Assembly: GCA_902783025.1 (NCBI GenBank)
Contig: CACZPH010000050.1
Location: forward strand, 1-32,181
Origin: an uncultured Eubacteriales bacterium
Lineage (GTDB): Bacteria > Bacillota > Clostridia > Christensenellales > Pumilibacteraceae
Length of the DNA stretch: 32,181 nucleotides
Reading direction: 5' to 3'
Under the pieces are notes generated by a model. That model was not told where the DNA came from and searched no databases. It saw only the letters and a program-made list of their open reading frames with translations. Below, in pieces: positions 1 to 32,181 of this stretch; within the stretch, counting starts at the first letter, position 1, and every line of letters begins with the position of its first letter. Made by a program: the position numbers and the translations under genes.

Positions 1-2
1 CC

Positions 3-53
3 GACAAGGGGCGCGTAGTAAACCTACGTAACCCGCAGTCGGGGGAGTCTTAA
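3..53 (+). CDS. possible C-terminal tail of a gene entering from the left
   Basis: Frame 3 is open from the window edge to a TAA at 51-53 and encodes 16 residues beginning DKGRVVNLRN. It is the only plus-strand frame that stays open for the first 50 bases. The length is too short to judge codon use, and the same bases can fold into small hairpins (see findings), so this may be non-coding. No function is proposed. Confidence 0.2.
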   Translation, partial: DKGRVVNLRNPQSGES

Positions 54-74
54 CATAGCATCACGAAGTTTATT

Positions 75-109
75 GGCGGCGAAAAAGTATCACGCCGTAT
101 ATCGCCGCC
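75..109 (-). terminator. possible terminator after the DUF1846 gene
   Basis: An 8-bp stem, GGCGGCGA at 75-82 with TCGCCGCC at 102-109, lies just beyond the DUF1846 stop on the minus strand. The loop is long (19 bases) and there is no good U-tract, so this is a weak call. Confidence 0.35.
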
Positions 110-111
110 GT

Positions 112-1599
112 TTATTTGGCGTGGTAGAGTTTTTTCGTCTGATATACCGGCTCGCTCGTATAATTGATACCCAGTTTCTTGAGTACGTTGATATCCACTT
201 GGGATAAGATTACGGTGGAATGGCATTCGCAACCTTTGAGCTTGGCGAGTTGCTGCATGGCAAGGTTGGCGAGCGGATTGGTGACCGCGCTTATAGAAAG
301 AGCGATCAGTATTTCGTCGGTATGAAGGCGGGGATTGTGTCCGCCGAGATGCGTGGTCTTGAGTTCCTGAATAGGCTGAATAAGCGACGGAAGCAGAAGC
401 GGTACTTCGTCCGGAATGTCCGCGAGATACTTGAGCGCGTTGAGAAGCATAGCGCTCGTAGCGCCCAGAAGCGTCGAGGTCTTGCCGGTGATTATTTTGC
501 CGTCGTTAAGTTCGATAGCCGAAGCCGGTCCGCCGGTCTTGGCGGCTTTTTCCCTGGCTACGTCAACGACTTTGCGGTCGGAAAGCGAGATTTCGTTTTG
601 CTGCATCAAAAGTTCGATTTTATTTACTACGCTGTCGCCGACTTTATCGTTGCGCCTGTCGACGAGCGCGGTAAGATAACGCCTGATGATTTCCTGACGG
701 GAAGCTTCGCGGCACACTTCGTCGTCGACGATACAGTTACCCGCCATGTTTACGCCCATGTCGGTAGGCGACTTGTAGTACGACTGACCGAAAATCTTCT
801 GGAACATTCTGTTGAGTACGGGGAAGATCTCGACGTCGCGGTTGTAGTTTACGGTCGAAACGCCGTACGCTTCGAGATGATACGGATCGATCATGTTTAC
901 GTCGTTAAGATCCGCGGTAGCCGCTTCGTACGCCACGTTGACCGGGTGGCGAAGGGGCAGGTTCCAAATGGGAAAAGTCTCGAATTTCGCGTATCCCGAC
1001 TTAATGCCGCGCTTGTTGTCGTGATAAAGCTGGCTCAGACACGTCGCCATTTTGCCGCTTCCCGGTCCCGGCGCGGTGACTACGACGAGCTTGCGCGTAG
1101 TCTCTATGTAATCGTTTTTGCCCATGCCGGACTCGCTGACTATACCGTCGACGTCGTACGGGTAGTTGGGTATCGGGTAATGACGATAGGATTTGATCCC
1201 GAGCTTTTTGAGCGTTTTTTCAAACTGTTTCGCGAGTTTTTGGTCGGAAAACTGCGTAAGACAAACGCTGCCTACGTACAAGCCCACTTCTCTGAAAGCG
1301 TCGATAAGGCGAAGAACGTCAAGATCGTACGTTATGCCTAAATCTCCACGGACTTTCGCCTGCTCGATGGCGTTGGCGTTGACGACAATGACTATTTCCG
1401 CCTCTTCCCTCATCTTGAGAAGCATCTGCAATTTACTGTCCGGCTTAAAGCCCGGAAGCACGCGCGACGCGTGATAATCGTCGAAAAGTTTACCGCCGAA
1501 TTCGAGATAAAGCTTGCCGCCGAATTGATCGATACGCTCGCGTATGTGCTCGGATTGCATCGACAGATATTTTTCGTTATCAAAACCTATTTTGTTCAT
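112..1599 (-). CDS. DUF1846 family protein
   Basis: The product is 495 residues, the usual full length for the DUF1846 (PF08903) family of Firmicutes proteins of unknown function. The recognition is from overall sequence, including a P-loop-like APGPGSGK at residues 176-183 and a [18 protein letters not shown] stretch in the C-terminal half. Whether the glycine-rich loop binds nucleotide is not established. The start is supported by GGAG about eight bases upstream. The gene lies 37 bases after rpiB on the same strand and probably shares its promoter. No signal peptide or membrane segment is seen, so a cytoplasmic location is expected. Family membership is secure; function is open. Confidence 0.92.
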
Positions 1600-1636
1600 A
1601 CGTTCGTCTCCGTACCTTCCGACGTTGCCGTCGGAA

Positions 1637-2086
1637 TCACTTGAAATACTTGTCTTCGATCGCGCTTATTTTCGCGATGCGTCTTACGTGCCTTTCCGCT
1701 CCCGAAAACTCGGTGGAAAGGAAAGTATCGACTATGTCGAGCGCAAGCCCTACGCCCACCACTCTTTCGCCGAAAGTAAGAACGTTGGCGTCGTTATGCT
1801 CTCTCGTGGCGTGAGCGGAGAAAGTGTCCGAGCAAAGCGCGCACCTTATGCCTTTTACCTTGTTGGCGGCAATGCACATACCTATTCCGGTACCGCAAAT
1901 AAGAATACCCTTGTCCGCCTTGCCTTGCGAAACCGCCTCGGCAACCAAAATCGCCTTGTCGGGATAGTCCGCCGCCTCGCCTTCCACGGCTCCGAAATCG
2001 ACGTAGTCGTAACCTTTGCTCTTGAGAAAATCGACGACCGCGTCCTTGAGTTTGACCGCGGCGTGATCGCAACCTATCGCTATCAT
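1637..2086 (-). CDS. rpiB: ribose-5-phosphate isomerase B / sugar-phosphate isomerase (RpiB/LacAB family)
   Basis: The enzyme interconverts ribose 5-phosphate and ribulose 5-phosphate in the pentose phosphate pathway. The 149-residue length is typical. Residues 5-9 are GCDHA, the catalytic cysteine is C64 in ICGTGIGM, and the HNDANVL motif starts at residue 97; all are family hallmarks. The start has GGAGG six bases upstream. A promoter is visible at 2112-2141. RpiB and the galactose-6-phosphate isomerase subunits LacA/LacB are hard to separate by sequence, but the single copy and lack of lac genes favour RpiB. DUF1846 follows downstream. Confidence 0.93.
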
Positions 2087-2111
2087 AAGCGCCTCCGCAT
2101 TATTTTTGTTT

Positions 2112-2141
2112 ATTATATCACAGATCCGGCGCGCTTGGCAA
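2112..2141 (-). promoter_or_regulatory. sigma-A promoter for rpiB-DUF1846
   Basis: On the minus strand TTGCCA (2136-2141) and TATAAT (2112-2117) are separated by 18 bases, about 25 bases upstream of the rpiB start. Confidence 0.7.
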
Positions 2142-2172
2142 GGGAAAATATTTGACTTGTACGCGACTTTTT

Positions 2173-2206
2173 AAAAAAATTCCCGCCTTAAAAAAGCGGG
2201 AATTTT
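2173..2206 (-). terminator. intrinsic terminator after the SGNH-like gene
   Basis: An 11-bp stem (2176-2186 with 2196-2206) is followed on the minus strand by a run of Us encoded by the A-run at 2173-2179. It lies 14 bases past the stop of the SGNH-like gene and upstream of the rpiB promoter. Confidence 0.85.
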
Positions 2207-2219
2207 ATCGAACTGATTT

Positions 2220-2768
2220 TCAGCAGCGGGAAAGCGCGAACGCCTCGTCGAACGTTATCGCTTTCGTCCGAAAGAAGCAGCTGAGCTCTTTGTATATCTT
2301 TCTGTATTGTTGAGCGTCTTCGCCGTCGCCGAAGTCCAGAGTTACGTACTTGGCGCCGACTTTGCGGCAAAGAGAAACAAGCGCGTCGTTAAAGCCGTTG
2401 TTCCTTCCGCCGCGAACGCTGAGTACGAATACCGAACAATGCGGCAAAGCCGAATTTATCTTTCTGATAAGTTTCTCGTAGTCGGCGATCGCCGTGGGAG
2501 AGTCAAAATCGTTTTCGCCGAAAGACAAAAACACTTTGGCGGGTTTGAGATCGATAACGCAAGGCGTTACCACGTCGCAAGCGTCCTTGAGCGAAAGCGA
2601 GTCTATACTGCGATTGTAGAGTGCGTTGGACATTACGTAACGGCTCGAAAGCTCGTAAAACGGGAAGTTGGCCGTGTAAGAGGAACCGAATACGACGATC
2701 TCGCCTTTGAGCGATATGTCGTTCATAATCGAAAAGGTCTTGACTTTTTCTTCAATTTGCGTATTCAT
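2220..2768 (-). CDS. SGNH/GDSL-hydrolase-like protein, catalytic histidine not found
   Basis: The 182-residue product follows the SGNH block order. FGSS at 27-30 stands where the GDS nucleophile block lies, an asparagine at 52 (YNRSI) stands for block II, and GEND at 84-87 matches the GxND of block III. The expected C-terminal DxxH was not found; the matching region reads ITFDEAFAL. It may therefore be a degenerate or altered member. Family members usually cleave ester or acyl groups on lipids or sugars, but that cannot be assumed here. There is no signal peptide. The gene has its own AGGAG site and its first 17 bases overlap the end of the upstream membrane gene, so the two are probably co-translated. 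Confidence 0.6.
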   Translation of the reverse strand: MNTQIEEKVKTFSIMNDISLKGEIVVFGSSYTANFPFYELSSRYVMSNALYNRSIDSLSLKDACDVVTPCVIDLKPAKVFLSFGENDFDSPTAIADYEKLIRKINSALPHCSVFVLSVRGGRNNGFNDALVSLCRKVGAKYVTLDFGDGEDAQQYRKIYKELSCFFRTKAITFDEAFALSRC

Positions 2769-3105
2769 ACTGTTGTACTCCTTTATTAAGATTGATTCTT
2801 TCGTTCGTTTGCGTTTGACTAGGCGCCTGCTTTAAGTCGGCTTTTCTTTCCCTATGGCGGTTGACGAAGTAGATCACGAGATCGACGGATACGACCGCAA
2901 GGTTAAAAACGTACAGCGCCAGAACGTAATTGAGCGTTCCGGATATTATCTTAGCGGTTATGCCGGCAATATATCCGAGAATTATCGCTACGATAAACAC
3001 CACGCTTTTGCCCTGCGTCGAACGCGACGCGATCGACTTGTACACCGATATCGGCCAGGAAAGTCCGAAACATATCAGCATTACGCATTCCAATACCTGA
3101 GTCAT
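2752..3105 (-). CDS. small PQ-loop-like membrane protein
   Basis: The ATG at 3105 is chosen over an upstream in-frame one at 3156 because AAGGAG lies just before it and the upstream extension would overlap the promoter. The 117-residue product has three hydrophobic segments (about residues 3-20, 33-50 and 55-80) and then a charged tail. The first segment ends in WPISVYKSIASRSTQGKS, which resembles the PQ-loop of SWEET-like and related small membrane proteins of Firmicutes. Substrate and role are unknown. The gene overlaps the SGNH-like gene downstream and is divergent from a LysR regulator, which might control it. Confidence 0.7.
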   Translation of the reverse strand: MTQVLECVMLICFGLSWPISVYKSIASRSTQGKSVVFIVAIILGYIAGITAKIISGTLNYVLALYVFNLAVVSVDLVIYFVNRHRERKADLKQAPSQTQTNERINLNKGVQQYEYAN

Positions 3106-3136
3106 TTTTTCTTTCTCCTTTTGTCTTTGCACCCAT

Positions 3137-3142
3137 ATTATA
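3137..3142 (-). promoter_or_regulatory. possible -10 box for the PQ-loop/SGNH operon
   Basis: TATAAT on the minus strand lies 31 bases upstream of the PQ-loop gene start. No clear -35 was found. It sits beside the divergent LysR promoter, so the two transcription units may share control. Confidence 0.45.
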
Positions 3143-3145
3143 CGC

Positions 3146-3174
3146 TTGACAAACAATTCCGTCTAATATATAAT
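3146..3174 (+). promoter_or_regulatory. consensus sigma-A promoter for the LysR gene
   Basis: TTGACA (3146-3151) and TATAAT (3169-3174) are separated by exactly 17 bases. An inverted repeat ATAA-N7-TTAT (3188-3202) lies just downstream and contains a T-N11-A pattern, so it could be an autoregulatory LysR site. Confidence 0.85.
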
Positions 3175-3216
3175 TTAACCAAAATCAATAACTTTCGGTT
3201 ATGGATAGGAGATAAC

Positions 3217-4104
3217 ATGGAACTTACGAAATTCAGGTATTTTTACGCCGTGGCAAAGTATCAGCACGTGACGAAAGCCGCCGAAGAGATATGTATCGCG
3301 CAACCGGCTCTCACTAAGACGATAAAACAGCTCGAAGAAGAACTGGGCGTAAAGCTTATCGAAAAGGCGGGGCGCAATATCCGTCTTACTCCGTACGGGG
3401 TTTTCCTTAAGGAAAAACTCGACGACATTTTGCCGCGTATCGACTCTATACCCGACGAAATAAACGCGCTGAAAGAAAGCGAAACCCGCACGATAAGGCT
3501 CAATATACTCGCCGCGTCCGCCATTGTTACCGGAGCGGTCATCTCGTACAAAAAGATCCGCCCGCAGGCGGTCTTTAAGATAGTACAGAACGAAGAGGAA
3601 AAAAGCTGCGACGTTTCGGTAGGCACCAACTCCGTAAATATGGATTTTTCGGCGGGAGCCGTCAAAAAAACCGTATTTGAAGAAAAAATCTATCTTGCCG
3701 TTCCGCGTTCGTCGTCATACGCGGACAAACAAAGCATAAACCTCGGCGACGTCAAAAACGAAGGCTTCGTAAGTATAGCCGGATCGAGATTGTTCAGAAC
3801 GGTATGCGACAAATTCTGTATGATAGCGGGATTTTCGCCCGTCAATATTTTCGAATCGGACTCGCCCGCTACCGTACGCGATATGATAGGCGCGAGCGCG
3901 GGAGTCGGATTCTGGCCGGAATACTCGTGGGGAAAACTCAACTCCAAAACCGTCGCCCTCCTTCCCATCTCGTCGCCTCAATGTATGAGAGAGATCATTA
4001 TTTGCCGCCATGCCGGCGCCGCGAACTCCGCCTACGTCGACGAATTTTACGAGTATTTGGTAAAGGCTTTTAAGAACGCTCAACGCAATCATTCCCCGAA
4101 ATAA
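3217..4104 (+). CDS. LysR-family transcriptional regulator
   Basis: The 295-residue product has the LysR winged helix-turn-helix at about residues 1-60 (LTKFRYFYAVAKYQHVTKAA, then AQPALTKTIKQLEEELGVKL) and a periplasmic-binding-protein-like effector domain to the end. The ATG at 3217 is preceded by AGGAGA and begins exactly where the family does; an in-frame upstream extension would run through the promoter. The ligand is unknown. LysR regulators often control the divergent gene, here the PQ-loop/SGNH pair, but this is inference. A strong bidirectional terminator overlaps its 3' end. Confidence 0.93.
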   Translation: MELTKFRYFYAVAKYQHVTKAAEEICIAQPALTKTIKQLEEELGVKLIEKAGRNIRLTPYGVFLKEKLDDILPRIDSIPDEINALKESETRTIRLNILAASAIVTGAVISYKKIRPQAVFKIVQNEEEKSCDVSVGTNSVNMDFSAGAVKKTVFEEKIYLAVPRSSSYADKQSINLGDVKNEGFVSIAGSRLFRTVCDKFCMIAGFSPVNIFESDSPATVRDMIGASAGVGFWPEYSWGKLNSKTVALLPISSPQCMREIIICRHAGAANSAYVDEFYEYLVKAFKNAQRNHSPK

Positions 4105-4146
4105 AATAAAGACGCGGGGTTTGCTAAAACGCCGCGTCTTTATTTT
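4103..4146. terminator. bidirectional terminator between the LysR gene and sua5
   Basis: A 15-bp perfect stem (4103-4117 with 4132-4146) has A-runs on the 5' side and T-runs on the 3' side, so it works for both convergent genes. Confidence 0.9.
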
Positions 4147-4150
4147 ACTT

Positions 4151-5146
4151 TCAGATTATTTTGCCGCCGCTCGCCTTGGTAAGACGGTTGACGACGGACC
4201 TGCCGTAGCCTTCTTCCGTCACTCCCTGCGCCACTACGGTATCGTAGCCGAGCTCGTCGCAACGCCTGAGCAAAGCGAAAAGATTGTGCGCGTACTCTTC
4301 GGAGTCCTTACCGGCGCGCAAAACGTCCGGACCGCCTATCTTTGCCGCCATATCGTCGAGACAGATTACCGCCGTTTTGTTTCCGCTCTCGTTATACTTA
4401 CGGCGTATTCTCTCTTCCTGATCTCCGCCCGCCGCGACTAAGTACACTTCCGCCTTGGGCGAATAATGCTTGTACTTCATCCCCGGACACAGCGCGACTT
4501 TGCTGTTAAGGGTGTCGACGACTTCGATTTTTCCGAGTTTCGCTTCGAGAGTTTCGAGCGGCATACCGCCGGCGCGGAGAAGTCTCGGAACGGGACGGGT
4601 AAGGTCGATTATGGTCGACTCTACTCCCACTCTGCACGCTCCGCCGTCTAAAATCGCGGGGATCTTGCCGGCTAAATCGTCAAAAACGTGTTTTGCCGTA
4701 GTGGGACTGGGCCGTCCGCTTACGTTGGCGCTCGGAGCGCATATCGGCACCCCGCAAAAACGTATAAACGAGAGCGCGACGTCGTTGTCGGGCATACGGA
4801 TACCTACCGTTTCGAGTCCTCCAGAAACGCGGTAAGGCACTATATCTTTTTTGGGTAAGATCATAGTCATAGGTCCGGGCATAAACCGCGCCATGACCAC
4901 GCGGGCAAAGTCGTTGATAAAAGCGACTTCGTCGATCTGCTTTTCGTCGCAAACGTGCACGATAAGCGGATTGTCCGACGGTCTGCCCTTGGCGGCGTAA
5001 ATTTTGCCGACGGCTTCTTCGTCGTACGCCGACGCGCCCAAACCGTATACCGTTTCGGTCGGAAAAGCGACGATTTCGCCGGAGCGGATAAGCTTCGCGC
5101 AATGCTCGTAAGCGGCGGGAGATGGTTGTAAAATTTCGGTTTTCAT
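4151..5146 (-). CDS. sua5: threonylcarbamoyl-AMP synthase (Sua5/YwlC)
   Basis: The enzyme makes threonylcarbamoyl-AMP from threonine, bicarbonate and ATP for t6A37 modification of ANN-decoding tRNAs. The 331-residue product has an N-terminal YrdC domain (about 12-200) with PTETVYGLG at 29-37, KGRP at 53-56 and SANVSG. The C-terminal Sua5 domain is also present, so it is the long form and not the short YrdC form. The ATG at 5146 is chosen because the YrdC fold begins there; the frame stays open upstream for 177 codons without family similarity. No Shine-Dalgarno sequence is seen. The -10 box ends six bases before the ATG, so the mRNA is probably leaderless. Confidence 0.94.
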   Translation of the reverse strand: MKTEILQPSPAAYEHCAKLIRSGEIVAFPTETVYGLGASAYDEEAVGKIYAAKGRPSDNPLIVHVCDEKQIDEVAFINDFARVVMARFMPGPMTMILPKKDIVPYRVSGGLETVGIRMPDNDVALSFIRFCGVPICAPSANVSGRPSPTTAKHVFDDLAGKIPAILDGGACRVGVESTIIDLTRPVPRLLRAGGMPLETLEAKLGKIEVVDTLNSKVALCPGMKYKHYSPKAEVYLVAAGGDQEERIRRKYNESGNKTAVICLDDMAAKIGGPDVLRAGKDSEEYAHNLFALLRRCDELGYDTVVAQGVTEEGYGRSVVNRLTKASGGKII

Positions 5147-5155
5147 ACCTATATT
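5126..5155 (+). promoter_or_regulatory. possible promoter for the 5192 membrane-protein gene
   Basis: TTGTAA (5126-5131) and TATATT (5150-5155) are spaced by 18 bases. If used, the transcript would start about 30 bases before the ATG at 5192, which supports that start over the ATG at 5156. It overlaps the divergent sua5 promoter. Confidence 0.5.
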
Positions 5156-5181
5156 ATGAATAGAAAGCGCAAAAAAGTCAA
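5153..5181 (-). promoter_or_regulatory. sua5 promoter, leaderless layout
   Basis: On the minus strand TTGACT (5176-5181), a 17-base spacer and CATAAT (5153-5158) are followed by six bases and then the ATG. Transcription would begin at or next to the A of the start codon. Confidence 0.75.
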
Positions 5182-5191
5182 GAATTTGGGT

Positions 5192-5929
5192 ATGAAAAAT
5201 AAATTTAGATTGTTTGCTGACGCGGTTTTGTCGTTCGCGGCGTTTTACCTGTGCTTTTCGCTTATATCGGACGCGTTTCGTCTTCCGTCGCCGCAGAGCC
5301 GGATATGGTGCGTCGTAGAAACCCTGCTCGCGCAAAACGTATATATCAAAAAAAGCGCGATCTCTACCCTTGATGCTCGGAAAATTTCGGATTTCAAAAA
5401 CGCTCTCGACTTTTATATCAAAGATCCTTTCGAATACTTTTTCGCCGCGCTGGCAAAGCGCTACGAATGCGCGAAAACGAACGGGTTTATCGTGGTAAAC
5501 GAGCGCGTTTCGGTGGCGGTAAAAGTTTCTGCGCCGCTTACGTACGCCGGAGTATGCGAAATATACCGCAATTCTCCGACCGAAAACGTAATTATTCTCT
5601 GTCTTTGCGCCGAAAAAAAGTCTTTGCGTATTTGCGCGGCTCTCGACAAAAATATCACGGTATGGCAAGAAAAACAAACGGTAAACCTGCTCTCTTTTCT
5701 CGATTCGGTACCACGCAAACGCTCCGCCTTCAAAAGACCGAAATTGAGCGATCTTACGCGTCTCGGCGACGCGCGTTTGTCCAAAAGATACTTACTCGGA
5801 GCGATCGCTATCCTTTCTCTCGCGTCTTTGAGTCCGATGAAAAACTACTACGTCGCGTTCGCCGTAATATTGCTCGTCGTCGCTCTCATTCCGCCGCTTA
5901 TCGGAAGCGCCTCGGGCAAAACTTCATAG
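5192..5929 (+). CDS. membrane protein of unknown function with a possible REase-like soluble domain
   Basis: From the ATG at 5192 the product is 245 residues; a further ATG at 5156 would add 12 lysine-rich residues but abuts the -10 box. There is one membrane segment near residues 10-28 and one or two near 203-238, with a soluble middle domain. That middle contains VSVAVKVSAPLTYAGVCEIY, then a hydrophobic strand (VIILCLC) and a helix-strand ending NITVWQEKQTVNLL. This order recalls the core of Mrr-like PD-(D/E)XK folds, but the acidic catalytic residues are not evident. It stands alone, divergent from sua5. I do not recognise a named family with confidence. Confidence 0.75.
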   Translation: MKNKFRLFADAVLSFAAFYLCFSLISDAFRLPSPQSRIWCVVETLLAQNVYIKKSAISTLDARKISDFKNALDFYIKDPFEYFFAALAKRYECAKTNGFIVVNERVSVAVKVSAPLTYAGVCEIYRNSPTENVIILCLCAEKKSLRICAALDKNITVWQEKQTVNLLSFLDSVPRKRSAFKRPKLSDLTRLGDARLSKRYLLGAIAILSLASLSPMKNYYVAFAVILLVVALIPPLIGSASGKTS

Positions 5930-5938
5930 TCTTCAGCA

Positions 5939-5968
5939 AAAAAGACGGCGAAAAATCGCCGTCTTTTT
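5939..5968. terminator. bidirectional terminator
   Basis: A 13-bp perfect stem (5939-5951 with 5956-5968) with an AAAA loop and flanking A/T runs separates the convergent membrane-protein gene and the large surface-protein gene. Confidence 0.92.
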
Positions 5969-5988
5969 CCTTATTACGTTAAATCGTA

Positions 5989-8900
5989 TCAGAATATCTT
6001 CTTGATAAACTTAAACGCGAACGCAAGCGCGCACATGGAGAATATAAGCGAGAGCGTCTCGAGCGCCTTTGCTCCGCACGACGACGACTTTTTGCCGCCG
6101 TCCGACGGTTTGTCGGGATTATCGGGCTGATTCTTGAGTTCCTCGATCCTTGCTTCCGCCGCGGTAAGTACGTCTGTTCCGGACACGAACGCCTTTTGGT
6201 CTTCGGTAAGTCCGTCGTACGCCGCGCGAGCCGCCGCTACCGCGCTTTCGTCGCTAAGAGTAACGTCGGAGGGAAGCGCCGAAATAAGTCCGTCTACTCT
6301 TTCGGCAGTCTCTCTGTCGGCCGCTTCTTTCTTGAGTGCGAGAATAGCGGCTTCCGCATCTTCGAGAGCGCTGAGGTTGAGAACGTACGTCTTTTGCTCC
6401 TCGGTAAGCGCTTCGTACGCCGCGCGAGCCGCCGCTACCGCGCTTTCGCCACTAAGAGTAACGTCGGAGGGAAGCGCAGAAATAAGTCCGTCTACTCTTT
6501 CTGCAGCCTCTCTGTCGGCCGCTTCTTTCTTGAGTGCGAGAATAGCGGCTTCCGCATCTTCGAGAGCGCTGAGGTCGGTAACGAGCGCCTTTTGGTCTTC
6601 GGTAAGTCCGTCATACGCCGCGCGAGCCGCCGCTACCGCGCTTTCGTCGTCAAGAGAAACGTCGGAGGGAAGCGCCGAAATAAGTCCGTCTACTCTTTCG
6701 GCAGCCTCTCTGTCGGCCGCTTCTTTCTTGAGTGCGAGAATAGCGGCTTCCGCATCTTCGAGCGCGCTGATGTTGAGAACGTACGTCTTTTGCTCCTCGG
6801 TAAGCGCTTCGTACGCTTCGCGAGCCGCCGCGATATCCGGTTCGCTCTCGAGCGTTACGGGATCCGCGAGCGCGTCGATAGCCTCGATGACGGGACTTGC
6901 CGCCGCCATATCCGCCTTGATCTCGGCAAGACGAGCTTCGATCTGTTCGAGCCTGTCCAGCATCGTAACGTAAACTTTTTGATCGTCGGTAAGCGCGTCG
7001 TACGCTTCGCGGACCGCCGCCACTTCGGATTCGTCGTCGGCGGTAACGGTTGCGGGAAGCGGAAGATCGATTATTTTGTCGTCGACGTCTTCAGCCGCGG
7101 CGCGGTTTTCGTTGTCGATACGTTTGAGCTCGGTCATTTCTTCTTCAGCCGCGATGAGTTTGTCAAGCGTGGTAACGAGAGCCTTTTGCTCATCGTTGAG
7201 TCCGTCGTACATACCGCGAAGAATAGTTACTTGATTTTCGTCTTCGAGAGTGAGAGGCGAGGGGAGATCGTTGACGTATTCGTCGAACCGGGCAGCGGCG
7301 AGTTCGTTGTTTTCGATCTCGTCGATACGCGTGTAAAGCGCGTTGGTCGAGCCGATAACGTCGTAAACAACGTATTCTTTCGCGTCCGCGCCGAGGTCTT
7401 CGTACGCCGCCACTACTTCGTCGATCGTCGCCTTGTCGGTCTTGGCTACCGTCTCAACGGTGGGAAGAGCCTTCGCCGCTTCCCTGACGGCCTTTGCCGC
7501 AAGATACTGCGGATCGGGAGTAAAGTCGAAAGTCATTTGGTTGGCTTTCTTGAAATGTTTTCCCGCCGTGGTCGAATAGTTTTCTACCGTTACGGCATTA
7601 CCGTCCGCGGAGAAATGAAGAAGCGTCACAACTCCCACCGGCGTGAAATCCCTGTCGGTGAACTGGAAGTCGAATAGCGCTTGAGTCACTACGTTGCCGT
7701 ATTTTCCGCGCGACGTGTAAACTACAGCGTTGTCGAACGGATCGTGTCCGTTGGCAACGAACATAACGTTTTCGTGGTTTCTGACGAATTTCTGCCATAT
7801 ACCTTCGCCGTCGTTGTAGTCGGTGCGGTTGGCGTTGTCGCCGACGTCGGTCGAAGCGGACGGAACGCAAACGTCGCCGGTGCTCAAAGTCGTGCCGTTA
7901 CGGAACACGTACGCGTGAGTGGTAACTATTACTCTGCGGTCGGGATACTGATCGCAGATATTTCCCGCCCATTCGAGCGCTTCGTCGCCCGCGCCGTAAT
8001 CGAGCGTGATAAACAGGTATTTGTTGTCGTTTACGTCGAAAGTCCGGTAAGAGTTTTCGATCTCTCCCTCTTTCATAAATCCGTCGAACATCGCCCTGTA
8101 GCCGTCGTTCCAGAAATACTTGTTGGTCTGCTCGGTGGTGTCGTGATTACCTCTTACTACCGAATAATCGATACCCGCCGCTTTGAGCCGCTCGAACTGC
8201 GTTTTGGCGCGCGCCCATTCCGCGTCTTTGTCCTTGTCGGTAACGTCGCCGAGTCCGAATACCATCTTGATATTGTCGGAATCTTTACGCGAAAGGATAA
8301 AGTCGTAATAGTTATGGAATTGATATGTGTAATAGTAGTTGATAGTCTGCGTGTCGCCGATAAAAGCGAAAGTGTACGCGCTGCCGTGAACGGTTTCGTC
8401 GTCATAGAAAAGTTCGCGGTATACGACGTCGTTGCCGGCGTTCGACTCGTCTTCGATCGTCCTGTACGCCTTGTCGGTAAAGGTATAAGCGCCCAAAAGC
8501 GCGGGATCGGTCTTATCAAGCGCCGCATAGTCCGCCGCAACCTGTTCCGCCGTGCGGGACGAAGAGAAAAGCGCAACGCTTCTGATCTCGCCGGGGAAAG
8601 GATAGAGATGTCTGTGATCGTTGCCCACGAGCAGCGGATACCAGAGCGGATCTTCGTAATACTCCGCGGTCTGATTCTGCGCGCCGCTCTTCGCCTCTAC
8701 GAATTCGCCGTCGATATACAGCGAAACCGAAGCGCCGTTCTTGACTAACGCCACGTGCGTCCACTCTCCGGTGTTGATCTTGCGCGAAGAGAAAACTACG
8801 GACGCGCTGCCGCGGTTTTCGCCCCAAAGAGCGCCCGAATAGAAAAGTCTTGCCTCGTTGTTAGCCGTCATCTCGAAGCTGAGCGACGGGTTGTAGTAGT

Positions 8901-10560
8901 CGAAATAATTGCCTACGATGACGCCGCGGGAAGCGTTGGAAACCGGGACTTTTACCCACGCTTCGAAAGTTTCGGGCGCTACGTCGAGATCTTCGATCGC
9001 GTAATCCTGATCCTTGCCTACCTTGAATTCCTCGGTAGTGATCGCGGTGCCGGTAAGCGCCTTGGCGAAGTTCGACGCGTTTTTGAGATTCTTTGCGCAT
9101 AAAGCGAGCGAAGCCGACTGCGAAACGTGCTTGCCGCTGTGGATAGCGTAAAGATTACTTTCCTTCATAAAGTCGTAAGCGCTGATAAGCGCGGTATCCG
9201 CGTAGTCTTCGTCGTTGTCCTCAACGTCCGCTTTTATCTGCTCCGCGGTGCGAACGCTATCGTACGCTTTGACTTTGCAAATAGTGCCCTTGAAGTATTG
9301 CGTGTTGCCGGAACGAAGGTCTCCGCCTATACGCATATTGTTAGCCGGAACGGTGGCGAAAGGCTCGGAAGCGAAATCGGCGTTGGTGGAAGTGTTGAGA
9401 GTCTTCCTAAGTTCGCCGTTGAGGTAAAGTTTGGCTTCTTTGTTTGCGGTATCGAGCGTAAACGCAACGTGATAGAATACTCTGTCGTCGCGAAGGTCCA
9501 CGCCGCTGAAAACGAGCACTATCTGGTTGCGCGCGTTTTCCTTATCCATATAGCAGATACGCGGCACGCCGTTGGAATAAACTTCGAAACTTAAGTACGA
9601 GGTATCCGCGTCCTTGTGGTTGCCGTAAATTACTCCCGCGCGATCGGTTTGAGCCTTGGGAATGTTGACTACCGCCTCTAACGTACGGACGAGTTTGGCG
9701 GGCTTAGCGGTTTCGTCAAGGACTTTGGTCTTGGAAAACTTAAGACCTTTTGCGGGAGCGTTTACCGCGCTTTTGCCGCTGAGAAGGTCGTTACCGCTTG
9801 CGGAAAGGTCCCTAACGCGGGTCGCCGCCATGCTTACGCCGAACGCGGGATCGTATTCGTTGACGGTGTAATAATTCTTCTCGTCGGTAAAGTCGTAGGA
9901 TATGAGAAGTCCTTCGACGTTGCCTTTGACGGCTCCCGTTTTGTCCGCCGCGACCTGCTCCGCCGTGCGCGCCGTCGAGAATACCGAAAGGCTCTTGATC
10001 TTGCCCTTGAAAGGGTATTGGTTGTACGTCGAACCCGTGCGATAGTCGCCGCCTACGCGGAAAGTCGAAGCGGTAAACGCCGAAGTGAGCGGATATGCCG
10101 CCATTGCGCCCGCCTTGGTTCCGTCTATGTACACCGTCGTTTCGCTGTCGCCCAGCACGAAAGCCACGTGGACGAAGCCTTTGTTCCTTACGTCGACGGT
10201 GTTGTCGAGATTATGGTTGTAGACTACCGCTCCGCCCGCGGCCGCAAAAATGCGCGGCGAACCCTTGGCGGTTATTTCGAAGCTTACGCAGTTGATCCCG
10301 TCGTGTTCGTAACTCGAGAAAAACGTGCCCCTTACGCTCTGATCGATACTCAGGACCGCTTCTACCGTGCGCGGCAATACTTCTATCGGTTTACACGTGT
10401 CGAAAGTGTCGTACTGCGAAAACGTCATACCGTCTGTTTGCGCCTTAACCGCCGCTTCGCCGTTGAGCGCGTCAGCCTTAGCCGGCGCGGCGTAAACGAC
10501 CGCGACGAAAGCGAACAGCACGGAAAGTATAACTCCGAATAGTAAGCTTTTACGTTTCAT
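5989..10560 (-). CDS. secreted, anchored LamG-repeat calcineurin-like phosphoesterase
   Basis: This 1523-residue surface protein starts with a signal peptide (about 1-29, ending in VVYAAPAKADA). Three LamG/concanavalin-like domains follow at about 60-225, 290-460 and 525-695, each closing with an RTAEQ motif. A calcineurin-type phosphoesterase covers about 728-1012 with GDTQ (735-738), GLGDV (769-773), GNHD (804-807), a histidine at 882 and NGHD (937-940). Seven helical repeats carrying a Y-x-x-L-x-x-x-QK-type core run from about 1020 to 1475. A Pro/Gly/Ser linker, a C-G pair and one membrane helix ending in FKFIKKIF close the protein. Metal-dependent hydrolysis of a phosphoester outside the cell, perhaps on a glycan or teichoic acid, is inferred; the substrate is unknown. 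A strong AGGAG site precedes the ATG. It lies 13 bases after the RpiR gene. Confidence 0.9.
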   Translation of the reverse strand: MKRKSLLFGVILSVLFAFVAVVYAAPAKADALNGEAAVKAQTDGMTFSQYDTFDTCKPIEVLPRTVEAVLSIDQSVRGTFFSSYEHDGINCVSFEITAKGSPRIFAAAGGAVVYNHNLDNTVDVRNKGFVHVAFVLGDSETTVYIDGTKAGAMAAYPLTSAFTASTFRVGGDYRTGSTYNQYPFKGKIKSLSVFSTARTAEQVAADKTGAVKGNVEGLLISYDFTDEKNYYTVNEYDPAFGVSMAATRVRDLSASGNDLLSGKSAVNAPAKGLKFSKTKVLDETAKPAKLVRTLEAVVNIPKAQTDRAGVIYGNHKDADTSYLSFEVYSNGVPRICYMDKENARNQIVLVFSGVDLRDDRVFYHVAFTLDTANKEAKLYLNGELRKTLNTSTNADFASEPFATVPANNMRIGGDLRSGNTQYFKGTICKVKAYDSVRTAEQIKADVEDNDEDYADTALISAYDFMKESNLYAIHSGKHVSQSASLALCAKNLKNASNFAKALTGTAITTEEFKVGKDQDYAIEDLDVAPETFEAWVKVPVSNASRGVIVGNYFDYYNPSLSFEMTANNEARLFYSGALWGENRGSASVVFSSRKINTGEWTHVALVKNGASVSLYIDGEFVEAKSGAQNQTAEYYEDPLWYPLLVGNDHRHLYPFPGEIRSVALFSSSRTAEQVAADYAALDKTDPALLGAYTFTDKAYRTIEDESNAGNDVVYRELFYDDETVHGSAYTFAFIGDTQTINYYYTYQFHNYYDFILSRKDSDNIKMVFGLGDVTDKDKDAEWARAKTQFERLKAAGIDYSVVRGNHDTTEQTNKYFWNDGYRAMFDGFMKEGEIENSYRTFDVNDNKYLFITLDYGAGDEALEWAGNICDQYPDRRVIVTTHAYVFRNGTTLSTGDVCVPSASTDVGDNANRTDYNDGEGIWQKFVRNHENVMFVANGHDPFDNAVVYTSRGKYGNVVTQALFDFQFTDRDFTPVGVVTLLHFSADGNAVTVENYSTTAGKHFKKANQMTFDFTPDPQYLAAKAVREAAKALPTVETVAKTDKATIDEVVAAYEDLGADAKEYVVYDVIGSTNALYTRIDEIENNELAAARFDEYVNDLPSPLTLEDENQVTILRGMYDGLNDEQKALVTTLDKLIAAEEEMTELKRIDNENRAAAEDVDDKIIDLPLPATVTADDESEVAAVREAYDALTDDQKVYVTMLDRLEQIEARLAEIKADMAAASPVIEAIDALADPVTLESEPDIAAAREAYEALTEEQKTYVLNISALEDAEAAILALKKEAADREAAERVDGLISALPSDVSLDDESAVAAARAAYDGLTEDQKALVTDLSALEDAEAAILALKKEAADREAAERVDGLISALPSDVTLSGESAVAAARAAYEALTEEQKTYVLNLSALEDAEAAILALKKEAADRETAERVDGLISALPSDVTLSDESAVAAARAAYDGLTEDQKAFVSGTDVLTAAEARIEELKNQPDNPDKPSDGGKKSSSCGAKALETLSLIFSMCALAFAFKFIKKIF
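6191..6836 (-). repeat. 198-bp in-gene tandem repeats (helical surface repeats)
   Basis: Nearly identical 198-bp (66-residue) units recur inside the surface-protein gene; the marker CGTCTACTCT occurs at 6291, 6489 and 6687. The region around the QK core alternates between two versions 396 bp apart, so the array looks like A-B-A-B. More diverged copies continue to about 7430. The protein unit is alanine/glutamate-rich and helical with an ALKKEAADRE joint. Confidence 0.92.
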
Positions 10561-10573
10561 ATTTGTCTCCTTC

Positions 10574-11434
10574 CTATTGATATCTTATTTCTTCCAGAAT
10601 TTCGTTCTTGTTGGTGACGTGTTTTTTGAATCCGTCGTAATCGTAGGTTGCTAAAGTCATAGCGAGCGCGTCGATAATGCACAAGTGCGCCACTCGCGCC
10701 GAAACCGCCTCTACGGGGTAATTCTCTTCGTCCGCAAAAGCGCAAAGTACGTAATCGCTTTCGCTTGACAGCGGAGAATTGCGGAAACTCGTAAGCGCCA
10801 CCGTAAGCGCGCCGGCGGTTTTCGCGCGTTTTACCGCGTCGACGACCGCTTTAGTCCTTCCGCTGTGCGATACGCCTATCACCACGTCGCCTTTTTTCGC
10901 GTTGGCGGCGGTAACGTTCATGAACAGCGCGTCCGTGTACGCCGAGGCGGGAAGTCCCAACTGCGCGAATCTGTACTGCGCGTCGATGGCGATAACCGAA
11001 GACGTGCCCACGCCGAAAACGAGTATGCGTTCGGCTCCCGCCAGCGCGTCGCAAACGGCTCGCACCTGCGAAAAGTTTATCATCCCCAAAGTGTCCTTGA
11101 GCGTGCGCGAAGACGACGAGAAAACTTTGCCGAATACTTCTTCGACGTCGTCGTCCGGACTAAACGCCGGTAGTTTGTCGACCTGCCTGCCTTTTGCCGA
11201 CGACGAGATCATGTCGTCCGACGAGGCGAGCGCTATCTTAAAAGCCGAAAATCCGTCGTATCCGAGATCGTGGCAAAACCTGATGACCGCGCTGGGCGCT
11301 ACGCCGCACTCGCTTGACAAGTCCTTGGCCGTCATGTAGACGACCTTCGAGGGATAAGAAATGACGAACGAAGCGATTTTTTGCTCCGCCGCCGTAAGCT
11401 CCTTATATAAATTATGAATTTGCGCTAATACCAA
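10574..11434 (-). CDS. RpiR/MurR-family transcriptional regulator with SIS domain
   Basis: The 286-residue product has an N-terminal RpiR helix-turn-helix (about 1-75; LTAAEQKIASFVISYPSKVV, then GVAPSAVIRFCHDLGYDGF) and a C-terminal SIS domain (about 115-260) with GVGTSS and GVSHSGRT loops for a phosphosugar ligand. The start is a TTG at 11434; no ATG is in frame before the HTH, and GGGGG lies five bases upstream. It is the first gene of a two-gene unit with the LamG/phosphoesterase gene, so it probably responds to a sugar phosphate connected with that protein's substrate. The ligand cannot be read from sequence. Confidence 0.92.
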   Translation of the reverse strand: MVLAQIHNLYKELTAAEQKIASFVISYPSKVVYMTAKDLSSECGVAPSAVIRFCHDLGYDGFSAFKIALASSDDMISSSAKGRQVDKLPAFSPDDDVEEVFGKVFSSSSRTLKDTLGMINFSQVRAVCDALAGAERILVFGVGTSSVIAIDAQYRFAQLGLPASAYTDALFMNVTAANAKKGDVVIGVSHSGRTKAVVDAVKRAKTAGALTVALTSFRNSPLSSESDYVLCAFADEENYPVEAVSARVAHLCIIDALAMTLATYDYDGFKKHVTNKNEILEEIRYQ

Positions 11435-11499
11435 AACTACCCCCGCCGCGAAACATAAATAGAATTTTATTCCACGATTATTGTTTATTCTGTAATTAT

Positions 11500-11528
11500 A
11501 TTTTACTACTCGGAAAACAAATTGTCAA
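11500..11528 (-). promoter_or_regulatory. promoter of the RpiR/LamG-phosphoesterase operon
   Basis: On the minus strand TTGACA (11523-11528) and TAAAAT (11500-11505) are separated by 17 bases, about 60 bases upstream of the TTG start. Confidence 0.8.
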
Positions 11529-11532
11529 CGCT

Positions 11533-11571
11533 TTTCGCGCCGTTTGCGGCAAATAACGCGAAACGGCAAAT
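11533..11571. promoter_or_regulatory. candidate operator upstream of the RpiR promoter
   Basis: Just upstream of the -35 box two copies of CGGCAAAT lie 17 bases apart (11547-11554 and 11564-11571). The same stretch holds inverted repeats GCCGTTT/AAACGGC (11539-11545, 11561-11567) and TTTCGCG/CGCGAAA. Binding by the RpiR protein is a guess from position. Confidence 0.35.
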
Positions 11572-11613
11572 CGAAAAACACAAATAATCAATCGGCACGA
11601 AAGAATACGACAA

Positions 11614-11640
11614 TAAAAAAGAGAGCGGACGAGCCGCTCC
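11614..11640 (-). terminator. thrS terminator
   Basis: A 6-bp GC stem (11623-11628 with 11634-11639) is followed on the minus strand by UCUUUUUUAUU, starting nine bases past the thrS stop. Confidence 0.85.
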
Positions 11641-11648
11641 CGATTTTG

Positions 11649-13439
11649 TCAAAGGGTTTTTTCTTTTATTTCTTTTGTGATCTTTGCGACGAAGGCGTCC
11701 AAAGTCATATTTTCGGTCTGCGCCGTGTCGCGAAGTCTTACCGCCACGGTGCCTTCCGCCGCTTCCTTTTCGCCGAGTACGAGCATGTACGGCACCCTGT
11801 CCACAGCCTGCGCCTCGCGGATCTTGTAGCCGATCTTCTCGTTGCGGTCGTCAAGCTCCGCTCTTACGCCGGCGGCCTTGAGCGTTTCGTAAACCTTATT
11901 GCCGTACTCCGCGCATTTCTCGGACACGAGCAGGACTTTGGCCTGAACGGGCGCGAGCCAAACGGGGAATTTGCCTTTGGTTTCTTCGATAAGGTACGCC
12001 ATAAAGCGATCGAGCGAACCGAGAATAGCGCGGTGTATAACGACGGGCGTTTTTTCTTTTCCGTCCGCGTCGGTGTACTTAAGATCGAACTTGGCGGGAA
12101 GGCAGAAGTCGAGCTGGCAGGTCGACAGCGTGTATTCCGCGCCTACCGCCGGAACTACGTTTACGTCGAGTTTCGGCCCGTAGAAAGCCGCCTCGCCTAT
12201 CTCTTCGGTATAATCGATTCCGAGCTGGTCAAGCACCTGACGAAGCGCGTTTTCGGCTTTTTCCCACATAGCGTCGTCCTGATGGTATTTTACCTTGTCG
12301 GCGGGATCGCGAAGAGAGAGCACGCAACGGTATTTGTCGATTCCGAAGTCCTTGTACACCTCGAAAATAAGATCGACCACCTTGCCCACTTCGTCCTTAA
12401 TCTGCTCGGGCGTTACGAAAAGGTGCGCGTCGTTCTGACAGAAGTGTCTGCCGCGCTCGATGCCTTTGAGCGTGCCGCTCGCCTCGAAACGGAAGTCGTG
12501 CGCTATTTCGCCTATGCGAAGCGGAAGATCGCGGTACGAACGCTTCTGGTTAGCGTATATCATCATATGGTGCGGGCAGTTCATGGGACGGAGAACGAAT
12601 TGTTCGCCCTCGACTTCCATGGCGGGGAACATATTTTCCTTGTAGTGTTCCCAATGTCCGCTCACGCGGTAAAGTCCTACCGTGCCCACGCAAGGCGTCA
12701 TTACGTGAAGATAGCCTCTGTCGCGCTCCTTCGCCTTGATATAATTTTCGAGTTCCTGCCATACGACGTAACCTTTGGGAAGGAACATCGGAAGCCCTCT
12801 GCCCACAAGGTTGTCCGTCATAAACAACTGCATTTCCTTGCCTATCTTGCGGTGATCGCGCGCCGCCGCCTCTTCGAGTCTCTTAAGGTACTCGTCGAGT
12901 TCTTCCTGCGTGGGGAACGCAATACCCTTGATACGCGTAAGCATTTTGTTGTTCTTGTCGTTTTTCCAGTACGCGCCGGACTGTCCCATTACCTTAAACG
13001 CCTTGAGCGCCTTGGTATAGCAAAGGTGCGGACCTACGCACATATCCACGTATTCGCCCTGGGTGTAAAAACTGATTTTGGCATCCTCGGGCAGATCTCC
13101 GATATGCTCGACCTTGTAGTCCTCGCCGCGCTCTTTCATAAAGGCTATCGCTTCGTCGCGGGGAAGGATCGACGGACGAATGGGCAGATTTTCCTTGACT
13201 ATCTTACGCATTTCGCCTTCTATCTTGGCAAGGTCCTCGTCCGTAAGCGTAACGTCGCCGAGATCTACGTCGTAATAAAATCCGCTCTCGTTAGCCGGAC
13301 CGTACGCGAATTTAGCGTTCGGGAACAAACGCTTGATCGCCTGCGCCATAATATGCGCCGCGCTGTGCCGCATGATGTGCAGCTGTTCTTCTTTGTCTTC
13401 GACTTCTTTTACTTCGCCGTCGTTGTAGATCGCTTTCAT
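11649..13439 (-). CDS. thrS: threonine-tRNA ligase, without the N-terminal TGS domain
   Basis: The enzyme charges tRNA-Thr. The ATG at 13439 is chosen because AAGGAG sits seven bases upstream; an in-frame ATG at 13460 has none. The 596-residue product begins almost at once with the editing domain (HIMRHSAAHIMAQAIKRLFP near residue 20), so the roughly 60-residue TGS/N1 domain of the usual 640-residue enzyme is absent. The class II core is intact, with RPMNCPHHMM carrying the zinc cysteine and a GIERGRHFCQNDAH motif, and the C-terminal anticodon-binding domain ends the protein. Expression is controlled by a T-box leader. Confidence 0.96.
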   Translation of the reverse strand: MKAIYNDGEVKEVEDKEEQLHIMRHSAAHIMAQAIKRLFPNAKFAYGPANESGFYYDVDLGDVTLTDEDLAKIEGEMRKIVKENLPIRPSILPRDEAIAFMKERGEDYKVEHIGDLPEDAKISFYTQGEYVDMCVGPHLCYTKALKAFKVMGQSGAYWKNDKNNKMLTRIKGIAFPTQEELDEYLKRLEEAAARDHRKIGKEMQLFMTDNLVGRGLPMFLPKGYVVWQELENYIKAKERDRGYLHVMTPCVGTVGLYRVSGHWEHYKENMFPAMEVEGEQFVLRPMNCPHHMMIYANQKRSYRDLPLRIGEIAHDFRFEASGTLKGIERGRHFCQNDAHLFVTPEQIKDEVGKVVDLIFEVYKDFGIDKYRCVLSLRDPADKVKYHQDDAMWEKAENALRQVLDQLGIDYTEEIGEAAFYGPKLDVNVVPAVGAEYTLSTCQLDFCLPAKFDLKYTDADGKEKTPVVIHRAILGSLDRFMAYLIEETKGKFPVWLAPVQAKVLLVSEKCAEYGNKVYETLKAAGVRAELDDRNEKIGYKIREAQAVDRVPYMLVLGEKEAAEGTVAVRLRDTAQTENMTLDAFVAKITKEIKEKTL

Positions 13440-13465
13440 ATATATCTCCTTGTTTTGCAAAATAA

Positions 13466-13685
13466 AAACCCTTAACGGATAATTCCGTCAAGGGTGCTAT
13501 GCACGGTTCCACCTTGAGTTTTACTCTCATCTCCCCTTACGCGGGCTCACGACGGCGAATACTTGTTTTCCTCGCCGCGGCTCGGGAACGGTCTTCGCCT
13601 TACCTTGCTTACGGGACTTACAGCCCAGGTCCCGACTCTCTATAAGCGGTAAATAAGGTTACTCTTTCCTTCAACGCCTTTTACG
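13466..13685 (-). promoter_or_regulatory. T-box riboswitch controlling thrS
   Basis: Read on the minus strand, the leader holds a long stem I, then the T-box AAGGTGGAACCGTGC (13501-13515), then a terminator. The terminator stem is 11 bp (13484-13494 with 13469-13479, one G-U pair) followed by UUUUUAUUUU. A candidate threonine specifier ACC followed by G lies at 13590-13592 on the 3' side of stem I. Uncharged tRNA-Thr would favour the antiterminator and read-through into thrS. Confidence 0.93.
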
Positions 13686-13691
13686 CTACTA

Positions 13692-13720
13692 ATTGTAGCA
13701 CTTTGGTTTTCTCTTGTCAA
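13692..13720 (-). promoter_or_regulatory. thrS promoter
   Basis: TTGACA (13715-13720), a 17-base spacer and TACAAT (13692-13697) on the minus strand place the transcript start near 13685, at the beginning of the T-box leader. Confidence 0.88.
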
Positions 13721-13746
13721 TATAAACGTGCGAAAATCGCGAAAAA

Positions 13747-14124
13747 TTATTGATTTTCGTCCTCTTCCCGTTGTTCTTCGTACCGCCTTGAGCGCTCTTG
13801 CTCTTCCTCGGTCCGCTCCCCGGTCTGCTCCCCGGGCGCTTCGGATCGCTCTTTCGCCTTTTCTTCCTCGTAGCGCTTGCGCGCTTCTTCTTCGGCTTTT
13901 TGCGCTTCTTCCATGCGCTTTTTCGTGCCTTCTTCGCCGAATTTGTTGTCGAAGACTATCACGAAGTACAGCACGAAAGCGAACGCGCCGCAAAACAGCG
14001 CGCCGAAGCCTACCGCGCCGTTAAGCAAACTCTTGTCGAGAAGATACATCATGCCGAATACGATAAAGCCCGCCATAAAGATAAGCGCGACTATCGCGAC
14101 GAATTGTCTTGTCTTTTTGCTCAT
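13747..14124 (-). CDS. small membrane protein with charged coiled-coil tail
   Basis: The 125-residue product has two membrane segments (about 7-28 and 36-58). The last 65 residues are a very charged Glu/Arg/Lys tail, likely helical or coiled-coil and facing the cytoplasm. No family is recognised. The ATG has no Shine-Dalgarno sequence; TATAAT ends six bases before it, so the mRNA is probably leaderless. It stands alone between the 37-residue gene's terminator and the thrS promoter. No terminator was found after its stop. Confidence 0.75.
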   Translation of the reverse strand: MSKKTRQFVAIVALIFMAGFIVFGMMYLLDKSLLNGAVGFGALFCGAFAFVLYFVIVFDNKFGEEGTKKRMEEAQKAEEEARKRYEEEKAKERSEAPGEQTGERTEEEQERSRRYEEQREEDENQ

Positions 14125-14130
14125 ACTTGT

Positions 14131-14159
14131 ATTATAGCACCTTTTGCGGTAAAAATCAA
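14131..14159 (-). promoter_or_regulatory. promoter of the 125-residue membrane protein, leaderless layout
   Basis: TTGATT (14154-14159), a 17-base spacer and TATAAT (14131-14136) are followed by six bases and the ATG on the minus strand. Confidence 0.8.
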
Positions 14160-14160
14160 T

Positions 14161-14192
14161 AAAAACAAGCCGCCTTAAAAATAAAGCGGCTT
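14161..14192 (-). terminator. terminator after the 37-residue gene
   Basis: The stem AAGCCGC (14167-14173) with GCGGCTT (14186-14192) is followed on the minus strand by GUUUUU. It begins three bases past the stop of the 37-residue gene. Confidence 0.75.
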
Positions 14193-14195
14193 ACT

Positions 14196-14309
14196 TTACA
14201 GATCGTCGGCGTCCTGCGTGGGCGTTTCGCCGTCGGAGGGCGTTCCCGTATAACTGCCTAAGGGGTCGGCGGGATAAATATATTCGCTGTGTTTGCGCTT
14301 TTTCTTCAC
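14196..14309 (-). CDS. 37-residue conserved-looking hypothetical protein
   Basis: A GTG start at 14309 gives 37 residues: a basic start (KKKRKHSEY), a central YPADPLGSYTG and an acidic end QDADDL. From memory this pattern matches short proteins seen in many Clostridia, which makes it more than a chance frame; this was not checked. GGAG lies only one base before the GTG, which is closer than usual, so the exact start is uncertain. A TATAAT at 14338-14343 may serve it, or it may be read from the upstream glycerol-1-phosphate dehydrogenase gene 36 bases away. A terminator follows at once. Function unknown. Confidence 0.7.
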   Translation of the reverse strand: MKKKRKHSEYIYPADPLGSYTGTPSDGETPTQDADDL

Positions 14310-14345
14310 ACTCCGAGTATGAGCAAAAGCGTAAAGAATTATACC

Positions 14346-15629
14346 TTACTTGCCGTAATAAACGTCCAGAATATCTATGCCGAGCATGGGCAAAAGGCGC
14401 GTAAGATTGATACGTTTGCGCATATACGCGTGATACCTGAGTCCGTCGTCGCAAAGCTGTTTGTCGACGTGAACCGATTCTATCGTCGTATCGGCCTTAG
14501 CAAGCGCGTAAAGTTTCTTAAGTTCGTCTACCGGCGGGATCTCGTCCTCGATAGCCTTGCGGATCTTATCCCAGTTGTCGGTAATATCGCTCGGTTTGAT
14601 CTCGGTCGTGATCGTCGGAGAGTTGAGCGCCATCATCGACGGGGTAAGACCGGGGCCGTAAACGCGTTTTACCTCTTCCCAGTCGATATGCTCTTCGTGA
14701 GCCTCGACCTTGTCAAGACGCGCGAGTTTGTGATATACGTCCGCTATTATCAGCGTGGATACGCCTACTTTGCGGCCGTGATATTCGGCGAAAAGCCCGC
14801 GTTCGATCTTCTTGCATTCCCAAAAATGCGAAACGACGTGTTCCGCTCCGCTCGCGGGGCGCGAAGTGTGGGTAAGCTGCATGGCTATTCCGGAAAGAAC
14901 CAGCGACTCCATTATCGCTTTTACCGCGCGTTCGTCCTTGCCGCTGACGTACGGAGCGAGGGCGGCTATTTCGCTAAGCGCCTTGCGGATAAGCGAAGCG
15001 ACCTTTTCGCAATAGTAATCGCCGTGAACGTAATGCGCTATTTTCCAGTCGGCGAGCGCCACGTACTTAGCCATCATGTCGCCGAATCCCGCTTGCTTGA
15101 GCACGTCGGGAGCCTGCGCCAAAATCGTCGTATCGGCTATTATCACCTGAGGCTGACGGCATTGATACGAAAGCTTGAATCCATCCTTGAGTATGGGCGC
15201 GGAATCGGAAGCGAATCCGTCCATGCTCGGCGCGGTAGCGAAAATCGCGAAAGGCTTGTTCTCCAAGTACGACGAATAGCGGCAAATGTCGTTGCACGAG
15301 CCGGAGCCTACCGACAAAACGCCGTCCACTCTGCGCTCGAGCGCGCGGAGTTCGTCGACTTCGGTCATAGCCGCTTCCTTCATGTCGTCGTAAACGCGCA
15401 TTTCGACGAAAAAGCCGTTATCTTTGAGATTTCGGAGGATTCCGTCGCTTACGAGCAGTTCGTTTGTGTCGCTTACGAGCAGTATGCGCGTGGGGAAACC
15501 GTTTGCCTTAAGTATCTGTCCTACTCTGTTTACGTTGCCGGCGGCAACCTCGAGAGCCTTGAGATCGAAATCGTGAGTATGTCCGCAAGGGCAGTTTTGC
15601 AGAGATTTACGAAGCGCTTGAAGATCCAT
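14346..15629 (-). CDS. egsA: sn-glycerol-1-phosphate dehydrogenase (AraM/EgsA family)
   Basis: The enzyme reduces dihydroxyacetone phosphate to sn-glycerol 1-phosphate with NAD(P)H and a divalent metal. The 427-residue product belongs to the iron-type alcohol dehydrogenase superfamily. Diagnostic stretches are VGSGSCNDICRY (dinucleotide loop), ATAPSMDGFASDSAPI, the metal-ligand region GFGDMMAKY and SGAEHVVSHFWE. In Bacillus subtilis AraM supplies G1P for prenylglycerol phosphate lipids. No arabinose gene is nearby, so egsA is the better name. The start has a GAAGG site and a consensus promoter lies upstream. Confidence 0.9.
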   Translation of the reverse strand: MDLQALRKSLQNCPCGHTHDFDLKALEVAAGNVNRVGQILKANGFPTRILLVSDTNELLVSDGILRNLKDNGFFVEMRVYDDMKEAAMTEVDELRALERRVDGVLSVGSGSCNDICRYSSYLENKPFAIFATAPSMDGFASDSAPILKDGFKLSYQCRQPQVIIADTTILAQAPDVLKQAGFGDMMAKYVALADWKIAHYVHGDYYCEKVASLIRKALSEIAALAPYVSGKDERAVKAIMESLVLSGIAMQLTHTSRPASGAEHVVSHFWECKKIERGLFAEYHGRKVGVSTLIIADVYHKLARLDKVEAHEEHIDWEEVKRVYGPGLTPSMMALNSPTITTEIKPSDITDNWDKIRKAIEDEIPPVDELKKLYALAKADTTIESVHVDKQLCDDGLRYHAYMRKRINLTRLLPMLGIDILDVYYGK

Positions 15630-15653
15630 GTTTTTACCTTCTTTTTTTCTTTA

Positions 15654-15682
15654 ATTATATTCCGTCGCGCCTTTCGTGTCAA
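15654..15682 (-). promoter_or_regulatory. consensus promoter for egsA
   Basis: TTGACA (15677-15682), 17 bases and TATAAT (15654-15659) on the minus strand; both boxes match the sigma-A consensus exactly. Confidence 0.9.
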
Positions 15683-15731
15683 CGCTTTGCCACGCATTGC
15701 GAAAAGTTGAAAAACGTCTTGCGTATCGGGC

Positions 15732-15753
15732 AAAAATATTGCGCGTTTTGCGC
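15732..15753 (-). terminator. weak terminator after hprK
   Basis: A short GCGC stem (15741-15744 with 15750-15753) is followed by AAUAUUUUUG on the minus strand, a few bases past the hprK stop. The stem is only four pairs, so this is tentative. Confidence 0.35.
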
Positions 15754-15757
15754 CGTT

Positions 15758-16717
15758 TCAGTCCTCGTTGTCTTTATTCGACCTTGCGGCTATGCGCTCG
15801 CACAGCTCGTCGAACGCGCTGTATCCCATATCCTTGAGACGCTGATTGCGCGCGGCTATTTCGAGTATGCAGGCAAGGTTTCTGCCGGGTTTTACCGGTA
15901 TGGTGTAAAGCGGCACCTGCATTTTGAGAATATTGAAAAACGCCTCTTCGTTGCCGAGTCTGTCGTAATTTTTCTTGTCGTCCCAGTCCTCGAGTTTGAC
16001 GACCATATCGATAGTTTTGCTTCTGCGTATCGCGCCCGAGCCGTACATCATCTGTATATTGATAATGCCTATTCCGCGGATCTCCGCAAAGTGCGCCGTG
16101 GTATTGGGCGCAGTGCCTAAAAGTTTGTCGCTTATGCGGCTGATCTTGACCGCGTCGTCCGCCACTATTCTGTGCCCGCGCTGAATGAGTTCGAGCGCCG
16201 TTTCGCTCTTGCCCACGCCCGACTTGCCGATGATAAGCACGCCCTCGCCGTATATATCGGTAAGCACGCCGTGAATAGTAACGGTAGGCGCCAGTATCTC
16301 GTTAAGATAAATGGAAAGCTCGTTGATAAAAGCCGTCGTGCGAAGCGGACTTTCGAGAATCAAACGGTCGAATTTCTCCGCGGCTTCTATTATTTCGGGA
16401 AGTTTTTCGGCTTTGGTAAGCACGAGGCAGGGAAAATCGTACGCAAAAAGTCCTTCGAGGGCCTTGACGCGCTCTTCGTGGCTCATATTGTGCAAAAACG
16501 CCGTTTCCTGCTCGCCCATTACCTGCACGCGCTCGGCGGAAAAATGCTCGTAAAAGCCAACGAGCTGAAGTCCCGGACGGGATACGTGGAAAGTCGCCAC
16601 GTGTATTTTGCGCTTACGGCTCCTGTGTACCACCGTAAGGTTTAATCGTTCGCAAAACTCCTTGACGGGTACGTCGACTTCGGTTTCTTCGAGGTCCACT
16701 ACGTTGTTGTTTATCAT
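15758..16717 (-). CDS. hprK: HPr kinase/phosphorylase
   Basis: The enzyme phosphorylates and dephosphorylates Ser46 of HPr, the signal for carbon catabolite control in Firmicutes. The 319-residue product has the usual N-terminal domain (about 1-130) and a C-terminal kinase domain with the P-loop GKSGVGKS at 164-171, DDAV at 187-190 and the family signature EIRGIGIINIQ near 212. The start has AGGAG six bases upstream and follows the HAD gene stop by three bases. It is the last gene of the protease-queH-uvrC-HAD-hprK unit. Confidence 0.97.
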   Translation of the reverse strand: MINNNVVDLEETEVDVPVKEFCERLNLTVVHRSRKRKIHVATFHVSRPGLQLVGFYEHFSAERVQVMGEQETAFLHNMSHEERVKALEGLFAYDFPCLVLTKAEKLPEIIEAAEKFDRLILESPLRTTAFINELSIYLNEILAPTVTIHGVLTDIYGEGVLIIGKSGVGKSETALELIQRGHRIVADDAVKISRISDKLLGTAPNTTAHFAEIRGIGIINIQMMYGSGAIRRSKTIDMVVKLEDWDDKKNYDRLGNEEAFFNILKMQVPLYTIPVKPGRNLACILEIAARNQRLKDMGYSAFDELCERIAARSNKDNED

Positions 16718-16720
16718 ATT

Positions 16721-17563
16721 TTACTCCTTTTCGTTAAGACAAAATTTCTCTATCGTTTTGGCTACGCCGTCGTCGTTGTTAGACTCGGCTACGTAATCCG
16801 CCGCCGCCTTTACGTCGTCGGTCGCGTTGCCTACCGCTACGCCGAAGCCGACGGCCTTAAGCATGGATATATCGTTGAAACTGTCGCCTATCGCCATTAC
16901 GTCGTCAGGCTCAAGTCCGTAGATCTTGCAAAGTTCCTCCGCCGCGCGCTTTTTGCCGCCCTCCGCCGAGTAAACTTCGAGGTACTTCGGTCCCGAATGT
17001 CCCAGTTCCAAGCCGTCTATGCCGAGCGAGCGTATCTTGTCGATAACGATACGTTCGTCGCCCTTGCAGATGATGACGAATTTGTTGGCGCTTTTGCCGC
17101 TGCTTTCGATAAAGTCGCCCAAAACTCCCCTGACGCTGACCTTAACGCCGCAAATACGCTCGTAATTGCGGGTAATGTCGTTGTTCTCCTTGACGTAAAT
17201 GTCCTGCCAGTCGTAAAAGTGATAATATTCGCCCGTTTCGTCAAGCGCGCGGGCTATTCTCAGCGTTACGTCGTGGCTAAGAGGCAAGTCGAACGCGGGA
17301 GTGCCGTCGGCGTTGGGGATAAGAGTACCCATAAGACACGAAACGCCGACTTTCTGATTGAGCAGTCCGAGGTCCTTTGCGTACTCTACGCACGACGAAT
17401 ACGATCTTCCGGTGCAAAGAATAAATATTCCGCCTTTTGCCATGTACGCCCCGATTGCTTTTTTCGATCGTTCGGTGACGATAGGTCTGCCGTTTTCGTT
17501 GATCCCGGAAACGCCGGTGCCGAGCGTGCCGTCAAAGTCGCAAAGTATCATCTTGTATTTCAT
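16721..17563 (-). CDS. Cof-type HAD-superfamily phosphatase
   Basis: The 280-residue product has the HAD motif I nucleophile DFDGT at 9-13, a cap domain, and motif IV GDSFNDISML near residue 235, the Cof/type IIB pattern of sugar-phosphate and nucleotide phosphatases. The substrate is not predictable. Its ATG overlaps the uvrC stop by one base (TAATG) and AAGGAG lies inside the end of uvrC, so translation is probably coupled. It ends three bases before hprK. Confidence 0.9.
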   Translation of the reverse strand: MKYKMILCDFDGTLGTGVSGINENGRPIVTERSKKAIGAYMAKGGIFILCTGRSYSSCVEYAKDLGLLNQKVGVSCLMGTLIPNADGTPAFDLPLSHDVTLRIARALDETGEYYHFYDWQDIYVKENNDITRNYERICGVKVSVRGVLGDFIESSGKSANKFVIICKGDERIVIDKIRSLGIDGLELGHSGPKYLEVYSAEGGKKRAAEELCKIYGLEPDDVMAIGDSFNDISMLKAVGFGVAVGNATDDVKAAADYVAESNNDDGVAKTIEKFCLNEKE

Positions 17564-19347
17564 TACGGGTTCTCCTTAAAGTAGTCGTAAACCGATCTCG
17601 CCGCCCTCTTGTTCAGCCCGCTGACTCCCTCGAGTTCTTCGAGCGTAGCCGACTTTATCGCCGCTATCGAATCGAAAACCGACAATAGTATTTCGCGGTT
17701 TTTCTTGCCTATATTGGGGATCTTTTCGAGTTCGCTGCCGTGGCGCTTCGCTCTTACCGATCTATGATACAGAACGGCGAATCTGTGCGCCTCGTCGCGC
17801 ACGCGCTGCATGAGTTTGAGCGCGTTGTCGTCGCGGCTCAGCCTTATCGGCTCGTCGGACGAAGGCACGAAAATCTCTTCGTGCTTTTTTGCCAGCGAAA
17901 CGACGGGAACGTAAACTCCTGTTTCTCTTACCGACTCGATGGCGGACGAGAGTTGCCCTTTGCCGCCGTCGACGACGATGAGATCGGGTTTTTCCCAGCC
18001 TTCGGCGATTTTGGCGAGCCGCCTGTGGATTACCTCGCGCATCGACGCGAAGTCGTCCGCTCCCTTGACCGTCTTGATCGAAAACCTGCGGTACTCGCTC
18101 TTGTCCGCCTTGCCGTCGATAAAGCACACGTCCGAGGCTACCTGATCGGTCCCGCTGATATCGGAAATATCGAAGCATTCGATACGCCGCGCCGACGGAA
18201 CGCCTAAAATTTCCGCGAGCCTTGCCGCCGCGCCTATCGTCATAGCCTCTTCCTTGGCTTGCCGCGCCACGCTCTTGAGCAAAAAGTCCGAAGCGTTGCG
18301 CCGCGCCATTTCGGCAATTCTTCCCCGCGTGCCTATCTTAGGGAAAACGACGTCGACTTTCGCGCCCGTGCCCGCTAAATAATCGCGTATAACCTGCGCG
18401 TCGAATTCTTCCGTAAAATCTATCTCTTCGGGAAGGAGCGAGGGCGAAGAATAATACTGCGCGACGAATTCGGCGTATACGTCTTTGGTTTCCAGATGCG
18501 CTTCGACGATCGGATAGTTGCGTACGCCGAGCATTTTGTTGCCGCGCACTATCGCCACCGACATTACCGAATACGTACCGTCCGAAGCGTACGAAAATAC
18601 GTCGATATCGGTAACGCTGCCGAGGTTCGCTATCGTGCGCGAAGATAACTTCTTGAGCATTTCGAGACTGTCGCGGTACTTTATCGCCCGCTCGAAGTCT
18701 TCGTTAAACGCGGCGAGTTCCATTTTCTGCGTGAGCACGCGCTTGGCTTCCTCGTCGTCGCCGTGAAGAAACTTCATCGTTTTCTTGACGAGTTCGGCGT
18801 ATTCTTCGGCGCTTATATACCTCATGCAGCAGCCTTTGCATAGCCCTATGTCGTAGTTAAGGCACGCGCGTTTGCGGCTGCGCATCGTCTTGGCGCAGGT
18901 ACGTATGCCGTAAACCGTCCTTATTACGTCGACTATTTCGTTTACGCGGATACCGTTGAAGTAAGGCCCGAAGTATTTCGCTCCGTCGCGCTTTACCTTT
19001 CGCGTGATCTCTATCGAAGGATATTCGACCGACGTGTCTATCTTGATATACGGACTGGCTTTGTCGTCCTTGAGAAGTATATTGTAATACGGCTTGTATT
19101 TCTTGATAAGGTTGTTTTCGAGCGCTAAGGCGTCCGACTCGGTAAGCACGATGATATACTCGAAATCCGCGACGTTTGACACCATCGCCATGACTTTGCG
19201 CGGCTTGGAGGCGTGGTTAAAGTATTGGCTGACGCGGTTTTTGAGAACCTTCGCTTTGCCTACGTAAATTACCGTGCCGCTGCTGTCCCGCATGATATAC
19301 ACGCCGGGATTGAGCGGCAGAGATTTAATTTTCTCTTTGCTTACCAT
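17563..19347 (-). CDS. uvrC: excinuclease ABC subunit C
   Basis: UvrC makes both cuts in nucleotide excision repair after UvrAB recognition of damage. The 594-residue product has the N-terminal GIY-YIG domain (PGVYIMRDSSGTVIYVGKAK at about 14-33) and a UVR motif near 210 (LAAFNEDFERAIKYRDSLEM). An RNase H-like second nuclease domain follows, and the C-terminal helix-hairpin-helix region ends the protein (EGVSGLNKRAARSVYDYF). The ATG overlaps the end of queH by 23 bases. No strong ribosome-binding site is visible, so translational coupling is likely. Confidence 0.96.
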   Translation of the reverse strand: MVSKEKIKSLPLNPGVYIMRDSSGTVIYVGKAKVLKNRVSQYFNHASKPRKVMAMVSNVADFEYIIVLTESDALALENNLIKKYKPYYNILLKDDKASPYIKIDTSVEYPSIEITRKVKRDGAKYFGPYFNGIRVNEIVDVIRTVYGIRTCAKTMRSRKRACLNYDIGLCKGCCMRYISAEEYAELVKKTMKFLHGDDEEAKRVLTQKMELAAFNEDFERAIKYRDSLEMLKKLSSRTIANLGSVTDIDVFSYASDGTYSVMSVAIVRGNKMLGVRNYPIVEAHLETKDVYAEFVAQYYSSPSLLPEEIDFTEEFDAQVIRDYLAGTGAKVDVVFPKIGTRGRIAEMARRNASDFLLKSVARQAKEEAMTIGAAARLAEILGVPSARRIECFDISDISGTDQVASDVCFIDGKADKSEYRRFSIKTVKGADDFASMREVIHRRLAKIAEGWEKPDLIVVDGGKGQLSSAIESVRETGVYVPVVSLAKKHEEIFVPSSDEPIRLSRDDNALKLMQRVRDEAHRFAVLYHRSVRAKRHGSELEKIPNIGKKNREILLSVFDSIAAIKSATLEELEGVSGLNKRAARSVYDYFKENP

Positions 19348-19915
19348 ACGCGCACCCGCAATAATCCTGTCTGTACAGTCCCAACTCCGCGCTGAGCTCT
19401 ATGCTTCGCTTGAAGCCTTCGCGTTTCTTAAAATCGGAGAAAAGCCACTTTACGCCTGTTTCTTCGGCGACCAAAGCGCCTATTTCGTTGATTTTGTCCG
19501 AGTTCTTGTGCGGCGAAACGGTCAGAGTCGAGCAAAAATACTCGTATCCCTCTTTCTTCGCCTTTTCCGCCGCGGCGCGAAGTCGGAGATAAAAGCACTC
19601 GTCGCACCTCTTGCCGCCTTCCTTCTCGTCTTCGAGCCCCTTCGCCGCGCGTATGAAATCCCGCTCGTCCTCGTCGCCCTCGATAAGGTTTACGCCGAAA
19701 TGCGAAGCGACCTTTTTGAGATTGTCGAGTCTTTTTTCCCGCTCCGCTTGCGGCATGATATTGGGGTTATACCAAAAAAGCGTGAGGTCGCACTTATCCC
19801 GGATACGCTCGACGCAAGCCGTGGCGCACGGACCGCAACAGCAATGCAAAAGCACTTTTTTGCCGCCGCCGATCAGCGCCTCGGTCATAAGTTTGTCAAA
19901 GTTTACTTTATTCAT
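19325..19915 (-). CDS. queH: epoxyqueuosine reductase QueH
   Basis: QueH reduces epoxyqueuosine to queuosine in tRNA, replacing QueG in many bacteria. The 196-residue product has the family cysteines: HCCCGPC (C25-C27 and C30), KRCDEC in the middle and YCGC near the end, which hold an iron-sulfur cluster and metal. The start overlaps the protease stop by one base (TAATG). No other queuosine genes are in the window. Confidence 0.93.
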   Translation of the reverse strand: MNKVNFDKLMTEALIGGGKKVLLHCCCGPCATACVERIRDKCDLTLFWYNPNIMPQAEREKRLDNLKKVASHFGVNLIEGDEDERDFIRAAKGLEDEKEGGKRCDECFYLRLRAAAEKAKKEGYEYFCSTLTVSPHKNSDKINEIGALVAEETGVKWLFSDFKKREGFKRSIELSAELGLYRQDYCGCAYGKQREN

Positions 19916-20979
19916 TACGCCACTCTCATCACGTGCGTAACGTCGCCGGAAAGCGTCAGCGTTACCGTCTTGTACGTTTCGCCGCCCTCGAGCCGCTCGG
20001 TAATATTGTCGTAATCGGTGCAGGCGGCTATAATATCCACGAGTGTGGACACGCTTTTGCCTCCGACCGCTTCGATCTTCCTGCCATCCTCGAGTCTGAC
20101 CGCCGCTCCGTCGTACGAGATCGACGAATTTACGAACGAAACGGTTTCGCTCTCCGTGCCGTCGTCGTAGCCTACGGTATAAGCGACAGGTTTTTCGGTA
20201 GAGTGACGGACTATCCGCTCGTACGCGGACCTGACTATCGCGTAAGGCGTGACGAAATTAACGTTTTCGCTGCTCGTCCTACGCGCCGCGACGCCCAAAA
20301 TCGCTCCGTCTTCGGTAAATACCGGACCGCCGCTCATTCCCTCGGCTATATGCGCCGTCACTTCGTAAAAAATCCCTTTCGGGTCGGTGGAAAGGTCGGC
20401 GTAACACATATCGGAAACGATACCTTCCGCCGCCTTGACGCCTTTGCCTCCCGAATTGCCGAGAATACGCACGCCGTCGCCTATACCCGCGCTTGCCTGC
20501 GAGAGCGTATAGTTCCTTCCCTCAAACTCGATTTTTACGACCGCAATATCGCAATATTCGTCCTTGCCGACGAATTCCGCTTCTTGATACGCGCCGCCTA
20601 TCTTGACTTTTACTCCGAGCGTATCGCTCTCTATCACGTGATAGCACGTAATAAGGTAAGCGTTGCCTTCGCCCGTTTCCGCGACGAACGCCGTGCCCTT
20701 GACGCCGTCCGCGTCGATCTCGAAAGTCCTCGAATTCCACTCGCGCGTCGTTCTCGCAAAACTTCCGCCTTCGTCCGGAAGGCGCAGAAAAGGCATTATC
20801 GCGTAAGAGATCGTAAAGACTATGACGAAACTGATCGCTATTATGATAAGCAACCTGACAAGATTGTAAATTACCGAGATCTGTCCGTCTTCGGAAGGTT
20901 TCTTTTCTTCGACCGTCTTGTCTTCGGGCAAGGTTTCCGCGGTCCGGTCTACGGAAACTTGTTCTTTTTCGTTATTCAT
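19915..20979 (-). CDS. membrane-anchored trypsin-like (HtrA/DegP-type) serine protease
   Basis: The 354-residue product has an acidic cytoplasmic N-terminus and one membrane helix at about 43-65. The chymotrypsin-fold protease domain has the triad H114 (TCYHVIE), D144 (CDIAVV) and S216 (EGMSGGPV). The last 110 residues may be a reduced PDZ-like module, but no clear PDZ carboxylate loop is seen. It likely cuts misfolded or regulatory proteins outside the membrane. The ATG has no Shine-Dalgarno sequence; TACAAT ends six bases before it, which suggests a leaderless mRNA. It is the first gene of a five-gene unit. Confidence 0.9.
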   Translation of the reverse strand: MNNEKEQVSVDRTAETLPEDKTVEEKKPSEDGQISVIYNLVRLLIIIAISFVIVFTISYAIMPFLRLPDEGGSFARTTREWNSRTFEIDADGVKGTAFVAETGEGNAYLITCYHVIESDTLGVKVKIGGAYQEAEFVGKDEYCDIAVVKIEFEGRNYTLSQASAGIGDGVRILGNSGGKGVKAAEGIVSDMCYADLSTDPKGIFYEVTAHIAEGMSGGPVFTEDGAILGVAARRTSSENVNFVTPYAIVRSAYERIVRHSTEKPVAYTVGYDDGTESETVSFVNSSISYDGAAVRLEDGRKIEAVGGKSVSTLVDIIAACTDYDNITERLEGGETYKTVTLTLSGDVTHVMRVA

Positions 20980-20985
20980 GGCTAT

Positions 20986-21014
20986 ATTGTATCACATTTT
21001 AATCGAAAAGTAAA
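20986..21014 (-). promoter_or_regulatory. promoter of the protease-queH-uvrC-HAD-hprK operon, leaderless layout
   Basis: TTTACT (21009-21014), 17 bases and TACAAT (20986-20991) are followed by six bases and the protease ATG on the minus strand. Confidence 0.7.
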
Positions 21015-21070
21015 TATAATTTATTATACGACCGGGCAAGTTTTACATACTTTTCGGGAGGTAAAACGCT

Positions 21071-21352
21071 ATGCGTAACCGCTGTAATGTCTTGTCGGGC
21101 GTAAAGTTTTCGGTATGCGACTTGAGCGGCAGGGTGATCGCGTGCGGCGTTACGGACGAAAACGGCGAACTGCTTTTCCCTTGTCTTCCTTACGGGAAAT
21201 ACCTGGTCAAGCAGTCGTGCGCTCCTATGGGTTACGCGCCCGTAAGCGAGTTCCGCGAAGTGGAAATATCTCCATGTAGACCGCATTGCACTATCCGTGC
21301 GGAAAATTTCGTAAACTGCGGAACGCTGCGGATCGTCGCTACCGAAAAGTAA
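21071..21352 (+). CDS. single-domain SpaA/Cna-B-like protein rich in cysteine
   Basis: The 93-residue product fits one SpaA-like prealbumin fold: GVKFSVCDLSG, then GVTDENGELLFPCLPYGKY, then APMGY, the typical order of strands in pilin and adhesin repeats. Unlike those, it has no signal peptide, no sorting motif and eight cysteines (5, 16, 25, 38, 50, 69, 73, 83). The ATG has GGGAGG nine bases upstream. It stands alone between the divergent protease operon and convergent ung. The role is unknown; a cytoplasmic or spore-associated structural protein is one possibility. Confidence 0.82.
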   Translation: MRNRCNVLSGVKFSVCDLSGRVIACGVTDENGELLFPCLPYGKYLVKQSCAPMGYAPVSEFREVEISPCRPHCTIRAENFVNCGTLRIVATEK

Positions 21353-21384
21353 AAACGGCGGGAAAACTTTTCCCGCCGCGTTTT
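21351..21384. terminator. bidirectional terminator between the SpaA-like gene and ung
   Basis: The stem CGGCGGGAA (21356-21364) with TTCCCGCCG (21370-21378) is followed by CGTTTT on plus and by UUUUUAC on minus, and lies between two convergent genes. Confidence 0.88.
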
Positions 21385-22108
21385 ATACGCGCGTAATTTT
21401 ACCGCTCGCCTTGTAGTACGACGCTATCGCGCCTTCGCCCGATTCGTCTACGCGCGACCAATCGATCGGCTCTACGCCGCGACCGCTCAGAAACGCGTTG
21501 ACCTTGGAAAACGGCTTGGAACCGAAAAAGCCCCTGTAAGCCGAAAGCGGGCTCGGGTGAGCGCTCTTGATAACAAAGTGGCGCGACGGCACGAATCTCG
21601 CTTTGCTTGCCGCATTAGCTCCCCACAAAATAAAAGCGAGAGGTTTTTCGCGGCGGGCAAGCGCTTCGACGATCGCGTCGGTAAATTCCTGCCACCCGTA
21701 CTGAGAATGCGACTGAGCCTGACCTTCGCGCACTGTGAGCGTGGTATTGAGAAGCAAAACTCCCTGATCCGCCCAACCTATAAGCGTACTGCCTTGGGCC
21801 TCGACGCCGAGATCGTCGGACAATTCCTTGAAAATATTGATAAGAGAAGGCGGGAGCGGCACCCCGTCGTTTACCGCGAACGCCATGCCGTTGGCTTGTC
21901 CGCGTTCGTGATACGGATCCTGACCGAGAATAACGACTTTTACGTCGTCGTAATCGACGCGTCTGAGAGCCGCGAAGATCTTGTCTTTGGGCGGGAAAAC
22001 AGTATGCGTCGCGTATTCGGCGTCGACCTTTTCCATAAGCGCGGAAAAGTACGGCTTGGAATACTCGGCGGCAAGGATCTCGTCCCATTCGTTGCCGATA
22101 ACTTTCAT
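21383..22108 (-). CDS. ung: uracil-DNA glycosylase (family 1)
   Basis: Ung removes uracil from DNA to start base-excision repair. The 241-residue product has the water-activating motif GQDPYH at 62-67 (D64), the QANGMAFAV stretch and the HPSPLS minor-groove loop near residue 185. GGAG lies eight bases before the ATG. It has its own promoter and terminator and so appears to be a single-gene unit. Confidence 0.97.
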   Translation of the reverse strand: MKVIGNEWDEILAAEYSKPYFSALMEKVDAEYATHTVFPPKDKIFAALRRVDYDDVKVVILGQDPYHERGQANGMAFAVNDGVPLPPSLINIFKELSDDLGVEAQGSTLIGWADQGVLLLNTTLTVREGQAQSHSQYGWQEFTDAIVEALARREKPLAFILWGANAASKARFVPSRHFVIKSAHPSPLSAYRGFFGSKPFSKVNAFLSGRGVEPIDWSRVDESGEGAIASYYKASGKITRV

Positions 22109-22138
22109 AATTCAACTCCGATATTGTTTTTCGGGATC

Positions 22139-22167
22139 ATTATACCACTTACGGACGAAAAACGCAA
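22139..22167 (-). promoter_or_regulatory. ung promoter
   Basis: TTGCGT (22162-22167), 17 bases and TATAAT (22139-22144) on the minus strand, about 31 bases before the ung start. The -35 box lies just beyond the ArsR gene stop. Confidence 0.75.
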
Positions 22168-22172
22168 ACGAA

Positions 22173-22517
22173 TCAGACTATTTCGACGGCGTCAAGCATA
22201 AGAGAAAGGATCTTGTCGTGCTTTATGCGATAAAAAACGACTCTGCCGCGCCGTTCGTCTTCCACAACGCCGCAGGACTTAAGGTATGCGAGCTGGTGCG
22301 AAGCCGTGGTCTGATTAAGACCGAGCGCCATACAAAGATCGCTTACGCACATTTCCGAAATGGAAAGCGCCGACACTATCCGCACGCGCGTTTTGTCCGA
22401 AAAGGCGGAAAAAAGCGCCGCCAAAGACTCGAGCGAACTGCCCGACGGGCAAAACTCACGCACCAAAGAGAGTTTTTTTTCGCTCAAAAAAGTACAATTT
22501 TCTTCTCTTCTTTGCAT
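22173..22517 (-). CDS. ArsR/SmtB-family regulator, CadC-like
   Basis: The 114-residue product is a winged-helix ArsR protein with the recognition helix in LNQTTASHQLAYLKSCGVV. The metal motif ELCVCDL reads EMCVSDL, keeping C57 and D60. C8 near the N-terminus could pair with it, as in the CadC alpha3N site. The ATG at 22517 is preferred to one at 22553 because the TATAAT box (22525-22530) lies between them. With that start there is no Shine-Dalgarno sequence and the -10 ends seven bases before the ATG. No metal-efflux gene is adjacent, so its target is elsewhere. Confidence 0.85.
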   Translation of the reverse strand: MQRREENCTFLSEKKLSLVREFCPSGSSLESLAALFSAFSDKTRVRIVSALSISEMCVSDLCMALGLNQTTASHQLAYLKSCGVVEDERRGRVVFYRIKHDKILSLMLDAVEIV

Positions 22518-22524
22518 ACATAGT

Positions 22525-22533
22525 ATTATAACA
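22525..22533 (-). promoter_or_regulatory. extended -10 promoter for the ArsR gene, leaderless layout
   Basis: TGTTATAAT on the minus strand is an extended -10 element with no clear -35 box. The -10 ends seven bases before the ATG. The upstream hairpin at 22542-22562 covers the -35 position and could also act as an operator. Confidence 0.65.
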
Positions 22534-22534
22534 C

Positions 22535-22562
22535 GAAAAAAGGCGAACGGCATACGTTCGCC
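22535..22562 (-). terminator. terminator of the ychF-argS operon
   Basis: The stem GGCGAACG (22542-22549) with CGTTCGCC (22555-22562) is followed by UUUUUU on the minus strand. It lies 230 bases past the argS stop, beyond a small plus-strand gene, and directly upstream of the ArsR -10 box. Confidence 0.8.
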
Positions 22563-22612
22563 AAAAGAAATATTGTCGTAAAAACGCTGAAATACGCGTG
22601 AGGTGGTGAAAA

Positions 22613-22792
22613 TTGACTAACGAAGATATTTTCAGATTGCTGCTCGTCGTGCTCTTCGCGGGCAACCGCCAGATAAGCGGCGAAGAAGGCAAACTCGACT
22701 TTTCGGCGCTCAACGACCTGATCCTCGTCTCGCTCCTGTCGTCCGCCTCCTGCGGCGGCGAAAGCACCGCGGGCGAAAACACGACCTTCTGA
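22613..22792 (+). CDS. 59-residue hypothetical protein, TTG start
   Basis: A TTG at 22613 with AGGTGG upstream opens a 59-residue frame that uses the same GTC/CTC/GCG codons as neighbouring genes. The product has a hydrophobic helix (IFRLLLVVLFAG), a polar charged middle, a second hydrophobic stretch (LNDLILVSLLSSAS) and a polar end with C-G-G. The frame is closed upstream by a stop just before the TTG. It ends exactly against the argS stop (the two stops form TGATCA), so the genes converge without a gap. It fills the otherwise unexplained 230 bases between argS and its terminator. No family recognised and no clear promoter seen. Confidence 0.6.
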   Translation: MTNEDIFRLLLVVLFAGNRQISGEEGKLDFSALNDLILVSLLSSASCGGESTAGENTTF

Positions 22793-24472
22793 TCACATTT
22801 TGTCTACCGCGTCGATAAGTATGAGCTTAAGACCGTTTTTGAGCGCAGCGGCGACGGCTTTGGTAAGCGCGAGCCTCGTGAACGTTACGTCGTTATCGTC
22901 CGTCACGATACGGTTGTCGATATAAAACTTGTTGTACGCCTTGGCAAGCGTGATAAGATAGTGGGATATTACGCTCGGCTCGTATTTTTCAGCCGCCTCG
23001 CGTACCGTCTGATCGAAAGCGTTGAGAAGTTTGACGACCTCGTAGGCTTCGGCGCTGTCGAGCGCTCCGGCGGAAAATTTCCCTTTTACTTCTCCCGCCT
23101 TCGCTATAACCGACCGACAGCGCGCGTGAGCGTACTGCAAATACGGACCCGTTTCGCCCTCGAAAGAGAGCGCTTTGTCGTAAGAGAACACAAGGTCTTT
23201 GATCCTCGCGGACGAAAGCGCGTAAAATATAACCGCTCCCACGCCGACTTTTTTCGCCGTTTCCTCGTCCCTTTTGCCTTGCTTCTGCTCCATAACGTCG
23301 CCCACTTTCGCTACGGCGGTATCGAGCACGTCGTCGAGGAATACGACTTTGCCTTCGCGCGTGGAAAGCGTACTGCCCTCCAGACTTACCATGCCGAACG
23401 GCACGTGAACGAGCCTGTCCGCCCAGTCGTAACCGAGAAGTTCGAGGACCTTGAATACCTGTTTGAAATGTAAATTTTGCTGATAAGCGACTACGTATAA
23501 GCATTTATCGAAGTCGTAAGTATCGTGGCGGTACTTAGCCGCGGCGAGATCGCGCGTGGCGTAAAGAGTCGCGCCGTCTTTCTTGACGATAAGGCACGGC
23601 GGCATTCCCCACTCTTCGAGGTCGACCACTTTCGCGCCTTCCGACTCGGTAAGCAATCCTTTGTTTTGCAACTCGTCGATAATGGGTTGCATTTTGTCGT
23701 TATAGAAACTTTCGCCCGCGTACGAGTCGAATTTTACGCCGAGTTTGTCGTAGACTTTGGCGACTTCTTTGAGCGTTATTTCCTTGAATTTTTCGAAAAT
23801 CGCGAGCGCCTCGGGATTGCCGTCTTCGATCTGCTTGAACCAATATCTGCCCTCGTCGTTGAGGCTCTCGTCTTTTTCCGCTTCCTTGTGAAAGCGCACG
23901 TAAAGATCGAGAAGAGCGCGGACTTTACGCTTCTCGATATCTTCGTCGTCGCCCCATTTCTTGTATGCGACGATGAGTTTTCCGAACTGCGTTCCCCAGT
24001 CGCCGAGATGATTGATACCCACCACGTCGTAGCCGAGATACTTGTAAACGCGGTAAAGCGAACCGCCGATAACGGTGGTAAGAAGGTGTCCGATATGGAA
24101 CGGCTTGGCAATATTTATCGACGAGTAGTCGATGCAGATCGTCTTGTTTAAGCGCGATAAAGGCGCATACGTATCGCCTTTTTGCGCGCATTCGTCCAAA
24201 ACGGCGCGGGTAATGTACGCCTTGTTGAGGAAGAAATTGAGATATCCGCCCGCTACTTCGCACTTTTCGACAGCGCCGCCGGTATTTACCTGATCTTTGA
24301 AGTCTTCGGCTATCGCGGCGGGACTTTTGCGCAAAGCTTTGGCAAAGCGGAAACACGGCAGACAAACGTCGCCGTTCTTACAGTCCTGCGTAGGCATGAG
24401 CGAAGCGTAAAGCTCGTCGCTCGTCATCGCTTCGGTCTTGAAATTTTCGCAAACGATCTTCTTGAAATCCAT
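22793..24472 (-). CDS. argS: arginine-tRNA ligase
   Basis: ArgRS charges tRNA-Arg. The 559-residue class I enzyme has an N-terminal tRNA D-loop domain (about 1-105), the HIGH motif at 126-129 after SSINIAKPF, the GDWGTQFG stretch, a STREGKVVFLDD region in place of KMSKS, and the C-terminal DALR anticodon domain. The start lies nine bases after the ychF stop and AGGG precedes it, so it is read from the ychF promoter. Confidence 0.96.
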   Translation of the reverse strand: MDFKKIVCENFKTEAMTSDELYASLMPTQDCKNGDVCLPCFRFAKALRKSPAAIAEDFKDQVNTGGAVEKCEVAGGYLNFFLNKAYITRAVLDECAQKGDTYAPLSRLNKTICIDYSSINIAKPFHIGHLLTTVIGGSLYRVYKYLGYDVVGINHLGDWGTQFGKLIVAYKKWGDDEDIEKRKVRALLDLYVRFHKEAEKDESLNDEGRYWFKQIEDGNPEALAIFEKFKEITLKEVAKVYDKLGVKFDSYAGESFYNDKMQPIIDELQNKGLLTESEGAKVVDLEEWGMPPCLIVKKDGATLYATRDLAAAKYRHDTYDFDKCLYVVAYQQNLHFKQVFKVLELLGYDWADRLVHVPFGMVSLEGSTLSTREGKVVFLDDVLDTAVAKVGDVMEQKQGKRDEETAKKVGVGAVIFYALSSARIKDLVFSYDKALSFEGETGPYLQYAHARCRSVIAKAGEVKGKFSAGALDSAEAYEVVKLLNAFDQTVREAAEKYEPSVISHYLITLAKAYNKFYIDNRIVTDDNDVTFTRLALTKAVAAALKNGLKLILIDAVDKM

Positions 24473-24481
24473 ACTTAAACC

Positions 24482-25576
24482 CTATACGTTAAATCTGAAA
24501 AGCACGACGTCGCCGTCCTGCATTACGTAATCCTTGCCTTCGCTGCGCACCCTGCCTTTTTCCTTGGCTTGGTTAAAGCCGCCGAATTCGACGAGTTCGT
24601 CGTACGTCACGACTTCGGCGCGGATAAAGCCCTTTTCGAAATCCGAGTGGATCTTGCCGGCGGCTTGCGGCGCCTTGGTCCCCTTGGTGATAGTCCAGGC
24701 GCGGACTTCTTTTTCGCCGGCGGTAAGAAAACTGATAAGCCCCAAAAGTTCGTACCCGCTCTTGATGATGCGGTCGAGTCCGCTCTCGCCCAAACCCATT
24801 TCCGTAAGGAACATTTGCTTTTCGTCCTTGTCCGTAATGGCGGCTATCTCTTCTTCTATCTTGGCGCAGATGCTCAGCGCTTGCGAACCCTCCGCCGCGG
24901 CGTATGCCTTTACCGCCTTGACGTATTCGTTATCGGGCGCGCCTATATCGTCGTCGCCTATGTTGCAGCAGTAAATGACCGGCTTGGATGTGAGAAGGAA
25001 GAACGAATCGACGAGTTCCTTCTCTTCCGCCGTAAAAGTCATGGTACGTATACACTTTTCGTCGCTTAGATGCGCGTAAATGCGGTTAAGGAGCGCGGCT
25101 TCTTCGGCTTGCTGTTTGTCGCCCTGCTTGGCGAGTTTTTCCGCCTTGTCAAGGCGTTTTTTCACCGCTTCCATATCGGACAAAATAAGCTCGAGATTTA
25201 TTGTCGTAATGTCGCGTATGGGATCGATGGAACCTTCAACGTGGATAATGTTGGGATTGTCAAAACATCTCACCACGTGCACTATCGCGTCCACTTCGCG
25301 GATATGCGAGAGGAATTTGTTGCCCAGTCCTTCGCCCTGCGACGCGCCTTTTACCAGTCCCGCTATGTCGACGAATTCGAGTACCGCCGGGGTGATCTTG
25401 CGGGTGTTGTACATCTTGCCGAGCACGTCGAGCCGCTCGTCCGGAACGGCTACCACGCCTACGTTGGGCTCTATGGTGCAGAACGGATAGTTCGCGCACT
25501 CCGCGCCCGCGCTCGTGATCGCGTTGAATAACGTGCTTTTGCCTACGTTGGGAAGTCCTACGACGCCTAATTTCAT
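24482..25576 (-). CDS. ychF: ribosome-binding ATPase YchF (Obg family)
   Basis: YchF is a universal Obg-family P-loop protein that prefers ATP and binds ribosomes. The 364-residue product has the P-loop GLPNVGKS at 7-14, the FVDIAGLVKGASQGEGLGNK switch region, a coiled-coil arm (about 125-200) and a C-terminal TGS domain. AGAGG lies eight bases before the ATG. It leads the ychF-argS unit. Confidence 0.97.
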   Translation of the reverse strand: MKLGVVGLPNVGKSTLFNAITSAGAECANYPFCTIEPNVGVVAVPDERLDVLGKMYNTRKITPAVLEFVDIAGLVKGASQGEGLGNKFLSHIREVDAIVHVVRCFDNPNIIHVEGSIDPIRDITTINLELILSDMEAVKKRLDKAEKLAKQGDKQQAEEAALLNRIYAHLSDEKCIRTMTFTAEEKELVDSFFLLTSKPVIYCCNIGDDDIGAPDNEYVKAVKAYAAAEGSQALSICAKIEEEIAAITDKDEKQMFLTEMGLGESGLDRIIKSGYELLGLISFLTAGEKEVRAWTITKGTKAPQAAGKIHSDFEKGFIRAEVVTYDELVEFGGFNQAKEKGRVRSEGKDYVMQDGDVVLFRFNV

Positions 25577-25608
25577 TGATATTGCCTCTTTCAGTTATTT
25601 ACGGTCAT

Positions 25609-25637
25609 ATTATAAAACATTTTGAAATATTTGGCAA
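25609..25637 (-). promoter_or_regulatory. ychF-argS promoter
   Basis: TTGCCA (25632-25637), 17 bases and TATAAT (25609-25614) on the minus strand, about 33 bases upstream of ychF. Confidence 0.82.
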
Positions 25638-25680
25638 GCAAAACGGCGAACTTTGAAACATAAGGAGAAAAAAGCGAAAA

Positions 25681-25718
25681 AATAAAAAAATCCGCGCGGC
25701 TCATTTGCCTCCGCGCGG
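25681..25718 (-). terminator. terminator of the secG-rnr-117-residue gene unit
   Basis: The self-complementary CCGCGCGG occurs at 25692-25699 and 25711-25718 and forms an 8-bp stem with an 11-base loop, followed by AUUUUUUUAUU on the minus strand. Confidence 0.88.
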
Positions 25719-25766
25719 GCGAAAAAATAATAAATCCGCTTTTGTCCGAGTTAAGATTTCCGAAAC

Positions 25767-26120
25767 TTAATCGTCTAATAATTCGCAAATTTTCCCGATT
25801 TTCGCAACGAGATCCTCGTCGTCGGCGTAAGCCGAAACCTTGACGAAACCGCTGTCGCTCTTATATGAGAATTCGACGTGCCATTTCGCGTTGTCCGCGT
25901 AAGGTCCGCGACTTCGGCGACGAAAAATTTTGCCGTCTTCGGCGCCCGGACGTCTTTCGGTCTTTTCGTTTCGTTCGTTGCGCGGCGCAAAATCGGCTGA
26001 AGTTTCTTGCTCCGTCACGACTGCGCCGTCCACCGTATAAGGTTCGGGCTTGACGTCCACGGGGCTCGTAAGCGGCGCAACCGCCGATATCGCCGCCATA
26101 ATAACAGGTAATACGTTCAT
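25767..26120 (-). CDS. 117-residue hypothetical protein
   Basis: A strong AAGGAG site precedes the ATG. The product has a short hydrophobic start (residues 3-18) that may be a weak signal peptide or anchor and a charged Arg/Glu-rich middle. The C-terminal 45 residues read like a small folded unit (WHVEFSYKSDSGFVKVSAYA). No family recognised. It lies 37 bases after rnr and before a strong terminator, so it is probably the last gene of that unit. Confidence 0.7.
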   Translation of the reverse strand: MNVLPVIMAAISAVAPLTSPVDVKPEPYTVDGAVVTEQETSADFAPRNERNEKTERRPGAEDGKIFRRRSRGPYADNAKWHVEFSYKSDSGFVKVSAYADDEDLVAKIGKICELLDD

Positions 26121-26157
26121 ATTGCTTTATCTCCTTGGCGGTAGTATGAGCAATATT

Positions 26158-28068
26158 TTATTTTTTATCATCGGCAAAGGTAAATTCGACTTTGTCCGCG
26201 TAAACGCGCTCGACTTTTACTTTCACGCTCTCGCCTATTCCTATCGAAAACGAAGGGAATTTGACGCGCATCGCTTTCTCGTAATACGTATAGCGCGCCG
26301 GAAAAGACTCCGCCTTTATCATGCCCTCCACGCCGAAATCGGTCTCGGCGAATATCCCGCGCTCGGTAACTCCGCTGACTATCGCGTCGTATTCGTTGCC
26401 TATTTTGTCTTTCATAAATTCCGCTTTGAGGATATCGTCGACTCTGCGCTCCGCCTCCTCCGCTTTGCGTTCGGCAAGCGACGACGTTACGGAAACGGAC
26501 TTAACCCACTCCTCGTAAGGCTTGAGCGTTTTGCCGCTCAAAAACGCGGAAATAATACGGTGTACGGCAAGATCGGGATAGCGACGGATCGGCGAGGTAA
26601 AATGACAGTAATACTTCGCGGCAAGACCGAAATGCCCGTCGCATTGAGGTTTGTATTCCGCCTTGGACATCGACCGGAGAGCGACTTTGCCGACTATTCC
26701 CTTAAGATCGTCGCCGACCTCGCCGAGCAAGCGCGCGTAATCTTCGGGCTCGGGCTTCGTCGGGAATTGCAGACCGAGCGTGTCGAGAAAATCGCAAAGC
26801 GCGGTTATCTTTTCTTCGGGCGGCGCTTCGTGAACGCGGTACACGAAAGGCACGCGCTTGTCAAAAAACGTCTTGGCGACCGTTTCGTTGGCTGCCAGCA
26901 TGAATTCTTCGATAATCTCGTGCGAAACAAGACGTTCCGCTTTCTTTATGCCGATTACGCGCTTGTTTTCGTCGAACTCGAATTCCGTCTCGGCAAGATC
27001 GAATTCCACGCTGCCGCGCTTAAGTCTGCGCTCTTTCAGAATGAGGGCGAGTTCTCTCGCCGCAAAGAGCATATCGGTCAAAAACCCGTACTTTTCGCAT
27101 AATTCTTCGTCGCCGGAAAGGATCGCCGCGATCTGCTCGTAATTCGTGCGCGCTTTGGAGCGAATAACGCCCTTGACTATCTCGCTGCGCTCAAGGTCAC
27201 CCTCTGCGCCAAAATCCATAATAACGGACAGCGTAAGGCGATTTTGCCCCTCTACGAGCGAGCAAACGTCGTCGCTCAGCACTTCCGGAAGCATGGGGAT
27301 AACGCGGTCGGCAAAATATACGCTCGTGCCGCGTTTGAACGCTTCTTTGTCTATGGCGCCGCCTTCTTTTACGTAATGCGAAACGTCGGCTATATGCACG
27401 TAAAGCGTGTAGCCGTTTGCGCGGCGCTTGACGCATATTGCGTCGTCAAAATCCTTGGAATGCGCGCCGTCTATCGTGATAACGCAATCTTGGGTAAAAT
27501 CGCGGCGGCCATTAAGCTCCGTTTCGCTTATCGTGCGCTCGACGCTCTCGCTTTCGGCAACGACCTTTGCGGGGAACTTGAGCGGCAAGCCAAATTCGCG
27601 CACGACGCGCATGACTTCGGTATCCGTTTCGCCGTCTTCGCCCAAATCCTCGACGACCGTGCAAAAGATCGGTTCGTTGTCGAGCATTCTGCATACCGCG
27701 ATATGTCCGTCGCCAAACGCTACCGAGCCGTCGCGCACCACAGCCAGCGAGCGCGGCATGCCTTTTTCGGTGGGTAAGGCGTATTCGCCCGCTATCTTAG
27801 CGACGAAGACCGCCTTGGGCCGCTCTAATATCCTGACGACTCTGCCTTCGCCCGCTCCGCGCTTTGACGTCGTCTTGCGAACGAGCACCCTGTCGCCGTG
27901 AATGGCGCCGCATAGGTCGTCGCCGTCGATATACAAGTCGCCTTTGCCCGAATCCGGCGTAAAGAAAGCAAAGTTCTTGCCTGTGCCGCAGATTGTCCCT
28001 TCGATAGCGGGCTGTTCTTTTATTTTATTGCGTTTTTTCTTTAATTTTTCTTTGTTTTTCTTTTTCAT
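26158..28068 (-). CDS. rnr: ribonuclease R
   Basis: RNase R is a processive 3'-to-5' exoribonuclease that degrades structured RNA and helps trans-translation quality control. The 636-residue product has a basic lysine-rich N-terminus, cold-shock-type domains (about 20-180), the RNB catalytic domain with IDGAHSKDFDDA carrying the metal-binding aspartates, and a C-terminal S1 domain (about 550-630). It is shorter than the roughly 780-810 residues of well-studied RNase R and lacks their N-terminal extension. No Shine-Dalgarno sequence precedes the only sensible ATG. secG is directly upstream, an order also known in Bacillus. Confidence 0.93.
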   Translation of the reverse strand: MKKKNKEKLKKKRNKIKEQPAIEGTICGTGKNFAFFTPDSGKGDLYIDGDDLCGAIHGDRVLVRKTTSKRGAGEGRVVRILERPKAVFVAKIAGEYALPTEKGMPRSLAVVRDGSVAFGDGHIAVCRMLDNEPIFCTVVEDLGEDGETDTEVMRVVREFGLPLKFPAKVVAESESVERTISETELNGRRDFTQDCVITIDGAHSKDFDDAICVKRRANGYTLYVHIADVSHYVKEGGAIDKEAFKRGTSVYFADRVIPMLPEVLSDDVCSLVEGQNRLTLSVIMDFGAEGDLERSEIVKGVIRSKARTNYEQIAAILSGDEELCEKYGFLTDMLFAARELALILKERRLKRGSVEFDLAETEFEFDENKRVIGIKKAERLVSHEIIEEFMLAANETVAKTFFDKRVPFVYRVHEAPPEEKITALCDFLDTLGLQFPTKPEPEDYARLLGEVGDDLKGIVGKVALRSMSKAEYKPQCDGHFGLAAKYYCHFTSPIRRYPDLAVHRIISAFLSGKTLKPYEEWVKSVSVTSSLAERKAEEAERRVDDILKAEFMKDKIGNEYDAIVSGVTERGIFAETDFGVEGMIKAESFPARYTYYEKAMRVKFPSFSIGIGESVKVKVERVYADKVEFTFADDKK

Positions 28069-28083
28069 GATTTTGCGTAAAAA

Positions 28084-28110
28084 TAAGAAAAAGGACGGTC
28101 GTCCCGTCCT
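28084..28110 (-). terminator. terminator or attenuator between secG and rnr
   Basis: The stem AGGACGG (28092-28098) with CCGTCCT (28104-28110) is followed by UUUUUCUUAUUUUU on the minus strand, 16 bases before the rnr start. No separate rnr promoter is visible after it, so rnr may depend on read-through. Confidence 0.8.
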
Positions 28111-28125
28111 CTCCTTCTGTCTTGG

Positions 28126-28443
28126 TTATGCCGAATAACCGGTGTAGATCATTACCGTCACGAAATATACGACGGTAAGAACCGCGATCGTGATGGCGAA
28201 AATCACCGTGAGCTTGCGAAGAAGTCCTTCGAGCGTATGGCCTTTGTTCTTGCCGTAAAAAGTCTCGGTCTGTCCGGTAATGGGGTTTACGCCGTTGCTT
28301 GCGCTGGGTTGGATAAGTACGATAACTACGAGAGCGAGAGCGAGCACCGCAATGATGATCGCGATAACTATTCTGAGCGTAGGGAATACGTCAGCTGCAA
28401 AACTAGAAACTTCTGATGCGTTGATAAGCGAAAAAGGATTCAT
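28126..28443 (-). CDS. secG: protein translocase subunit SecG
   Basis: SecG is the small accessory subunit of the SecYEG channel. The ATG at 28443 is chosen because AGAGGTG precedes it; an in-frame GTG at 28452 lies inside that site. The 105-residue product has two membrane segments (about 25-46 and 77-100). Between them is the typical loop with VIVLIQPSASNGVNPITGQTE and a FYGKNKGHTLEGLLRKLT stretch before the second helix. It leads the unit with rnr. Confidence 0.92.
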   Translation of the reverse strand: MNPFSLINASEVSSFAADVFPTLRIVIAIIIAVLALALVVIVLIQPSASNGVNPITGQTETFYGKNKGHTLEGLLRKLTVIFAITIAVLTVVYFVTVMIYTGYSA

Positions 28444-28475
28444 CAAAAACACCTCTTGATATTTTTTGCCTTAAT

Positions 28476-28504
28476 ATTATAGCATAGCAAAATGGATTTA
28501 GCAA
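28476..28504 (-). promoter_or_regulatory. secG promoter
   Basis: TTGCTA (28499-28504), 17 bases and TATAAT (28476-28481) on the minus strand, 32 bases upstream of the secG ATG. Confidence 0.82.
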
Positions 28505-28627
28505 GCATTTTGAGCCGCGAAAAAGCGGAATTTAGGCTATTGCGGACGATAAAAACGCTGGTATGGCGAAAAAAAGCGCTTTTTGTCGTCAAAAAAGAGC
28601 GAAACGACGGGTTTTTTCGTTTTTACC

Positions 28628-28656
28628 TTGACTTTGGACGTAAAGTACAATATAAT
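28628..28656 (+). promoter_or_regulatory. promoter of the DUF1934-like/MBL pair, leaderless layout
   Basis: TTGACT (28628-28633), 17 bases and TATAAT (28651-28656) are followed by six bases and the ATG at 28663. No Shine-Dalgarno sequence fits in that space. Confidence 0.85.
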
Positions 28657-28662
28657 TGAAGT

Positions 28663-29034
28663 ATGGATAACAACGCCGTAATCTACTACTCTACCGGCTC
28701 GTCGTACCTTAAGACCGACGGGGCGATCTATTCGGATAACGGAACTCTGCATATCGACTTTGACGGCGAAGGGTTCGGGTTTTTCGTCGAGATAAAAAAC
28801 GGTCTGATTACGCTCCGCTCCGACGGCGAGATCAAATACTTCGTCGATTTCGGCGAAAAGGAACAAGACGTTTTGCTCGATACGCCCTTCGGCGACGCGA
28901 TAGTAAAAGTAAACGTCGAAAAAGCCGAGTACCGTAAAAGAGGGGACGGACATTTCGTTTCGCTTGCGTTCCGCTTTGACGGTAAAATAACGAACGAGAG
29001 CAGAATTTTAGAGATAAGGGGGAAATTAAAATGA
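28663..29034 (+). CDS. DUF1934-like (YwiB-type) small beta-barrel protein
   Basis: The 123-residue product is a series of short beta strands without a signal peptide. The stretch ITLRSDGEIKYFVDFGEK followed by LDTPFGDAIVKVNVEKAEY resembles DUF1934, a calycin-like family of unknown function in Firmicutes. The assignment is from memory of the pattern and is moderate. The ATG is preceded by a -10 box six bases away, so the mRNA is probably leaderless. Its TGA overlaps the next gene's ATG (ATGA). Confidence 0.72.
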   Translation: MDNNAVIYYSTGSSYLKTDGAIYSDNGTLHIDFDGEGFGFFVEIKNGLITLRSDGEIKYFVDFGEKEQDVLLDTPFGDAIVKVNVEKAEYRKRGDGHFVSLAFRFDGKITNESRILEIRGKLK

Positions 29035-29636
29035 CTATCGAATACTTCGGCCACTCCTGCTTCCGCCTGGAAGGAAGTAAATCCGTACTCTTCGACCCGT
29101 ATACCGGGGTAGGGTACGAAATGAATAATACGAGCGCGGATATCGTCGTATGCTCGCATTTTCACTTCGATCATCACGCGACCGACAAGGTCGTATATTC
29201 GCATCTCGTCGACGTTCCCGCCTCGCGGAACTTCGACGGCGTGGAAATAAGCGGCGTTTCGACTTTTCACGACAGCATGGGCGGAACGAAACGCGGCAAT
29301 AACACAGTCTTTAAGGTGAAAATCGACGGCGTTACGGTCGTACACCTCGGAGATATCGGTTTTATCGACGAAAAAGTCGTCTCCTTTGCCAAAGGCTGCG
29401 ACGTTTTATTCGTGCCCGTCGGCGGGTTTTATACCATCGACGAGATAGACGCCAAAACGATCGCCGACAAGATAGCGCCGCGCGTGATCGTTCCCATGCA
29501 TTACCGCGTAAAGACCTGCAATCTTCCCATCGCTCCGGTAAGCGCTTTTACCGAACTGTACGACGACTTTAACCGATGCGGCAGTAAATGCGAATACGAA
29601 AGCTTGGTTGACGGCGTAAACGTCTTCGATTTCTGA
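29031..29636 (+). CDS. metallo-beta-lactamase-fold metal-dependent hydrolase
   Basis: The 201-residue product starts directly with the fold (MTIEYFGHSCFRLEG), has the metal motif SHFHFDHH near residue 42, a third histidine in FHDSMGG, the aspartate in HLGDIG and a C-terminal histidine in PMHYR. The pattern matches the UPF0173/YtkL-like group of small hydrolases with unknown substrates. GGGGG lies about ten bases upstream and the ATGA overlap couples it to the DUF1934-like gene. Confidence 0.9.
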   Translation: MTIEYFGHSCFRLEGSKSVLFDPYTGVGYEMNNTSADIVVCSHFHFDHHATDKVVYSHLVDVPASRNFDGVEISGVSTFHDSMGGTKRGNNTVFKVKIDGVTVVHLGDIGFIDEKVVSFAKGCDVLFVPVGGFYTIDEIDAKTIADKIAPRVIVPMHYRVKTCNLPIAPVSAFTELYDDFNRCGSKCEYESLVDGVNVFDF

Positions 29637-29650
29637 AAACCCATATTACG

Positions 29651-29685
29651 AAAAAGCGGGAGTAAATAAATACTCTCGCTTTTTT
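29651..29685. terminator. bidirectional terminator between the MBL gene and guaA
   Basis: A 14-bp stem (29651-29664 with 29671-29684, one G-U pair on the plus-strand RNA) has A-runs before and T-runs after, serving both convergent genes. Confidence 0.9.
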
Positions 29686-29690
29686 GCTTT

Positions 29691-31223
29691 TTATTCCCAT
29701 TCGATGGTTGCGGGGGGCTTGGAAGTGATATCGTACACTACGCGGTTGACCGACTTCACTTCGTTGACTATGCGGCGGCTGACGATATCGAGCACTTCGT
29801 ACGGAATACGCGCCCAGTCGGCGGTCATTCCGTCCACGCTCGTTACTCCGCGAAGTGCGAGCGTATAGTCGTAAGTGCGGTAGTCGCCCATAACTCCCAC
29901 CGTCTGCGTGGACGTAAGCACGGCAAAATACTGCCAGACGCTTTTGTCAAGTCCCGCCTTGGCGATCTCTTCGCGGTAAATACAGTCGGCTTCGCGCAGA
30001 ATTTCGAGCTTTTCTCGCGTGACTTCGCCCATAATGCGAATTCCGAGTCCCGGACCGGGGAAAGGCTGGCGCATTACGATAGACTCCGGAAGTCCGAGCG
30101 TAAAGCCGAGCGCGCGCACTTCGTCCTTGAACAGGTCGCGAAGAGGCTCGATTATTTCCTTAAAGTCCACTACCGACGGAAGTCCGCCTACGTTGTGATG
30201 GCTCTTGATCGTCGCGCTGCCGTTTAGTCCGCTCTCTATGCGATCGGGATAGATGGTGCCTTGCACCAAAAAGTCGACTTTACCGATCTTTTTCGCTTCG
30301 CGCTCGAATACTTTGATAAAGTGCGAACCGATAATTTTGCGTTTCTTTTCCGGCTCGCACGCGCCTTTGAGCGCGTCTAAAAACTCGTCCTGCGCGTCGA
30401 CCTTGATAAGGTTCATTTTTTGCTCGCCGGCAAAGACTCGCACGACCTCTTCCGCTTCGTTTTTGCGAAGCAATCCGTGATCTACGAAAACGCAAATGAG
30501 ATTGGGACACGCCCTGTGGATAAGCGTCGCCGCGACGGCGGAATCAACGCCGCCCGAAAGCGCGCAAAGGACCTTTTTGTCGCCTATTTTTTCGCGTAAA
30601 AGTTCGATTTGCTCGGCGGCGAAGTTAGCCATATTCCAGTCGCCTTTTAGCCGACAAGCCTTGAAAAGGAAGTTTGAGATAATATCCTTGCCCTTTTCGG
30701 TATGGGCGACTTCGGGGTGGAACTGAACGCAGTAAATCTTTCTCTTATCGTCCTCGAATCCCACGTTGGGAACGTTGTCCGTGCTTGCGGTAACGCGGAA
30801 ATCATCAGGCAGGTCGCGCACGTAATCGCTGTGGCTCATCCAGCAAATGCTTTCTTGCGGTAAGCCGTCGAAAAGCACGGTTTTTCCGTCGCGACGGTTG
30901 AGCGTGCATTTCCCGTATTCGCTCTCGCCGCGAAAAACCTGTCCGCCGAAGCGCTGAGCTATGAGCTGACAGCCGTAGCAAATGCCGAAAATCGGCACGC
31001 CGAGCGAATATATTCCGTCGTCGGGGCGGGGAGAATCTTCTTCGTATACGCTCTTAGGCCCTCCCGAAAAGATTATGCCCTTGGGCTCGTACGCCTTAAT
31101 TTTTTCGATAGGCGTGGAAAAGGGAATAAGCTCGCAATACACGCCGAGTTCGCGCACTCTGCGTGCTATGAGCTGATTGAACTGACTGCCGAAGTCGAGA
31201 ATAAGCACGGTTTCTCTTTGCAT
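29691..31223 (-). CDS. guaA: GMP synthase (glutamine-hydrolysing)
   Basis: GuaA aminates XMP to GMP with ATP and glutamine. The 510-residue product has the class I glutamine amidotransferase domain (about 5-190) with the catalytic cysteine C82 in GICYGCQL and the FHPEV histidine. The ATP pyrophosphatase domain carries the PP-loop LSGGVDSAV near 222, and the C-terminal dimerisation domain ends in [15 protein letters not shown] lies seven bases before the ATG, nine bases after the short-chain dehydrogenase gene. Confidence 0.98.
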
Positions 31224-31232
31224 AACGGTCTC

Positions 31233-32003
31233 CTACGAAGCGAATTTCTTGATAAACCAGGTAAACGTGCGGTCGGGAAGGATCTTCTTGAAAAACCAAA
31301 AAACGTGATACTTCGCGCCCACGATATAAAAAGGTTTGTATTTGCGTTTGTCGATTATTCCGAGTATCTTGTCGCAGACTTTTTTCTCGTCCATGCGCTT
31401 GTCGTTACGCGAAGCGACTTTTTCGTCCGCCTTGCGTATGCGGTCGCCGTAACGCTCGGACTGCGGGTATTCGTGCAGGCGGTTGACGGTAAAAGGCGTC
31501 TTGACGTCGCCCGGACATACGGATGTCACGTCTATCCCAAAGGGTTCGACTTCCATTTTGAGTCCCAGCGAATACATATGCATTCCCGCCTTGCTCGCGC
31601 AGTACATCGTGCGGTACGGAAGCGGAAAAAGAGCGCAAGCCGACGTGATATTGACTACTTTGCTACCCTTATCCATAAGCGGCAAAAGGCGCTTGGTAAG
31701 GTAAATTGCGCCCATTTCGTCCACGTCGAAAATATGCTTGATAGCCTCGTCCGAAAGAAGTTCGCACGCTCCGGTAAGCCCGTAGCCGGCGTTATTGATA
31801 AGCACGTCGACGCGCGAGGTCATTTTCCTGATCTGTTCGACCGCCGAATCTATCGCCTCTATCGACGAAATATCGCATACGATAGCGTTTTCGCCGCCGC
31901 TACGGCACAAGCCTACGACGGTGTTTTCTTTGCTCAGAGTTTCGAAAAGTCTCTTGCCGATACCGCTGCTGCTACCCGTGATAACTATGAATTTTCCTTT
32001 CAT
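31233..32003 (-). CDS. short-chain dehydrogenase/reductase (SDR)
   Basis: The 256-residue product has the classical SDR marks: the nucleotide loop TGSSSGIG at 9-16, NNAG near 90, the catalytic serine in NITSACA and YCASK. The C-terminus carries a basic hydrophobic stretch (YHVFWFFKKILP) that could touch the membrane. This layout is common in SDRs acting on lipids or sterol-like substrates, but the substrate is unknown. AGGAGG precedes the ATG. It sits between an incomplete upstream gene (18 bases away) and guaA. Confidence 0.92.
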   Translation of the reverse strand: MKGKFIVITGSSSGIGKRLFETLSKENTVVGLCRSGGENAIVCDISSIEAIDSAVEQIRKMTSRVDVLINNAGYGLTGACELLSDEAIKHIFDVDEMGAIYLTKRLLPLMDKGSKVVNITSACALFPLPYRTMYCASKAGMHMYSLGLKMEVEPFGIDVTSVCPGDVKTPFTVNRLHEYPQSERYGDRIRKADEKVASRNDKRMDEKKVCDKILGIIDKRKYKPFYIVGAKYHVFWFFKKILPDRTFTWFIKKFAS

Positions 32004-32021
32004 ACTTGCCTCCTTTGGGGG

Positions 32022-32181
32022 TTAGGTGTTATGGGATTCCATAATTTTGAGTTTATCTTTTTCGTCTTCGGTATTGGCGCTTGCGTTTTCGCTGTGGTAT
32101 CCGCCTTCCTTGAGCATGGCGTTTTCGCCGAGATTGACGCGATCTTCTTCGGGAAGTTCCTCCGCCGCATGGTCCTTAAAC
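32022..32181 (-). CDS. C-terminal part of an unidentified gene running off the window
   Basis: One minus-strand frame is open from the window edge to a TAA at 32022-32024 and gives 52 residues of a hydrophilic, acidic tail (for example EELPEEDRVNLGENAMLKE and a DEKDKLKIME end). Codon use matches the neighbours and the 18-base gap to the dehydrogenase gene suggests one operon. Nothing in the visible part names a family. Confidence 0.6.
   Translation of the reverse strand, partial: FKDHAAEELPEEDRVNLGENAMLKEGGYHSENASANTEDEKDKLKIMESHNT

Follow-up and report, generated by a model that had tools for sequence, protein, structure and literature searches.

An RpiR-type regulator paired with a LamG-phosphoesterase surface protein in uncultured gut Clostridia: a candidate organophosphate-scavenging unit

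The rpiR locus and its transcription unit

The window, i.e. the whole stretch of 32,181 nucleotides that was analysed, is one entire contig (G000:C50) of a 1.72-Mb metagenome-assembled genome that is 89% complete. The genome belongs to an uncultured Clostridia bacterium, the closest relatives of which come from ruminant guts. We focused on two adjacent genes on the minus strand. The upstream gene (10574-11434, minus strand) encodes a 286-aa regulator of the RpiR family, with an N-terminal HTH_6 domain (PF01418, 2.8e-18, above the Pfam cut-off) and a C-terminal SIS domain (PF01380, 4.4e-23) containing the phosphosugar-type motif SHSGRT. Its start codon is a TTG at position 11434, and the resulting N-terminus, MVLAQIHNLY, aligns with the start MIIAxIHNKF of the orthologues in the related genomes G001 and G002. 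A gap of 13 bp carrying an AGGAGA ribosome-binding site (10561-10573, minus strand) separates this gene from a 4.6-kb gene (5989-10560, minus strand) for a surface protein of 1523 residues with three LamG domains and a metallophosphoesterase domain (LamG-PDE). A first-pass annotation had described precisely this succession of an RpiR/SIS gene, 13 bases and an anchored three-LamG, calcineurin-type protein, and coordinates, Pfam matches and sequence agree with it.

A promoter scan revealed a sigma-70-type promoter (TTGACA-17-TAAAAT, 11500-11528, minus strand) upstream of rpiR, which is the sole promoter-like site between positions 5600 and 11800. Further upstream, the intrinsic terminator of thrS (11621-11641, minus strand) parts thrS from the two genes. 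Since the lone promoter-like site precedes rpiR, behind this terminator, both genes are considered to form one transcription unit. The unit contains no transporter or sugar kinase gene in the window; the first-pass annotation was right on this point for the window, but not for the relatives, in which RpiRs of the same clade adjoin an organophosphate transporter. Within the surrounding DNA, thrS, encoding threonyl-tRNA synthetase, is preceded by a T-box leader (Rfam RF00230, 93.5 bits, 13487-13683, minus strand), and a gene for a 257-aa predicted membrane protein without family match (5156-5929, plus strand) converges on the LamG-PDE gene.

Architecture of the surface protein and its phosphoesterase domain

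The LamG-PDE starts with a Sec-type signal peptide region (aa 1-31, 10468-10560, minus strand), recognised by eye. Three Laminin_G_3 stretches (9.6e-52 in Pfam) follow, the third of which is a concanavalin-like domain spanning aa 525-675 (8536-8988, minus strand), with the two others N-terminal to it. The calcineurin-type phosphoesterase domain occupies aa 724-1013 (7522-8391, minus strand). It is followed by helical repeats with units of about 65 aa (6121-7458, minus strand, approximate limits), a probable spacer or stalk, and by a SSSCG motif, a hydrophobic segment and a basic tail (5992-6087, minus strand, by eye), which resemble a membrane anchor or sorting signal. The C-terminus reads SSSCG-TM-KK, with no LPXTG motif of a sortase substrate before the transmembrane segment, and no NCBIfam model matched this anchor. 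A C-terminal transmembrane segment with a basic tail is present in 39 of the 89 LamG-PDE homologues, and in 17 of these 39 anchored proteins a GC[GSAN] motif precedes the hydrophobic segment and the basic tail. C-termini of this type include those of the window protein (5992-6087), L051, L056, L071, L077, L081, L119, L126 and L135; they may represent a signal for Cys-type sorting or lipidation in Clostridia that has not been described before.

The phosphoesterase domain matches Metallophos (PF00149) at 7.6e-07, above the cut-off. A sequence search of the PDB with the domain profile gave no match, and a fold search was used in its place, with an AlphaFold2 model of the LamG3-PDE core (mean pLDDT 80). 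By VIA-align, the phosphoesterase part is nearest to Lmo2642 (Z 21.0) and to the glycerophosphodiesterase GpdQ (Z 20.9), followed by purple acid phosphatases, the dimetal phosphatase 2nxf, Rv0805 and SMPDL3A. Concanavalin-like domains are the nearest matches of the LamG part.

Seven metal-site residues (D736, Q738, D772, N805, H806, H882 and H939, within the motifs DxQ, GD, GNHD, H and GH) are invariant in all 89 homologous domains. Compared to the canonical set DxH, GDxxD, GNHD/E, H and GHxH, all 89 domains have DxQ and GHx(non-H), the remainder being invariant; the second His of GHxH is missing throughout and is most often replaced by Pro (GHDPCD). The family thus appears to keep one metal site intact and the other altered, and catalysis would therefore need an altered first metal site. 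A Gln in place of the His of DxH is known in active ADPRM-type enzymes, one structure of which is 2nxf. We take the family to be catalytically active and to form a distinct subfamily, although inactivity of the domain is a serious alternative. Cleavage outside the cell, as proposed by the first-pass annotation, is a fair inference from the signal peptide, the anchor and the invariant metal ligands.

Conservation of the gene pair, the RpiR clade and a shared operator-like site

A family-level search of 74 genomes gave a match to the phosphoesterase domain in six. The RpiR-LamG-PDE pair is kept in all three genomes available for the genus, namely in the window, in G001:C12 (gap of about 50 bp) and in G002:C80 (gap of about 51 bp). 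A wider scan yielded 79 phosphoesterase loci, nearly all from uncultured Clostridia and, for the most part, sampled in the rumen, caecum or colon of ruminants. Among them is a second lineage, represented by two goat-gut metagenome-assembled genomes (loci L063 and L067), in which rpiR lies immediately downstream of the LamG-PDE gene on the same strand, in the order PDE-RpiR-OPA transporter-PHP. The possibility that the pair is specific to one genome can thus be discarded, given the three genus members and the second lineage. Conservation in related genomes was the check proposed in the first-pass annotation for its dedicated two-gene unit; the unit withstood it, the two lineages sharing in addition one RpiR clade and an operator-like palindrome.

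Most LamG-PDE genes have no RpiR neighbour, and the backbone of the PDE tree is unresolved, so that this tree cannot support an ancestral RpiR-PDE pairing or co-inheritance of the pair. AraC-type regulators adjoin about ten other LamG-PDE genes (e.g. L055, L056, L085, L105, L110, L117, L125, L126 and L138), mostly divergently and within about 40-530 bp, and the family therefore seems to be repeatedly wired to dedicated regulators. The family is strongly expanded within some single, small gut genomes (eight copies in G098, five in G099 and four in G616).

In a tree of 46 RpiR proteins, the window regulator falls into a clade of eight (window, G001, G002, L063, L067, G482, G616 and G629) with a support of 96/88, recovered as one change in 98% of the bootstrap trees. 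All five members from outside the genus adjoin a transporter gene of the same OPA type, four of them also a PHP gene, and a HAD phosphatase gene is added in G482. The major-facilitator transporter of L063 and L067 has its best NCBIfam matches to TIGR00881 (organophosphate:phosphate antiporter subfamily), UhpC and GlpT, and their PHP-domain protein matches the CehA/McbA metallohydrolase model; PHP relatives match a nucleoside-bisphosphate phosphatase model weakly. Given these neighbours, the lineage of the window RpiR is one associated with the uptake and hydrolysis of organophosphates. Three of the eight members (G482, G616 and G629) have no adjacent LamG-PDE gene, and the RpiR-PDE link is therefore not universal. 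Judging from the gene neighbourhoods, the clade RpiR appears to have become attached in the window genus to the surface phosphoesterase instead. The window genome has a second RpiR (contig C144), next to a different operon and elsewhere in the tree. This second RpiR gene (L058 in G000:C144, L059 in G001:C19) is divergent from an operon for a GlcD-like FAD oxidase, an Fe-S protein and an FGGY-type kinase, an arrangement also present in the relatives L232-L234.

An operator-like palindrome, GGAATAAAATTCT (RGAAYWWWRTTCY), lies upstream of rpiR at 11461-11473 (no strand assigned). The window has no other match, and chance would give 0.07. The consensus RGAAY(AAA/TTT)RTTCY is found upstream of rpiR in the window, G001 (GGAATTTTATTCT), L063 and G616 (both AGAACAAAATTCT), L067 (AGAACAAAATTCC) and G482 (GGAATAAAATTCT, as in the window). 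The site at G002:C80 (AGAATTTTATTTC) is one base off, the copy on contig C38 of that genome (AGAATTTTATTCC) is perfect, and none is present upstream of rpiR in G629. The phosphoesterase genes of L063 and L067 have their own promoter, with AGAACAAAGTTCT between its -35 and -10 boxes. The same palindrome occupies the same position at a second surface gene of L067 (205-2811, plus strand, 868 aa), which encodes LamG and GLUG domains without a phosphoesterase.

Perfect palindromes occur in only two of the 70 testable LamG-PDE promoters, those of L063 and L067, and RpiR therefore does not control the family as a whole; L070 has a site with one mismatch, for which the background is 17/558. In G098, G099 and G616, which together have 17 LamG-PDE copies, perfect sites are confined to the two copies linked to an RpiR, and the phosphoesterase orthologue of G616 retains a degenerate palindrome. 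This pattern is the strongest evidence that RpiR may control the phosphoesterase; binding of RpiR to the site, and the direction of regulation, are predictions. The palindrome is short, and most of the other genome matches inspected in the relatives fall within genes and appear to be chance occurrences. An operator-like site is conserved upstream of a pflA-like/formate-acetyltransferase operon in both genus relatives (L175 at about 4960 in G001:C2, L182 at about 4157 in G002:C62); it could be another target of RpiR or belong to a different factor.

Proposed function and alternatives

Together, the data suggest, with a probability of about 0.52, that the RpiR responds to an organophosphate and controls an extracellular phosphodiesterase, which is tethered to glycans and feeds the scavenging of phosphorylated nutrients. 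The SIS domain would sense an intracellular organophosphate of the sugar-phosphate or glycerol-phosphate type, and RpiR, via a GAAY-WWW-RTTC operator, would control its own gene and the co-transcribed LamG-PDE gene. The surface protein, which probably binds something sugar-like and cuts phosphate links, would use its LamG domains to dock on a glycan-rich target, at which the dimetal phosphoesterase would hydrolyse a phosphodiester. The phosphorylated product would then be imported, in the relatives by the adjacent OPA-family transporter, and processed inside by the PHP and HAD hydrolases of these relatives, which would close the loop to the regulator. OPA-family transporters carry small phosphate esters.

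The first-pass annotation had proposed a sense-and-cleave unit for a phosphorylated glycan or cell-wall polymer; its dedicated unit is supported, and its substrate is no more than a candidate, the nearest folds being those of glycerophosphodiesterases, phosphodiesterases acting on nucleotides, and purple acid phosphatases. The OPA transporter next to the clade RpiRs shifts the reading from sensing and cleaving alone towards cleavage, import and sensing. An OPA transporter gene is present in five relatives, but absent next to the pair in the window and G001, with none seen on the short G002 contig, and no PHP gene is adjacent to the pair in the window genus. The nearest OPA-type transporter of the window genome (contig C73, 28% identity) adjoins a glycerol-3-phosphate-oxidase-like gene, and neither this transporter nor the PHP homologue of the genome has the palindrome. 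As the C73 importer is distant, outside the unit and without operator, import in the window organism is a lead only. In a more specific and tentative form, the loci may constitute a module of gut Clostridia, not described before, for scavenging organophosphates outside the cell. In it, a LamG-tethered phosphodiesterase of the distinct DxQ...GHxx subfamily would free a phosphorylated sugar or polyol, which would enter the cell intact via an OPA-family transporter and be sensed directly by the RpiR clade via GAAY-WWW-RTTC.

The main rival explanation, although unlikely in our view, is that the phosphoesterase assists glycoside hydrolases by stripping phosphate-linked decorations off glycans of plant or host origin, RpiR sensing a post-uptake sugar phosphate and not an imported organophosphate. 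It owes this rank to the glycoside hydrolase genes that recur beside members of the family: the G001 pair lies between GH2 (upstream, with GH30 further upstream) and GH4 (downstream), and four further members of the family are followed by a same-strand GH2 gene. Furthermore, the G025 LamG-PDE gene sits within a sugar ABC-transporter operon, and that of G016 (L053, G016:C40) is directly upstream of a ribokinase and a PHP-domain gene. However, the promoters of the G001 GH4 and GH2 genes are devoid of the palindrome, and the RpiR clade is tied to an organophosphate transporter and hydrolases, not to glycoside hydrolases.

It is rather doubtful that the protein is an adhesin or glycan-binding surface protein with a non-catalysing phosphoesterase domain, RpiR only coupling its display to sugar status. 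The three LamG domains, the long stalk, the anchor and the loss of the second GHxH His would fit such a protein, as would the L067 LamG/GLUG gene under the same operator, but seven metal-site residues invariant across divergent homologues are unexpected for a dead domain, and the DxQ of active ADPRM-type enzymes, with 2nxf among the best fold matches, also speaks against it. A role in degrading nucleotides, NAD or cyclic dinucleotides outside the cell, be it for purine or ribose salvage or for blunting signalling, is improbable: the fold matches to SMPDL3A, 2nxf and Rv0805, the ribokinase and PHP genes in G016 and the weak nucleoside-bisphosphate phosphatase match of PHP relatives are in line with it, but the RpiR-linked copies have no adjacent nucleoside transporter or nucleotidase gene, and small phosphate esters are the cargo of the OPA family. 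That the pair is a lineage accident, RpiR regulating only itself or unrelated genes, is very improbable: each gene is also found without the other, but the pair recurs in two lineages with different gene orders, and the operator is present where the phosphoesterase gene has its own promoter.

The proposed control of a phosphodiesterase by an organophosphate-responsive RpiR has partial precedents. In Streptococcus pneumoniae, the RpiR-family regulator NanR binds the near-palindrome TCTGAAACTACTTTCAAA, with N-acetylmannosamine-6-phosphate as effector (PMC12713135). The window unit resembles local RpiR/MurR regulons such as those of NanR and E. coli MurR in that an HTH_6-SIS regulator lies next to the controlled genes, with a near-palindromic A/T-rich operator having GAA...TTC arms; the GAAA-N4-TTTC operator of NanR and the 11-bp GAAY-WWW-RTTC core found here are related, not identical. 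Unlike these regulons, which contain transport and catabolism genes, its predicted target is an extracellular LamG-phosphoesterase.

Secreted glycerophosphodiesterase scavenging is known from teichoic-acid turnover by GlpQ/PhoD with import by GlpT. There too, an extracellular phosphodiesterase frees a phosphate monoester for an OPA-family transporter, as predicted here, but the window enzyme is LamG-tethered, has a calcineurin-like fold (nearest to GpdQ and Lmo2642) and not the GlpQ fold, and is linked to RpiR instead of PhoPR/PhoB. GpdQ, Lmo2642, Rv0805, purple acid phosphatases, SMPDL3A and ADPRM have the same fold and agree with the window family at six or seven positions of the metal site, whereas the window family differs by DxQ (DxH in most of them), by the absence of the second GHxH His and by its fused LamG domains and stalk. 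The 79 gut-Clostridia loci have the same core architecture, most of them without RpiR neighbour. No described function of LamG-phosphoesterase surface proteins, or of RpiR with LamG, was found in the literature searched; the parts are of known kinds, and their combination, RpiR wired to an extracellular LamG-phosphoesterase with an OPA transporter in relatives, appears to be undescribed there.

LamG-phosphoesterase surface proteins are abundant in ruminant-gut Clostridia, with up to eight copies per genome. A regulator with a known class of ligand, together with the predicted operator and the OPA transporter of the relatives, provides the first concrete, testable pointer to the function of at least one of them, and suggests a small scavenging unit that has not been described before. 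If this is true, phosphodiester cleavage would be a further way for bacteria of the gut to obtain carbon and phosphate from glycans, teichoic acids or lipids.
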